From Pseudovibrio sp. M1P-2-3 (GTDB lineage: Bacteria > Pseudomonadota > Alphaproteobacteria > Rhizobiales > Stappiaceae), in contig NZ_JARRCW010000001.1 in NCBI RefSeq assembly GCF_031501865.1, forward strand, positions 753,001 to 817,000: a stretch of DNA of 64,000 bases, read 5' to 3'. Shown one piece after another: positions 1 to 64,000 of this stretch (within the stretch, counting starts at the first letter, position 1; each line of letters begins with the position of its first letter). The translations under genes were made by a program, and so were the position numbers. Below the pieces are notes generated by a model, which made no database searches, had not been told where the DNA came from, and worked only from the letters and a program-made list of their open reading frames with translations.

Positions 1-3
1 TAA

Positions 4-37
4 ATAAAAACCCAAATGCCGCTGCACTCGGGTTTTC
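4..37 (-). terminator. Possible terminator downstream of the DUF1217 gene
   Basis: AAAACCC and GGGTTTT arms flank a long loop. Read on the minus strand the right arm runs into a T-rich tail, which fits the end of the minus-strand gene starting about 100 bp upstream. The loop is long, so the call is weak. Confidence 0.35.
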
Positions 38-139
38 TCGTAACTGCAATATTTAAAAAAACGGTTAAAGCGGAAACCGACCAAAATCTGGGTGCACTAC
101 CTTTAAAATATCAGGAGTAAGTAGAGTTTTTGATTTGTC

Positions 140-1270
140 CTAGCCCCCAAGCTTCAAAGAGTTAATGGACGTAAGTAGGTCAGGTGAAATCCCAGAGGCA
201 GCGCCACCGGCAAATAGCTGAACAGTCGGGCTAGTTGTTGCTTGTTGTGCGTCGTACAAATTTACGAATTTCTCGACGAATTTCTCGACTTCATCTGGGT
301 CCTGAAGCTTTTCAATATCGTATTTACGATTAATAAGTGCAGCTTGGCCATCTATGTCAGTCCCGACTAGATTATCGGGTATACCAAGAACTGTTCTGAC
401 CACTTCATAAAGAGCGGGTGAAGACAGAATTTGGTAGGCGTCCGTAATATCTCCCGCGGTCCTTTGAAAGTTCAGGGCAAGCCTTACGCCTTCGTCTTTT
501 TCACCCTCTTCCTCTTCAAAGGTTACCTGAATATATTGGTCAATGACACTTTCTTTAAGGTCAATCTGGCGTTGTTCTATGGGTGCCCTGTATTTATTGA
601 TTGCCTCTTGAACTGCTTCCGGGTCCTTCATCTCCTCAACATCGAGGTTCTCCTGAAACCACTCTACGCGGTCATCGCTCGGGCCGTTGATAATTTCCTG
701 TGGGACATCATAGGCGACGGCGATAATTGTATAGAGTGCTGGGTCTGTGAGAAGCTCGGTGGTGAAGAGAATTTCTTCCCTGTTATTGATGGGGAGCATT
801 CTTTCTTCATAGTAGCGCGTCAGGCGGTCAAGGTCGTCAATTTCTCCTCCTGGAGGAGTTGCCTTGCGAAGATACTTTTGATTGACCGCATAGTCGCCAT
901 TTTCATTTTTCGCCTTCCAGTCGCTAAAGCCACCGGGGAGGGATCCGTCTTCTTCAAACTGAAAAGTGCTTGCAAGTTCATAGTAACGGCCGTCATTCAT
1001 CGTATTGGCGAGAGCTTCATCAGAGTCAGTGCCCTGAACCAGAACTTCTCGAATCAAGCCTTTTGCATAGATCATGTCCTCCAGTCCCATGCTTTTCATC
1101 ATGAAAGTGTAGAGGCGATGGTCATCCAGCAGGTCATCAACAGTCTTGACGTTGTCGAAATTCTCTTCGAAATACTCGATTTCGGGGGCAATATCTGGGG
1201 CCTTGGCTGTCTGTTCCCTTGCTGCAGGTAAGTCATGAACAAGCAGAGAATAGCGAAGAGTTGTATCCAT
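140..1270 (-). CDS. DUF1217 family protein (376 aa)
   Basis: Acidic, mostly helical protein without signal peptide or membrane segment. It contains repeated helical units: residues 42-77 (VDDLLDDHRLYTFMMKSMGL), 164-230 (ELLTDPALYTIIAVAYDVP...) and 273-340 (ILSSPALYEVVRTVLGIP...). Units two and three share the pattern L-x-x-PALY followed by a small hydrophobic helix, and each ends in a D-P-(E/D)-x-V-(Q/E) segment. This matches the DUF1217 family as I know it from alphaproteobacteria, where members often sit in flagellar clusters; no flagellar gene is in this window, so a flagellar role is only a family-level suggestion. It stands alone, with 646 bp of AT-rich DNA before the next gene. Start is the ATG at 1270. 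Confidence 0.7.
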   Translation of the reverse strand: MDTTLRYSLLVHDLPAAREQTAKAPDIAPEIEYFEENFDNVKTVDDLLDDHRLYTFMMKSMGLEDMIYAKGLIREVLVQGTDSDEALANTMNDGRYYELASTFQFEEDGSLPGGFSDWKAKNENGDYAVNQKYLRKATPPGGEIDDLDRLTRYYEERMLPINNREEILFTTELLTDPALYTIIAVAYDVPQEIINGPSDDRVEWFQENLDVEEMKDPEAVQEAINKYRAPIEQRQIDLKESVIDQYIQVTFEEEEGEKDEGVRLALNFQRTAGDITDAYQILSSPALYEVVRTVLGIPDNLVGTDIDGQAALINRKYDIEKLQDPDEVEKFVEKFVNLYDAQQATTSPTVQLFAGGAASGISPDLLTSINSLKLGG

Positions 1271-1916
1271 TGAATTGCACCCGATTGAAAAATACTCAGA
1301 GTCATAGTGACTCAGTTGTCTTGCCTGAACCTGTTCGATACTTAGTTTTTGCTGAGTCCGTCAATTATACTTGGTAAGTACCGTGGTTCGGCGAAGGTCT
1401 TTAACAAGACTTGCCCTTCATTTGAATTCATCAATATATGCAAGTTGTGTCTCAAGCCATCATAGGGGGGCGAGAGCAGGTCATTAGTGCTTTGGTGATT
1501 CTACATTTCTTATGTGGTTTATTTTAAATAATTATATGCAAGTTACATTTTAGTTTGTGACTCTAAAAAGTATATATATTGCTTGAATGAGCATTGCCTC
1601 TCCGTAATTTTTTAAAAAAAATGTCTATATCACGTAGTTTTGTTGATTTGATCGCAAAATTTGACAGTGCCTATATTTTTCTACCTAGTTTTGTTTGTTG
1701 GTTATTGAAAAATACCTTACTTGATTTGACCTCCTTTAAAAAACTACCCAAAATACAAGTGGTAATACCTACAATGTTGAAGGTGACACCCTTAATGATT
1801 GTGGAAGCGGACTGCTTTTGCTCGTTGGGCAATGGGGCAGGGGACCTTGGTCAGCTTTCACTGCGGGGAGTAACGGCAGCGGAAATACGCGTGTGCGCTG
1901 TCGATATGGAGGGGAA
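1271..1916. other. AT-rich intergenic region, no convincing gene
   Basis: This stretch separates the divergent DUF1217 and first FadL genes. It is clearly AT-rich around 1490-1770. Short open frames exist but show no ribosome binding site or coding character. It must hold promoters for both neighbours; none could be assigned. Confidence 0.5.
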
Positions 1917-3209
1917 ATGCATAAGTTTAATAGTAGTATTCAATTTGCAGCCATTCTTGGAACGGCTTTAGCACCAGTATCAGCTCTAGCAACCGGCTGG
2001 GACACAACTGGAATCGGTAGTTATGACTTGCTGTTTTCGCCAAAGAAAGTGGTTGTTGAAGGTCAGGCGACCTATGTGAATGTGAATGTTGATTATAAGA
2101 ATGTGAAGGGGACAAGCCAAGCGGGGGCCGCTAGGGATCAGTATTTTGGCGCAAAGACCACACAAGGTTCTAGCGGAGCTATTCCTGATGTGGACCTTTA
2201 TTCTTTAGCCGCAAAAGTGAGATTAGGGAATTCTATTGATTGTTTGGGGCAGTTACATACACCAATCAGCACCCATGAGAGCCCTGGCGAAACTTGGGGC
2301 GGCCGCTATGCTGTTGCTGAGACGGATGCGTCAACGACCACCTTTGATGCTACCTGCTCCTACAAGTTCAACATTAATGAGAATAGCAGTCTTCGCCTGA
2401 TTGGTGGGTTTGGTGTGAGTACCGTGGACTTCTATACCTCTAGCATGCAGATTATTCCAATATTAGGTAATCCACCAGCGGTTCCACCTTCTTATTTAGA
2501 TGCAAAAACCGAAGTTAGTATGACTGAGGATGGGTATGGCTTTGGGTGGCGTGCAGGGGTAGGCTATGAGATGCCAAGCATCGCACTTCGGGCCTACGCC
2601 ATCTATAATGCGGAAGTTGAAGGAGATCTCGAGGGGGACTTTCTTCTATCGCACGATTCTGCATTCAATCATCAATTGGACCCCACCAACACCGTTGGAG
2701 CTAAAGCACGTGCAACAACAACGGTTACTCTTCCTCAATCAATTGAATTTGGCATCCGTTCAGGAATTGCGCCAAACTGGCTCGTATCCATTGGTGCCAA
2801 ATGGACTGACTGGAGTATCATGGAAGATCTAGTCGTAAGCTTTGATAAGGTCGAGGATATAACTGGAAAGCTCAATAACGGCGATAAAACAAAGCGTATC
2901 CTGGGCTATTCCGATGGATGGGCGGTTGAAGGTACGGTGGCTCATATGGTCAATGAAGACCTGATTGTGGCAGCGTCGTTGAAGTGGGATCAGGGGGTTG
3001 GTGAAATCTACTCGGATACCTATCAATTCGGCCTTGGCGGATCCTACCAGATTTCCGAGCACTCCAAGGTCTCCCTTGGCGGACGCGCAATCTATAAAAC
3101 TGCGGGGGAAGGGCTTTACCAGTCTGAGGATTCTGCAGCCACGGGCCACTATGAATACGGTGACTCCTGGAACTTTGCAGTCTCATCCCGTTTGACCTTT
3201 GAATTTTAA
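1917..3209 (+). CDS. FadL/OmpP1-type outer membrane transport protein, copy 1 (430 aa)
   Basis: Predicted 14-strand-type outer membrane channel for hydrophobic compounds. The start chosen is ATG 1917, preceded by GGAGGGG; it yields a signal peptide ending near ALA-TGW, whereas the longer upstream frame does not. The mature N-terminus carries GWDTTGIGSYDLLFSPKKV, shared with the next gene. Many short amphipathic stretches with aromatic ends (YGFGWRAGVGYEMPSIALRAY, SRLTFEF at the C-terminus) fit a beta-barrel; the terminal Phe is typical of Bam substrates. It is followed by a strong terminator, so it is probably its own transcript. The substrate cannot be read from sequence. Confidence 0.78.
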   Translation: MHKFNSSIQFAAILGTALAPVSALATGWDTTGIGSYDLLFSPKKVVVEGQATYVNVNVDYKNVKGTSQAGAARDQYFGAKTTQGSSGAIPDVDLYSLAAKVRLGNSIDCLGQLHTPISTHESPGETWGGRYAVAETDASTTTFDATCSYKFNINENSSLRLIGGFGVSTVDFYTSSMQIIPILGNPPAVPPSYLDAKTEVSMTEDGYGFGWRAGVGYEMPSIALRAYAIYNAEVEGDLEGDFLLSHDSAFNHQLDPTNTVGAKARATTTVTLPQSIEFGIRSGIAPNWLVSIGAKWTDWSIMEDLVVSFDKVEDITGKLNNGDKTKRILGYSDGWAVEGTVAHMVNEDLIVAASLKWDQGVGEIYSDTYQFGLGGSYQISEHSKVSLGGRAIYKTAGEGLYQSEDSAATGHYEYGDSWNFAVSSRLTFEF

Positions 3210-3256
3210 AAAAGACTGAGAGGCCACTCTCGCTTCTTTGTGAGCAGAGAAGAAAA

Positions 3257-3292
3257 GAAACCGGAGCCATTGGCCTCCGGTTTCTTTATTTT
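3257..3292 (+). terminator. Rho-independent terminator after FadL copy 1
   Basis: A perfect 10-bp stem, GAAACCGGAG with CTCCGGTTTC, encloses an 8-nt loop and is followed by TTATTTTT. It lies 47 bp after the stop codon. Confidence 0.85.
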
Positions 3293-3785
3293 TGGCAAAA
3301 ATACTAATGCGAATCATACGAATCATTTTATCAATTCTGATATGCAGAATATTGTTTCGCTGGGTAAAATAGCTTTTTAGCGCCCATTGGGGAGCCCCTA
3401 TCGGAAAAAACAGCACTATTTATGTAGTTTTTCTCGAATTTAAAAACTAAGCCCGAAATGCACGTCCTCTTATAAATCTATTAGAAAATAGAGCTGGAAG
3501 GTCTGGTTTTGATTGTTTACTGACCCAGTTTCCCACTTTTGATCTCCTCTTTCATCAAAAATGGATGCCACTTACGGCTTACCCTCAACCCTGCAGTACT
3601 TGACCAGTGTGAAATCATCCCACCAAAATAAGCGTGTTAATACTTACGGGTCCGTATTTGGGTAAAGCTGTCATGTGAAATGGCTTCATCGCTTCAAGGG
3701 AGGGAGCGCCTGATACCGGAAAGTCAAACGGCATTTGGGAAGAGGAGAGATCCATGAACACATGCGATCGATCCAAGGAGGGGGA
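3293..3785. other. Intergenic region upstream of FadL copy 2
   Basis: No gene seen. A ribosome binding site (AAGGAGGGGG) sits immediately before the next start at 3786. The spacing suggests an independent promoter for the second copy. Confidence 0.45.
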
Positions 3786-5003
3786 ATGCATAAAATAATT
3801 CGCGGTCTACAGATGGGAGCAGCGCTGGGTATTCTGGCAGCACCAACTACAGCTCTGGCATCCGGTTGGGATACCACCGGCTTGGGTCGCTACGATCTCC
3901 TGTTTAGTCCGAAAAAGGTCGTCTTGGAAGGCAAAACTAATTATGTAGACCGCAATGTGGACTACAAAAATGTTGAGGCGAAGCAAGATCTTTTTAGAAC
4001 GGGCTCCGGCCAATCTATATCTGGGGGAGAGAGTGATAATGTCATTCCAGATTTACAGTTTTATTCACTCGCCGCAAAGGTGAATATCATTGAGCCCATT
4101 GATTGTATGGGTGCTCTTCACACACCTTTCATTATCTATGAGGAGCCTGGGTTTGAGTGGGAAGGTCGTTACCAGTCCGGGAAGACAGATGCCAGTGTGA
4201 TCAGTTTTGACGGAACCTGTTCCTATAAGTTCGATATAGGGGATAAATATAAGCTGCGGCTTATTGGTGGTGGCAATATCTCCCAAATGGATTTCCAGCA
4301 GTCACGAGCCTATTTTACTGGTGTGGATCAAAAGGCTACTATTGACATGTCATCGGATGACTATGGTTTTGGGTGGCGTGCAGGGGTCGCATTTGAGCGT
4401 CCTGATATAGCATTACGGGCCTATGCAGTCTATAATTCAGCCGTTGAAATGGACTTGGATGGAAACTTCACAATTGGCGGAACGCAATATGCGTTAACCT
4501 CAGGGATGATAGACCTTCCTCAGTCAATTGAGTTCGGGATTGAAACTGGTGTAGCCCCAGACTGGAAAGTCTCTTTGAAGGCCAAATGGATGGATTGGAG
4601 TTCTTTAGACACTCTTGATGTCAGTTTTTCCGATCGGCTGAATCCACTCCTTCCGTCGCAAACAAAACGCATGCTGAACTATGATGATGGTTGGTCCGTA
4701 CAGGCTGGAGTAAGCCATAGGTTCAATGAGCAGTTCGCAATGGGAGCTGCCGTTATCTGGGACTCAGGTATAGGGCATATGTATTCCGATACATACCAAG
4801 TTGCACTTGGAGGCGCCTATGATATTACCGAGCATGTTCAGTTCGCCTTAGGTGGTCGTGCAATCTACAAAACGTCAGGTGATGGAAACTATGTGAGTGA
4901 GGACTCGACAACAGGATCCGCTGATACCGAGAATTACGCGTCCTATGATTACGATTCCTCTTGGAACTTCATCGCGACATCACGTTTGACATTTTCTTTC
5001 TAA
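3786..5003 (+). CDS. FadL/OmpP1-type outer membrane transport protein, copy 2 (405 aa)
   Basis: Paralogue of the preceding gene in tandem. Start ATG 3786 directly follows AGGAGGGGG and gives a signal peptide (MHKIIRGLQMGAALGILAAP...ALA). The first 60 residues of the two copies are near-colinear: both have GWDTTG, RYDLLFSPKKV or SYDLLFSPKKV, then VDYKNV; the barrel core keeps DYGFGWRAGVAFE..DIALRAY and the C-terminus SRLTFSF. Identity by eye is roughly half and the loops differ most, as expected if the two channels diverged in substrate. It ends with its own terminator. Confidence 0.78.
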   Translation: MHKIIRGLQMGAALGILAAPTTALASGWDTTGLGRYDLLFSPKKVVLEGKTNYVDRNVDYKNVEAKQDLFRTGSGQSISGGESDNVIPDLQFYSLAAKVNIIEPIDCMGALHTPFIIYEEPGFEWEGRYQSGKTDASVISFDGTCSYKFDIGDKYKLRLIGGGNISQMDFQQSRAYFTGVDQKATIDMSSDDYGFGWRAGVAFERPDIALRAYAVYNSAVEMDLDGNFTIGGTQYALTSGMIDLPQSIEFGIETGVAPDWKVSLKAKWMDWSSLDTLDVSFSDRLNPLLPSQTKRMLNYDDGWSVQAGVSHRFNEQFAMGAAVIWDSGIGHMYSDTYQVALGGAYDITEHVQFALGGRAIYKTSGDGNYVSEDSTTGSADTENYASYDYDSSWNFIATSRLTFSF

Positions 5004-5029
5004 CTGCGAATTCTCTGAGAGAATTTTGA

Positions 5030-5061
5030 GAGCCGGGGGCCTTGCGTCTCCGGTTTTCTAT
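5030..5061 (+). terminator. Terminator after FadL copy 2
   Basis: AGCCGGGGG pairs with TCTCCGGTT (G-U pairs included) and runs into TTTTC, about 27 bp after the stop codon. Confidence 0.6.
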
Positions 5062-5201
5062 TGTGAGTACAAAATCGGTCACAGGGCGTACAGTTTGAGT
5101 ACAGCTTGCAAGATTTCTGCGTAAATGACCATTTGTGGGAATTTACCTCGTTAACTCATAGGCTTGCCGTGTCCCAAATACTCCACCAGAGGAAACCTTT
5201 G

Positions 5202-5216
5202 GAACGAAGCAAGAAC
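5202..5216. promoter_or_regulatory. LexA (SOS) box upstream of uvrB
   Basis: GAACGAAGCAAGAAC is GAAC-N7-GAAC, the reverse complement of GTTC-N7-GTTC, the direct-repeat LexA operator known from alphaproteobacteria. It lies 33 bp before the uvrB start, a position able to block transcription. Both half-sites match the consensus exactly. Confidence 0.82.
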
Positions 5217-5248
5217 ACTACTTTATTTTTATCCCCTTTCCGCTCATA

Positions 5249-8014
5249 GTGCCGAATATGGCGACGAAAAAAGATACCCCCGACTCACATTCTTCTTCCA
5301 ATCCTGATTTATCCCCCCCTGAAGGGTTTGGAGAAGCACCTCAACCCGCTTTGGAAGGGGCTCCAACCTCCGCCAGCATTTCGCAGTGGTTTGCTGATGT
5401 AGAGGAGGAAGATATCGCGGCGCTGAAAGCAAAAGCCCAGCCCGAAAAACCGAAGTCTGTAAAGAGCACTCAAAAATCGAAACCAGCTAAAAAAGATGGT
5501 TCGGCTAAATCGGCGCGAGGTACTTCGATTGGGACAGCCAAAACACCGAGGGAGCGGGCAAAAGGTGGCCTGAATCCGATTGCCGGTCTTGATATGTCGC
5601 TGGAAGATGCTGAAAAGCTTCTGGGCAAACACGTTAAGGACAACAAGAAGAAAAAGAAGAAAGCCAAGGACGAAGCTTTTGCCGATGCAACCGCAACGGT
5701 GCAGGCGCTCGCCAAGCTCATAGAGCAGGGAAGGGCGGATGATGAGCAGGGAGAATGGGTTCCGCACCGCCCCACTCGCCCGCAAAAGTCTGAGGGTGGG
5801 GTTCCCATCAAACTGGTCTCGGAATATGAGCCCAAAGGGGACCAGCCCACAGCTATCGCAGACCTTATGGAAGGGCTGGGTGGAGACGAAAAAACGCAGG
5901 TTTTGCTTGGTGTTACCGGTTCCGGTAAGACCTATACAATGGCGCAGATAATTGCAAAAAGCCAGCGCCCAGCTTTGATTTTGGCTCCAAACAAAACTTT
6001 GGCTGCCCAGCTCTATGGAGAGTTCAAAGGGTTCTTTCCAGAAAACGCCGTTGAGTATTTCGTTTCCTACTATGACTACTATCAGCCGGAAGCCTATGTG
6101 CCTCGCACCGATACGTTTATCGAGAAGGAGAGCTCCATAAACGAGCAGATTGACCGAATGCGCCATTCGGCAACGCGTGCCCTGCTGGAGCGCGATGACG
6201 TGATCATCGTGGCATCGGTCTCTTGTATCTATGGTATTGGTTCCGTTGAAACATATACGGCCATGACATTTGGTCTGGAAGTGGGAGAGCGCATTGACCA
6301 GCGCCAGCTGCTGGCTGATCTGGTGGCCCTGCAATACAAGCGCAATGATGCGGCCTTCCAGCGTGGAACGTTCCGCGTGCGCGGTGACACCATCGAAGTC
6401 TTTCCAGCGCACTTGGAGGATCGGGCATGGCGTCTGTCCATGTTTGGGGATGAGGTGGAAGGTATTGTTGAGTTTGACCCGCTCACAGGCAAGAAAACTG
6501 CAGATCTGGAATCGGTCAAGTTCTATGCAAACTCACATTATGTCACCCCAAAACCCACATTGAATCAGGCGATTAAGTCAATCAAGAGCGAGCTGAAACA
6601 TCGCCTTGAAGAGCTGAACAATCATGGGCGGTTGCTGGAAGCGCAGCGGCTGGAGCAGCGCTGTACTTTTGATATTGAGATGATGGAAGCAACGGGCGCG
6701 TGCGCCGGTATTGAAAACTATTCCCGTTACCTGACAGGTCGGGCACCGGGTGAGCCACCCCCGACACTCTTTGAGTATCTACCTGATAACGCTCTTGTTT
6801 TTGCAGACGAAAGCCATGTTACGATCCCGCAAATCGGTGCCATGTATCGGGGAGACTTTCGCCGGAAGGCAACACTTGCGGAATATGGTTTCCGCCTGCC
6901 GTCCTGTATGGACAACCGGCCCTTACGGTTTGAAGAGTGGGATGCCATGCGCCCGCAGACCATTGCAGTTTCCGCTACTCCTGGAAGCTGGGAAATGGAT
7001 GAAAGTGGCGGCGTGTTTGCTGAGCAGGTCATTCGCCCAACCGGCCTAACAGACCCTGATATAGACATTCGTCCCGCCAAAACACAGGTGGATGATTTGT
7101 TGGGTGAAGTGCGTGAGGTGGCTGCAAAGGGATATCGTACACTTGTCACCACGCTCACCAAACGTATGGCAGAGGATCTTACCGAATACTTACATGAAAA
7201 CGGTGTGCGTGTCCGCTACATGCACTCGGATATTGATACACTGGAGCGTATTGAAATCATTCGTGATTTGAGATTGGGCGCTTTTGATGTGCTCATTGGT
7301 ATCAACCTGCTCAGGGAAGGCTTGGACATTCCTGAATGTGGTTTGGTGACGATTTTGGATGCGGACAAGGAAGGCTTCCTGCGCTCTGAAACGTCTCTGG
7401 TCCAAACAATCGGTAGGGCAGCGCGTAATGTGGATGGCCGCGTGATCCTGTATGCCGACAAAATTACCGGCTCAATGGACCGCGCCATCAAAGAGACGAA
7501 TAGGCGACGTGAAAAGCAGGAGGCTTATAACGTTGAGCATGGCATTACGCCTGAAAGTGTAAAGCGGTCTATTGGAGACATTCTTGAGAGCGTCTACGAG
7601 CAGGACCATGTGACGGTCGACTCAGGCTTCGCCGAAGAAGGCGCGACCATTGGTCATAACCTTAAAGGCCACATTGAAGATCTTGAGAAGCAGATGCGGG
7701 ATGCTGCTGCTGATCTGGACTTTGAAAACGCAGCCCGCTTGCGCGATGAAATAAAAAGGCTTCAGGAAACCGAGCTGGCGATTTCAGACGATCCAATGAC
7801 CCGTCAAAGAGCTGTTGAAGAAAAGTCAGGCGGATATGCAGGAGAGAAGAAATATGGTGCTGCCGCGAACCTTCCAAAAGGAACGAAAGTGCACCGGCCT
7901 TCTCTGGATGAGATGGGACCGGGGACTGATCTGGCCAAGCCTGCTGGGGCAACGAGGACAAAAGGGCGCAGCACTGGCGGGCGCCCGGGAACGCGCACCT
8001 ATCGCAAAAACTAG
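5249..8014 (+). CDS. uvrB: Excinuclease ABC subunit B
   Basis: Damage-verifying helicase of nucleotide excision repair, acting with UvrA and UvrC. Walker A is GVTGSGKT at 221-228. The damage-probing beta-hairpin ([21 protein letters not shown]) and helicase motifs such as [10 protein letters not shown] and [11 protein letters not shown] are present, and a UVR domain (about 806-843) that contacts UvrC follows. At 921 aa it is some 250 longer than E. coli UvrB: residues 1-185 are a charged, low-complexity extension with a run of six lysines, and the C-terminal 70 residues are also unstructured-looking. Start is GTG 5249; ATG 5258 is an equally possible start. A LexA box lies upstream, so it is probably SOS-induced. 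Confidence 0.97.
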
Positions 8015-8030
8015 AACCATCGACGGTTAA

Positions 8031-8066
8031 GCGGGGAAAGTCTGTGTTCCCCGCCTGTTTTGTTCT
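8031..8066 (+). terminator. uvrB terminator
   Basis: GCGGGGAA and TTCCCCGC form a perfect 8-bp stem around an 8-nt loop, followed by CTGTTTTGTT. It separates uvrB from the convergent transporter gene. Confidence 0.85.
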
Positions 8067-8973
8067 AGTGGCTTGTTTTCGCTGCCAAGCGCGTTTTGCG
8101 GCTGAAGTACATTGGAACCAGCTCCGTCATAAGGATAGCGGTGAAAATGAGGAGGCACCCCGCAATTCCGATTAGGGGGATGCGCTCACCAAGGAAAATA
8201 ATCCCGAATAGAGCGGCAAATAGAGCTTCCGTGGATATGAATATGGCTGCGTCCGCAGGGCGTGTCCATTGCTGGGCAACCGCTTGCAAGGTGAAGGCTA
8301 TTCCGCCGGAAATGGCTCCGGCAAAAAAGAGTTCGAAGGCGGCGTTTTCTATGGCAGCCCATGAAAGTGGTTCTATAAAAAGCCCGAGAACGCTAGCTAT
8401 GGCACCGGTGATCAGAAACTGGATCGCTGCAATGGTGATGGGGCGACCCGTCGACATGGACAGGCGGCCAATGAAAATGACCTGCAACGCCCAAAAGGCC
8501 GCACAGATAACCATGAGAGCATCGCCTTTGTTCAATCCTGAGAGGTTCCCCCCACTTAGGAAGAATATTCCCAAGAGAGTGATTAGAGAAGCTGGCCAGA
8601 TAACCCATTCCGGCTTTCCCTTGAACAGAAGGATCACAAAAATGGGGGTGAGCACCACATAAATTGCAGTGAGAAAGCCCGCATTGGTTACTGATGTGAA
8701 CAAAATGCCAACCTGCTGCAATAAAGACCCTGCAAGAAAACTTAGGGAAACAGCCAGAACTAAAGGAATATTCTGCCGAGTCAGGCGCTTAGTTGGCTTT
8801 CGGGAGCGCTCAAAAAGTGCAAGTGGAAGAACAACAAAGCCAGCGAGTAGAAAGCGGAACCCCACAAACTGATAGGGGCCAATACTCTCCATAGCCGTCG
8901 ACTGGCTTACAAAAGCTGCGCCCCAAATAGCGCCAGCAAGTAAAAGAAGCAGGTTTGCAACTGCGCGTGGCAT
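8065..8973 (-). CDS. EamA-family DMT transporter
   Basis: Inner-membrane transporter of the drug/metabolite superfamily with about ten hydrophobic helices in two EamA halves. The first half opens with NLLLLLAGAIWGAAFVS and the second with KGDALMVICAAFWALQVIF, each with the small-residue/Trp start typical of EamA repeats; FISTEALFAALFGIIFLGE is the conserved penultimate helix and Glu motif. ATG 8973 is preferred because GGGGA precedes it; an in-frame ATG at 9006 has no such site. It is convergent with uvrB. Substrate unknown. Confidence 0.85.
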   Translation of the reverse strand: MPRAVANLLLLLAGAIWGAAFVSQSTAMESIGPYQFVGFRFLLAGFVVLPLALFERSRKPTKRLTRQNIPLVLAVSLSFLAGSLLQQVGILFTSVTNAGFLTAIYVVLTPIFVILLFKGKPEWVIWPASLITLLGIFFLSGGNLSGLNKGDALMVICAAFWALQVIFIGRLSMSTGRPITIAAIQFLITGAIASVLGLFIEPLSWAAIENAAFELFFAGAISGGIAFTLQAVAQQWTRPADAAIFISTEALFAALFGIIFLGERIPLIGIAGCLLIFTAILMTELVPMYFSRKTRLAAKTSH

Positions 8974-9236
8974 AGTGGATCCCCGATCTCGCGCAGCGAG
9001 GCGCATTCCGAATTATAACTAGAAATCCCTACTAGTTTTAAAGGGAATACATTGTCAACTATTTGGGAAAGCGTGAAGCAAAAATAATAGTGGTGCGACG
9101 GAAGTTATTGAGAAATTTAGTAGGGAAGAGAAGCTGAGATCTATTTCTCTTTATGAGTGAGGCGATATTGATTGTGGGTGTATCTCAAAAACGTATGCCT
9201 TTGTAGGCAACTCCTCAGTCTAAGTAGACGAATGGA

Positions 9237-9647
9237 CTACAAGTCCAGAGAATCCAGGCCGTTCTCAAGGTGATCTGGCAAGTGCGGAAGCCCAAGAAGA
9301 TACTCTGATGTTGAGCCCGTTGCTCTTTCTTTTGCCTCTGCTAAGGCAAGCTCATAATCGCCGGCGTCAAAGTCCCCTCGGCCAATCCAGGTAATAGTAA
9401 CAAGTTCAGCAGCTTCATCTACGTTCAAGTCATCAAGTAACTCACGAATCTCCTCTTCACGCATGTCCGCATGTTCTTCTTCATTCAGGCCATCATGTGC
9501 ATGAATCTTCTGCATTTTTACGGGGTCAAATGCTACTTCGCCATCGTGCCCGTCTTCATAGGTATCATTCACGCTGGTTATGGTCGCGCGAACTTTTTCA
9601 ACGATCATCCGGATAGTTGCGACGGAGAGATTTAATTCAACGGCCAT
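9237..9647 (-). CDS. DUF3775 family protein (136 aa)
   Basis: Small acidic cytoplasmic protein. The C-terminal half reads LVTITWIGRGDFDAGDYELALAEAKERA...SEYLLGLPHLPDHLENGL, the core signature of DUF3775, a family common in alphaproteobacteria and without known function. No catalytic motif or membrane segment is visible. The gene stands alone, with about 230 bp to the transporter upstream and 600 bp of non-coding DNA downstream of its start, so context gives no hint. Start is ATG 9647. Confidence 0.75.
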   Translation of the reverse strand: MAVELNLSVATIRMIVEKVRATITSVNDTYEDGHDGEVAFDPVKMQKIHAHDGLNEEEHADMREEEIRELLDDLNVDEAAELVTITWIGRGDFDAGDYELALAEAKERATGSTSEYLLGLPHLPDHLENGLDSLDL

Positions 9648-11453
<1,806 letters not shown>

Positions 11454-12168
11454 TTACATTATTTTCAATGTTCCCGCACAATTAATGTCCAGATAAAGTC
11501 AGTCACTGACGGAGGCCGAAATACCTTTGTCAGTTGACTTCCTCTCTCTATAAAATAAAGGGAGCTCTGAAGTAGAGCTTACCCCTCCCAGTCGTTGTGC
11601 TTTTAGAGGCTATATCTTTCTTGTCTCAAGAGCCTCAACAGTCCACTAACCTAAGTCTCAATTTGAAATAAACGAAAATAGGTCGCGAAGACCGCCAAGG
11701 TCTTGTTGGTTTGGATTATATGCAGAGTTTGGCGATTAACTTGTACTGAAGTGAAAAAGAAAAAACCGGACCTAGGGGAAGGTCCGGTAAGTAAAAAACT
11801 GATTAAACACCATATTAGATGCAATCACCTTCCAGAGGGGAACTGTTGACCTATGCAAAAGAGCTACGGGGAGGAGAGTAGTAGCGCCTTTATGATCAAA
11901 AGTTAATGTCTATATGATGGGCAAATGCTGCCTATGCAATAGGCAATGATTGCAATTCTGCTATGCGTTTGGCGAATGTCTGGTTAATTTTATATGTCTG
12001 AAAGCACAAAAGTGCTTCCTGTATTGTCTTTGTGAAATATCGTTGCTCGGTGATGTGCCTTAGGTACGAAAAGAATGAAACTACTTGAAGTAAGGACAGA
12101 ATATTACTCTCCCAAAGATTTAAGCACTCAAGGTATTATAAGTTCCGTCAGAAAATTACTGTGCATTA
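11454..12168. other. Non-coding stretch between the aminotransferase and the IS630 element
   Basis: It holds one strong hairpin (11765-11788) and otherwise AT-rich sequence without a supported gene. A minus-strand frame ending near 11950 lacks a start codon. Confidence 0.4.
11765..11788 (-). terminator. Terminator read on the minus strand
   Basis: ACCGGACCT and AGGTCCGGT form a perfect 9-bp stem with a 6-nt loop. On the minus strand it is followed by TTTTTTCTTTTT, so it ends transcripts coming from the right: the IS630 transposase and, before the IS arrived, possibly the trxB-lysR message. Confidence 0.75.
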
Positions 12169-12181
12169 TAGTCTTGAGCCT

Positions 12182-12787
12182 TTATACTGAAACATATCCA
12201 GCTGCCTTGAAGTAATTCCAACACTCTTGGGGTGTGAACAGATCGCATATGTCACCCAGAGCCTTTATCAAGGTCTCAAAGGTTCTGGCTTTCATTCTGC
12301 GTAGGTGTGCTTTGAGCTTGGAAAACGCCATTTCGATAGGATTGAGATCAGGAGAATAGGGCGGCAGAAAAAGGAACCAACACCCGCTTTGTCTGAGGGC
12401 CCTTGCGGCTTCTGGAACTTTGTGTGTGGACAGGTTATCCAGAATGACCACCGTTTTAGGGTGCAAGCATGGAGCCAGTTGTGTCGTGATATAAGTGGTG
12501 AATGCCTTGCCATTCATGGCCCCGTCCAGAACCCAGGGCGCAATGAGTCCCTCGTGGGTCAAACCGGCGATAAAGGTCTGGTTCTGCCAGCGTCCAAACG
12601 GCGCTGTGTCAAGGGCTCGTTCCCCTTTAAAGGCTCGGCCTCGCAGCCGGGTTAAATTCGTTTTAACACTGGTTTCATCGAGAAACACCAGTCTCTCAGG
12701 CAGATCACGCATTATAGGCTGACGGGTGTGGCGCCATTCATCTCTGGCATTTTGTACATGGAGTTTGCCACGCTCGGTTGCCACCAA
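12182..12787 (-). CDS. IS630 transposase, catalytic part (orfB)
   Basis: DDE domain of the transposase: FLDETSV supplies the first Asp, [10 protein letters not shown] the second and [15 protein letters not shown] the Glu. It is in the -1 frame relative to orfA; the frames overlap at a run of eight A residues on the minus strand (around 12795-12802), where slippage would join YTYKK to [11 protein letters not shown]. The fused protein would have about 319 aa, normal for the family. Amino-acid sequence is the same as the corresponding parts of the interrupted copy. Confidence 0.85.
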
Positions 12788-13140
12788 CGATTTTTTTTAT
12801 AGGTGTAGCCAAGACGGCGCAAAGCCTTGGAGACGGAAGTATGGTGAACCCTCACTCCCTCAGCCATGAAAAGTGCATCACATAACTCCATCAACGTGAT
12901 ATCTCCGTCTTGATTGACCAGCTCGCGCAAGAAGGAGAGGTAGGGCTCCAATTTTCCGCCTCCCTTTGGGCGCCCTGTCCTGACCGGGATTAAACTCTGC
13001 CCCTCCCGAACTTTACGGGCCAAGCGAGATCCTGATGCTGGAGAGATCAGCAGGCGGCGTGCTGCTTCACGCCCGCTCATCCCGGATAAAATGAGCCTTT
13101 TAAAGCGAAGGCGTAAATCAAGTGAAAGTGGCCGGCCCAT
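12712..13140 (-). CDS. IS630 transposase, DNA-binding part (orfA)
   Basis: N-terminal half with a helix-turn-helix ([27 protein letters not shown]) and a second winged-helix-like region ([21 protein letters not shown]). Start ATG 13140 has GGGAGGAGATCAC in front. Read without frameshift it ends 142 aa in, past the slippage site, in a tail unlike transposases ([14 protein letters not shown]...). Identical at the protein level to the orfA at 48639-49067. Confidence 0.85.
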
Positions 13141-13305
13141 GTGATCTCCTCCCTAAAAGGAGTGAATCACAAATCAACCTGATTGGGAATCCCCAATCGA
13201 TTCAGCGTTGCGCCTCATTGCTTTAAAGCTGAGACTGAGTACTTTTCCAGAGATGTAAGTTTTGCCTTCAGGGGCGAAGACAAAACACTTGGCCCTATAG
13301 CTTTC

Positions 13306-14217
13306 TCAGTGTGTCCATCTTTCTGCATAGGATATCAGAAAATCTCTGAAAGCCGTAACACGTGCAGTATTCCTCAGCTCAGAGGGGTAGACGAAATAGG
13401 TGTCAAAGCTGGGTAGGTCATCTGATTCGACTGGCATCGCCCGCACAATTCCCGCATCCGGTTCCACCATGTAATCTGGAAGAATTGCAATTCCAATTCC
13501 CCTTTGAACCGCTTTTTTGATGCCTGATAGATTGTTGACTTTCACAGCAACATCGCGAACCTCACCTGCCGGTAGTCCCGCAGTTTCGAGCCAGTTCATA
13601 ATGCGCAGATATGAAGGGATATTATCGCCAATCGTCACAATTCTGTGGTGGCAAAGGTCTTCAAGTGTTTTGGGAGTGCCATAGCGTTCCAGATACTTCG
13701 GTGAGGCATAAACATGGAAGTGAACGGCAAAGAGTTTTCGCTGAATTAAATCCGGCTGTGTTGGTTGTCGAAGACGTATTGCGACATCTGCTTCGCGCAT
13801 GCTTAAATCAAGTTCATCATCCATGCAGATGACTTCCAACCTCATGTCTGGGTAAAGGTCAACGAACTCATTTATACGTTCAGTGAGCCATGTGGACCCC
13901 AATCCGACGGTTGTGGTTACACGAAGAGTACCTGTCGGTTTTTCCTTACTATCCGTGAGGCGGCTTTGTGCTGCTTCAAGTTTTTGCAGGACCTCCCGAG
14001 CTGTCCGAAACAGCATGTCACCTTGCTCTGTCGGGATGAGGCCGCGGGCGTGACGATGAAAGAGGGGAACACCAAGGTCGGTTTCAAGAGCGCTAACCTG
14101 CCTGCTTACTGCTGACTGGCTCATATTCAAGGCTTCTCCGGCATGGGTAAAACTGCCAGCCTGAGCTGCTGCATGAAAAATGCGTAGCTTATCCCAGTCC
14201 AATGATCGCCCGCTCAT
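13306..14217 (-). CDS. lsrB: LysR-family regulator next to trxB (LsrB/VtlR type)
   Basis: 303-aa LysR-type regulator. The N-terminus DWDKLRIFHAAAQAGSFTHAGEALNMSQSAVSRQVSALE is the winged helix; from about residue 95 the periplasmic-binding-like effector domain follows. It starts 26 bp after trxB, the same trxB-lysR arrangement that marks LsrB of Sinorhizobium/Agrobacterium and VtlR of Brucella, regulators tied to oxidative stress and host interaction. Only two cysteines are visible (C131 and C189), so whether it senses redox through cysteines as reported for LsrB is open. The symbol rests on context and family resemblance. Confidence 0.78.
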   Translation of the reverse strand: MSGRSLDWDKLRIFHAAAQAGSFTHAGEALNMSQSAVSRQVSALETDLGVPLFHRHARGLIPTEQGDMLFRTAREVLQKLEAAQSRLTDSKEKPTGTLRVTTTVGLGSTWLTERINEFVDLYPDMRLEVICMDDELDLSMREADVAIRLRQPTQPDLIQRKLFAVHFHVYASPKYLERYGTPKTLEDLCHHRIVTIGDNIPSYLRIMNWLETAGLPAGEVRDVAVKVNNLSGIKKAVQRGIGIAILPDYMVEPDAGIVRAMPVESDDLPSFDTYFVYPSELRNTARVTAFRDFLISYAERWTH

Positions 14218-14243
14218 TTTTTTGGTGTTCCCTTATTGATGGC

Positions 14244-15251
<1,008 letters not shown>

Positions 15252-15256
15252 TCACG

Positions 15257-16210
15257 TTAGGCTATTGCCTGTTCGTAGGCGGTTTGAATTGCATGAACAA
15301 TTTGGGGAGTAGCATCAATCGGAGTGTAAGGGGCCCCGTTCATGGGACCTGGGAAAGGATGCAGGACGCCCATTTTAGTAAGTTCGTTCAGGAAATAATC
15401 GAACTTTTGGTGTCCACCATCAGGCTTAAAGCCATAGATTGGTTTGCCTGTAGAGGCTGCTTCCCCAACCATATTACTGGAATCCGTCGTCACAATAACT
15501 GCGTCAGCATTTGCAAGATATTGCAGCAGGGGATTCAAGCCGGTCCCATCCCATAGTAGATGTTTCCCACTGTTCGCTAGGCATTGCAATTGCTTTGAGA
15601 GGCTTTCAGGGGTTCGACGAGATGTGGTGATCATAAGACTATGTGTTTCACCTTGCAGTTTAAGGGCCTGCATGAGATCGCTAATATTGCGATCTGTAAA
15701 ATTCGCATGCCTACCATTGCCACCAACTAATACAGCAAGTCTTGGTTTGTTTAAGGCGACAATCTCTGGAAGAGGCTTCCCTCTGGCTTCGGTCTGAGCA
15801 GTTTGGGAGAACCGGTGGGGCGATGTTAGTGTGGTTATAACGTTATCGCCTCTGAGCTTATCATGTTCACAAACCCAAATAAGATCTGCGGCACCCACTC
15901 CGTTTCGCGGATCCTTTAGTATTACTGTGAAAGTTTTCCCCCCCGAGAGTTGTTTAACTTTTCTCAAATAAGCTATAGAGCGTCGCCCTGACGCAATTGC
16001 AATGTCTGGATAGGGAGGTTTTATGGGACTGGTTGCAGCTGTAGGTTTGTCCTTTGGGTCAATGGGACCGTGCGGCATAGCCCATGCGAATATGGAACGA
16101 GGATTTACTCGCCGAATCTCAAAGGGTATTCCGAGTGCTTGGGCAACTGCGATGCATGGATACTCGTCTCCAGCTTTTCCGTCTGTTATTACCCACAGAT
16201 ATTGAGCCAT
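15257..16210 (-). CDS. ELM1/GtrOC1-like protein (mitochondrial fission ELM1 family)
   Basis: 317 aa. The N-terminus YLWVITDGKAGDEYPCIAVAQALG, ILKDPRNGVGAADLIWVCEHD, LAVLVGGNGRHANFTD and the C-terminal VIVTTDSSNMVGEAASTGKPIYGF fit the family of bacterial proteins related to plant ELM1, which has a glycosyltransferase-B-like two-domain outline. The bacterial role is not established. ATG 16210 is chosen; the longer frame begins with a TTG at 16240. The gene heads the probable ELM1-trxB-lysR unit and diverges from lrp over a 159-bp shared promoter region. Confidence 0.8.
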   Translation of the reverse strand: MAQYLWVITDGKAGDEYPCIAVAQALGIPFEIRRVNPRSIFAWAMPHGPIDPKDKPTAATSPIKPPYPDIAIASGRRSIAYLRKVKQLSGGKTFTVILKDPRNGVGAADLIWVCEHDKLRGDNVITTLTSPHRFSQTAQTEARGKPLPEIVALNKPRLAVLVGGNGRHANFTDRNISDLMQALKLQGETHSLMITTSRRTPESLSKQLQCLANSGKHLLWDGTGLNPLLQYLANADAVIVTTDSSNMVGEAASTGKPIYGFKPDGGHQKFDYFLNELTKMGVLHPFPGPMNGAPYTPIDATPQIVHAIQTAYEQAIA

Positions 16211-16355
16211 TTTGTCCCGCCGCCTGCATCGATATTTCAAATAGCCTAAGTTTTTTTGGTATAATCACTCTAAGAGGAGCAATAAAGCAATGAATTGCTC
16301 AAACTGTGCAACAAAACAGAATTCTCTGAATTTTGTCCATAATATCCCAAGCTAT

Positions 16356-16363
16356 AGAAGGAG
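16356..16363 (+). promoter_or_regulatory. Ribosome binding site that fixes a TTG start
   Basis: AGAAGGAG is spaced 6 nt from TTG 16370. No ATG with a comparable site exists nearby, so the Lrp gene appears to start with TTG. Confidence 0.75.
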
Positions 16364-16369
16364 ACGAGC

Positions 16370-16852
16370 TTGAAAGCGCGTCTGGATTCAATTGACTGGC
16401 ATATCCTGAAAGAACTCCAGCAGGATGGCCGAATTACAAATGTTGAACTTGCCCGGCGAGTAGGTATATCTGCTCCGCCGTGTTTAAGGAGAGTGCGCGC
16501 GCTGGAAGAAGCCGGTCTCATTCGCGGTTATCGCACCCTACTCGATGAAAAACAGCTCGGCTATGAGGTCACTGGCTTTGTGATGGTGGGGTTACATAAC
16601 CAGACCGAAGCCGATCTATTAGCTTTTGAAGCGCAAGTGATGCAATGGAAACTCGTTAGAGAGAGTTATATTCTCTCTGGAGAGGTAGACTTTATATTGA
16701 AGTGCATTTCACCTGATCTGGAAACGTTTCAGAATTTCATTATTAAAGACGTGACATCTACACCTAATGTGGACACTGTCCGGACAGCATTATCCATTCG
16801 AAGGTGCAAGGATGAGCCGACGGTAGCTATCGCTGATCAGAATATCGCCTGA
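16370..16852 (+). CDS. Lrp/AsnC-family transcriptional regulator
   Basis: 160-aa feast/famine regulator. Residues 1-60 form the helix-turn-helix (LDSIDWHILKELQQDGRITNVELARRVGISAPPCLRRVRALEEAGLI), followed by the RAM effector-binding sandwich (EVTGFVMVGLHNQ... SYILSGEVDFILKCISPDLETFQNFI). The closeness to trxB is similar to the lrp-trxB-lsrB order known in rhizobia, although here it is divergent and an ELM1 gene lies between. It starts with TTG behind a strong ribosome site and ends at a terminator. Ligand unknown; an amino acid is expected for the family. Confidence 0.9.
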   Translation: MKARLDSIDWHILKELQQDGRITNVELARRVGISAPPCLRRVRALEEAGLIRGYRTLLDEKQLGYEVTGFVMVGLHNQTEADLLAFEAQVMQWKLVRESYILSGEVDFILKCISPDLETFQNFIIKDVTSTPNVDTVRTALSIRRCKDEPTVAIADQNIA

Positions 16853-16866
16853 TCAGCCTTAAGGGT

Positions 16867-16891
16867 GCCGGCGCTTAGTCTTCGCGCCGGC
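16867..16891. terminator. Bidirectional terminator between lrp and the chemoreceptor gene
   Basis: GCCGGCGC and GCGCCGGC form a perfect 8-bp GC-rich stem with a 9-nt loop, then TCGGATTTT on the plus strand. The two flanking genes converge here. Confidence 0.75.
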
Positions 16892-16898
16892 TCGGATT

Positions 16899-18260
16899 TT
16901 ACGCAGCGCGTATGAGATTGAAAAATTGTTCGATTTCTTTTTGTATGACTTTCATCTGCTCGATTAATTTCTCGGTGTCACAGACTGTTGCATCTACTGC
17001 ATTATTTGCTGACTGAGTGTGTCTTAATATCTCAGCAATTTCAAAGGTTGTTCCTGAAGCATTTTGCGAAGCACTTTGAATACTATTTGAGATCTCATTT
17101 GTTGCTGCCTCTTGCTCTTCAATCGCGCCAGCTATAGAGGATGCGTTTTCGCTGACATCAGCTATTTTGGAGCCAATGGAAGAGATCTCTCTAACGCATT
17201 TTTCTGTTTCCTGCTGAATTGCGGTGATCTTTGAAGCAATTTCGTCCGTTGCTTTTCCTGTTTGGCTGGCCAGTTCCTTAACCTCAGTTGCGACCACTGC
17301 GAAACCTTTGCCAGCATCCCCTGCTCGAGCCGCTTCAATTGTTGCGTTGAGGGCAAGTAAGTTGGTTTGTTCTGCAATCGCGCTGATCAGTTCTGTAACA
17401 GCACCAATCTCATTAGCAGCTTCTTGGAGGTTTATTACCGTGCTGTTTGCTTTTTCTGCATCCTTGGAAACTTGCTTGACAGTGTCTGCTGAACGATGAA
17501 TTTGCACTCCAATCTCAGCAACACTTACGGACATTTGTTCTACTGAGGCAGCTCCACTTTGCACGTTTAATGCAGTTTCTTCGGCGGATTTATTTGCTGA
17601 CTGTGCCGAGGTTTTATTGTTCTGCGAAGCACTTTTCAAGCTGGTAGTGTTTGTTTCGAGACTTCCATTAAGGGCATGAGAATTTTGAAGACATTTTAGA
17701 ATACGATCCTCAAAGTTGGAAATTGCCTCTTCTCGATTTCTAATTCGCTGTTCCCGCTCTTCAAGAAAGACTGCTTCATAAGCACCCACAGCGAATGCGG
17801 CATCAAGTAATATAACTTTCTGAATGGCAACTAATGCAGAAGTAAGCCTGCTAGAAGACCATCTGTGTTTTTTAATAATAACTGTAGTTATTTTATTTAG
17901 TATGAAGTTGTATCCACCAACATACCAGTCTGGAGATAGGCCGATTTGAACATGTGCACGGCCAATTCTTTCAATATTTTGTAGGTAGTCTCGTCCAAAC
18001 TCTCCGGAGAATAGCAATTCCCAGTGCTTGGACTGTGCAGACTTCAATCTGTCCGTTACACCTTGTACAGCAGTGGCAAGTTTGGGTGTAATTTCGATGT
18101 AATCGTAGAAATCATCAAGAATTTTGGGAAGGGCACTTTTCACAGTCGGCCAAAGTGCATAAATTTCTTTTTTTACATTAATATCTATTTGATAGTAATG
18201 TAATATTTCATCAATATTCTCTGCTTTTCCAACGCTCACGCTTACTACCTCTTGATACAT
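16899..18260 (-). CDS. Soluble globin-coupled methyl-accepting chemotaxis protein
   Basis: 453-aa cytoplasmic chemoreceptor. Residues 15-170 match the globin sensor of HemAT-like aerotaxis receptors: [24 protein letters not shown] contains the proximal heme ligand H103. A long coiled coil follows (about 170-280), then the kinase-control hairpin tip [35 protein letters not shown]. No transmembrane segment is present, so it should sense O2 or another gas in the cytoplasm and signal through CheW/CheA. No che genes are nearby. The gene is monocistronic, convergent with lrp. Confidence 0.93.
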
Positions 18261-18325
18261 ATTGGGGAAACATATCTTGAGACCTGTATCGGGAAAGAAA
18301 GTTAACGGAAGGTTTTTAAGATTTT

Positions 18326-18351
18326 AAAATGCCGCCTTTAAACGGCATTTT
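18326..18351. terminator. greA terminator
   Basis: AAAATGCCG and CGGCATTTT pair perfectly around an 8-nt loop. T-rich sequence follows on both strands. It lies about 20 bp beyond the greA stop codon. Confidence 0.8.
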
Positions 18352-18369
18352 ATTTTTTAAAATTATACT

Positions 18370-18843
18370 TTATATGAATTGAACTTTGATCACTTCATAG
18401 GCATGGGTGCCGCCAGGAGTTGTTACCTCGACACTATCTCCTATAGATTTACCAATTAGAGCTCGGGCAATTGGAGAGGAAATGGATATTTTACCCTTAC
18501 TGACGTCAGCTTCAACATCGCCAACGATTTTGTAGGTCTTCTCTTCCTCAGTATCCTCATCAATCATTGTTACCGTGGCACCAAACTTAATTGTGTCACC
18601 ATCAAGTTTTGAAAGGTCAATGACCTCAGCGCGGCCGAGCTTGTCTTCAAGCTCACTAATGCGCCCCTCATTATGGCTCTGCTGTTCTTTTGCCGCATGA
18701 TACTCGGCGTTCTCTGAAAGATCGCCATGGGCACGGGCTTCAGAGATGGCAGCAATGATACGCGGACGTTCGACGGAGGTACGATTCTTCAGCTCTTCCG
18801 TGAGCATCGCGTATCCTTCTGTCGTCATTGGTACCTTTTCCAT
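18370..18843 (-). CDS. greA: Transcription elongation factor GreA
   Basis: 157 aa, the standard length. It rescues backtracked RNA polymerase by stimulating transcript cleavage. The N-terminal coiled coil ([50 protein letters not shown]) carries the acidic tip with D and E in GDLSENAEY; the C-terminal FKBP-like domain reads [27 protein letters not shown]. Start ATG 18843. It follows carB on the same strand, but a terminator lies between, so it has its own promoter in the 100-bp gap. Confidence 0.96.
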
Positions 18844-18897
18844 GACACCTACACCTTTCCTGTGTTGCGAGAATATTTATTTTGTCTGCGCAACAAA

Positions 18898-18926
18898 AAA
18901 TCGACCGGGTGAGTTTTCTCACCCGG
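18898..18926 (-). terminator. carB terminator
   Basis: CCGGGTGAG and CTCACCCGG form a perfect 9-bp stem with a TTTT/AAAA loop. On the minus strand it runs into CGATTTTTTG. It sits between the carB stop and the greA start. Confidence 0.85.
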
Positions 18927-18942
18927 ACATCAAAAATAATAA

Positions 18943-21900
18943 TTAGAAATAAGACTGTAGAGGTCTTACTTCAAGATCACCAGCCTTATAAGCCGCAATC
19001 GCTCTGGCTACAGCGGCAGCTCCCGCTAAAGTCGTGTAATAGGGAACTTTATTCATCAAAGCTGCTTGGCGGAGTGAGCGACTGTCGGACAAGGCCTGAG
19101 CGCCTTCAGTTGTGTTTATTACCAAATGCACTTCACCATTCTTGATAACATCAACGATATGCGGGCGACCTTCAAGGACCTTGTTTACCTTTGAACAGGC
19201 AATCCCTAAGTTTTCCAAATATCTTTGAGTTCCAGATGTACCAATAATATTAAAGCCTGATGCGATGAGATGTTTAACTGACGAAACCACCTTTTCTTTA
19301 TCGGCATCTTTTACAGAGACAAAAGCGGTGCCTGCCACCGGTATTCTAGTTCCAGCTGAAAGTTGGGACTTGGCGAATGCCAGTGCAAAGTCAGTATCCA
19401 GTCCCATGACTTCACCGGTAGAGCGCATTTCCGGACCTAGTATGGTATCAACGCCGGGGAAGCGGGCAAATGGAAATACTGCTTCCTTTACTGCGATGTG
19501 AGAGCTTTCAACCTTCTTTAAGTTAAAGCTGGATAGTTTCTCTCCAGCCATAATGCGAGAAGCAATTTTTGCGATAGGCTGGCCGATTGTTTTGGCAACA
19601 AACGGGACAGTCCGTGAAGCGCGCGGGTTGACCTCCAAGACATAAATACGGTCGTCTTTTATCGCGAACTGAACATTCATTAGGCCAACAACATTCAAAG
19701 CCAAGGCAAGCTTTTTGGCTTGGCTTTCAAGCTCTTCAATTGTCTTTTCAGGAAGGGAGTAGGCTGGCAAAGTACAAGCGCTGTCACCAGAGTGAATACC
19801 TGCTTCTTCAATATGCTCCATAATCCCTGCGATATAGACCTCTTCTCCATCGCACAGGGCATCCACATCAACCTCGGTTGCTCCATCTAGGTACCGGTCA
19901 AATAGGAGAGGGTTTGTGCCTAGCAGAGTATTAATTTGCCCTGTTTTGTCGTTAGGGTACTTTATGCGAATTTCGTGAGGTACCAACTCCGGTAGAGTGC
20001 CAAGCAGGTACGAGTTGAGAGATTCTTCATCTCTAATGATCTGCATAGCACGGCCACCAAGAACATAAGAGGGACGTACAACGAGTGGCAAGCCCAACTG
20101 ATTTGCAATAAGCCTCCCTTGTTCCACGGAATAGGCAATGCCATTTTCTGGTTGAGTAAGGTCAACTTTGTGTAGAAGACGCTGGAACCTGTCCCGATCT
20201 TCTGCAAGGTCAATCATATCAGGTGATGTGCCAAGTATAGGAATACCCGCATCTACAAGTGCTTGCGCTAGGCTAAGAGGGGTCTGCCCACCAAATTGAA
20301 CAATAACACCTTTCAAGTTGCCTTTGGATTGCTCTAGTTTCAAAATTTCTAGAACGTCTTCATTGGTAAGAGGTTCGAAATACAGCCTATCGGATGTATC
20401 ATAGTCTGTAGAAACTGTTTCTGGGTTGCAGTTGACCATGATGGTTTCATAGCCGGCATCATTCAGTGCGAAAGCCGCGTGACAGCAGCAGTAATCAAAC
20501 TCGATACCTTGACCAATCCGGTTGGGCCCACCCCCAAGAATGACGATTTTGTCTTTTTCGCTTGGTTTGGCTTCACAATTATCTAGGTCTGCGATTGGCG
20601 TTTCATAGGTTGAGTACATATAGGCAGTTGGAGAAGAAAACTCAGCAGCGCATGTATCAATGCGCTTGTAAACTGGTTTTACGCCAAGCTCGTTGCGCTC
20701 TTTGGTAACAGCCTCTTCGGACATGCCTGTTAGGGTAGCAATTCTACGATCGGAAAACCCAAGTGATTTTACATGACGAAGTGCTTTTGTATTGGTGGGG
20801 AGGCCATGCTTGGTAAGCTTCTCCTCCATTTGGATTATCGATTGCAACTGTTCAAGGAACCAGGGGTCAATTTTACAAATTGAATGGATTTCTTCCGGTG
20901 AGGTGCCTAAGCGAAGTGTTTGGGCCACATTTAGCAGCCGGGTAGGTGTTGGAATGGCCAGCGCTTTACGAATAGCGTTGTGGTCATCTCCTTGGCCCAA
21001 GCCATCAATCTCCACTGGATCAAGTCCTGATAATCCAGTTTCCAGCCCGCGAAGGGCTTTTTGTAAACTCTCGGCAAAGGTACGGCCAATGGCCATGACT
21101 TCACCGACAGACTTCATTGCGGTTGTTAGATTTGGCTGAGATCCGGGAAATTTTTCGAAAGCAAAACGTGGGATCTTCGTGACCACGTAGTCAATTGTTG
21201 GCTCAAAGGAAGCAGGGGTTGCTCCACCTGTAATGTCATTTTCCAGCTCATCTAGCGTATAGCCTATCGCCAATTTCGCAGCGATTTTAGCGATAGGGAA
21301 GCCTGTAGCTTTTGAAGCAAGAGCGGATGAGCGAGAGACACGCGGGTTCATTTCAATAACCACAAGACGCCCAGTGTCAGGGTTTACTGCAAACTGAACG
21401 TTTGACCCGCCAGTTTCTACTCCGATCTCACGAAGGACTGCAATGGAAGCGTCCCTCATGATTTGATACTCTTTATCTGTAAGAGTTAGAGCCGGAGCAA
21501 CAGTTATAGAGTCTCCTGTATGGACACCCATTGGATCAATATTTTCGATGGAGCAAATGATAATGCAGTTGTCCGCTGTATCACGAACGACTTCCATTTC
21601 GTACTCTTTCCAGCCGAGAAGACTCTCGTCAATGAGAACTTGACCGTTTGGAGATGCATCAATGCCTGAGCGAACGATTTGTTCGTACTCTTCGCGGTTA
21701 TAGGCTACGCCACCGCCTGTGCCGCCTAAGGTAAAGGCTGGTCTAATAATCGCCGGAAGGCCGATTTCATCAACCTTTTTCATTGCTGAAGCTACACCGG
21801 TAATACGGTCGTATCCTGTGATTTTACCATTCTCATCGTAAATCGCAGGAGAGCTTGCTATAGCGGCTCTCGGATTCTCCAATCCGATTTTATCCATAGC

Positions 21901-22302
21901 TGCGCGGAACTTTTCCCGGTCTTCAGCTTTATCAATGACGTCCGCTCGAGCACCAATCATTTCCACATTGTACTTTGACAGTGTACCGCGTTCTTCCAGA
22001 GCAAGGGCACAGTTCAATGCAGTTTGCCCACCCATGGTTGGAAGTATCGCATCCGGACGCTCCTTAGCGATAATTTTTTCGACAATATCAGGCTCAATTG
22101 GCTCGATGTATGTCGCGTCCGCTAGATCCGGGTCAGTCATGATAGTTGCCGGATTGGAGTTCACCAAGATTATTCGGAAGCCCTCTTCTCGCAGCGCTTT
22201 GCAGGCCTGTGTTCCTGAATAATCAAATTCACAGGCTTGGCCAATCACAATGGGGCCAGCCCCGATGATAAGAATAGATTGGATGTCGTTGCGTTTTGGC
22301 AT
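18943..22302 (-). CDS. carB: Carbamoyl-phosphate synthase, large subunit
   Basis: 1119-aa synthetase making carbamoyl phosphate for pyrimidine and arginine synthesis. Two ATP-grasp halves are visible: the first opens with [31 protein letters not shown] and has the ATP-binding [10 protein letters not shown]; the second repeats as [29 protein letters not shown] and [10 protein letters not shown]. The C-terminal MGS-like allosteric domain (about 975-1119; [18 protein letters not shown]) is present. The glutaminase subunit carA is at 23919-25112 on the same strand, separated by two small regulator genes, so the two subunits are not in one compact operon. Confidence 0.98.
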
Positions 22303-22465
22303 AGTGGCTCGCAGGTGCTAGTCGTCCATAACGGTCTTGCACCCAAAAAAGATGCAAGGTCGGAATTCATATAAAACTGTTTTTGCTGAGCGCGTTTTAT
22401 ATTCAATTATTTAGCGCGGGGAAAGGGGAGATAAGGGTGTTTTTAGAATATTGAAGCACTTTAAT

Positions 22466-22726
22466 TTATTCAGATGCTATTTTGTCAGGATTTTGAACTA
22501 GTTTTGTGATTTTTTCTCCATTAAAATCGTCAATTCCTAAAGAAATAGCAAAGCATGCAAGTCGGACTGCCTTCGGTATTTCAATTGGTTTTTTATTTTT
22601 CTCACCCTTTTCATAGTACTGAATCATACGTTTCTTGAGGCCTAGAGCTTCAGCGGCTTCTTTTTGTTTAAGGCTATGAGCACGCCGCCAAGCTTTGAAT
22701 TGTTTAGGTGTCACTGTAACCTCCAA
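22466..22726 (-). CDS. Small XRE-type helix-turn-helix protein (86 aa)
   Basis: Residues 5-55 form a Cro/C1-type helix-turn-helix: FKAWRRAHSLKQKEAAEALGLKKRMIQYYEKGEK. The rest is short and without a recognised effector domain. It lies between carB and the MerR gene with AT-rich DNA on both sides; no toxin-like partner is adjacent. Function unknown; it could be a degenerate phage- or plasmid-type repressor or a local regulator. Confidence 0.7.
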   Translation of the reverse strand: MEVTVTPKQFKAWRRAHSLKQKEAAEALGLKKRMIQYYEKGEKNKKPIEIPKAVRLACFAISLGIDDFNGEKITKLVQNPDKIASE

Positions 22727-23404
22727 ATCTGACAGGGTTTTGCAAAAAACTTATATAATGTGCGAGGTATAACAATTGTATTGAGGTGAAGCTAGCAGAG
22801 TAACCCAAGATGACGATATACTCTCGGAGTGATTTTTCTTTTGAAATGTTGAATATTTATATTCCTTAGTTGGAGTATTTTAAAATTGTTTTAGTGAGTT
22901 GAAGATAGAAGAAAAGCTGTGGGAAACAGTGGTAGAGTTTAAACCTAAGGGTTTCTCGTGCTTCGTTTTTTAAAGGCTTGAAAGTATTATTTTGTTTTAA
23001 TTTTGTGCATTTATCTAACTGGAAATTTTAACTTTCCATAGTGAGATCTATTTGCTGATATTGAACGATAATTTACAACATTAGTTTTGATCTTTTTCGT
23101 AAGTCTATTCTTTTCTTTCATTTTGTGGCATCTAATAGTTTCGAAGCGTGATTTCGTTTTTGTTGAAGTCACCGTTTCATAATAGCTCTTAGCTGAACTT
23201 AATTAATGCCTTCCTAGCCATGCAATTAATGTTGGAGAAGGCGAGTGGGGAAGTAAGGCGGAGTAGAAAAGAAGAAACTTCGACCATTTGGGAAAGACTT
23301 GAGTTCGTTTCGGGGGATGTGTTTGGGCTGTTCGGGTGGGGAACTGCATCAACAAATCAAGAGCTTTCTTATGTGGGATGGGTAAACCACCGGGCAAAGT
23401 GGAA
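22727..23404. other. AT-rich region between the XRE and MerR genes
   Basis: About 680 bp without a supported gene, notably poor in G and C compared with the flanking core genes. Short frames here have no ribosome site. It probably holds the divergent promoters of the two regulators. Confidence 0.45.
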
Positions 23405-23848
23405 ATGAATAATATTTCTAGAGAGTTAAGTCTGACACCAGATATTGCGGGTCCAATAAGTGACAACGAAACAGAAGGGCAACTTCTGACGATTTCTGAG
23501 ATGTCGGAGTTATTTGGCGTAACTTTGAGAACATTGCGGTTCTATGAGGAGAAGGGCCTTTTAAATCCTGTAAGAAAAGGCGCGCGGCGCTACTATAGGG
23601 AAAGAGATATCGGCAGAATGCGTGTAATTCTGCAAGCAAAAAAGATTGGCCTTACACTGGTAGAGGTTCGGCGGATTATAAAGCTTGTTGAAGGGGAAAC
23701 TCCTCGCGGCGAACAGCTTAAAGAATTAAGCGTAATTTGCGATGCTCAGGAACAGTTGTTGAAAGAGCAGGAACAGGCGATACAAGAACAAATTAGTGAA
23801 GTTAGAAACGTTGCAACTGCTTTGCGAGAACTGCACTCTGCGGCTTAG
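23405..23848 (+). CDS. MerR-family transcriptional regulator
   Basis: About 147 aa. The N-terminal winged helix reads LLTISEMSELFGVTLRTLRFYEEKGLLNPVRKGARRYYRERDIGRMRVILQAKKIGLTLVEVRRII, a clear MerR signature, followed by a coiled-coil dimerisation helix rich in Glu and Gln. No cysteine cluster for metal binding is visible, so a metal role is unlikely. The start is uncertain: ATG 23405 is chosen after GTGGAA, but ATG 23378 and ATG 23336 are in frame. It is convergent with carA across a shared terminator. Confidence 0.85.
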   Translation: MNNISRELSLTPDIAGPISDNETEGQLLTISEMSELFGVTLRTLRFYEEKGLLNPVRKGARRYYRERDIGRMRVILQAKKIGLTLVEVRRIIKLVEGETPRGEQLKELSVICDAQEQLLKEQEQAIQEQISEVRNVATALRELHSAA

Positions 23849-23866
23849 GTTTTCTTGAATCCAATT

Positions 23867-23898
23867 AAAATAACCCACCTTGTTTGGTGGGTTATTTT
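23867..23898. terminator. Bidirectional terminator between merR-type gene and carA
   Basis: AAAATAACCCACC and GGTGGGTTATTTT form a perfect 13-bp stem with a 6-nt loop. T-runs occur on both strands, suited to the convergent genes. Confidence 0.9.
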
Positions 23899-23918
23899 CG
23901 TTTGCCCGATAGAAAACG

Positions 23919-25112
23919 CTAAGCAGTTGCCACTGCGGATTTTTGCTCTTTGATGAGATCAATAAAACGCTTGAAAAGATAGTGACTATCTCTTGGTCCT
24001 GGAGAAGATTCGGGATGGTATTGAACTGAAAATGCAGGTTTGTTTTTCACTTTCAATCCACAGTTCGAATTATCAAATAAGGAGATATGCGTCTCTTCGA
24101 CGGTTTCCGGCAGGGATTTGGAATCGACTGCGAAGCCGTGGTTCATTGATGTGATTTCGACTTTATCCGTAGTGAAGTCCCGAACAGGGTGGTTTGCACC
24201 GTGGTGCCCTTGGTGCATCTTTACAGTATTTGCTCCCATAGCCAGAGCGAGCATTTGATGTCCCAAACAAATTCCAAAAATTGGGATATTTTGTTCTAGG
24301 AGCTTTTGTATCGTTGGTACTGCATACTCTCCAGTAGCCGCAGGGTCTCCTGGGCCATTAGAAAGAAAAATTCCATCAGGTTTAAGGGAGAGGATATCTT
24401 CAGATGTTGTGTGAGCAGGCACGATTGTGACACGGCAACCTGCATCAGCTAGCAGGCGTAATATGTTTTTCTTTATGCCGAAGTCTAATGCGACGACATG
24501 GTACTCAGCAGCCTCCTGCTTGTGATAGCCTTTATCCCATTCCCAAGTTTTCTCATCCCAACTATAGGGCTGATTAGTGGTCACATTCTTCGCTAGATCA
24601 GTACCTTCTAAACCCACCAAGCTCTTTGCTTGTTTTTTAAGGGCTTCAATATCAAAGTTACCTTCAGGGTCATGGCATATAACCCCGTTAGGCATACCTT
24701 TTTCTCGGATTAAGGCAGTTAATGCTCTCGTGTCGATGCCAGTTATTCCGATGATATTTCTGCTTTTCAGCCAAGTGTCCAAGTGAACCCTGGATCGGTA
24801 GTTTGAGGGCTGAGTAATATCTGCTCGTAAGACTGTGCCACAGGCACCGGAGGACGATTTTTCACTTACTGTTTCAATGTCTTCGTCGTTCGCACCAACA
24901 TTGCCTATGTGAGGGAACGTAAAGGTGATAATTTGCCCAGCATAAGAGGGGTCTGTTAAGATTTCCTCATATCCCGTGACTGCTGTGTTAAAGCACACTT
25001 CTCCTGGGGTGGAGCCTGTTGCTCCGATTCCCATACCTTCAATGGTAGTTCCGTCAGCTAGTACGAGAAGGGCGGTGGCGGGGGATTGTGCCCATGCATC
25101 TGCACTTGTCAT
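23919..25112 (-). CDS. carA: Carbamoyl-phosphate synthase, small (glutaminase) subunit
   Basis: 397 aa. Supplies ammonia from glutamine to CarB. The N-terminal half is the CarA-specific domain (PATALLVLADGTTIEGMGIGATGSTPGEVCFNTAVTGYEEILTDPSYAGQIITFTFPHIGNVG). The C-terminal half is a class I amidotransferase with the nucleophile in FGICLGHQMLALA and the His/Glu pair in QYHPESSPGP. It diverges from the yqeY-like gene over 216 bp, which must hold both promoters. Confidence 0.97.
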   Translation of the reverse strand: MTSADAWAQSPATALLVLADGTTIEGMGIGATGSTPGEVCFNTAVTGYEEILTDPSYAGQIITFTFPHIGNVGANDEDIETVSEKSSSGACGTVLRADITQPSNYRSRVHLDTWLKSRNIIGITGIDTRALTALIREKGMPNGVICHDPEGNFDIEALKKQAKSLVGLEGTDLAKNVTTNQPYSWDEKTWEWDKGYHKQEAAEYHVVALDFGIKKNILRLLADAGCRVTIVPAHTTSEDILSLKPDGIFLSNGPGDPAATGEYAVPTIQKLLEQNIPIFGICLGHQMLALAMGANTVKMHQGHHGANHPVRDFTTDKVEITSMNHGFAVDSKSLPETVEETHISLFDNSNCGLKVKNKPAFSVQYHPESSPGPRDSHYLFKRFIDLIKEQKSAVATA

Positions 25113-25328
25113 GTCTTACTTTCTTGATACGGTTGATGACATCATGCGCCTATCCACTACACTCTAGGGGTTGACTTTACCGCGTAGCAGTCGCATCAAG
25201 GCTGGCAATCTAGGAGAAGGGACCTATCTGGTCAATATCATCAGTGCATAAATACATTGGCTTTTCGGCTCAATAACTACAAATAAGATTTTTGAAGCTC
25301 CTTTGCTGGAGCGATGGTATAAGAATAG

Positions 25329-25811
25329 ATGGTAAATTCGGACGAGGGTCCCTCGCTAATGGTACGTGAAAAGCTCTCAGAAGCATTGAAAGATGCACTC
25401 AGTAAGGGTGATAAGAAACGCGCAGCCACTTTGCGGTTAATTTGCACTGCAATTATGGATCGTGAGGCGTCTGCTCGCGAGCAAGGGCGAGACGGAATTC
25501 TGGAAGAGGAAGTTCTGGATTTGCTACGCACTATGCTGGATCAACGTGATCTTGAGTGCCAGAATTGTGAGGAAACTCTGGCGGCACAAGAACGCGAAGA
25601 GATGAAAATGATCCGCGAGTTTATGCCAGCGCAGCTGAACGATTATGAGATGAGACTTGTGTGCAGCAATGTTGTTGAGTCGGTGCAGGCGAAAGGGTTG
25701 CGGGACATGGGGCGATGCATGAACGAGTTAAAGCAGCGCTACCCTGGGCAGATGGATTTTGCCAAAGCAAGCTGCGTCGTCAAAGATCTGCTACAATCCG
25801 CATCCCTCTAG
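25329..25811 (+). CDS. GatB/YqeY-domain protein
   Basis: 160 aa. The body REKLSEALKDALSKGDKKRAATLRLICTAIMDREASAREQGRDGILEEEVLDLLRTMLDQR is the YqeY family, related to the C-terminal tRNA-binding tail of GatB; the precise role of free-standing members is not settled. ATG 25329 is given, but ATG 25359 yields the usual YqeY N-terminus (MVREKLSEAL) and may be the true start. It is followed after 113 bp by dnaG, the same yqeY-dnaG-rpoD order seen in many alphaproteobacteria. Confidence 0.87.
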   Translation: MVNSDEGPSLMVREKLSEALKDALSKGDKKRAATLRLICTAIMDREASAREQGRDGILEEEVLDLLRTMLDQRDLECQNCEETLAAQEREEMKMIREFMPAQLNDYEMRLVCSNVVESVQAKGLRDMGRCMNELKQRYPGQMDFAKASCVVKDLLQSASL

Positions 25812-25924
25812 AGCTATTTTTTCCTTCTTGTAAAGATATCCCCTAAAACTAATAATTGCTTTAAACTAAGCGCAGATTGCCGTGGTTGGTTATTGGCTTG
25901 GGTTCTAGAGCTTAAGAGAGATTT

Positions 25925-27886
25925 ATGCGTTTCAGCCCTCAACTGCTTGACGATATTCGAAATCGCTTGCCTTTATCGGACGTTGTTGCTCAACGGGTGA
26001 CTTGGGATCGCCGTAAGTCTCAGCCTGGTAAGGGAGATTATTGGGCTTGCTGCCCCTTTCATCAGGAAAAAAGCCCTAGTTTTCACGTGGATGATCGGCG
26101 CAACCGATATAAGTGCTTCGGGTGTGGAGAATCTGGTGATCATTTCAAGTTTCTTTCCGAGACAGAGGGGCTTTCCTTTCCTGAATCTGTTGAGCAATTG
26201 GCCGGAATGGCGGGTGTGTCGCTACCAGCTCCAGATCCACAAGCTGCACGGAAGCAGGAGAAGAGGGCAAGTCTGGGGGATATTTGCGAATTGGCCTCCC
26301 AGTTTTTTCAAAGTCACTTCAATGGAGAACTGGGCCGTGCGGCTCGTGAGTACGCTTTAAAGCGTGGGCTTAAACCTGAAACCCTTAAGGAATTTCAGTT
26401 CGGTTTTGCGCCTGCAGGTAGAGATACCCTGAAACAGGCCCTTGCTGGCAGAGGGATTTCCGAAAGTGATATGGTTGAGGCTGGTCTTTTGATTAAGCCT
26501 GACAACGGGCGTCCGTCCTATGACCGGTTTCGCAACCGGTTGATGATACCGATCCATGATTCCCGTGGACGCACCGTTGCATTTGGTGGGCGCATTATGG
26601 ACCCAGAGGGGCAGCCTAAGTATCTGAACTCTCCTGAAACGCCTGTGTTCCATAAAGGAACGATGCTCTTTAATGCGCACAGGGCAAGGCAACCTGCATT
26701 TGAATCGCGACAAGCGGTTGTTGTTGAAGGCTACATGGATGCGATAATGGTCTGGCAGGCGGGAGTTAAGGGGGTTGTTGCCAGCCTTGGAACCGCATTT
26801 ACAGAAGACCAGATCTTGCACATGTGGAAGTTCTCAGACGAGCCCATTGTCTGTTTTGATGGAGATGCTGCTGGTTTGTCTGCAGCTTATCGCGCCGTTG
26901 ACCGTGTCCTGCCAGTTTTGGCAAACGGGAAGTCATTTCAGTTTGCTTTACTGCCGGATGGCAAGGACCCCGATGATTTAATCCATCAAAGCGGTGTTCA
27001 GGGGTTCAAAACTGTATTGGAGAAAGCCCTCCCTTTGTCTTCAATGGTTTGGGAGAGGGAAACACGGCAGGCAAGAATCGATACGCCGGAGCGTAAAGCG
27101 GCTCTAGAGAAGGCTATTGATGATTTAGTTGGAACGATTCGCGACGAGCGTATTCGAAAAGTCTATCAACGGGATCTACGGGTTCGCCTCTCCAACTTGT
27201 TTTTTGAGGAAACTCGAAGAGCTCGCAAGCAATACGGAGCCGGGCAAAAACGCGGGTTTAATGATAAAGGTGGCGATGACGTATTTGCTATTGCTTCCAA
27301 TCGAGTGGATGCGCCTGAAACGAGGCTTTTTGGTACTGAACGGACCTTTTGTGCTCTGTGTCTTGCTTACCCTGATTTGTTTGATCGCAACTTTGAACGT
27401 GTCTCCCGCCTAAAGTTTACCAACGAATTGCACCGGGGCTTCATTGGTGAATTATGCCGGATTTCAACAGACCTTGCGGAAGTTTCTGTGACCAGTTTCT
27501 TTGGCAGTTTGGATGAGAGATTCTTTAGAATTCTCAACGAAGTGCTGTCGTTGGAAAAGGGAAGTGACTCGCAATCTACGGCTTCTGGAGTTCAGCGCTG
27601 GGCGGAGTTGAAACACCGCTTGCCACTTTTGCAGTTCGATCCTCCAGAGGACTTTATAGAAAGTATCTTCCTCCATTTTCTAGATATTCTTGAACTGCAA
27701 GGCCTTGAGCAAGAGCTGAACAATGAGTTGGAAAATGCCGATGAAAGTCTGGATGAGGCGGGTTGGCAACGTATTCAGGCAATGACAAAGGATCTATCTC
27801 GCAGACGTGAAGAATGTACAAGGGAAGAGCAAAGTCTGGCGGAACGTGGGCGCAAAATGCGATTGAATAAGGTGGCGTCCCATTAA
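25925..27886 (+). CDS. dnaG: DNA primase
   Basis: 653 aa. Makes RNA primers at the replication fork. The N-terminal zinc-binding domain is visible as CCPFHQEKSPSFHVDDRRNRYKCFGCGESGDHFKF (Cys-His-Cys-Cys, about 40-65). The TOPRIM domain follows with VVVEGYMDAIMVWQAGV and FDGDAAGLSAAYRA carrying the metal-binding acidic residues. The C-terminal part (about 450-640) is the helicase-interacting domain and diverges most. Start ATG 25925 after AAGAGAG. It precedes rpoD, as in the classical macromolecular-synthesis order. Confidence 0.97.
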   Translation: MRFSPQLLDDIRNRLPLSDVVAQRVTWDRRKSQPGKGDYWACCPFHQEKSPSFHVDDRRNRYKCFGCGESGDHFKFLSETEGLSFPESVEQLAGMAGVSLPAPDPQAARKQEKRASLGDICELASQFFQSHFNGELGRAAREYALKRGLKPETLKEFQFGFAPAGRDTLKQALAGRGISESDMVEAGLLIKPDNGRPSYDRFRNRLMIPIHDSRGRTVAFGGRIMDPEGQPKYLNSPETPVFHKGTMLFNAHRARQPAFESRQAVVVEGYMDAIMVWQAGVKGVVASLGTAFTEDQILHMWKFSDEPIVCFDGDAAGLSAAYRAVDRVLPVLANGKSFQFALLPDGKDPDDLIHQSGVQGFKTVLEKALPLSSMVWERETRQARIDTPERKAALEKAIDDLVGTIRDERIRKVYQRDLRVRLSNLFFEETRRARKQYGAGQKRGFNDKGGDDVFAIASNRVDAPETRLFGTERTFCALCLAYPDLFDRNFERVSRLKFTNELHRGFIGELCRISTDLAEVSVTSFFGSLDERFFRILNEVLSLEKGSDSQSTASGVQRWAELKHRLPLLQFDPPEDFIESIFLHFLDILELQGLEQELNNELENADESLDEAGWQRIQAMTKDLSRRREECTREEQSLAERGRKMRLNKVASH

Positions 27887-28377
27887 TTGAAACAAGGGAA
27901 TTTGATCTGCTTCGGTTTCTGATAGGTTACTAATAAGTGCATAATTGGGTCCTTCATGTGTTTTCCCCCCAGTTTTCGGGAAAAAACAATTGATTTTTGA
28001 TGGGATTTTCATGTTCGCTCTTGCGAATCGAGCAGATAGGGCTACATACACTAAATCGAACAGCTCATATGGGCGCCCGTCGGCACACGCTGCCATAAAG
28101 AGGCGATATCAGATTTTAGAGAATGTAGCTGTTGATACCCTAAAACCAAAGGTCTTCAGGCCTAACCCCACTTTTGCGTCCTGATGTAGGGCGCTTTATT
28201 GTCTTGGCCTAAAAAAACTGCTGGAAAAACATTAGGGTTAAGTGAGGATTAAGAGACTTTGCAGTAACTCTCAAGGTCAGGAAAAGTTGTGGTTTAAAAG
28301 AGGGGAGGCCTTCTTTTATATCCCTACTGTAACGTAATGCCGCCGGCAAAGACTGGCTGGCGACTTTGGAGCAAAAT
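27887..28377. other. Intergenic region between dnaG and rpoD
   Basis: No gene seen. A TTTTCCC/GGGAAAA inverted repeat near 27960-27985 might weakly terminate dnaG. The length leaves room for an independent rpoD promoter. Confidence 0.4.
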
Positions 28378-30486
28378 ATGGCGACGAAGGCGACTCAAGC
28401 TGAAGATACGCAGGAACCGGCAGGCGCAGACGGGCAAGATGGTCCTCTGCTGGATTTGTCGGTCGCCGCCGTCAAAAAGATGATCAAAACTGCGAAAAAA
28501 CGCGGTTATGTGACTTATGACGAGCTAAATGAAGTGCTTCCGCCAGAACAGGTGAGTTCTGAGCAAATTGAAGACACCATGTCCCTTCTATCGGAGATGG
28601 GTATTAACGTGGTGGAGGCCGAAGAGGCCGAGGAAGCTAAAGAAGAAGAAGAAGGCAAGCCTGAAGAGGTTGGCGGTGAACTCGTAGCAGCTAGCAGCAC
28701 AGCAGTTACAAAAACGACAACCGCCAAAGAGCCTACAGACCGTACAGATGACCCTGTGCGCATGTACCTTCGCGAAATGGGTTCAGTTGAACTTCTTTCC
28801 CGTGAAGGCGAGATTGCGATTGCAAAGCGCATTGAGGCCGGCCGTGAGGCCATGATCTCTGGGCTTTGTGAAAGCCCCTTGACCTTTCAGGCGATCATCA
28901 TTTGGCGTGAAGAGCTGAATGAAGGACGCGTGCTTCTGCGCGATATTATCGACCTTGATGCGACCTATGCTGGCCCTGATGGCAAAGCAGGTCCGACTGC
29001 CGATGAATTGGCAGAGCAGGAAGAGGCCGGTGAGGGCGAAGTCCCTGATTCTGTTCGCGAACGCGAAAAAGAAGAGCGCAAGACAAAGGCCGAGGCTGAA
29101 AAGGCTAAGGAAGGCGGAGCTGCTGCTGCTGCACCTTCTGCGGCAGGCGCTGCGGCCGGTGATACGGCTGTTGGTGAAGCTCCTGTTGAAGACGACGACG
29201 ATGACGAATACGAGGCAAATGTCTCTCTCTCCGTAATGGAGTTTGAGCTGAAGCCTAAGGTCGTTGAAACCTTTGATCGGATTGCGGAAGACTATAAGAA
29301 GCTGCGCAAGCTTCAGGACCAGCTAGTTGAAAACAAGCTGGCCAACAAGACGCTTTCTCCTTCGCAGGAGCGGCGCTACAAGAAACTTAAAGAAGATATT
29401 ATTCTTGAAGTTAAGTCCTTGTCATTGAATGCTAATCGTATTGAAGCGCTGGTACACCAGCTCTACGATATCAATAAGCGTTTGATGGGATATGAAGGAC
29501 GCTTGTTGCGTTTGGCCGACAGTCATGGCGTGAACCGCGCTGACTTCATCAAGCATTATCAGGGCAATGAGCTAGATCCGAACTGGATTCGTAAAATTGC
29601 CAACCTTTCTGGTCGTGGTTGGAAAAAATTCGTGACGAATGACGGAGATATGATCCGTGAACTTCGTCATGAAATTCAAACACTTGCCACAGAAACAGGC
29701 TTGGAGATCTCCGAATTCCGCCAGCTTGTTTCCATGGTTCAGAAAGGCGAGCGTGAAGCGCGTATCGCGAAAAAGGAAATGGTGGAAGCGAACCTGCGTC
29801 TCGTTATCTCCATTGCCAAGAAATACACAAACCGTGGCTTGCAGTTCCTTGACCTTATTCAGGAAGGCAACATCGGCTTGATGAAGGCCGTTGATAAGTT
29901 TGAATATCGCCGCGGTTACAAGTTCTCGACCTATGCAACATGGTGGATCAGGCAGGCGATTACCCGCTCCATAGCGGATCAGGCCCGTACCATCCGTATT
30001 CCAGTGCATATGATTGAAACAATTAATAAAATCGTACGTACATCTCGTCAGATGCTCCATGAAATTGGTCGCGAGCCAACTCCGGAAGAGCTTTCTGAAA
30101 AGCTGCAGATGCCGCTTGAGAAAGTGCGTAAGGTCTTGAAAATTGCCAAGGAACCTATCTCCCTTGAAACACCGATTGGTGACGAGGAAGACAGTCACCT
30201 TGGGGACTTCATCGAGGATAAAAACGCGATTCTGCCAATTGATGCAGCTATTCAGGCGAACCTGCGCGAAACCACTACACGGGTGCTGGCATCGCTAACC
30301 CCTCGTGAAGAAAGGGTTTTGCGTATGCGCTTTGGTATCGGCATGAACACCGACCACACCTTGGAAGAGGTTGGTCAGCAGTTCTCCGTGACCCGTGAAC
30401 GTATCCGCCAGATCGAGGCGAAAGCTCTGCGTAAGCTGAAGCATCCGTCCAGATCACGTAAGCTTCGTTCGTTCTTGGACAGCTAG
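28378..30486 (+). CDS. rpoD: Primary sigma factor RpoD (sigma-70)
   Basis: 702 aa. Housekeeping sigma subunit. The start chosen is ATG 28378, spaced 7 nt from GGAG; a TTG at 28366 is in frame. Region 1.1 ([24 protein letters not shown]) is followed by an acidic linker, region 1.2 ([30 protein letters not shown]), a long acidic/alanine-rich non-conserved insertion (about 215-285), region 2 ([59 protein letters not shown]) and region 4 ([30 protein letters not shown]). Ends in a clear terminator. Confidence 0.98.
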
Positions 30487-30506
30487 TTATCCCCTTTGAT
30501 AACGAG

Positions 30507-30539
30507 AAAAGGCCGGTTCTGAAAAGGACTGGCCTTTTT
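30507..30539 (+). terminator. rpoD terminator
   Basis: AAAAGGCCGGTTC pairs with GGACTGGCCTTTT (two G-U pairs), followed by TTG. It starts 20 bp after the stop codon. Confidence 0.85.
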
Positions 30540-30796
30540 GCTTTAAGTCACTGAATTTATGAGATAAAATAAATAAAATGTACACTTGTTCAGGTGTTCG
30601 CAAAATGCCGCTATTTGTGCTCTGACTGTCCGTTTCTGTGTGAAACTTGTGTTCAGTTGCAACAGTTCAAGTGATTCCCCATTGCGCAACCCGAGTATGT
30701 TTAGCAATCAAAAATCTCTAGTTAATTGGTAGGTCATTACACCCGTTTCACGCCGAGATATAATTGGGCAATCTTCCTCTTAGCCTGGAGTTTGGC

Positions 30797-30943
30797 ATGT
30801 TTGAAGTAAAGAGGGCGGCATTGATTCTGGGAGCGTGTGCATTATTGGCACTATACGGGGAAATCTCGTTTGCAGTTACGGGTGGCAGCAAAAGTATAGG
30901 AACGGCTTTACAGCCGGATGTGGTTATCTCGGTAATGGATTGA
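30797..30943 (+). CDS. Possible small secreted protein (48 aa)
   Basis: ATG 30797 lies 6 nt after GGAG-like CCTGGAGTTTGGC. The product starts MFEVKRAALILGACALLALYG, a basic start and hydrophobic stretch that look like a signal peptide or single membrane anchor, and ends shortly after. No family recognised. Weak support because length is small and nothing flanks it in an operon. Confidence 0.3.
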   Translation: MFEVKRAALILGACALLALYGEISFAVTGGSKSIGTALQPDVVISVMD

Positions 30944-31043
30944 GCACGCTCGCGTTCAATTGTATCCTTGCTTCGCTCTCTAACCTATTTATTTTGAGTG
31001 AGTTCTTGTCTTTTGATTGAAACTAAACAAACGGAACATGCTG
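30943..31043. repeat. Dispersed repeat, copy 1
   Basis: Begins GAGCACGCT-CGCGTTCAATT and ends in CAAACGGAACATGCT. The pieces AGCACGCT/AGCGTG and AATCAAACGGA or CAAACGGAAC recur at 32249-32290 and 33237-33310. Confidence 0.45.
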
Positions 31044-31193
31044 CTACAGCAGTGAGATGTTTCATTGAAACACTTCACTGATGTGAGCTGTTGTTTTTCG
31101 CAGGTCTCAATCCGAAAACAGGTCCCCATATTTCGGCGATACGCTGTAGAATATGTGGGTTCAGGTTCGCCCGCATGTATTGTGGATTTACAT

Positions 31194-32165
31194 TTATCGG
31201 TACAATTCGACGCCCGTCATGTTCCTGTAAAGTCCAGCCACCTGCTCTCCATAGCCATTAAAAATTCTGGTCGGGACGCGTTCATCCGAACCCAATAGTC
31301 GCTCGGTTTTCTGGGACCATCTGGGGTGAGGGACATCCGGGTTTACGTTGGCCCAAAAACCGTATTCACCTGGAGCCACATCATTCCAGAATGTCTTGGG
31401 CTGTTCGCTTGTGAAGCTGATGCGTACGATGGATTTGATGGATTTGAAACCATACTTCCATGGAATGGCAAGGCGAAGGGGTGCACCGAACTGTTTGAGA
31501 AGAGGTTTTCCATATATACCGGTTGCTATGAAGGCCAGATCGTTGGTTGCCTCAGCCAATGTCAAGCCTTCCGTATAGGGCCATGGATACCAGAACTGGC
31601 GCTGGCCGGAAGCAATTTTGGGATCTTCAAACGTCTGGAACCGTACGTATTTCGCTGAGGATAAAGGGGAGGCCAGTGCAACCAGCTGGGAGAGGGGGAA
31701 GCCGGTCCACGGAACTGTCATGGCCCATGCCTCAACGCAGCGGTGGCGGTAGATACGCTCTTCCAGCTGTACCTTCTTGAGAAGGTCGTCGAACTCGAGA
31801 ACCTGAGGGTTTTCCACTTCCCCATCCAGCTTGATGGACCAAGGGGTTGTTTGCAGAGCTTGGGCGGCTTTGTAGATTTGTTTGTGCGAGCCGAACTCGT
31901 AGAAATTATTGTAAATAGACGAAACAGATTCCGGCGTCATGGGCCGCTTGACTGTGAAGTCAGTGTTTCTTTTGGCTGGATACAAGGATTGTCCCAGCTG
32001 ATCAGTTGTTGCCGCCAGTGCTATGGTTGGTGCAGCATTGGCTATCAGTGTTGCAGCTCCAAGAAACCCGAGGGATTTTAAAATACCACGGCGGTTCATA
32101 AATACATCTTCCGGTGTAACTTCTCGCTCGGGAAGTTCCCAGCTTCTTGGATGTATTTGATTCAT
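31194..32165 (-). CDS. msrP: Protein-methionine-sulfoxide reductase catalytic subunit MsrP
   Basis: 323 aa from ATG 32165, chosen because GGGAGGAC precedes it; a longer frame to 32228 has no ribosome site. Periplasmic molybdoenzyme that repairs oxidised methionines. A twin-arginine signal is visible at MNRRGILKSLGFLGAATL. The Mo-ligating Cys lies in RHRCVEAWAMTVPWTGFPL, and LAIPWKYGFKSIKSIVRI is the conserved pterin-binding region. The usual heme membrane partner MsrQ is not next to it, so electrons must come from a partner encoded elsewhere. Confidence 0.93.
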   Translation of the reverse strand: MNQIHPRSWELPEREVTPEDVFMNRRGILKSLGFLGAATLIANAAPTIALAATTDQLGQSLYPAKRNTDFTVKRPMTPESVSSIYNNFYEFGSHKQIYKAAQALQTTPWSIKLDGEVENPQVLEFDDLLKKVQLEERIYRHRCVEAWAMTVPWTGFPLSQLVALASPLSSAKYVRFQTFEDPKIASGQRQFWYPWPYTEGLTLAEATNDLAFIATGIYGKPLLKQFGAPLRLAIPWKYGFKSIKSIVRISFTSEQPKTFWNDVAPGEYGFWANVNPDVPHPRWSQKTERLLGSDERVPTRIFNGYGEQVAGLYRNMTGVELYR

Positions 32166-32255
32166 TATGTCCTCCCTGATATCCCGTTCATTTTTTTTAC
32201 AGGGAGTCTTTGATAAATTGCAAATCAACCATGAGTGAACGTAAAACTAGAGCGT

Positions 32256-32287
32256 GTTCCGTTTGGTTGAATTCAATCAAACGGAAC
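32256..32287. repeat. 32-bp near-perfect palindrome (dispersed repeat, copy 2)
   Basis: GTTCCGTTTG at one end and CAAACGGAAC at the other enclose GTTGAATTCAAT; only one base pair breaks symmetry. It lies 90 bp upstream of msrP, preceded by CTAGAGCGT. It shares AATCAAACGGA with the other two copies nearby. Confidence 0.7.
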
Positions 32288-32404
32288 GAATTCATTCAAA
32301 ATAAAGAAGTTGGTGCGTGATGCGTGAATGCTGATGAGCGTGACGGACCTGATATCTTGCCAATACAAGGGAAGGGTGCTGAATCCGGAGGTTTTAGGGA
32401 GGTG

Positions 32405-33076
32405 TTAGAAGCGGTAGGTTAATCCAGCGCCGATGAGCCAAGGGTTGAGGTCGGCTCTGCCTTTGAGCCTGTCGCCAGCAACGACCACATGAAAGTCCGG
32501 CTCCAGAAACAGCTTTTTAACATCCAGATTTATGCCCCAGTGGTCTTCAATCATATAATCAAAACCGACCTGCAAAGCACCGCCAAACGTGTTGTCGATG
32601 TCCAGACTATCCGCGCTATCGCCGGATTGGCTGTAAAAGATGGTGTAATTTACCCCAGCCCCCACATAGGGCTTGAAATCACCAAAATTTGTTAAGTGAT
32701 ATTGTAAGGTAAGCGTTGGCGGCAGGACCCACGCACTGCCGATTTCGTCCAGTGCCCGAATGGTTCCTCTGCCGTAAACCTTGGCTTTTGTTGTGCCCAA
32801 AATAAGCTCGGCGGCAATATTCTCGGTGAAGTAGTAGGTGATATCTAATTCAGGGATTACTGTATCTGAAAAGGACAGGTCCGAGCCGCTGATCGCATTC
32901 ACATGGCCGCTGTTTTCCAGAACAACCCCGAGGGCGCGCACACGGATTTGCCATGGGCTATAAGCCGGTTGCTCAACCACCTCCTGAGATAAGTCAGCAG
33001 CCACTGTATGATGAAGCGGGACCAAGATTGTTGTGGTGGCCATAAGGCCCATCATCCATTTCAAGCTCACCTCCAC
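32405..33076 (-). CDS. OmpW-family outer membrane beta-barrel
   Basis: 223 aa with a signal peptide (about 1-27, ending HTVAA). The mature part PWQIRVRALGVVLENSG... LSFSDTVIPELDITYYFTENIAAELILGTTKAKV, the sequence LPPTLTLQYHL...FKPYVGAGVNYTIFYS, and the terminal LIGAGLTYRF match OmpW, an eight-stranded barrel implicated in passage of small hydrophobic molecules. Start ATG 33076 has GGAGGTGAG just upstream. It lies between msrP and the EF-G-like gene on the same strand but with repeat-bearing gaps on both sides, so probably monocistronic. Confidence 0.87.
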   Translation of the reverse strand: MEVSLKWMMGLMATTTILVPLHHTVAADLSQEVVEQPAYSPWQIRVRALGVVLENSGHVNAISGSDLSFSDTVIPELDITYYFTENIAAELILGTTKAKVYGRGTIRALDEIGSAWVLPPTLTLQYHLTNFGDFKPYVGAGVNYTIFYSQSGDSADSLDIDNTFGGALQVGFDYMIEDHWGINLDVKKLFLEPDFHVVVAGDRLKGRADLNPWLIGAGLTYRF

Positions 33077-33236
33077 CTTCAGGAGAAAATAGGTAAGCTA
33101 CAATTACCATGATCAGCGGGAAGGGAAATTGGAGCAAAAGGACGGGGTAATTTTGCGGTCGAGAAGAGTACTCGGTTTCTGCAATGGGTTTGTGAACCCA
33201 CCTCCCTGATTGTTAAGGGAGGCGGGGACGTGAGGT

Positions 33237-33310
33237 TTAGAGCACGCTGCGTTCATTTAAACTCGCGCCTCGTGCTCTAATTTTTGGACCCAATCAAACG
33301 GAGCTCGCTT
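33237..33310. repeat. Dispersed repeat, copy 3
   Basis: TTAGAGCACGCTGCGTTCATTT, then GTGCTCTAA pairing with TTAGAGCAC, then AATCAAACGGAGCTCGCTTTA. It overlaps the last bases of the EF-G-like gene region and resembles the copies at 30943 and 32249. Confidence 0.5.
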
Positions 33311-35373
33311 TAGGCTGCTTGACTGCGCTTGCTTTCGACCACTTGGTCCGCCGCCTTTCCGGATAACTCGGAGAGGTGATCAAACTTGAGGGTGAACGTT
33401 GCAACACCTGCAGTGGCGGAGCGCAGCTCCACAATCAGGTTGTTCAGTTCGCCATCAGGGATAAAGGCTTCCACCTCATCCCAGCCTTCCCAGCCCTCGC
33501 GTGCATCAAAGCCCAGAATTTGCCCGCGCCTTCCGGAAAGAATGCCGTTAATCCGCGCCGTGGTGTCTGATGGACATTGAACGGCAATCTTGGAGATGGG
33601 TTCCAACAGTACGGGTGAACATTGGCTCAGCCCATCGCGCATCCCCAAAATGGCGGCCATGCGGAAGGCCTGATCGGAGCTGTCCACAGAGTGGTAGGAG
33701 CCATCTGTCAATGTCACAGCAACATCTACAACGGGAAAGCCCAAGGGGCCTTTTTGCAAGGCTTCTTTGACGCCTTCGCCAACAGAGGGGATATACTGTT
33801 TGGGAACGACCCCGCCGCTGATCGTGTCATTGAACAGATTACCTTCTCCCCGTGGCATGGGCTTGATATCAAGCACCACATCACCGAACTGGCCGTGTCC
33901 GCCGCTTTGTTTACGGTGGCGGGAGCGCTGTTCGGTGGAGGAGCGGATGGTCTCCTTGTACGCCACTTCCGGCGTGAAGCGTGTTACATCCAGACCATAT
34001 TTACTTTGCAACTTCTCCAAAGCGACCCGCAGATGCATTTCACCTTGTCCGCCAAGCAGTGTCTCTCCGGATTCTTGCAGGTTGATAATCTGAAGGGAAG
34101 GGTCTTCCTCGCTCAGCTTGTTCAGTGCATTGGACAAACGAACATCGTCCTTCTGATGCACGGTTTTCAAGCCGGTGATCAGGACAGGGTAGGGTATTTT
34201 TGCCAGCGGAATTTGCTTTTTAGGCTTGGTACCAATACCCAGTGTTGTACCCGTGCTCACATCCTCCAGTTTTCCAAGGGCTACCAGATCACCAACCACG
34301 GCCTGAGTTATTTTCTTTTGCTTGCTGCCTTGCAAGAAGGAGAGCGAAGCGGGCCGGTGTTCGGTTCCATCGGCACTGCACAACATGTCTCCTTCTTTGA
34401 GCACTCCGGACAGAACCCTGCCGATGGAAAGCTTGCCGCCGTGCTCGGTATGGTAGGTTTTTAGAATCTGGAGGGTTCCGCATAAGTCATAGTCCATTGC
34501 AAGCCGCTCACAAGTTGCGGAATATTGCGGCGCTTCATGGCGCAGGGCTTTCCAGAGCCGCCTGATGCCATTTCCTTTTTCCGCGCTGCCAATAAATACA
34601 GGGCAGATTTCTCCCTTTTGCATCTCGTGGACCAGATCGTCGAAGACCAGTTCATCATTGGGCGCAATGTCTTCCAGAAGCTGCTCCATGAGGATATCAT
34701 CATGGTCTGCCAAGTGCTCCAGCATGGAGTATCGTGCGCTGACTTCCCTGCTGCTTTCTCCATCAGGGATCTGGATTGTCTTGCTGGGTTTGCCCTCTTG
34801 ATAGACAAAAGCTCTTTCCAGCGCCAGATCAATAAACCCTGTGGCGATACCGTTTTTCCAGATGGGAATTTGCCTGAGAACCAGCGGGACAGAAGAGGCC
34901 GGCTGCAGAGCGTGAAGGGTTTCGCGGATTCTTTTGTTGGTTCGGTCAATCTTATTCAGGAACAGCGCTCTTGGAATACCTTTGTCTTCAATTGTTTTGA
35001 GAATAACCTGAAGGGCCGGAATTTTTTTTTCGTCCGGTTCGGCAACGACAATGGCCATGTCGACCCCGTCGAGGACGTTATTTTGTTCATTGAGAAATTC
35101 GATGGAGCCCGGTGTGTCTATGAAATGAAAAGTGTCCCCCTTGTACTGGCAGTGTGCGATATTGGCTTCCACGCTCATGGCGTGATCTCTCGCCTCTCTT
35201 GAGCTATCGCCCACAGTGGAACCTGCGGTGACATTTCCTTGTCTGAGCAATGCCCCCGCTCGAGCCAGTAACGCTTCCAGCACTGTTGTCTTGCCACTGG
35301 CAAAAGGGCCCACAATGGCAATACAACGGGGGCTTACCCTGCCTCCGGCGTCTCCAACGTTTTTCTCTCCCAT
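33310..35373 (-). CDS. Elongation factor G-like GTPase (divergent paralogue)
   Basis: 687 aa. Domain order is that of EF-G: GTPase with P-loop GPFASGKT (22-29), NKIDR, domain II (GTLQILKTYHTEHGGKLSIGRVLSG), domain III, domain IV (KQSGGHGQFGDVVLDIKP) and C-terminal domain V. Notable changes: the DTPGH motif is DTPGS (86-90), so the usual catalytic His is Ser; the switch-I GITI stretch is replaced by MSVE. This fits the secondary EF-G-like lineage (FusA2-like) rather than the translocase. ATG 35373 is used since GGAGA precedes it; ATG 35418 is in frame. No rps/tuf genes nearby. Function unassigned. Confidence 0.88.
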   Translation of the reverse strand: MGEKNVGDAGGRVSPRCIAIVGPFASGKTTVLEALLARAGALLRQGNVTAGSTVGDSSREARDHAMSVEANIAHCQYKGDTFHFIDTPGSIEFLNEQNNVLDGVDMAIVVAEPDEKKIPALQVILKTIEDKGIPRALFLNKIDRTNKRIRETLHALQPASSVPLVLRQIPIWKNGIATGFIDLALERAFVYQEGKPSKTIQIPDGESSREVSARYSMLEHLADHDDILMEQLLEDIAPNDELVFDDLVHEMQKGEICPVFIGSAEKGNGIRRLWKALRHEAPQYSATCERLAMDYDLCGTLQILKTYHTEHGGKLSIGRVLSGVLKEGDMLCSADGTEHRPASLSFLQGSKQKKITQAVVGDLVALGKLEDVSTGTTLGIGTKPKKQIPLAKIPYPVLITGLKTVHQKDDVRLSNALNKLSEEDPSLQIINLQESGETLLGGQGEMHLRVALEKLQSKYGLDVTRFTPEVAYKETIRSSTEQRSRHRKQSGGHGQFGDVVLDIKPMPRGEGNLFNDTISGGVVPKQYIPSVGEGVKEALQKGPLGFPVVDVAVTLTDGSYHSVDSSDQAFRMAAILGMRDGLSQCSPVLLEPISKIAVQCPSDTTARINGILSGRRGQILGFDAREGWEGWDEVEAFIPDGELNNLIVELRSATAGVATFTLKFDHLSELSGKAADQVVESKRSQAA

Positions 35374-35576
35374 AATCGAATCTCCAATTTGTTTTCGGAG
35401 GTCGATACGTGGCATCACGCTGTATGGTTAAAGGGCGTGATTTGACAACGCACCTTCCTCTATCCTTTTCGGAACAGGTGCATGGTCGCAAGAAAAACGT
35501 GTAGATGGCAAGAAGAAAAACCACGGCAGAGATTTACGTGACACTCCGCCGCAATTGTACAACCATACCGAGTTAT

Positions 35577-36080
35577 TTACGGAGCGGCTTTCAGGGTCAG
35601 GTTGGTGACGCCAAGTGTGAGGTTGACCCCTTTTTGCCCCTGAATACTAAGGGGTTGAAGTGAAATGGCTTTGCCTAAGCCGCCGACCAAGATATTGGCT
35701 TGACCACCAACACCGGCAGTTGCTCCCGCTGAAACTCCAGAGTAGGAACCGGCCAGTGCTCCGGGTTGAACATTTCTGGATGGTGCCAGAACTCCCCAGA
35801 CCAGTGTTCCTGATTTTATAGTACCCACATCCAGACCATAGCTGTTTATGGACCCAGAATAGCGTTCGGTTTTTCCGTCTCCGCCTTTGAAGTGGCAAGC
35901 AAGGGTATGACTGGACCCAACTATGAAGTTCGAGCCCCCTTCAATCTTGCAGGACAGGCTGCCTGCCTTGACGCCTGCTTTCTTTGTGCTCTCGGTAGAG
36001 GCCTTGTCTGTCTGGGCGTGTGCTGCCCCTCCTATGAGAAGTAATGTGAGACAAGTTGCGAGGGCTGCGGTACGCTTCAT
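35577..36080 (-). CDS. DUF992 family secreted protein
   Basis: 167 aa with a signal peptide (MKRTAALATCLTLLLIGGAAHAQ). The mature sequence VKAGSLSCKIEGGSNFIVGSSHTLACHF... RYSGSINSYGLDVGTIKSGTLVWGVLAPS and GAYSG-like GALAGSYSGVSAGATAGVGGQANILVGG is the DUF992 signature, common in Hyphomicrobiales; two conserved cysteines probably form a disulfide. Periplasmic or cell-surface; role unknown. Upstream GGGAGATC supports ATG 36080. Confidence 0.85.
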   Translation of the reverse strand: MKRTAALATCLTLLLIGGAAHAQTDKASTESTKKAGVKAGSLSCKIEGGSNFIVGSSHTLACHFKGGDGKTERYSGSINSYGLDVGTIKSGTLVWGVLAPSRNVQPGALAGSYSGVSAGATAGVGGQANILVGGLGKAISLQPLSIQGQKGVNLTLGVTNLTLKAAP

Positions 36081-36522
36081 GGTTGATCTCCCTGTCAGTT
36101 TTCACAGTGCCTAAGGAAAACCAACAAAAACCTGAGCGCTTGTCAAAACGTGGAGACAACTAGAGTCAATCAAAAGAAAATGCTTATACGGGTGATTGTT
36201 TGTTTCACTTAATATGAGGGTACTAAAATCCAATAAGCAACTAGGGAAAATTGACGATGTAGTAGGCTTGCGAAATCCCTAGTGTAAATTTTCATAAATA
36301 TTATCAAGCTGTTATGAATAGCGGCGCCGCCGTAAAGTGCGTGTTTACCAAAGATAGTATTTGGCAGGTGGGCAAGGGGCGGATCTTTCACAAATATTCA
36401 TCCGGCTTTTACCAAGCTCGAAAACGAGGGAGCTGAAACGGCAAGGCATAAACCCAACCTTGGAGGTTTTGCAGCTAGGCTCATTCAAGCTCCGTGATGG
36501 AGGGGTCACACTCCTTAACTTG
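36081..36522. other. Intergenic region upstream of the MscS-type channel gene
   Basis: No supported gene. The open frame of the channel gene extends back to 36361, but the extra residues lack the features of a protein N-terminus. Confidence 0.4.
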
Positions 36523-38856
36523 ATGCAGAGAAGTTCAATGCCTAGTGGTAAAACAGAGCACAGTTGTTTTGGTTCTTTTGTTCTACAATGCTTTATGGGT
36601 TTACTGTTGGTTCTAGCCTTGTGCTTGCCGCAGGAGGTTCAGGCTCAAAACCCTGTAATGTTGATGAAGAGTGTGAGCCAGAATGAGGAGGGAGGGCAAT
36701 CACCGCTGCAACCTCAGCCAACTATGCCAGACCAAAGTAGCGGGACCAATGTTCCATCTCTTCAAGAAGCCTATCGTTTTGCCGAGGCCGGGCAGGCTGT
36801 TGTCGCGGATGTACCCAATGCACTTCAGGCAATGCAGCAAGCCATTACCGGTGCCAGTGCAATTGGTGATCCCAACTGGGTGATCTGGGCCGTTGTAGCC
36901 TCCGGACTTTCCATTTTACTGGGGCAGTTTGCCAGTGTGCAAATGCAAGGGTGGTCCAACCGCCGCTTTTTCTCCCTGTTCCAAGGCAGCTTGCAGCATC
37001 GCTCAGGCAAGATTTCCTTTGTGATGGCGCGGGCCATTGTGATGTTTATTGCGCTTGCCATAACCGGCTTTGTGGCTGGCTGTTCTATTTTGATTATGCT
37101 GGTGGGGCAGCCGCCCGCACGAATGACTGCCATGCTTATCCTGATGATGTTCCTTATTTATAAATCCCTGCGTATTCTTATTCAGAACCTGCTTGTGCCC
37201 TACACCCCCGAATGCCGTCTGCTCTACATTGGGGAAAGTGAAGCTAAATCCCTTTTTAAAACCTTGATGGTTGTAGCCAGCTTATGCGCTGTTGTGCTGG
37301 GCTTTTTCTTATGGATGGGGGATCTTGGTGTTGCCCGCAATACACTTGTCCTGCTTCAGGTTCTTTTGTCGTTTATTGCCAGTTCTTTATTTTCCGGCGT
37401 TGTACTGCTTCACCGGGAAACTGTAGCCAAGGCCATCAAGGGCGGTGAGCTGGAAAAAGGAGACACTTCAGGGCGTGGTCTTCTGGCATCGTTTTGGCAT
37501 GTTCTGGCAATTGCCTATTTCTGGCTGGCGTTTTTAGTCACTGTTCACCGCACTGTTCTGGAACTGCCCTCCTCAACAGGCCTTGTGATTGCTCCAATTA
37601 AAATACTCTTACTGGCCTTTGTGTTCTATGGCCTCTTGTTGTTGGTGGTGGACCGGTTTTTGCTACCCCGCCTTGATACGCCTGCCAACCTGCGCTTGCT
37701 GGCAAAGCAGATTATGAAACGGGAGGGATATAGCGGGCATCACACGGATGAGGAACTGTCTCTCTCGCAGGCGGGCGCTGAAGCAATGGAGCGGGAGGAG
37801 GCGCGTGAACCGTTTCGCGGGCTTCTGGATCACGGCGCACAAATCCTGACTTTCTTGATGGCGCTGGGCTATCTGATTGTGGATTGGGGGTTTCCTATCA
37901 TCAGCTCGGAGAGTGTCCTTGGGAACCTCTTTGAAGTCTCCATGATTTCCTTCTTTGGGTATATGGCCTATCAGGCTGTTGCGCTGGCGATTGACAGGAA
38001 AATGGAGCAGGAAAAACCGGAGGTGGAAGAGGAGGAAGCCGAGCACCATGACATGGGCGGACAGGGAGAAAGCCGCATTGCGACGCTTTTGCCTATTTTA
38101 CGTAACTTTCTACTGATCTCCATCGCGGTGATCTGCTCCATGGTGGTGCTGTCCCAGTTGGGCGTCAACATTGCGCCTTTGTTTGCAGGAGCAGGCGTTG
38201 TGGGGCTTGCTGTGGGTTTTGGCGCTCAGACCTTGATCCGCGATATCTTTTCCGGCGCTTTCTTCTTGATTGATGACGCGTTTCGCAAAGGGGAATACAT
38301 TGATATCGGGGATGTGAAGGGGACGGTGGAACGGATCTCCATCCGCTCCATGCAGCTACGCCACCACAATGGCCCCTTGAACACGGTGCCATTCGGGGAA
38401 GTCAAATTTGTAAAGAACTTCTCTCGCGACTGGGCCATGATGAAGCTGACCTTTCGGGTGACCTATGACACGGATGTGGAACGGGTGCGCAAACTGATCA
38501 AGAAATTCGGGCAGGAGCTTCTAACCCACCCTGATTATGGATCAAAGTTCTTGCAGCCGGTTAAGTCGCAGGGTGTGACCTCCATGGAAGATTCCGCCAT
38601 GATTGTGCGCGTAAAGTTTATGACCAAGCCGGGGGATCAGTTCGAGCTGCGTAAAGTAGTCTACACGGGCATTCGCGATATCTTTACCCGCGAGGGCATT
38701 CAATTTGCCCATAAGGAAGTAAAGGTGAGGCTTTCGGAAAATGACGAGACACGCAAACTCAGTGAGGAGGAAAAACAGGCGGTTGCAGGGGCGGTTCTGC
38801 CGGTTATCGAGGCCGAGCAGCAGGAGGGGCAGCCAGTTAAAAAAGATGCAATGTGA
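36523..38856 (+). CDS. Large MscS-family mechanosensitive channel
   Basis: About 777 aa. A signal peptide (CFMGLLLVLALCLPQEVQA) leads a periplasmic stretch (about 40-110), then about ten membrane helices. The MscS core is C-terminal: the pore-lining helix region IAPLFAGAGVVGLAVGFGAQTLIRDIFSGAFFLIDDAF is Gly/Ala-rich, followed by the beta domain EYIDIGDVKGTVERISIRSMQLRHHNGPLNTVPFGEV. This is the MscK/YnaI-like long architecture: an osmotic-shock valve in the inner membrane. The start is uncertain: ATG 36523 or ATG 36538; neither has a strong ribosome site. Acidic linker EKPEVEEEEAEHHDMGG separates the two halves. Confidence 0.9.
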   Translation: MQRSSMPSGKTEHSCFGSFVLQCFMGLLLVLALCLPQEVQAQNPVMLMKSVSQNEEGGQSPLQPQPTMPDQSSGTNVPSLQEAYRFAEAGQAVVADVPNALQAMQQAITGASAIGDPNWVIWAVVASGLSILLGQFASVQMQGWSNRRFFSLFQGSLQHRSGKISFVMARAIVMFIALAITGFVAGCSILIMLVGQPPARMTAMLILMMFLIYKSLRILIQNLLVPYTPECRLLYIGESEAKSLFKTLMVVASLCAVVLGFFLWMGDLGVARNTLVLLQVLLSFIASSLFSGVVLLHRETVAKAIKGGELEKGDTSGRGLLASFWHVLAIAYFWLAFLVTVHRTVLELPSSTGLVIAPIKILLLAFVFYGLLLLVVDRFLLPRLDTPANLRLLAKQIMKREGYSGHHTDEELSLSQAGAEAMEREEAREPFRGLLDHGAQILTFLMALGYLIVDWGFPIISSESVLGNLFEVSMISFFGYMAYQAVALAIDRKMEQEKPEVEEEEAEHHDMGGQGESRIATLLPILRNFLLISIAVICSMVVLSQLGVNIAPLFAGAGVVGLAVGFGAQTLIRDIFSGAFFLIDDAFRKGEYIDIGDVKGTVERISIRSMQLRHHNGPLNTVPFGEVKFVKNFSRDWAMMKLTFRVTYDTDVERVRKLIKKFGQELLTHPDYGSKFLQPVKSQGVTSMEDSAMIVRVKFMTKPGDQFELRKVVYTGIRDIFTREGIQFAHKEVKVRLSENDETRKLSEEEKQAVAGAVLPVIEAEQQEGQPVKKDAM

Positions 38857-39146
38857 CTTATAAACTCTGTCCTGAGCGCGTGCCTGTTAAAGGGATACTC
38901 AGCATTGTTTGAGGGGCACTTTTGCCATGTACCGGCTGGGGATGTTCTTTGGCTGATATGTTCACAGAACCGTGAACTGGAAACGTACATGACCGGATCC
39001 GGTTGGTTTTTTGGACGAAATTAATTTCACTTACTATATTATAAACAATAGGTTAACCATCATGTCTCAACCGTGATGACGGTGCGTAAGTATTTGTGAT
39101 ATTTTTCACTAAATTTATCAGCAATAATAATAAAGAGCTGTTTCAA

Positions 39147-40163
39147 ATGCTTCGCACGATACTGAACCAGATCTACAACCAGCCTGTCCTATTGCTTGTA
39201 ATAACAATGATGCTATGGGGGATTAACTCTTCTGTTGTTGTGATGGCTGTGGGAGATATCGGAGCGTTTACGGCGGTTTTCCTGCAAATGGTTTTAGCAA
39301 GTGCAGCGCTTGCTTTTGTCTATAGGGAACAGTTGCGAGAACACTTTGGCTGTGTGAAAAAGAATCTGGGGTTCTTTATCATTATTCCCTTCTTTGGGCT
39401 CACGCTTTCCTATGGCCTCTTTTACAAGTCTGGCCATGATATCAATGCGATCAATTTGGGTATATTGCAGGGTGTGACCCCTTTGTTTGTTCTGCTTGGC
39501 GGTTGGCTGATGTTTCGATCCTCACTCACACTTTTACAGGTGGGAGGAGTAATTCTGACCGTTGTCGGCGTGATATACGTTGGGAGTGAGGGAGACCTTA
39601 CAGGGGTGTTTTCTACAGATTACAGCTTGGGGGATGTCCTCGTTCTGCTGATGGCGTTTTGCACGGCCCTTTATACGTTGATGCTCAAAGTACGCCCACG
39701 CGTTCCACTGCCTGTTTATCTGACTATTGCGAGTGCTTTTGCGGCAATTGGCGCAATTCCCCTCATTGTTATGGAAATTGCCGCCAGAGGGGTTGTTATT
39801 CCCAACCTGCAAGGCTTGGGAGTGGTTGTTTACATGGCCCTTATTCCGGGCGTTATGGGGCAGCTTCTATTCATGCGCGGGATCAGTTTGATGGGCCCTG
39901 AACGTGTTGGCCCATTCTTTAACCTAACTCCTGTCTTCAGCTGTATCTTTGCCATAGTTTTGCTTGGAGAAGTATTGCAGGTTTATGATGTGATTGGATT
40001 GAGTTTGATTTTGCTCGGTATTTTTGTGTCCGAGAAATTCAATGGGTCAGGACGTGGGTCGACCGGCGCAGGTGCGAAATTTCCCTATTCCAGCCCTACA
40101 GATTCAAGAGCTTTTTCCAAGGCTGTTAAAGCAGAGCAGGGATCGCGGCGCCCGCCTTTCTAG
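39147..40163 (+). CDS. EamA-family DMT transporter
   Basis: 338 aa with ten predicted membrane helices in two EamA repeats: PVLLLVITMMLWGINSSVVVMAVGDIGAFTAVFLQMVLASAAL begins the first, and SLGDVLVLLMAFCTALYTLMLKV the second. The last repeat has FFNLTPVFSCIFAIVLLGEVLQVYDVIGLSLILLGIF. ATG 39147 follows AAGAGCTG; a longer GTG frame from 39096 is less likely. A basic, disordered C-terminal tail of about 45 residues is unusual for the family. It lies just before the methionine operon but is separated by about 170 bp with a palindrome. Confidence 0.88.
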   Translation: MLRTILNQIYNQPVLLLVITMMLWGINSSVVVMAVGDIGAFTAVFLQMVLASAALAFVYREQLREHFGCVKKNLGFFIIIPFFGLTLSYGLFYKSGHDINAINLGILQGVTPLFVLLGGWLMFRSSLTLLQVGGVILTVVGVIYVGSEGDLTGVFSTDYSLGDVLVLLMAFCTALYTLMLKVRPRVPLPVYLTIASAFAAIGAIPLIVMEIAARGVVIPNLQGLGVVVYMALIPGVMGQLLFMRGISLMGPERVGPFFNLTPVFSCIFAIVLLGEVLQVYDVIGLSLILLGIFVSEKFNGSGRGSTGAGAKFPYSSPTDSRAFSKAVKAEQGSRRPPF

Positions 40164-40245
40164 TTCCCTCCTTGTCAGTCAGTTGTCTTAACCACAGCAG
40201 TTTTGCCTAGAAAGTTCAATGAATAGAAAATATTTCCTTGTAGAC

Positions 40246-40261
40246 ATAAAGATATCTTTAT
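40246..40261. promoter_or_regulatory. Perfect 16-bp palindrome, probable operator of the methionine operon
   Basis: ATAAAGATATCTTTAT reads the same on both strands. It lies 70 bp before the chosen start of the ArsR-methyltransferase gene, in promoter distance. ArsR-family dimers bind such symmetric AT-rich sites, and the SahR group of methionine-cycle regulators is known to bind palindromes of this kind. Autoregulation is inferred. Confidence 0.7.
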
Positions 40262-40330
40262 ATCATGCTGCCAATATATTTTCGTGAGTGTGAACCTTTG
40301 ATCCAAGTCGTTAAAACCCCTGAGATTGAA

Positions 40331-41326
40331 ATGCTGTCAGTTGATGAGCTTGTAAATTGTTTGCGAGCCAGTGGAGAGGAGACCAGAGTGCGTCTGCTTG
40401 CGCTGCTGGCTGAGGGGGAATTGACGGTTAAGGACGTAACCACAATTTTAGGCCAGAGCCAGCCGCGCATTTCCCGTCATCTCAAGCTTTTGTGTGAAGC
40501 GGGCATCATTCAGCGGTTCCCCGAAGGGGCTTGGGTTTATTACCGTTTGGGCGAAGTGGGGCCTGCGGCCGTTGCCCGTGCCGTGCTGCATTCTGTAGAC
40601 CAGCAAGACCCCATTCTGGCTGCTGACAGGGAGCGCCTTGATACCATTCGCCGCCAGAAGGCCGAGGAAGCAGCCGCTTTTTTTGCCTCGCGCGCCGACA
40701 ACTGGGACAAGGAGCGCACGCTGCATGTGCCTGAAGAGGCAGTCGAAAAGGCAATGCTGGAGGCTTTGGGCACCCAGCAGTTTGACAGCTTTTTGGACCT
40801 TGGCACAGGCACAGGTCGCTTGCTGGAGCTGTTCAAGGGGCAATACGCCCAAGGCATTGGCATTGATGCCAGCCAGAACATGCTCTCGGTTGCGCGAGCC
40901 AACCTTGAAAAAGCACAGATTTCCCATGCGCAGGTGCGGCAGGGGGATATTTACGCGCTGCCTATCGCAGCTCGCTCCGCCAATGTGGCGGCGATCCATC
41001 AAGTGCTTCACTTTTTGGAAGAGCCTGCCCGCGCTATTGCAGAGGCTGCACGGGCGCTGCGCCCAGGCGGGCGTTTGCTGGTTGTGGACTTTGCACCGCA
41101 CGATCTTGAATTCCTTCGGGAAAAACACGCGCACCGCCGCCTTGGCTTCTCTCATGAGCAGATTGGCCGCTGGCTGGAGACTGCCGGACTTGAAACCATA
41201 AAAATTCAGGACCTTGTTCCTGATGACACTATTAAGAACCAATTAACTGTCACAGTGTGGTTGGCTCAGGATCGCAGAATTGCGACTGACGCTCCCATTT
41301 TGAACCAGACACAGGAGCTTGCCTAA
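40331..41326 (+). CDS. ArsR-family regulator fused to a SAM-dependent methyltransferase
   Basis: 331 aa. Residues 1-80 are an ArsR winged helix (VDELVNCLRASGEETRVRLLALLAEGELTVKDVTTILGQSQPRISRHLKLLCEAGII); no ArsR metal-binding Cys pair is present in the recognition helix. Residues 115-300 are a class I methyltransferase with motif I DLGTGTG at 156-162 and DIYALPIAARSANVAAIHQVLHFLEEP. Start ATG 40331 matches the usual N-terminus of the family; ATG 40265 would place the palindrome almost on the start codon. metF starts 3 bp after the stop, so the regulator, metF and metH form one operon. Likely ligand: SAM or SAH. Confidence 0.87.
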   Translation: MLSVDELVNCLRASGEETRVRLLALLAEGELTVKDVTTILGQSQPRISRHLKLLCEAGIIQRFPEGAWVYYRLGEVGPAAVARAVLHSVDQQDPILAADRERLDTIRRQKAEEAAAFFASRADNWDKERTLHVPEEAVEKAMLEALGTQQFDSFLDLGTGTGRLLELFKGQYAQGIGIDASQNMLSVARANLEKAQISHAQVRQGDIYALPIAARSANVAAIHQVLHFLEEPARAIAEAARALRPGGRLLVVDFAPHDLEFLREKHAHRRLGFSHEQIGRWLETAGLETIKIQDLVPDDTIKNQLTVTVWLAQDRRIATDAPILNQTQELA

Positions 41327-41329
41327 AAC

Positions 41330-42256
41330 ATGTCTGAACATGCTATTGACCGCCGCTTCCAACTCAATGGTGCCTCCGATATTTCCGTATCATTCGAGTT
41401 TTTTCCGCCTAAAACGGAGAAAATGGACCAGATTCTGTGGCAATCCATCACCCGTCTGGCCCCGCTGCACCCCAGCTTTGTCTCCGTGACTTACGGCGCA
41501 GGCGGGTCTACCCGTGAGCGTACCCACGCCACAGTTCAGCGGATTGTGCAGGAAACAGATTTGAAGCCAGCTGCTCACCTGACGTGTGTGGACGCGACAA
41601 AAGACTCTGTAAACGAGGTGATCCGCTCTTATTGGGATGCAGGCGTGCGCCACATTGTGGCTCTGCGTGGAGATCCGGCCGCTGGCCTTGGTGCCCCTTA
41701 TCATCCACATCCCGAAGGGTACCAGAATACGTGCGACCTAGTGGCCAGCATTCGTGAGATTGGCGATTTTGAAGTTTCCGTTTCAGCTTACCCTGAGCGA
41801 CACCCGCAAAGCCCCAGCTGGGAAGTGGAACTGGATGTCTTGAAAGCCAAGGTGGATGCAGGGGCAACCCGTGCCATAACCCAGTTCTTTTTCGATAACG
41901 TGCACTATCTGCGTTATGTGGAGCGGGTGCGCGCTGCTGGTATCAATATTCCGATTATTCCGGGCATAGTGCCGGTTACCAGCTTCAAGGGCATTTCGGG
42001 TTTTGCCAAGAAAACCGGTGCCTCTGTTCCTCAGTGGTTGGCACACCGCTTTGAAGGGCTCGATGACGATCCCAAAACCCGCGAGTTGGTGGCTGCTGCT
42101 GTTGCTGCCGAGCAGGTGATGGGCCTTGTTGATGAAGGCATTGATGACTTTCACTTTTACACCATGAACAAGGCCGACCTTGTTTACGCAACTTGCCACA
42201 TGCTGGGCCTGCGCCCCGCCCAGCCAGAGCTTGAGCCGATTGTTGCCGCAGCTTAA
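41330..42256 (+). CDS. metF: 5,10-methylenetetrahydrofolate reductase
   Basis: 308 aa. Flavoprotein making 5-methyl-THF, the methyl donor for methionine synthase. Seen: VSFEFFPPKTEKMDQILWQSITRLAPLHPSFVSVTYGAGGSTRERTH at the N-terminus (Glu in FEFFPPK is the catalytic acid), HIVALRGDPAAG, VSAYPERHPQSPSWEVELDVLKAKVDAGATRAITQFFFD and the PIIPGIVPVTSF loop. Length matches the short bacterial MetF without the eukaryotic regulatory domain. Tightly follows the ArsR-methyltransferase gene and precedes metH by 42 bp. Confidence 0.97.
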   Translation: MSEHAIDRRFQLNGASDISVSFEFFPPKTEKMDQILWQSITRLAPLHPSFVSVTYGAGGSTRERTHATVQRIVQETDLKPAAHLTCVDATKDSVNEVIRSYWDAGVRHIVALRGDPAAGLGAPYHPHPEGYQNTCDLVASIREIGDFEVSVSAYPERHPQSPSWEVELDVLKAKVDAGATRAITQFFFDNVHYLRYVERVRAAGINIPIIPGIVPVTSFKGISGFAKKTGASVPQWLAHRFEGLDDDPKTRELVAAAVAAEQVMGLVDEGIDDFHFYTMNKADLVYATCHMLGLRPAQPELEPIVAAA

Positions 42257-42298
42257 GCGGCAACCAACCCCATATCTCTTGAACTAAAGATTGCCAAT

Positions 42299-45200
42299 AT
42301 GAGCGCCCATACCAAGACATCCGGTTTAGAAATTTTTGCTGCCCTGCAAGCGGCTGCCAAGGAACGTATCCTCATTCTTGATGGTGCCATGGGTACCATG
42401 ATCCAGAAACTGAAACTGGACGAAGCCGGTTATCGTGGAGAGCGCTTTAAGAGTTGGAACCAGCCGGTTCAGGGCAACAACGACCTGTTGATCCTGACCC
42501 AGCCGGATGCCATCCGCCAGATACACTATGAGTATCTGCAGGCCGGTGCCGATATTGTTGAGACCAACACTTTCTCCTCCACCACCATTGCGCAGGCCGA
42601 CTATGCAATGGAAAGTCTGGCTTATGAGCTGAACAAGGAAGGCGCACGCCTTGCAAAAGAGGCTTGCCAGAGAATTGAGGCCGAAGACCCGAGCCGCCGC
42701 CGTTTTGTGGCAGGTGGCCTTGGCCCCACCAACCGCACAGCCTCCATTTCTCCGGATGTGAACAACCCGGGTTTTCGCGCCACCAGCTTTGACGAGCTGA
42801 AAGACGCCTATGCAGAAGCTGTGCGGGGCCTGCTGGATGGCGGGGCGGACCTGCTTCTGGTGGAAACCATCTTTGATACCTTGAACGCCAAGGCTGCGCT
42901 GTTTGCCATTGAAGAGGTGTTTGACGAGCACGGGATCGAGCTGCCGGTGATGATTTCCGGCACGATTACCGACCTTTCCGGCCGCACGCTTTCTGGCCAG
43001 ACACCCGAAGCTTTCTGGAACTCCGTTCGCCACACAAACCCGCTGTCAGTTGGCCTCAACTGTGCGCTGGGCGCCAAGGAAATGCGGGCGCACGTGGACG
43101 AGCTGTCGCGCATTGCCGATACGCTGGTGTGTGCTTATCCAAACGCTGGCCTGCCCAACGAGTTTGGTGAGTACGACGAGAGCCCTGAATTTATGGCGGG
43201 GCTTTTGGAAGAGTTTGCCAAGTCCGGCCTTGTGAACATTGTGGGCGGGTGCTGCGGCACCACGCCGGACCACATTAAAGCCATTGCCGATGTGGTGGAG
43301 GGTGTTACGCCCCGCAATATCCCTGAGATTCCACGGCTTATGCGTCTTTCCGGCTTGGAGCCGTTTACGCTGACCAAGGAAGTGAACTTTGTCAACGTGG
43401 GCGAGCGCACCAATGTGACGGGTTCAGCCCGTTTCCGCAAGCTCATTAAAAACGACGAGTTCGACACGGCGCTGGAAGTGGCCCGCTCCCAAGTGGAGAA
43501 CGGCGCCCAGATCATCGACATCAACATGGATGAAGGGCTTCTGGACAGTGAAGAAGTCATGGTCACCTTCTTGAACCTGATTGCTGCGGAGCCGGATATC
43601 GCCCGTGTGCCGATCATGATCGACAGTTCCAAGTGGTCTGTCATCGAAGCGGGTTTGAAATGCGTTCAAGGTAAGGCCGTGGTGAACTCCATCTCCATGA
43701 AGGAAGGGGTGGAGCCGTTTAAAGAGCAGGCCAAGCTGGTGCGCCGTTATGGGGCAGCCGTTGTAGTGATGGCCTTTGATGAAACCGGACAGGCGGACAG
43801 CTTCGAGCGCAAAACGGAAATCTGTAAACGTTCCTACGACATTCTGGTGAATGAAGTGGGCTTCCCGCCTGAAGATATCATCTTCGACCCCAACGTATTT
43901 GCGGTTGCCACAGGTATTGAAGAGCACAACAACTACGGCGTAGACTTTATTGAGGCTACAAAGTGGATTGCGGAAAACCTGCCGCACGCCCATATTTCCG
44001 GCGGTATTTCCAACCTGTCGTTCTCCTTCCGTGGCAACGAGCCTGTGCGTGAAGCCATGCACTCCGTATTCCTTTATCATGCCATCAAGGTTGGTATGGA
44101 TATGGGTATCGTGAATGCGGGGCAGTTGGCGCTCTACGATGATCTGCCTGCGGAGCTGCGCGAGCTGTGCGAAGACGTTGTTTTAAACCGTAGGGATGAT
44201 GCTACTGATCGCCTTCTGGATGCTGCCGACAAATTTAAAGGCGCGGGCGGCAAAAAGCGTGAGGTGGACCTGTCATGGCGTGAAAACACTGTTGGCAAGC
44301 GTCTTGAGTTTGCACTGGTTCACGGCATTACCGACTTTATCGTAGAAGATACCGAAGAAGCCCGCCAGAGCTTTGACCGCCCGCTGCATGTGATTGAAGG
44401 CCCGCTCATGGATGGCATGAACGTGGTGGGGGACTTGTTTGGCGCGGGTAAAATGTTCTTGCCGCAGGTGGTGAAATCCGCCCGTGTGATGAAGGCGGCT
44501 GTGGCCTACCTGATGCCGTTTATGGAGAAGGAGAAGGAAGAGCAGGGCCTTGAAGGGTACTCTTCCAACGGTAAAATTCTCATGGCGACGGTGAAGGGCG
44601 ATGTGCACGACATCGGCAAGAATATCGTTGGTGTTGTGCTTCAGTGTAACAACTTCGAGGTGATCGACCTTGGGGTAATGGTGCCTGCTGCCGAAATCAT
44701 CCGTCAGGCCAAAGAGCATAACGTGGACATTATCGGCCTTTCGGGCCTGATTACCCCATCACTCGATGAAATGTGCCATGTGGCTGCGGAAATGGAACGC
44801 GAGGGGCTGGATATTCCGCTGCTTATTGGCGGGGCGACGACTTCCAAAGTGCATACGGCTGTGAAAATCCATCCCAACTACGCCAAGGGGCAGGCCATTT
44901 ATGTGACTGATGCGGGCCGTGCTGTGGGTGTGGTTTCCCGCCTGATGTCCGAAGGGCAGCGGGAAGGGTTTTACTCGGAGGTTAAAGAGGAATACGTGAA
45001 GGTGGCGGAAGGCCATGCCCGCTCTCGTGGCAAGAAAGTTCGGGTGGCTATTGAAGATGCCCGCGCCAGCGGCCCTTCCTACTCATATGACGGGGCCAAT
45101 ACGCCGGTTAAACCCTCCTTCCTTGGTGTGAAGTCTATCACTGATTTTCCTTTGGAAGAGATTGTTCCTTACATCGACTGGACGCCGTTCTTTCTGGCTT

Positions 45201-46054
45201 GGGAGATCAAGGGCACATACCCCTCGGTGCTGAGTGATGACCGCTACGGCGTTGCCGCAACGGCGCTCTATGAAGATGCGCAGGCGATGCTCAAGGAAAT
45301 CGTCGAGAAGAAGTTGCTTCAGGCCAACGGGGTGATCGGTTTCTGGCCGTGTGGTGCGGATGGGGATGATATCGTCCTTTACACCGATGACACCCGCAAA
45401 GAGGAACTGACACGCCTGCACACATTGCGCCAGCAAATGGACCGCTCACGCGCCTCCACAGTTCGCGCCAACATGGCCCTTTCAGACTTCATCGCGCCAA
45501 TTGAGACGGGTATTCCCGACTATGTGGGTGGCTTTGCGGTCACCTCCGGTATTGGTGAGGAAGCGCTGGCCCAGCACTATGCGGACCAAGAGGATGATTA
45601 TAACAAGATCCTCTCTCAAGCTGTTGCTGACCGGCTGGCCGAAGCCTTTGCGGAAAAAATGCATGAGCTGGTGCGCGTGGACTACTGGGGCTATGCCCAT
45701 GAAGAACGCCTTTCAAACGAAGACCTGATTGCGGAAGTCTATAAGGGCATTCGTCCGGCCCCCGGTTACCCCGCCCAGCCGGACCACACGGAAAAAGACA
45801 CCCTGTGGAAGCTGCTGGATGCGGAAAACAGAGCCGGTATCAAACTGACCGAGAGCTTTGCCATGTGGCCGGGCTCGGCAGTCTCCGGCCTCTACCTTTC
45901 CCACCCTGATAGCCACTACTTCGGCATCGGAAAAATCGGGCAGGACCAAGTGGCCGACTACGCCCGCCGCAAAGGCTGGGACCAAGCCACGGCTGAACGC
46001 TGGCTCGCCCCGATCCTCAACTACGACCCAAACCAGAGGGAAGCTGCTGAGTAG
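42299..46054 (+). CDS. metH: Cobalamin-dependent methionine synthase
   Basis: 1251 aa, full length. Transfers a methyl group from methyl-THF to homocysteine through cobalamin. Domains in order: homocysteine-binding (1-330) with zinc ligands C255 in GLNCALG and C318/C319 in GGCCGTTP; methyl-THF-binding (about 360-630, [12 protein letters not shown]); B12-binding with the cap helix and [11 protein letters not shown], where H770 is the lower cobalt ligand; AdoMet reactivation domain (about 925-1251, [15 protein letters not shown]). Codon use here is richer in G/C at third positions than in the first part of the window. Last gene of the operon; terminator follows. Confidence 0.98.
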
Positions 46055-46083
46055 GGGCGCAGTGGCATACAGTACCAATAACG

Positions 46084-46116
46084 AAGGCTCCGGATGATTT
46101 TCGGGGCCTTTTTTGT
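46084..46116 (+). terminator. metH terminator
   Basis: AAGGCTCCG pairs with CGGGGCCTT (one G-U) around a 9-nt loop, followed by TTTTTGTTG. It is 29 bp after the stop. Confidence 0.8.
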
Positions 46117-46130
46117 TGTGAGCGAGTAAT

Positions 46131-46228
46131 CTGGGTCCCGGATCAGCGCTTCGCTTGTCCGGGAAGACGTCTTTTGGACCGTAAGCCCCAAAGGCACCCA
46201 CAGTCATTCCGGCCACCGAGCCGGAAGC
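46131..46228. repeat. Dispersed intergenic repeat, copy A
   Basis: CTGGGTCCCGGATCA opens the element and TCATTCCGGCCACCGAGCCGG closes it; each half can fold (CCGGA/TCCGG and CCGG/CCGG). The same blocks recur at 55516-55579. Such elements are widespread in alphaproteobacterial intergenic DNA. Confidence 0.55.
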
Positions 46229-46391
46229 CAGTAAACTTGAATGATATGTATTTTGCGTTGCTGCTCGCTTGGTGAAAGGAACATCAACTACCTATGGTGG
46301 TGTTGTTTTTAATTTGGTAAAAAGCTTCAAGAATGTTCTCATATAAAGCTGAAAAAATGTGCAGTCATGGCGCTTGGGTAATGGGGAAAAG

Positions 46392-46773
46392 ATGCGATAT
46401 AAAACACGGTTAGTACTCTTGGCGCTATTGTTGGTCGGGGGAGTGGGGGCATCCATACCAGCGCAGGCAGGCGATGAAGCGCGAGTGTCCTATGATGAGA
46501 TTGATGCGCTTTATGTGAAGGCTGAGAGTGGAGATACAGAAGCACAGTTAGAACTTGCAAAAAAGTATGCTTTAGGCCAAGGCACCCCCAAGAAGCCCAT
46601 ACAGGCGTTCTACTGGTACAGCAAAGCTGCTGAACAAGAGCATGCACGCGCTCAGCTCTCCCTTGGTAAAATGTATCATATTGGTGAAGGGACCGCTGTA
46701 AATCATGAAAAGGCCGTTCACTGGGTAACGAAATCAGCAAAACAGGGCCATGCACCTGCACAGTTTTATCTAG
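46392..46773 (+). pseudogene. Sel1-repeat protein gene, 5' fragment (gene broken by two insertions)
   Basis: Start ATG 46392 follows GGGGAAAAG; it encodes a signal peptide (MRYKTRLVLLALLLVGGVGASIPAQA) and the first Sel1 helical repeats (about 36 residues each: AFYWYSKAAEQEHARAQLSLGKMYHIGEGT). The frame reaches the CTAG target at 46770-46773 and then runs into the IS5-family element, ending at 46835. If the IS5 element with one CTAG, and the IS630 element with one TA, are removed, fragments 46392-46773, 47624-48555 and 50776-50916 join in one frame of 485 codons. The intact protein would be a periplasmic Sel1 solenoid of about 11 repeats. Function unknown; such repeats bind other proteins. Confidence 0.88.
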
Positions 46774-46798
46774 GACCTGTTTACATACTGCGAAACCA

Positions 46799-47146
46799 TT
46801 ACCTAACAGCAGCTATGTGTAGGAAGCCTAAGTAACTGCAAGCTGTTTTGTCATAGCGGGTGGCAACCCTTCGGGCTGTTTTAAGTTTGTTGAAGCAGCG
46901 TTCAACTTGATTTCGCAAAACGTAGATGAAATGGTCTATTTCTATGGGCTCCTTACGACTTCGTCGTCCGGGTATTACGGCTGTGCCGCCATTGGCTTGG
47001 CAATGCTCACGAATACGATCCCCGTCATAACCTCGATCCGCGATCAAAACCTTGGCGGTAGGTCCACCTGCGTCATAAAGGATGTCATATCCTTTATAAT
47101 CGGAGACTTCGCCACCAGAAATTTCAAGACGTATCGGGAGTCCCAT
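46799..47146 (-). CDS. IS5-family transposase, C-terminal part (orfB)
   Basis: Contains VLIADRGYDGDRIREHC, the second catalytic Asp region, and RNQVERCFNKLKTARRVATRYDK, the conserved Glu (Y1-like) region of IS5 DDE enzymes. The frame is open upstream to about 47205 (KQGFGRSKGGFTTKVHLIANIMG) and overlaps orfA at AAAAGGGGG, where a -1 slip would fuse the halves into about 246 aa. The ATG at 47146 is just the first internal Met. Confidence 0.82.
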   Translation of the reverse strand: MGLPIRLEISGGEVSDYKGYDILYDAGGPTAKVLIADRGYDGDRIREHCQANGGTAVIPGRRSRKEPIEIDHFIYVLRNQVERCFNKLKTARRVATRYDKTACSYLGFLHIAAVR

Positions 47147-47157
47147 AATATTGGCGA

Positions 47158-47538
47158 TCAGGTGGACTTTCGTCGTAAAGCCACCTTTTGAGCGGCCAAA
47201 ACCCTGTTTTTGAGTCCCCCTTTTGCGCCCGCCGCCTGCTGGTGGGCACGGATGACAGCGCTATCAATCATATGAACACTGGAAGGGAGTGAAGTACTGT
47301 CATTCAACACGGACAGGATCAATTCCCACAGCCCTGCTTGGCTCCATCGGCGGAATTGTTGGTACACACTGATCCATTTCCCAAACTCTTCGGGCAAATC
47401 GCGCCACTGTGCACCAGTTCTGGCAATCCAAAAGATCCCATCAAGAACACGGCGGTGATCCTTTGGTTTACGACCACCTCGTCCCCGTATGGCAGCGACA
47501 AACTGCTCAAAAAACGCCCATTCATCATCACTCATCAA
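47158..47538 (-). CDS. IS5-family transposase, N-terminal part (orfA)
   Basis: Begins MMSDDEWAFFEQFVAAIRGRGGRKPKDHRRVLDGIFWIARTGAQWRDLPEEFG, the typical helix-turn-helix-containing N-terminus of IS427-type transposases, and includes the first catalytic Asp in VHMIDSAVIRAHQ. Without frameshift it ends in a non-conserved tail (LKNRVLAAQKVALRRKST). Confidence 0.82.
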   Translation of the reverse strand: MMSDDEWAFFEQFVAAIRGRGGRKPKDHRRVLDGIFWIARTGAQWRDLPEEFGKWISVYQQFRRWSQAGLWELILSVLNDSTSLPSSVHMIDSAVIRAHQQAAGAKGGLKNRVLAAQKVALRRKST

Positions 47539-47619
47539 GTGCCGTGCCTAGGTAACCTCTCAAAAAGATACCTTGAATCACAAACTGATGGATTTGTGAA
47601 TCCTATTTGTAAACAGGTC

Positions 47620-48555
47620 CTAGGTTGGATGTACGAGGATGGCGAGGGTGTTCCGCAGGACTATAAAAAAGCCGTGTATTGGCATCACGCAGCAGCGGAA
47701 CAAGGGAATGTAAAATCTCAACATAATCTTGGTGGGCATTACTACAATGGAAATGGAGTGTCACAAAACTATGAGCAAGCTTTTTATTGGTACTTAAAAG
47801 CGGCTGAGCAGGGAGGCGCCGGTTCTCAATACACTGTCGCTCTTATGTATAGTAAAGGTCGCGGTGTTGCTCGGGACTATGATAGGGCACTGGAATGGTA
47901 CAAAAAAGCCGCCCATCAAGGAGATGCTGAATCTCAATATAGTATTGGGTGGATGTATTATGAAGGGGAAGGCGTTCCACAAAGCTATGAGCAGGCGCTG
48001 GACTGGTATCATAAATCGGCCACTCTGGGATTTGCAATGGCACAGCATAATTTGGGACTAATGTTCCATAAAGGAGAGGGAGTTGAACAGAATTTCAAGA
48101 AAGCCTTCTACTGGATTAGCCTAGCAGCTGAGCAAGGAGAAGCTTTTGCCCAGAGATTTCTCGGTGCAATGTATCAAGATGGCGAGGGAACGACTGCAGA
48201 TTACAAACTTGCTTTATACTGGTTCCAGAAGGCGGCAGAGCAGGGAGACGCAGATGCTCAGTTTCGGCTTGGTTGGATGCATTTCAATGGGGAAGGCACT
48301 CCTAAGAATAACGCAGAAGCCATTATTTGGATAGAGAAGTCTGCAAGAGCCGGGGATGCGCTGTCTCAGTATGTGTTGGGTTTCCTTTATGAAATTGATA
48401 GGGAGCAAACATGGAGCCAAGAGACTATCGCATATTGGTATGAAAGATCTGCAAAGCAGGGCATTGCTATGGCTCAGCTGAAACTTGGGTGGAGATACCA
48501 TGAGGGTAAAGGGGTGCTAAAAAGTGATCGACAAGCCTATATCTGGTTTAGTTTA
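47620..48555 (+). pseudogene. Sel1-repeat protein gene, central fragment
   Basis: The bulk of the Sel1 array, about nine repeats with the pattern A-x-x-x-Y-x-K-A-A-x-Q-G-x-x-x-[AS]-Q-x-x-[LI]-G-x-M-[YF]-x-x-G-x-G-[VT]. It starts at the right-hand CTAG repeat of the IS5 element and ends in the TA target (48554-48555) of the IS630 element, mid-repeat at YIWFSL. It has no start codon of its own with a ribosome site. The reading continues 9 bp into the IS before a stop at 48562-48564. Confidence 0.85.
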
Positions 48556-48638
48556 AAGCAATGAGGCGCAACGCTGAATCGATTGGGGATTCCCAATCAG
48601 GTTGATTTGTGATTCACTCCTTTTAGGGAGGAGATCAC

Positions 48639-49067
48639 ATGGGCCGGCCACTTTCACTTGATTTACGCCTTCGCTTTAAAAGGCTCATTTTATCCGGGAT
48701 GAGCGGGCGTGAAGCAGCACGCCGCCTGCTGATCTCTCCAGCATCAGGATCTCGCTTGGCCCGTAAAGTTCGGGAGGGGCAGAGTTTAATCCCGGTCAGG
48801 ACAGGGCGCCCAAAGGGAGGCGGAAAATTGGAGCCCTACCTCTCCTTCTTGCGCGAGCTGGTCAATCAAGACGGAGATATCACGTTGATGGAGTTATGTG
48901 ATGCACTTTTCATGGCTGAGGGAGTGAGGGTTCACCATACTTCCGTCTCCAAGGCTTTGCGCCGTCTTGGCTACACCTATAAAAAAAATCGTTGGTGGCA
49001 ACCGAGCGTGGCAAACTCCATGTACAAAATGCCAGAGATGAATGGCGCCACACCCGTCAGCCTATAA
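48639..49067 (+). CDS. IS630 transposase orfA, copy 2
   Basis: Same 142-aa product as at 12712-13140, with the same ribosome site (GGGAGGAGATCAC) and the same A8 slippage run near 48977-48984. It is intact, but its catalytic partner downstream is broken, so this copy cannot supply transposase by itself. Confidence 0.85.
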   Translation: MGRPLSLDLRLRFKRLILSGMSGREAARRLLISPASGSRLARKVREGQSLIPVRTGRPKGGGKLEPYLSFLRELVNQDGDITLMELCDALFMAEGVRVHHTSVSKALRRLGYTYKKNRWWQPSVANSMYKMPEMNGATPVSL

Positions 49068-49366
49068 TGCGTGATCTGCCTGAGAGACTGGTGTTTCTCG
49101 ATGAAACCAGTGTTAAAACGAATTTAACCCGGCTGCGAGGCCGAGCCTTTAAAGGGGAACGAGCCCTTGACACAGCGCCGTTTGGACGCTGGCAGAACCA
49201 GACCTTTATCGCCGGTTTGACCCACGAGGGACTCATTGCGCCCTGGGTTCTGGACGGGGCCATGAATGGCAAGGCATTCACCACTTATATCACGACACAA
49301 CTGGCTCCATGCTTGCACCCTAAAACGGTGGTCATTCTGGATAATACCAACGGCACCTGTTTTTGA
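48992..49366 (+). pseudogene. IS630 transposase orfB, 5' fragment
   Basis: Contains FLDETSV and ends VVILDN, directly after the second catalytic Asp, where the inner IS begins; the last residues (TNGTCF) are read from the inserted element. The missing part resumes at 50508. Confidence 0.85.
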
Positions 49367-49428
49367 CTCGGGATGAGGATTCCCAAATCACTTGAATTGT
49401 GATTCAACATTGGGAAAGGAGATTCCCA

Positions 49429-49944
49429 ATGTCAGCGATCCCATTGCGCCGAGACTATGATGCTTCTTCGTTACGAACTCTTGCTTGTCAAAGTAAGGAT
49501 GTCAGGCAGAGCCGCCGCCTTCTTGCTCTTGCTGCTGTTTATGATGGGTTGTCGCGCTTGGAGGCGGCACGCATGGGCGGCATGGACCGCCAAACACTGC
49601 GAGACTGGGTGCATCGGTTTAACGCAGAAGGGCCGCACGGCCTGTACAATCGTAAGAGCCCGGGCCGTGTCCGGTGGTTAAATAAAGAGCAAATGGCTGA
49701 ATTTGCAGATCTGGTTGAGGCCGGGCCTGATTTACAACAACACGGCGTAATTCGCTGGCGTCGGCGGGATCTGCAAGGTGTGATCGAGCAGAAGTTTGGG
49801 GTCAGCTATAGCGAAAGGGCTATTTCAAGCCTCCTCAGAGTTCTGGGATTTTCTCGGGTCAGCGTTCGGCCACAGCACCCGGCACAGGACGAGCAAGTTA
49901 TGGAGACATATAAAAAAACTTCCATGCCCGGCTTAAAGAAATAA
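49429..49944 (+). CDS. ISb transposase, DNA-binding part (orfA)
   Basis: Starts MSAIPLRRDYDASSLRTLACQSKDVRQSRRLLALAAVYDGLSRLEAARMGGMDRQTLRDWVHRFN, the helix-turn-helix of a common IS630 subgroup. GGGAAAGGAGATTCCC gives the ribosome site for ATG 49429. The frame stops soon after a run of seven A residues near 49912-49918, where a -1 slip would continue as [30 protein letters not shown]. Confidence 0.85.
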   Translation: MSAIPLRRDYDASSLRTLACQSKDVRQSRRLLALAAVYDGLSRLEAARMGGMDRQTLRDWVHRFNAEGPHGLYNRKSPGRVRWLNKEQMAEFADLVEAGPDLQQHGVIRWRRRDLQGVIEQKFGVSYSERAISSLLRVLGFSRVSVRPQHPAQDEQVMETYKKTSMPGLKK

Positions 49945-49952
49945 AAGCGCGC

Positions 49953-50492
49953 TTGCCCTCACAAACATCCATGGAAATCTGGTGGCAGGACGAAGCCCGC
50001 ATTGGTCAAAAAAATGGGCTCACCAGAAGGTGGGCAAAAAAAGGAACGAGACCACGGGCTCCCAGCGACGGGCGCTATCAATCAACTTATGTATTCGGGG
50101 CCATCTGCCCCGCCCACGGCAAAGGGGCAGCACTTGTTTTGCCCAAAGCCAATACCAATTCCATGCAGCTTCACCTTAAAGAAATCAGCCGAACCGTCGC
50201 CAAAGGGGCGCACGCAGTGGTCCTGATGGATCAAGCGGGTTGGCATACAACGGCAAAACTGAAGTTGCCTGATAATATAACCATCTTGCTGCTCCCACCC
50301 CGTTCTCCGGAGCTCAACCCGGTTGAAAATGTTTGGCAGTACTTACGGCAAAACTGGCTCTCTAACCGAACCTTTCAAGACTACCAGGAAATTGTCGATG
50401 CCGCCTGTTCCGCTTGGAATAAGCTTATTCAACAACCCCACACAATCACATCAATCGGTAGACGAAATTGGGCGCATACAGGTCAATTATAA
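49953..50492 (+). CDS. ISb transposase, catalytic part (orfB)
   Basis: DDE domain: [19 protein letters not shown] and [17 protein letters not shown] supply the three acidic residues. Joined to orfA by the -1 frameshift it would make about 354 aa, a full transposase. No damage is visible, so ISb could be active. The listed start is simply the first in-frame start codon. Confidence 0.85.
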
Positions 50493-50507
50493 GTGCCGTT
50501 GGTATAA

Positions 50508-50760
50508 CCTGTCCACACACAAAGTTCCAGAAGCCGCAAGGGCCCTCAGACAAAGCGGGTGTTGGTTCCTTTTTCTGCCGCCCTATTCTCCTGATCTCAA
50601 TCCTATCGAAATGGCGTTTTCCAAGCTCAAAGCACACCTACGCAGAATGAAAGCCAGAACCTTTGAGACCTTGATAAAGGCTCTGGGTGACATATGCGAT
50701 CTGTTCACACCCCAAGAGTGTTGGAATTACTTCAAGGCAGCTGGATATGTTTCAGTATAA
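50508..50760 (+). pseudogene. IS630 (ISa) transposase orfB, 3' fragment
   Basis: Resumes at [17 protein letters not shown] and holds [15 protein letters not shown] with the catalytic Glu, then ends FKAAGYVSV as in copy 1. The chimeric frame that reads into it from ISb has no biological meaning. Confidence 0.85.
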
Positions 50761-50775
50761 AGGCTCAAGACTATA

Positions 50776-50916
50776 GCTGCCCTTAGTGGAGATGAAGATG
50801 CTATGGCGGCGAAAGAATTGTTCACGGCTTCGGTCTTAACACCTGAAGAGTTAGCGGGGGCTCAAGACGAAGTTAAAGTTCTTTTTGGGAGGATGGGAGA
50901 AACTCAGGCAAACTAG
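50776..50916 (+). pseudogene. Sel1-repeat protein gene, 3' fragment
   Basis: 46 codons plus stop that complete the Sel1 protein: AALSGDEDAMAAKELFTASVLTPEELAGAQ is the usual C-terminal cap of secreted Sel1 proteins (compare the common LTPEQLAEAQ ending). It lies outside the right TA repeat of the IS630 element and joins in frame to YIWFSL at 48555. Confidence 0.85.
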
Positions 50917-50957
50917 TCAATTGGGTGGAGAGGCTGGTTCTGGCCTTTGATACCAGA

Positions 50958-50980
50958 AAGCCAGCGGTTTGCGCTGGCTT
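50958..50980 (-). terminator. Hairpin, probable minus-strand terminator
   Basis: AAGCCAGCG and CGCTGGCTT form a perfect 9-bp stem. On the minus strand it is followed by TCTGG after CTTT, and it lies just downstream of the 27-aa small gene at 51034-51117. It may also act on the Sel1 gene end. Confidence 0.5.
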
Positions 50981-51033
50981 GGGGTATGGGGAAATTTTAT
51001 GTTCTATTAAGTCTTGATTGCCCTTGTGCTTGC

Positions 51034-51117
51034 CTAGAGAAGACCCAGTACAACTGCTCCCAGAAAGGAAAAAGCGAGCATAATGGCAAATGCGTTAATG
51101 CTGCGAGATACGATCAT
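51034..51117 (-). CDS. Possible 27-aa membrane peptide
   Basis: ATG 51117 is preceded by AAGGGAG at 8-9 nt. The product MIVSRSINAFAIMLAFSFLG followed by AVVLGLL is one hydrophobic helix with a basic start, typical of single-span small membrane proteins. A hairpin lies 54 bp beyond the stop on the same strand. No family recognised; too short for routine gene finders. Confidence 0.45.
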   Translation of the reverse strand: MIVSRSINAFAIMLAFSFLGAVVLGLL

Positions 51118-51562
51118 TGTTCTCTACTCCCTTAGCTCTCTTATAGGTGGGAGTTTAGGGGAAAATTTCAACCAAGGAAAGTATAAAAGTAGCTCCCCCT
51201 AAAATGTGATAATAATCTACTGGGAACTATTTTTTTAGAATTATATTATTTTCAGATTTACTTGTTGTATTGGGTTGAATCTATTGGGTGTTATGGTTCA
51301 CCTTGATTTCGATCAATTTCTATATAATTTGTTTTACTTCCTATATATTGATGCTGGTTTGTAATATATTTGGATATAGTTTGATTCTATTAAAATTAAT
51401 ATATTTTTAAAAGTATTTTTCAAAGAAATTTAGGTGCTTGAGTGGGTTTGCCTCGCCAGTTTTCTTGGCAGCGTTGAGCCCTTATATTAACAAACGGTAC
51501 ACGAATGCATGGAAGCGCACCGTTTGTGTTTTTGAAACCTGTCCGTTCACTCCATAAGTATT
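51118..51562. other. Very AT-rich intergenic region
   Basis: Strongly AT-rich between about 51220 and 51420, without a supported gene. A CAAACGGT/ACCGTTTG inverted repeat at 51494-51530 with a long loop may end the BA14K transcript or the opposite one. Confidence 0.4.
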
Positions 51563-52021
51563 TTACTGGCAGAACTTTTGAACGCCGGAGTAGGTGGTAT
51601 ATGTGCCGGTGCTTGCGTTGAAGCTGCGGTATTTGGAGGCGCAGTAGCTGTACCACTGGGAAGACCAGGGCTGAAGCTGCTGGTAAACGGGTGGGGGAGC
51701 AACTACGGCCACAGGCTGCGGTGTGTAGGCAGGGGGCGGGGCTGGCTGGTAGTAGCGGGCCTGCGCATTGGAGGCGAGCAGTGCCCCTGTGGCAACACCT
51801 AAAATTCCAATTGCTGCGGCACCTGCAGGACTGATGCCATTTCTACGGTGCTTGCGGTGCTTATGGTGGTGTTTTTTGTTCACCTTGGTCACTTGTGTCA
51901 CTGTGGTGTAGTTGTTGGTGATGTAGGTGTTTCTTTTTGGTCCCGCATTTGCTGTTGCAACGGATGGAACCAGAATTATGCCTGCAAGAGCAACGGAAAG
52001 TACTTTCTGTTTAATAGCCAT
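51563..52021 (-). CDS. BA14K-family secreted protein
   Basis: 152 aa. Signal peptide MAIKQKVLSVALAGIILVPSVATANA, then a His/Lys-rich segment (KKHHHKHRKHRR, about 50-62), a Gly/Ala hydrophobic stretch (GAAAIGILGVATGALLA), a Pro-rich linker and the C-terminal motif WYSYCASKYRSFNASTGTYT with a final Cys, the BA14K signature first known as a Brucella antigen. Envelope-associated in alphaproteobacteria; molecular role unknown. Start ATG 52021 after GGAGTTGCAAAA. Confidence 0.88.
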   Translation of the reverse strand: MAIKQKVLSVALAGIILVPSVATANAGPKRNTYITNNYTTVTQVTKVNKKHHHKHRKHRRNGISPAGAAAIGILGVATGALLASNAQARYYQPAPPPAYTPQPVAVVAPPPVYQQLQPWSSQWYSYCASKYRSFNASTGTYTTYSGVQKFCQ

Positions 52022-52341
52022 TTTTGCAACTCCGTTTGTGTAGAATTCGTCTGTTGCAGCTAATTAACCAAAGCGGGGCTTAACCAAGTGTGAGAGGCCT
52101 ATTCATATTCCGTTCATGTTGGGAACTGTGCTCATAAGGCGCTGAAATATAGAAATATATTTTTCTGAGCCACTATGGAGTTGTTTTAAAATTTGATAAT
52201 ATCTGTCATTTCTAATCGTTAGATTTGAGAATAGAGAGCGCGATGTATTCGGAGTGGCGCTCTCTTTGATATAAACTGAACATTACTTGCCCAGAATTTA
52301 TCGCTATGTTTTTCCTAAGGGCATTATAACCCTATCTTAGA
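52022..52341. other. Intergenic region, nothing recognised
   Basis: 320 bp between two secreted-protein genes of the same strand. No gene, repeat or clear terminator was seen. Confidence 0.4.
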
Positions 52342-52602
52342 TCAGCGCGGTTTACACTCTGCTTGCAAGTGTACGACGCCATCTTCTTCTGTTTCTTTAA
52401 CATTCGTTAATTGCCGACCAGAGCAAAGAGTAAGTCGAGCGTACTGTTTAGCTTCGGCAGAGGTATATCCCTTGGGGTTATATGTCCCGTAAATAACGCC
52501 CTCTTTCTTTTCTGCCTTGAAGATGTTCGGGTTGTTTTTTACGGTTGCACAGGCAGACAAGGTCAGCGCAATAGCGATGACCAGCAAATTGGCATGTTTC
52601 AT
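52342..52602 (-). CDS. Small lipoprotein (86 aa)
   Basis: Lipoprotein signal with lipobox LSAC at 17-20 (MKHANLLVIAIALTLSACATV), so the mature chain would be lipidated on C20. The remainder, KKEGVIYGTYNPKGYTSAEAKQYARLTLCSGRQLTNVKETEEDGVVHLQAECKP, holds two Cys that may pair. No family recognised. AGAGAGAATATG supports the start. Outer-membrane location is likely since D is absent after C20. Confidence 0.7.
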   Translation of the reverse strand: MKHANLLVIAIALTLSACATVKNNPNIFKAEKKEGVIYGTYNPKGYTSAEAKQYARLTLCSGRQLTNVKETEEDGVVHLQAECKPR

Positions 52603-52872
52603 ATTCTCTCTACTTATTCTCGTTTAAAGACACCTACTTGCAGGACGGTTACAAGCTGTCAATGCGCATAACCCATAGGGTAATCCGGCTGCTTTTGTAG
52701 GAGATAAACTTTAACGGGAACGCGCTTTAAGGGTTTATATCAAACCGCGCAGGGTGCTCTTGTAGGCTGCATTTCACTCATATAAATTGTAGAGTTGGGG
52801 CGCTTATGTACTTTCGGGATAAAATAATTTATCGCGGTAAGCCATCTGATTTTTGTGGAGTAATTGAGCACT

Positions 52873-53628
52873 ATGAATAAGAAGCAGGACATTATTCGTC
52901 CAACGGATGACGAGGCACGGCGGTTGGCTGTAGATCTGGTGCATACGGCCCGCACGTGCTCGCTGGCTGTTCAGCATAATGAAACGGGTGCTCCGTTTGT
53001 AACTATGGTCGGCTTGAGCGTGGATGTGGACGGAGCGCCGTTCCTGCTAATCTCCGAGCTTTCTGTTCATACAGCTTGCCTGAAGGCCAACCCGAATGCT
53101 TCGATTCTGGTGGGCTCTACCGGAAAAGGCGATCCATTGGCTCATCCACGGCTGACAATTATGGGCAACTTTGAAAAAGTGGAACGGGATAGCCCCAAAC
53201 ACAAATGCCTCAAGGCCAATTATCTCTCGCGCCACCCCAAAGCCAAGCTTTATGTGGACTTTGGTGATTTCTGTTTTTACCGGATGAAGGTGGAACGTGG
53301 ACATTTGAATGGCGGGTTTGGCAAGGCATTTGTGCTGAAGGCGGATGAGCTTCTGGACACATTTGAGCACGTTGAGGATTTCGCTCTCGCACAGCGCAAT
53401 GCCACTGATCATATGAATGACGACCATAGGGATGCCAACGCCTTGATCGCGCAGTATTTTTGTAAGGCGGAAGCGGCGGACTGGAGCATTGCCGGAATTG
53501 ACCGCAATGGCATTGATTTTATCGCCAAGGAAACGATTGTGCGTTGCCGTTTTGATAAGCCTATTGAGGCGGACGAGATCAAGTCAACTTTGATTGGCCT
53601 GCTGCGCGAAGCGCGGGGTCAAGACTAG
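52873..53628 (+). CDS. HugZ-like pyridoxamine 5'-phosphate oxidase-fold protein
   Basis: 251 aa. The first two-thirds form a split-barrel flavin-binding fold (ARTCSLAVQHNETGAPFVTMVGLSVDVDGAPFLLISELSVHTACLKANPNASILVG... LTIMGNFEKV); the C-terminal third has the DUF2470-type heme-related domain (NATDHMNDDHRDANALIAQYF). This is the arrangement of HugZ-family proteins linked to heme binding or breakdown. An upstream TTG at 52864, 3 nt after GGAG, is an alternative start; ATG 52873 is preferred. No heme transport genes are next to it, so the role is inferred only from family. Confidence 0.82.
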   Translation: MNKKQDIIRPTDDEARRLAVDLVHTARTCSLAVQHNETGAPFVTMVGLSVDVDGAPFLLISELSVHTACLKANPNASILVGSTGKGDPLAHPRLTIMGNFEKVERDSPKHKCLKANYLSRHPKAKLYVDFGDFCFYRMKVERGHLNGGFGKAFVLKADELLDTFEHVEDFALAQRNATDHMNDDHRDANALIAQYFCKAEAADWSIAGIDRNGIDFIAKETIVRCRFDKPIEADEIKSTLIGLLREARGQD

Positions 53629-53752
53629 CTTTTGAAAAGTGGATGCCGGTTTTCGGGTAATGATACACGCCTAAACAATAGGTGAGAGCACTGAATTGCT
53701 TCTTGAAAGCTGCCCAGTGCTCTCACCTTTGACAGGTTTGCCAGCTATGCGT

Positions 53753-54643
53753 CTATGAGAACATCAGGACACAGCCAACGACAACCAGAAGCGCGCCGAT
53801 CCAAGCACCGATGGCAGGTCGCTCCCGCGTTGTGATCCACAATATTGGCAGAAGGAGAACCGGAGTTGTGGCGGTGAGTGATGACACGATGCCCACATCT
53901 TCGCCTTCCAGCGCAAACAGCAGCAAGGTCATGCCAAGGCCCATTGCCAGCAGAGCCGAAGCGGCGGCTCTTCCAAAAATTGGGAGTGTCATGGGGTTTT
54001 GAAGCTTGAAGCGTGGGTTGGGCAGCAGCATCAATACGGAAAGACCAATGGCAGCGACGAAGCAGCGGCCAGCTGCGACGGCTACAGGGGGCACTTCCGC
54101 TTCCATAACGGGGCGAATGATAATTGACCCCGTTGCCTGACACAGGGCAGCAAGCAAAGCCAGCGACACACCGACCCATAGCGGCCCCTTCACCTGTTCC
54201 CACTCATGCAGCTGTGAGCGCCGCTTGCCAAAAACGATTGCCAGTACGACACCGAGGAAAACGAGTGCAATTCCCGTGAGTACCTCCAGGGAAAGCTCTT
54301 CTCCCAAAATAGTCCAGCCCATGATGGTGGTAAAGGGGGCATTGGCGGAGTAAAGCACAGCGGTGCGCCGTGGGCCTACTCTGTTAAGTGCCAGATAAAG
54401 AAGCGTATCACCCGACAAAATTCCAATGAAACCGGAGAGGAATATGGGCAGGAGATGCGAGGACCCAACGGACTGCCATTGACCGCCAATGAAAATATAG
54501 GCTCCCAGAACAAGGGCCACAATCCACATTCTGGCGCGGTTAAAGCCAATTGCTCCAAGATGGCGGGCAGGGCGGGCAGAGATTGTACTGCTCAAAGCCC
54601 AGCATACCGCTGTCGTCAGGGCGGCTATCTCATAGATAGACAT
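53753..54643 (-). CDS. EamA-family DMT transporter
   Basis: About 296 aa, ten predicted helices. SIYEIAALTTAVCWALSSTISARPARHLGAIGFNRARM opens the first EamA repeat; GPLWVGVSLALLAALCQATGSIIIRPVM opens the second; RTAVLYSANAPFTTIMGWTILGEELS and VGIVSSLTATTPVLLLPILWITTRERP are the two conserved late-repeat helices with their acidic or basic ends. ATG 54643 is taken; ATG 54661 is in frame. Third EamA gene of the window; substrate unknown. Confidence 0.87.
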   Translation of the reverse strand: MSIYEIAALTTAVCWALSSTISARPARHLGAIGFNRARMWIVALVLGAYIFIGGQWQSVGSSHLLPIFLSGFIGILSGDTLLYLALNRVGPRRTAVLYSANAPFTTIMGWTILGEELSLEVLTGIALVFLGVVLAIVFGKRRSQLHEWEQVKGPLWVGVSLALLAALCQATGSIIIRPVMEAEVPPVAVAAGRCFVAAIGLSVLMLLPNPRFKLQNPMTLPIFGRAAASALLAMGLGMTLLLFALEGEDVGIVSSLTATTPVLLLPILWITTRERPAIGAWIGALLVVVGCVLMFS

Positions 54644-54860
54644 GGTACTCACTGATCCCAAAGGTTACAGGGATATAAGGGCCCCGTAATTTTGACAATA
54701 GAGGTAAAAACAAGCGTTGGAATTACCCTGTGGGAAAGGCTGGGGAATTGCTTTGGGCTTGGGAAGTCGTGGCATTAAGTTGATAGGTTGGATGTTAAGG
54801 CTGGAGCTACATCAGAAGCTACGGTGTTGCTTGTTCTTTAAGTTATTGGGGGTCGTGAAA

Positions 54861-55430
54861 ATGTCGAAACTTGCTTTGATCGTGACAGAAGGGTTTGCCG
54901 ATTGGGAATATGCCCTGATTGCAGGAACAGGTGGACCTTACTATGGGATTGAGATCCGCTTTTTTACCCCGCAGGCTGGGGAGGTGACTTCCTTTGGCGG
55001 GCTGAAAACCGTTGTTCCGAATGATCTTGAGGCATTGCTTGAATGGCTGCCGGAGACCGTTGTGGTTGTGGGGGGTAGCATTTGGGATACGGAACGGGCA
55101 CCGGATATTAGCAAGGTTCTGGTGGCCTGCTATGAAAATGGTGCCACCATTGGCGGTATTTGCGGGGGTACTCTTGCGCTGGCCCGCGCCGGACTGCTGG
55201 ACAGTGTTGCCCACACCTCCAACAGCGTTGATTTTCTTGCCCAGAACGCAAAAGGGTATGTAGGCTCCAAGTATTATAATGAAACGCCAGCGGTCGTTTC
55301 ACAGGACCGTATTATCACAGCAGCTGGAACTGCCCCTGTCACCTTTGCCTGCGCCGCTCTTACAAGTGCTGGGGTCAGCGTTGAAAATGTGAATGAACTC
55401 AAGCAAAGGCTTGCTGCCGAACACGGGTAG
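54861..55430 (+). CDS. DJ-1/PfpI-family protein
   Basis: 189 aa from ATG 54861, preceded by GGGGG; the long upstream frame is not credible. The fold is that of class I amidotransferase-like DJ-1/PfpI proteins: KLALIVTEGFADWEYALIAG at the start, VVVVGGSIWDTE, and the nucleophile elbow IGGICGGTLALARAGLLD with the conserved Cys in GICGG. The His partner usually after this Cys is replaced by Gly in GICGGT, as in several DJ-1 subgroups. Members include glyoxalases, chaperones and proteases; the exact activity cannot be read here. Confidence 0.85.
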   Translation: MSKLALIVTEGFADWEYALIAGTGGPYYGIEIRFFTPQAGEVTSFGGLKTVVPNDLEALLEWLPETVVVVGGSIWDTERAPDISKVLVACYENGATIGGICGGTLALARAGLLDSVAHTSNSVDFLAQNAKGYVGSKYYNETPAVVSQDRIITAAGTAPVTFACAALTSAGVSVENVNELKQRLAAEHG

Positions 55431-55515
55431 CGTGTTTGTTGTTTAATAAAGAGGTCCTAATACCAAGCTGTATTATTTGAAACCTATAGGAAATCTCTTT
55501 CCAATTCTGATGACA

Positions 55516-55579
55516 CTGGACCCCGGATCAAAACCGGGGCGACATCCTTGATCCTTTACGAGGTCATACCGGCCACCAC
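55516..55579. repeat. Dispersed intergenic repeat, copy B
   Basis: CTGGACCCCGGATCAAAACC with GGGGCGACATCC, then TCATACCGGCCACC. It shares the opening and closing blocks of the element at 46131-46228. CCCCGG and CCGGGG fold as a hairpin. Confidence 0.55.
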
Positions 55580-55645
55580 AAATGATCCAGTAGGCTCCTC
55601 TTAATACTGATTAGTATTACATGGTGATTTCTTACCGAACCCTGC

Positions 55646-56305
55646 TCAAGGAAAGTGAACCGGTTCGCTTTCAGGTTCCCATAGTGCCCACTTCTGTCCG
55701 AAGACGGTTTTGAAGGCGGTGCTTTCCAGACGCTGGCTCAGCCAGTCTTGTACCCGCTGGGGAGCATGGGTGGCGAAGGCTTGCTTGTCTGCGTTGGCAA
55801 ACTGCCTGACAAAGGGAAACAGGGCTTGATCTGCAAGGGAGAGGCGCTGTCCAAACAGGTAGGGCGTTTTTTTGAGACGTTCGTCCAGTTTCCCCAGTTC
55901 CGCAATGGCCTTGGTGTAGTGCACTTGTGGGGCGGCGTCTTCATAGCGGGTGGCGTATTTGAAGCGGTCAAGGTGGTGCTTGAAGTCGCCATCCATTGCG
56001 CCAATAAGGTCCAGCATGTCTTCACGCGAGCCCTGTTGCGGGGTGAGGAGCTGCTGCGGGTCGTTATTCCCCAAGGCCCACAGCATGATATCAAGGCTCT
56101 CATCCACCACAGTGCCATCTGGCAGCAGCAAAACGGGCACAGTGCCTTTAGGGGATATTGCCAGCATGTGGGCAGGCTTGGCCCGCAGAACTATCTCGCG
56201 CAGTTCTACCATGGTCTGGCTGGACACCAGACCAAGGCGGGCGCGCATGGCATAGGGGCAGCGCCGAAAAGAATATAGAACCGGAAGCTGGTGTTTCTTA
56301 TTCAT
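55646..56305 (-). CDS. Glutathione S-transferase-like protein
   Basis: 219 aa. The N-terminal thioredoxin-like domain has LYSFRRCPYAMRARLGL (C16-P-Y) and the glutathione-binding cis-Pro region GTVPVLLLPDGTVVDESLDIMLWAL; the all-helical C-terminal domain follows (PYLFGQRLSLADQALFPFVRQFA). A Cys in the CPYA position suggests an omega- or glutaredoxin-like rather than a Tyr/Ser-type transferase. It overlaps the upstream thioesterase gene by 8 bp, so the two are translationally coupled. Confidence 0.88.
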   Translation of the reverse strand: MNKKHQLPVLYSFRRCPYAMRARLGLVSSQTMVELREIVLRAKPAHMLAISPKGTVPVLLLPDGTVVDESLDIMLWALGNNDPQQLLTPQQGSREDMLDLIGAMDGDFKHHLDRFKYATRYEDAAPQVHYTKAIAELGKLDERLKKTPYLFGQRLSLADQALFPFVRQFANADKQAFATHAPQRVQDWLSQRLESTAFKTVFGQKWALWEPESEPVHFP

Positions 56306-56906
56306 GGGAGTTGGAGGGCTCTTTTTGGTCTGCTGGCTTTAGTGCGGTCGAGTCCTGCCGGTCATACTGTTGAAAGCTCTCGTTTGTCGCCAGAAAATCA
56401 CGGATGTGATCTTTAAGCTCGGGTTGTGGCAGAGTATGGCCGCTCATTTTCACAATGTCTTGAAACGGAACAAACGTGCGGTTGGCGCGGTCATAAATGC
56501 CCACCTTAAACAAAGCGGTGGAGGCAATTGCCCCTTTTTTCTGGCCTTTGCGAAAACGCAGACGCTGCTCCATGACTGCGGTTGGTCCATCCCAATAGGC
56601 CAGTTTGGTTTCCATAACAAACGGCTCCCACAAACGCAGCTCCCGCCGGAAACGGATGGACGCGCCGGACACAACAGGGGTCCACTTGTTCTTCCAGATA
56701 ACTTTCCAAAGGCCGGAGCGAACAGTCAGATCCAGACGCCCGTAATCCATCATCACCAGATACTGGCCGTTGTTGAGATGGAAGTTGGTATCCAGATCGG
56801 ACGGCAGAACCCGAAAATTCAGCCGTGAGACTTCGTCGGCGTGGGTGAAGGCCTTGTAGAAGGGAAGCTTGAATATGTACAGCAGCAGTCGAAACCATAA
56901 ACGCAT
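56298..56906 (-). CDS. Acyl-CoA thioesterase-like protein (THEM6/4HBT hot-dog fold)
   Basis: 202 aa. After a hydrophobic basic N-terminus (MRLWFRLLLYIFKLPFYKAF) comes the hot-dog motif LNFRVLPSDLDTNFHLNNGQYLVMMDYGRLDLTVRSGLWKV, matching the 4HBT/THEM6 group (D-x-D-x-N-x-H-L-N-N-G-x-Y). The C-terminal tail is polar. Likely hydrolyses an acyl thioester; substrate unknown. It is the first gene of a two-gene unit with the GST-like gene. Confidence 0.83.
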   Translation of the reverse strand: MRLWFRLLLYIFKLPFYKAFTHADEVSRLNFRVLPSDLDTNFHLNNGQYLVMMDYGRLDLTVRSGLWKVIWKNKWTPVVSGASIRFRRELRLWEPFVMETKLAYWDGPTAVMEQRLRFRKGQKKGAIASTALFKVGIYDRANRTFVPFQDIVKMSGHTLPQPELKDHIRDFLATNESFQQYDRQDSTALKPADQKEPSNSHE

Positions 56907-57025
56907 GGGGTATTCCTAAAAGCTCTTCGGGGGATTTTTCCCTATCCTTTTAGGGGCTATAAATTATTTGTCCAGTCGTTCAACAGGTGAACTGGACTCT
57001 TATGTGAGTTCTGCTAGCGTTATCT

Positions 57026-57811
57026 TTGGTCTTAACTTTGCTCAAGCGCTGGAAGGGCAGAAATATCCTCTCATTTATAAGTTACTCCCCTTCAGAGCTG
57101 GTTCTGATCGCCCTGATTTTCTTGTTTGCAGCCTTCGTAAAGGGCGTTACAGGAATGGGATTTTCGACAACCTGTCTGCCGTTCTTGGTTTATGCTGTGG
57201 GGCTGAAAAGGGGGATGCCGCTGATTTTATTGCCATCGCTGGCCAGCAACTTCTTTATCATGAAAGATGCAGGACACTTTCGCGAGGTTCTTGTCCGCTT
57301 CTGGCCCATGCTCCTTGCAACGGTTGGGGGGGTGATTATTGGGCTATGGCTTCTTAATCTTGTGCCGGTTATTGTTGCGACCACATGCCTTGGGGGCGTG
57401 TTGAGTGCCTATGCCATTTTCGGGTTCTTCACTCCAAACTTTCGCTTGCCCGCAAAAGTGGAATCAATTCTGGCTCCTGTGAGCGGCTTGATGACCGGCG
57501 TCTTGAACGGGCTTACAGGGTCACAAGTGATGCCGGTACTGCCCTATCTTCTATCCTTGAACCTCAACCGAAATGAATACCTACAGGCCATAAACTGCTC
57601 GTTTTCACTGTCAACGATTGTCATGGCCATAGGGCTTTACAAGATTGGCCTTCTGGAAGTGGGAGCTGCCAGCATTACTATTTTGTCACTGCCTCTTGTT
57701 TACATTGGAACAAAGCTCGGGGGCAGGGTGCGCAATATGCTGCCCGACAGTGTTTTCACCAGCTTCGTCCATGTTTTTCTGTTTGTGCTCGGAGCCAGCT
57801 TGATTTTTTAA
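57026..57811 (+). CDS. TSUP-family (TauE/SafE) permease
   Basis: About 261 aa, eight predicted helices. ALIFLFAAFVKGVTGMGFSTTCLPFLVYAVGLKRGMPLILLPSLASNF is the signature first half; SGLMTGVLNGLTGSQVMPVLPYLLSLNLNRNEYLQAINCSFSLSTIV the repeat in the second half. Members export sulfite, organosulfur or other small anions. The start is uncertain: TTG 57026 or TTG 57038, no ATG is in frame before GMGF and no clear ribosome site was found. It is immediately followed by the decayed remains of a paralogue. Confidence 0.85.
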   Translation: MVLTLLKRWKGRNILSFISYSPSELVLIALIFLFAAFVKGVTGMGFSTTCLPFLVYAVGLKRGMPLILLPSLASNFFIMKDAGHFREVLVRFWPMLLATVGGVIIGLWLLNLVPVIVATTCLGGVLSAYAIFGFFTPNFRLPAKVESILAPVSGLMTGVLNGLTGSQVMPVLPYLLSLNLNRNEYLQAINCSFSLSTIVMAIGLYKIGLLEVGAASITILSLPLVYIGTKLGGRVRNMLPDSVFTSFVHVFLFVLGASLIF

Positions 57812-57845
57812 GAGGTTCTAGCTGCTCTATTTAAAATGAGAGAGT

Positions 57846-58290
57846 GTGAGCCAAACCTATTTCTCTTTTACTCCTGCGGAGCGGGGCGCCATACTGGCCC
57901 ATGTTTACAGTAAGGTTGCCGGGGTGGTCTTGGGGCTTTGGCTGCTGGCGACAGTTCCGGTTATCTACGCAAATATGACGCTTGGAATCGTTCTCATTGC
58001 TTATACAGCCTTTGCCTTTTCCAGCACGTCCTACCGAATAAGGACAGCATGGGAGCGACCTTTGAGGCTTTTGAACGGTTTTACGACAGGCACGATCAAT
58101 GGACTGAGCGGTTCGCAAATCGTGCCGATCATGCCCTACCTACTTTCGATTGATGCGGGGCCGCTGAGACTGTGCAGGGGGTGAACTGTGCGGCATGGTG
58201 CGCGGGCGTATGTCTGAGGAAGTGTTACGCCTGAGTATTCTTGTTCTTCTGATTTTTAGGGGTTGGGGCTGGTGCTGCGCGAACTCTAGC
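57846..58290 (+). pseudogene. Decayed second TSUP permease
   Basis: Translated pieces match the intact neighbour: KVAGVVLGLWLLATVPVIYANMTLGIVLIAY and LLNGFTTGTINGLSGSQIVPIMPYLLSID correspond to its VGGVIIGLWLLNLVPVIVA... and SGLMTGVLNGLTGSQVMPVLPYLLSLN. The N-terminal third is missing; a frameshift at about 58161 moves to AETVQGVNCA (compare YLQAINCS), and a further deletion brings in VRGRMSEEVLRLSILVLLIF, the last helix region (compare GGRVRNMLPDSVF). Clearly non-functional. Confidence 0.8.
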
Positions 58291-58363
58291 TACCCCTCAA
58301 TTATCATAGTGGTTGTCTGGAGGTGGAAGGGGTACGCTCCTTGCTAGAATATGGGGGAGTTCT

Positions 58364-59683
58364 ATGGCTTCATCGGAGAGCAAACTAAAAGCTGCCCGGG
58401 CGGCACTGGAACATATTCACACTGTCATTCAGCCGGGGTTCGGGTTTCGTCTGTGGGACGGCTCTACAATTCCCGCGGCTGGCTTGCCCGTTCTGGTGAC
58501 CATTAATGATGAGGGTGTGATTTCCACCTTGCTGCGACGCCCCAAACTGGAAACCTTGATTGATGCTTGGGTCCAAGGGCGTATTGATCTTATAGGCGGC
58601 TCCCTGTTTGATTTGGCAAGCCTGCGCCCTTCGGGGAAAACAAGAGGTTTGAGAAGAAATCTGAAAAAGCGCTTGCTGTTAAAAGCGGCTTTACCATTTC
58701 TTTTCTCGAGTTCTTCACTGCGCCCTTCCGCCAGAGTTGACGGTGAAGGCCGCCGGGACGGGAGCGAAGCTTCCAACAAGCGCAACATCTCGCATCACTA
58801 TGATGTTTCCAACGAGTTCTATCGGTTATTTCTTGATGAGCGGATGGTCTACACCTGCGGATATTTCACGGATGAGCAGAAGGCTTTAAATCAGGCGCAG
58901 CTGGACAAGCTGGATATGATCTGCTGTAAACTGCGCTTGCAAAAGGGAGACCGGCTTCTGGATATCGGCTGCGGCTGGGGTGCGCTGATTTGCTTTGCCG
59001 CTCAAAATTACGGGGTGGTCGCCCACGGGGTTACCCTTTCCGAAGAACAGGTCAAGCTGGGGCGCGAACGCATTGCGGCACATGGTCTGGATGAACGGGT
59101 GCGGATTACCCTGCAAGATTTTTCCAAGCTGAAAGGGAGTTACACCAAAATTTCCAGTATTGGCATGTTCGAGCATGTGGGACTGAGAAACCACAGGACT
59201 TATTTCAAGGCCGTCAAGAACCTGCTGGAACCGGGAGGTATCTACCTTCATCACGCCATCACCAGACCGGGCAAACTGACAGACAAGGCCTTCAACAAAA
59301 AGCCTGCAGAGTATAAAGCCCTGATCCGCTACATTTTCCCCGGCGGCGAGCTGGACCATATCGGCATGTCCTTGCGTAATCTGGAAGCAACCGGCTTTGA
59401 AGTGCATGACGTGGAAGGCTGGCGCCGCCACTATGCCTTGACGACCCGCCACTGGGCCGAGCGGCTTATGGAGCGTAAAAACGAGGCGAGCGTGTTGGTT
59501 GGCCCGCAAACCTACCGCATGTGGGAGCTCTATCTATGCGGTGTTTCCCTTGCTTTTGAGCGGGGGGCAGCCCAGATCTTCCAAACAGTTGCAACACGCA
59601 AAACCAAAGGAACAAGCGCCTTGCCTTTGACACGGGACGAGCTTTACAGGCATGAAATGAAGACCTTGCCAGAGAAGGCTTGA
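58364..59683 (+). CDS. cfa: Cyclopropane-fatty-acyl-phospholipid synthase
   Basis: 439 aa. Methylates double bonds of membrane phospholipid acyl chains using SAM. ATG 58364 is placed after GGGGGAG. The N-terminal 130 residues are a lipid-binding-type domain; then ISHHYDVSNEFYRLFLDERMVYTCGYF, the SAM motif LLDIGCGWGALICFAAQNYGVVAHGVTLSEEQ, and SSIGMFEHVGLRNHRTYFKAVKNLLEPGG, all conserved in Cfa. The C-terminal WAERLMERKN...YRMWELYLCGVSLAFERG is also typical. It uses SAM, whose cycle is controlled by the operon at 40-46 kb, but there is no physical link. Confidence 0.93.
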   Translation: MASSESKLKAARAALEHIHTVIQPGFGFRLWDGSTIPAAGLPVLVTINDEGVISTLLRRPKLETLIDAWVQGRIDLIGGSLFDLASLRPSGKTRGLRRNLKKRLLLKAALPFLFSSSSLRPSARVDGEGRRDGSEASNKRNISHHYDVSNEFYRLFLDERMVYTCGYFTDEQKALNQAQLDKLDMICCKLRLQKGDRLLDIGCGWGALICFAAQNYGVVAHGVTLSEEQVKLGRERIAAHGLDERVRITLQDFSKLKGSYTKISSIGMFEHVGLRNHRTYFKAVKNLLEPGGIYLHHAITRPGKLTDKAFNKKPAEYKALIRYIFPGGELDHIGMSLRNLEATGFEVHDVEGWRRHYALTTRHWAERLMERKNEASVLVGPQTYRMWELYLCGVSLAFERGAAQIFQTVATRKTKGTSALPLTRDELYRHEMKTLPEKA

Positions 59684-59775
59684 AGACTGGCTCATGCCTT
59701 GAACCTTCGTCTACCTGTGATAACTACCGGTAGTTGTGTATCCTTAAACTTTTAATTTAATGGATAATCTTGGGC

Positions 59776-60720
59776 ATGATTGAAAATTTCGTTCAAATTC
59801 ATCAAGGGTTTGGCCTTGTATATTTCTGGCTGCTTCTCGTCGTGGTCCTTGTTTTTTCCTTTGTTGCAGCACTGCTAATTCCACTTCGTATCAAAGTGGG
59901 CTTATTCAGAGTTCCTTATATTTTTCTTTCGTCGACATGTGCGCTGGGTCTTGCCATCCCCATCTACAATTATCCCCAGTACGCAGCCAGTTTGCTAGGA
60001 CTGAGAAATTTTGATGGTTTCTTTTTCGTCTTTGCGCTGATTGTGGTTGTTGATACGTTCATATTTGGGCTGCTCTCCAGAGCGCGTGCAATCAATGCCA
60101 CAGGACGGCGGAGGATGGCCCTCTTCGGTTTGGTCCCCATTTTAACTTTCGTTCTATGGCTTCAGCGTCCACGCAAGGAACTTCGAGATTCTATCCGTCG
60201 CCCTTGGATCGTCAACTGGGCAGGTGTTATCGTAAGCTTGTTTATGCTGTTCACCGCCAATGGAATGGTAGAGGATGCCAGTGGCAGAATGGAGAGCTTT
60301 ATTAAAAAGCTGGATGAACCTGCTTCCAAGCAAGAGCAGCCGGTCAGCACTCCCAAACGGGACCCAATCAAAAACTATGCGTCTCCAATGTTCGACGAAA
60401 CTGGTCTGGGATCTGCCCTTTACAAGTTTACCAAAGAGGTTGAGCTTCCTGTTCGCAAGGAAGAAGGCGTTTTGCTGGTTGCGGCTGTTGCCTACGGAAA
60501 GAAGCTGAAGCTGACCTACAATACTGCTGAGGCAAGAGAAAAAATGGATGCCTTGGAGCAGGGGGCTTATGCCGAGTATTACTGCGAGATGCCTATTTAT
60601 AGGAAATTCCTGAAATATGGCGCTGTGATTGAAAGCCAGTTTATTTCTTCAAAAGCGGTAGAGTGGGAAAAGTTTCAGATCAACATAAGTGACTGTGACA
60701 GCCAGAATTCCAACGTTTGA
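59776..60720 (+). CDS. Membrane protein of unknown function
   Basis: About 314 aa. Five hydrophobic segments are clear: near 17-40 (FWLLLVVVLVFSFVAALLIPL), 47-65, 85-105 (FFFVFALIVVVDTFIFGLL), 117-133 and 149-165 (VNWAGVIVSLFMLFTANGMV). A Pro/Lys-rich linker (about 180-205) leads to a soluble C-terminal domain of about 110 residues with EYYCEMPIYRKFLKYGAVIESQFIS and a second Cys near the end. No family recognised. ATG 59776; TTG 59770 is in frame. It stands alone after cfa. Confidence 0.65.
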   Translation: MIENFVQIHQGFGLVYFWLLLVVVLVFSFVAALLIPLRIKVGLFRVPYIFLSSTCALGLAIPIYNYPQYAASLLGLRNFDGFFFVFALIVVVDTFIFGLLSRARAINATGRRRMALFGLVPILTFVLWLQRPRKELRDSIRRPWIVNWAGVIVSLFMLFTANGMVEDASGRMESFIKKLDEPASKQEQPVSTPKRDPIKNYASPMFDETGLGSALYKFTKEVELPVRKEEGVLLVAAVAYGKKLKLTYNTAEAREKMDALEQGAYAEYYCEMPIYRKFLKYGAVIESQFISSKAVEWEKFQINISDCDSQNSNV

Positions 60721-61005
60721 GGAGAAAGTCCAGAACTGTATGCTCATGAGCATACCGCCAGAAAAACCAAGAGGCTGAACTTTGAAACAAGGGCCATGGA
60801 AGGGGGTTTGGCAGGTCATGAAATATTCTTGAAAATGCGTGGCAGAGTGTTGGAGAGAAAAATCCCCGCCATCATACACGGAACGAACATGGGTAGGTTA
60901 ATGTTGAGCCTGTGCAGGCCTCCACTCACGGGTTCAGGAATAGAATATTAAAGTTTGTACAAAGGGGTGTTTTCTCAGTCTTGGGAAGGTGTGTATGGGG
61001 CCGAA

Positions 61006-61854
61006 CTACTGTTCGATAAACTGGCGTATGGCGGCAGCGTATTCCCCCGGCGCTTGAAAAAGAGCGAAGTGGCTGACACGGGGCAGGGTGAGAAAGCTTG
61101 AATTGGGAATGAGGTTTGCAATCATTTTGGCATGGTCCAGCAATATTGCTTCTTCATACTTACTTTGCACGACGAGCGTGGGCACTGTCACAGTTTTTAA
61201 CCCTTCGGCATTCACCGGCTTCGGGGTATCCCACATGGCGGTAAGAGACGCTGAGAAATTCTCAAACCCGTTGGGGGTGGGGGACATTGCAGCGTAGTCA
61301 GCTGCCATCATATCTATATAACTGGCAAAAACGGGGTTCTCTAAAGTAGAAGGGTCCACGCCTTCGTGTGCAATATGACCTGCATGGGCAAAATGGCTCG
61401 CCAGACGTTCTGGATTGCTCTGCGAAATGATATAGCCAATACATGCGCCATCCGACCAGCCCACAAGGTGAACCTTGTCGATGGAAAGATGATCGAGAAG
61501 AGCGATGTAATCCTTGGCCAACAAGGGATAGGTGTACACACTCCCATCGTTATTAGTGCGCCCATGCCCCCGTGAATCGGCTACAATAACTCGGTAGTTT
61601 TCCATCAGGTTTTTGACTTGTTCCGACCAAATGTCTGCGTGCGCCAATCCGCCATGAATGAGGAGAATGGGAGGCCCCTCCGCGTCCCCATAGATCGCAT
61701 GGTACATTTTGATGCCATTAATTGTAAGTGTTCCGCTGGCTGCCGCCTGTGGCATATTGGAGGCCCTTGGAATACTCAGCCAACGCTCTTCAATGGGCGT
61801 TGCAGGGGCTACTGCTTTTATCTGTTCGGTAATCGTTTTCTTCGACATATGCAT
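61006..61854 (-). CDS. Alpha/beta hydrolase
   Basis: About 282 aa. LLIHGGLAHADIWSEQVKNL forms the oxyanion region, HLVGWSDGACIGYIIS the nucleophile elbow (Ser in GWSDG), and LPRVSHFALFQAPGEYAAAIRQFI near the C-terminus carries the catalytic His; the acidic partner is probably within VPTLVVQSKYEEAI, though the usual Asp is not evident there. N-terminal residues 1-40 extend beyond the core. The start may be ATG 61854 or ATG 61848; TTG 61860 is in frame. It is divergent from the MFS gene and may share its promoter region. Confidence 0.85.
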   Translation of the reverse strand: MHMSKKTITEQIKAVAPATPIEERWLSIPRASNMPQAAASGTLTINGIKMYHAIYGDAEGPPILLIHGGLAHADIWSEQVKNLMENYRVIVADSRGHGRTNNDGSVYTYPLLAKDYIALLDHLSIDKVHLVGWSDGACIGYIISQSNPERLASHFAHAGHIAHEGVDPSTLENPVFASYIDMMAADYAAMSPTPNGFENFSASLTAMWDTPKPVNAEGLKTVTVPTLVVQSKYEEAILLDHAKMIANLIPNSSFLTLPRVSHFALFQAPGEYAAAIRQFIEQ

Positions 61855-61991
61855 GTCCAATTCAAGAGAACACGAGTGTCTAATAGATAAGGGTTGGAAG
61901 GGTATAAGAGAAGAGTGTAGGCGCTTCCCATGAGACTTTTAGTTTGTGAAGTGTTTCATGAGAAAAAACAAGCTTACCGAAGGCCGGAAAA

Positions 61992-63281
61992 ATGGCAAAA
62001 TCTCCTAGGAAGTTAAGATTCCGTTCTGTCTTTGCTGCAGCCTGTGGTAACATTCTTGAATGGTATGATTTTACAGTCTACAGCTTCTTGGCCCCAACGC
62101 TGGCCTCACAGTTCTTTCCTTCAAACGATCATACAGCCTCGCTCCTGTCGGCCTTTGCGGTTCTTGCAGTAGGGTATGCGGCAAGGCCAGTTGGCAGTGT
62201 AATATTTGGACACCTTGGGGACCGGTGGGGGCGAAAGCCGGTCCTGATCCTCTCGGTTGTTATTATGGGGGGAAGCTCGGTCAGCATTGCATTGCTGCCG
62301 ACCCATGAGCAGATTGGCGTCGCCGCAGCTGTTTTGCTTGTAATCATCCGAGTTGTGCAAGGTATTTCGGTTGCCGGAGAGTACACGGCCTCGGGTGTTT
62401 TGCTGGTAGAGCAGGCGGCAGAGGGACAAAAGGTTCTGGCAGGGTCCTGGGTGGCCTGCGCAATGATAATTGGGTGCGTACTTGGGGCGGCTGTTCCCAC
62501 AGTTGTCAGTTGGTTCTTAAGTGAAAGCCAGCTGGTGAGCTGGGGGTGGCGCATTCCCTTTTTTCTTGGGGGCGGTGTTGCCTTCCTCAGTATGCTTTTA
62601 CGCCGCTCGCTCACCGAGAGCCGCCCGGAACTGGAGGAAGACGGTCAAAGCCCCGCGCTGCAGACATTGATGAAGCACCCTATGCTTCTTGTTGAGATGA
62701 TTGTGCTTCTCTCGCCATCCGCTGTCCTTTATTTTGTAACCTTTGTTTTTGCGATCTCCTCAATGGGGAGTGAGCAATATTTTACCACCTCGCAAGCGCT
62801 GGATATCTCCACGCTTAACCTGATTGTCCTTGCCATATCCATTCCTGTCATTGGGCATATTACGGACAAGGTAGGCATTCGGCCCGTTCTTATTTTCTCT
62901 AGTGTTGTAATGATAATTATCATTGTTCCAAGCTGGTGGCTGATGCACAGGCCGGATTTGGGCTTGGTCTTCATTGGCCAATTTGCTCTGGCCATCATAA
63001 ATGCCCCGCTTTATGCACTTTCTGTGTCCGTGTTGACGCTAATGGCACCAGCGCATCTTCGTTGTAGTACAGTCGCTATTGCCTACAATATTTGCATGGC
63101 GGTGTTTGGCGGGACGACCCCTATGGTGATCACCTACCTGATCCGGCAGAGCGGAGATATTTACATACCGACCTATTATGTACTCACCACATCCGTGATC
63201 GCCCTTTTGGTCATCTGGCGCGTCCCTATGCATATCAATCGCTCAATTCAAGCGGAAAGAGTGCGGGTGGAGCAGACTTGA
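61992..63281 (+). CDS. MFS transporter, metabolite:H+ symporter type
   Basis: 429 aa, twelve predicted helices. FRSVFAAACGNILEWYDFTVYSFLAPTLASQFFPS at the N-terminus is characteristic of the ProP/KgtP/ShiA-like symporter group; GHLGDRWGRKPVLILSVVIMG is the MFS loop 2-3 motif and VRVVQGISVAGEYTASGVLLVEQA the helix-4 region, and ISVAGEY occupies the GxxxGGE-type spot. Substrates in this group include proline/betaine, 2-oxoglutarate and citrate; not decidable here. Start ATG 61992, weak ribosome site (GAAGG). Confidence 0.88.
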   Translation: MAKSPRKLRFRSVFAAACGNILEWYDFTVYSFLAPTLASQFFPSNDHTASLLSAFAVLAVGYAARPVGSVIFGHLGDRWGRKPVLILSVVIMGGSSVSIALLPTHEQIGVAAAVLLVIIRVVQGISVAGEYTASGVLLVEQAAEGQKVLAGSWVACAMIIGCVLGAAVPTVVSWFLSESQLVSWGWRIPFFLGGGVAFLSMLLRRSLTESRPELEEDGQSPALQTLMKHPMLLVEMIVLLSPSAVLYFVTFVFAISSMGSEQYFTTSQALDISTLNLIVLAISIPVIGHITDKVGIRPVLIFSSVVMIIIIVPSWWLMHRPDLGLVFIGQFALAIINAPLYALSVSVLTLMAPAHLRCSTVAIAYNICMAVFGGTTPMVITYLIRQSGDIYIPTYYVLTTSVIALLVIWRVPMHINRSIQAERVRVEQT

Positions 63282-63361
63282 TCAGGAAAGGCGTAAATTT
63301 AACTTGAATAGAGCCTTGCAAATCAGGTCGGAGCTTCTACCTCAGGGTTATGGAGGTGATT

Positions 63362-63943
63362 ATGGCAACTTTAAAGAAAGAGACCTGCCTAGGTCAGGTT
63401 CAGTATATTGGCAGCCAAGTAAACCGCAAAGACACTTTGGAAACGACTGAAGTGGATTTGGCCAGCTTTGATCTGGGCGGGATGGTGGGAGACAGCCACA
63501 ATGGAATTGAGCGCGCGTCTTGTGTACGCATGATGCCGCTTTATCCAGTTGGAACGCCTTTGAAAAATGCCCGGCAGCTATCAGCGGTAAGTACAGAAGA
63601 GTTGCAGGCAATAGCGAACGAGATGAAAATTGCTGCCATAGACCCTGTTTGGCTGGGCGCGAATATCTGTATTTCGAGCATACCCTCTCTGTCTTTGCTG
63701 CCTCCATCCACGCGGCTGGTTTTTGAAAGTGGAATGACAATGGTCATAGACTTGGAAAACACCCCGTGCCCGCAACCGGAGTGGGTTATGTCCCAGTATA
63801 CCGACAGCTTCCAAGTGCCATTTGTAAAAGCGGCGAAACACAAAAGAGGTGTTTGCGGCTGGGTAGAGCGGGCAGGTGATGTTAAACTTGGAGATAGCGT
63901 GGAGGTCTGGACACCTAAACAACCGGTATGGCCTAAAACGTGA
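63362..63943 (+). CDS. MOSC-domain protein
   Basis: 193 aa from ATG 63362, which sits behind an almost ideal GGAGGTGAT; an in-frame ATG 63350 overlaps that site and is unlikely. Seen: LGANICISSIPSLSLLPPSTRLVFESGMTMVIDLENTPCPQPEW with the conserved Cys of MOSC proteins, and KRGVCGWVERAGDVKLGDSVEVWTPKQPVW at the end. MOSC domains bind Mo-cofactor sulfur and act as N-hydroxylated-compound reductases or sulfur carriers. The msrP molybdoenzyme is also in the window but 31 kb away. Confidence 0.83.
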   Translation: MATLKKETCLGQVQYIGSQVNRKDTLETTEVDLASFDLGGMVGDSHNGIERASCVRMMPLYPVGTPLKNARQLSAVSTEELQAIANEMKIAAIDPVWLGANICISSIPSLSLLPPSTRLVFESGMTMVIDLENTPCPQPEWVMSQYTDSFQVPFVKAAKHKRGVCGWVERAGDVKLGDSVEVWTPKQPVWPKT

Positions 63944-63957
63944 CTCAATAGATATAA

Positions 63958-63990
63958 AATGCCCCCTAAGAAAAACTCAGGGGGCATTTT
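63958..63990 (+). terminator. Terminator after the MOSC gene
   Basis: AATGCCCCCT and AGGGGGCATT pair perfectly around an 11-nt loop, followed by TTATT. It begins 15 bp after the stop. Confidence 0.88.
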
Positions 63991-64000
63991 ATTAAGTGCT

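Follow-up and report, generated by a model that had tools for sequence, protein, structure and literature searches.

In Pseudovibrio sp. M1P-2-3 we found a gene for a putatively exported Sel1-repeat protein of about 484 residues that has been inactivated by insertion sequences, a reading to which we assign a probability of about 95%. The gene lies within a stretch of 64 kb that was analysed as a whole (the window), in a genome of 4.96 Mb assembled in 8 contigs. The mechanism of inactivation is ordinary transposition. An IS5-family element would have inserted into a CTAG sequence after approximately two and a half repeats, an outer IS630-family element into a TA near the 3' end of the gene, and an inner IS630-family element into the transposase gene of the outer one. 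The latter step would most likely have taken place at this locus, because the inner element is absent from all 24 other examined copies of the outer element. All of these elements are complete and lie within the reading frame, bordered by CTAG/CTAG, TA/TA and, for the nested one, TAA/TAA, and the gene would therewith have lost its function.

Three pieces of the gene remain on the plus strand. Piece A (46392 to 46773) contains the start codon, two full Sel1 repeats and the beginning of a third, and includes the left copy of the duplicated CTAG. Piece B (47624 to 48555) makes up most of the solenoid, and piece C (50776 to 50916) contributes the end of the last repeat, the C-terminal tail and the stop codon. 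The positions of the pieces and of the CTAG and TA duplications agree exactly with the original prediction, which was made from the sequence alone. Pieces A and B belong to the Sel1-repeat family (Pfam PF08238; cut-off 30.7 bits), with two stretches above threshold in A (67.5 bits, E 1e-18) and eight in B (276 bits, E 1.4e-84). Piece C gave no match of its own in the Pfam profile search and is placed here by its alignment directly after piece B in a paralogue of the same genome, which is described below. No stop codon occurs within any of the three pieces, and their lengths of 382, 932 and 141 nt add up to 485 codons including the stop, which bears out the claim that removal of both inserts leaves a frame free of stops. 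Since the pieces contain neither stops nor frameshifts, we infer that the gene was functional at an earlier time.

Furthermore, frame and repeat register are continuous across both breaks when the pieces are compared apart from each other. In piece A the last full Sel1 repeat extends to 46751 and is followed by six codons and then by the duplicated CTAG; the first Sel1 match of piece B begins with base 47620, which corresponds to profile position 7. At the second break the last match of piece B ends at profile position 29, with one further codon before piece C. By rough arithmetic, the correct frame together with the correct 36-residue phase would be met by chance about once in 108 per break. 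Thus, the assumption that the repeats continue across both junctions is supported by the profile phase at each of them and, between B and C, also by the paralogue. Of the proposal that the restored protein would be a periplasmic Sel1 solenoid with an intact signal peptide, the Sel1 repeats could be verified, and the signal peptide is to be read as a signal-peptide-like N-terminus of piece A, judged by eye, which suggests that the protein was exported. The Pfam matches and the solved Sel1 relatives, including 6ok3, 4bwr and 1ouv (presumably HcpC), indicate that it would adopt a TPR-like solenoid fold. No close characterised member was seen among the Sel1-repeat proteins, and all matched NCBIfam equivalogs were far below their cut-off. 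RNA families above threshold were not detected within the window.

The first insert is an IS5-family element of 846 bp (46774 to 47619, minus strand) with perfect terminal inverted repeats of 12 bp, which is flanked by the CTAG target duplication at 46770 to 46773 and 47620 to 47623. Its transposase is encoded in two frames on the minus strand, 47158 to 47538 and 46799 to 47146, matching Pfam DUF4096 and DDE_Tnp_1. The first of these frames reaches 126 bits against NCBIfam transpos_IS5_3 (cut-off 110), which places the element in the IS5 family; the second frame, with 106.1 bits just under the cut-off, covers the other half of the model. With its transposase in two frames, its length of 846 bp, its perfect ends and its CTAG duplication the element agrees with the IS5 family. 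A second copy in the genome (L030) differs by four mismatches and one gap and also has CTAG on both sides; the remaining 12 genome matches are partial or more diverged. Relatives on plasmids share 66-72% identity among the ten listed of 159 records, and a single plasmid record spans 80% or more of the IS5 query, with 66% identity. For the IS630 query no plasmid record reached a coverage of 80%, and identities of 80-90% to the elements occurred on plasmids in partial matches only.

Two insertions had been proposed originally. This is true for the number of sites, but the number of elements is three, since the second insert (48556 to 50773), 2218 bp between two copies of TA (48554 to 48555 and 50774 to 50775), consists of two nested IS630-family elements. 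The outer element has a whole length of 1055 bp and is split into a left part of 789 bp (48556 to 49344, plus strand), in which a DDE_3 match was found and an ORF starts at 48639, and a right part of 266 bp (50508 to 50773, plus strand) with the C-terminal part of the DDE_3 match. The inner element of 1160 bp (49345 to 50504, plus strand) lies in the outer transposase gene and contains two ORFs, 49399 to 49944 and 49953 to 50492. The right copy of its apparent 3-bp TAA duplication is located at 50505 to 50507, and the left copy (49342 to 49344) is included in the left part of the outer element. Both elements can be assigned to the IS630 family by either the NCBIfam model transpos_IS630 (cut-off 100 bits) or DDE_3 (cut-off 28.6 bits). 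The second ORF of the inner element scores 151 bits against the former model and the first ORF 94 bits; the N-terminal ORF of the outer element is below its cut-off with 45.5 bits, and the two DDE_3 pieces of this element reach 50 and 50.9 bits.

Members of the IS630 family usually duplicate a 2-bp TA target. The outer element agrees with the family in its DDE_3 transposase and its TA duplication, and TA is present on both sides of all 24 uninterrupted copies examined elsewhere in the genome, which are the places sharing the same top DDE_3 score. Sixteen of them are identical over 1055 bp, and eight carry one to three mismatches. The inner element departs from the family by its apparent 3-bp TTA/TAA duplication, although this flank also contains TA. 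A matching 3-bp flank was found in 20 of the 21 near-identical copies examined, each with at most six mismatches (11 TAA, 9 TTA; L051 without). Left out of this count were L196, L199, L200, L201, L202 and L204 (at least 38 ungapped mismatches, several with indels or truncations), as well as L203, for which there was no row, C2:120827-121992 (99%) and C1:2987300-2988220 (partial).

Other copies in the genome exist for all three elements, and many for the IS630 types, so that multi-copy insertion sequences might have been misjoined into an intact gene during assembly. We consider such an artefact highly improbable, as both inserts have complete ends and target duplications, the locus lies in a contig of 4.64 Mb, and within this genome a full-length match to the nested arrangement was found at the Sel1 locus only (40 of 83 candidates scored). 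The exact duplications that border both inserts would also be in accordance with a reversible switch, in which the elements are precisely excised in some cells, so that the gene would be phase-variable and not permanently lost. However, such a switch would require reversion at two sites, one of which holds a nested element, and precise excision of IS5- and IS630-type elements is generally rare, which makes switching extremely improbable. A residual function would be compatible with the inactivation of the gene by insertion sequences and could reside in a truncated, exported Sel1 product of piece A or in an internal solenoid made from piece B. Piece A is open into the IS5-type element (ORF 46359 to 46835). 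Together with the adjoining IS sequence it gives an open frame of 147 residues, which might yield a short exported product and is counted against the main explanation; piece B lies in an open frame from 47338. The frame of piece B, however, starts within a transposon, and by eye no signal sequence is visible in it, and neither of the two products ends at a repeat boundary, so that we regard a residual function as quite unlikely.

The genome contains an uninterrupted paralogue (L001), an open frame of 865 codons with Sel1 matches from C1:2851872 to 2854139. Residues 1-311 of piece B align to positions 979-1911 of L001 with 45% identity, which is the second best alignment there, the best one with 47.6% being shifted by whole repeats. 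When piece C was searched alone, it aligned to positions 1912-1986, without a gap after the stretch of piece B. The match is weak, with 26 of the 46 residues aligned at 50% identity and an E value of 0.004 against 21 loci, and the printed C-terminus of L001 continues in like manner. The same search of the 21 loci gave one other weak match, L022, over 14 residues (E 1.1). Among 87 genomes of the family piece C matched only itself at E 0.01 or better, a search of little power with a query of 46 residues; the lack of any other match is counted against the explanation.

The original prediction further assumed that a close relative probably still has the gene, and proposed a colinear gene in relatives as a test. 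At species level this was not borne out, and the outcome named there as a refutation, that relatives lack a colinear gene, applies at this level as far as synteny is concerned. Sel1 sequence downstream of metH, at this conserved locus, is present in none of 15 congeners (pieces A, B and C at E 1e-3), and the idea that a congener has retained the gene in this position was rejected for all 15. The congener stretches comprised 12 kb for 14 genomes and 3958 bases for G009 (L166), in which the interval from metH to the homologue of ORF51563 is complete. Two stray matches of piece B in these intervals (E 0.075 and 0.99; 17 and 62 residues) were treated as chance. Hence synteny is absent in all 15 congeners, and the Sel1 gene is lineage-specific at this locus, present here and in none of the congeners examined. 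The lack of an orthologue in these 15 genomes that would confirm an ancestral gene at the site is likewise counted against the explanation. The reading as a pseudogene nevertheless survives without a relative, because the insertions are already evident from the elements with their target duplications, from the repeat register and from the paralogue in the own genome. For the middle piece, the best listed match at E 1e-40 or below among 87 genomes of the family, the own one included, is the own paralogue with 51% identity. The next matches share 50% over residues 1-236 (G008) and 44% over residues 3-275 (G004). All 1228 plasmid records of Sel1 proteins are below 60% identity, and the best full-length plasmid match of piece B is from Psychrobacter with 47.7%.

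The closest named records to the C-terminus of the neighbouring MetH are from Pseudovibrio exalbescens, P. hongkongensis and P. stylochi, with 70-72% identity, in a comparison from which records of the own genome may be omitted. Between metH and the homologue of ORF 51563 to 52021, a tblastn search detected an azoreductase-like match in all 15 congeners, one of which was the source of the query; in L166 the match is partial (43% over 136 residues). A second gene of this interval, which NCBIfam did not name and which we take to be extensin-like, was matched in 12 of the 15 congeners, again including the source of the query. Neither of the two genes has a significant match in the metH interval of Pseudovibrio sp. 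M1P-2-3 (best E about 0.5). A search of the whole own genome with the azoreductase-like query returned nothing, an empty answer that shows little without a positive genome. The Sel1 gene may thus have been gained in this lineage together with the loss of neighbours, or may have been lost in the congeners; of these, gain would be simpler.

Intragenic insertions, target duplications, a nested element and many near-identical copies are features that the locus shares with pseudogenisation during an expansion of insertion sequences, and we see no departure from this known kind; the 15 congeners examined lack an equivalent of the Sel1 gene in this position. The disruption was probably recent, as had been suggested before, since the sister copies of the insertion sequences are near-identical and the pieces contain no stops, whereby the near-identity dates the expansion and not the insertion into the Sel1 gene itself. 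A literature search found no paper that treats Sel1 proteins together with IS630 insertion sequences and pseudogenes. A passage in a comparison of 18 Pseudovibrio genomes places Sel1 proteins among the symbiosis factors (PMC5959193), and on this basis the loss may bear on a changed host or lifestyle.

Taken alone, the gene is one more insertion-sequence pseudogene and a clear yet ordinary case of gene decay, and the expansion of insertion sequences is more interesting than the Sel1 pseudogene itself. The locus is a well-marked entry to the IS630 expansion in Pseudovibrio, in which the copies are similar enough to be ordered in time. It is conceivable, and we propose it only tentatively, that the lineage stands at the onset of genome decay, with at least two IS630-type elements, one of them a relative with an unusual 3-bp TTA duplication, breaking lineage-specific genes including a Sel1 gene of the host-interaction type in a genome that is still near full size. 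DDE_3 matches number 72 in this genome versus 0-17 in the 15 congeners, with zero in nine of them, although matches do not equal elements, as the outer element at the Sel1 locus alone gives two. For DUF4096 there are 16 matches versus 0-12, with zero in seven of the 15 congeners, and both contrasts are less firm than the numbers appear, because many of the congeners are represented by draft assemblies in tens to hundreds of contigs, in which repeated elements may be hidden.

The interval downstream of metH (46055-51562) contains neither an azoreductase-like nor an extensin-like gene; at the same interval, an azoreductase-like match is present in all 15 congeneric genomes compared, partial in one of them, and an extensin-like match in 12 of the 15. 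A search of the window's own genome for the azoreductase gave no match, which shows little as this search included no positive genome.

All three insertion elements within the Sel1-repeat pseudogene, the IS5-family element (46774-47619) and the outer and inner IS630-family elements (48556-50773), have their transposase split over two reading frames. Since this two-frame layout is common to identical or near-identical sister copies of both IS630 types, the sequences suggest programmed frameshifting rather than decay. The outer element also occurs intact elsewhere in the window, on the minus strand at 12169-13223; this copy has TA on either side, and its sequence is identical to that of the copy interrupting the Sel1 gene.

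The target duplication of IS630-family elements is usually described as a 2-bp TA, whereas the inner element (49345-50504) goes along with an apparent 3-bp TTA or TAA: besides this copy, 20 of the 21 near-identical copies examined in the genome fit such a duplication (TAA in 11, TTA in nine), with locus L051 as the sole exception. Another locus, L048, harbors a head-to-tail pair of inner elements (1504-3830 of the locus; 99.9-102.3 kb of the window's contig). A single TAA separates the two and is common to both, as though the second element had inserted at the target that the first had duplicated.
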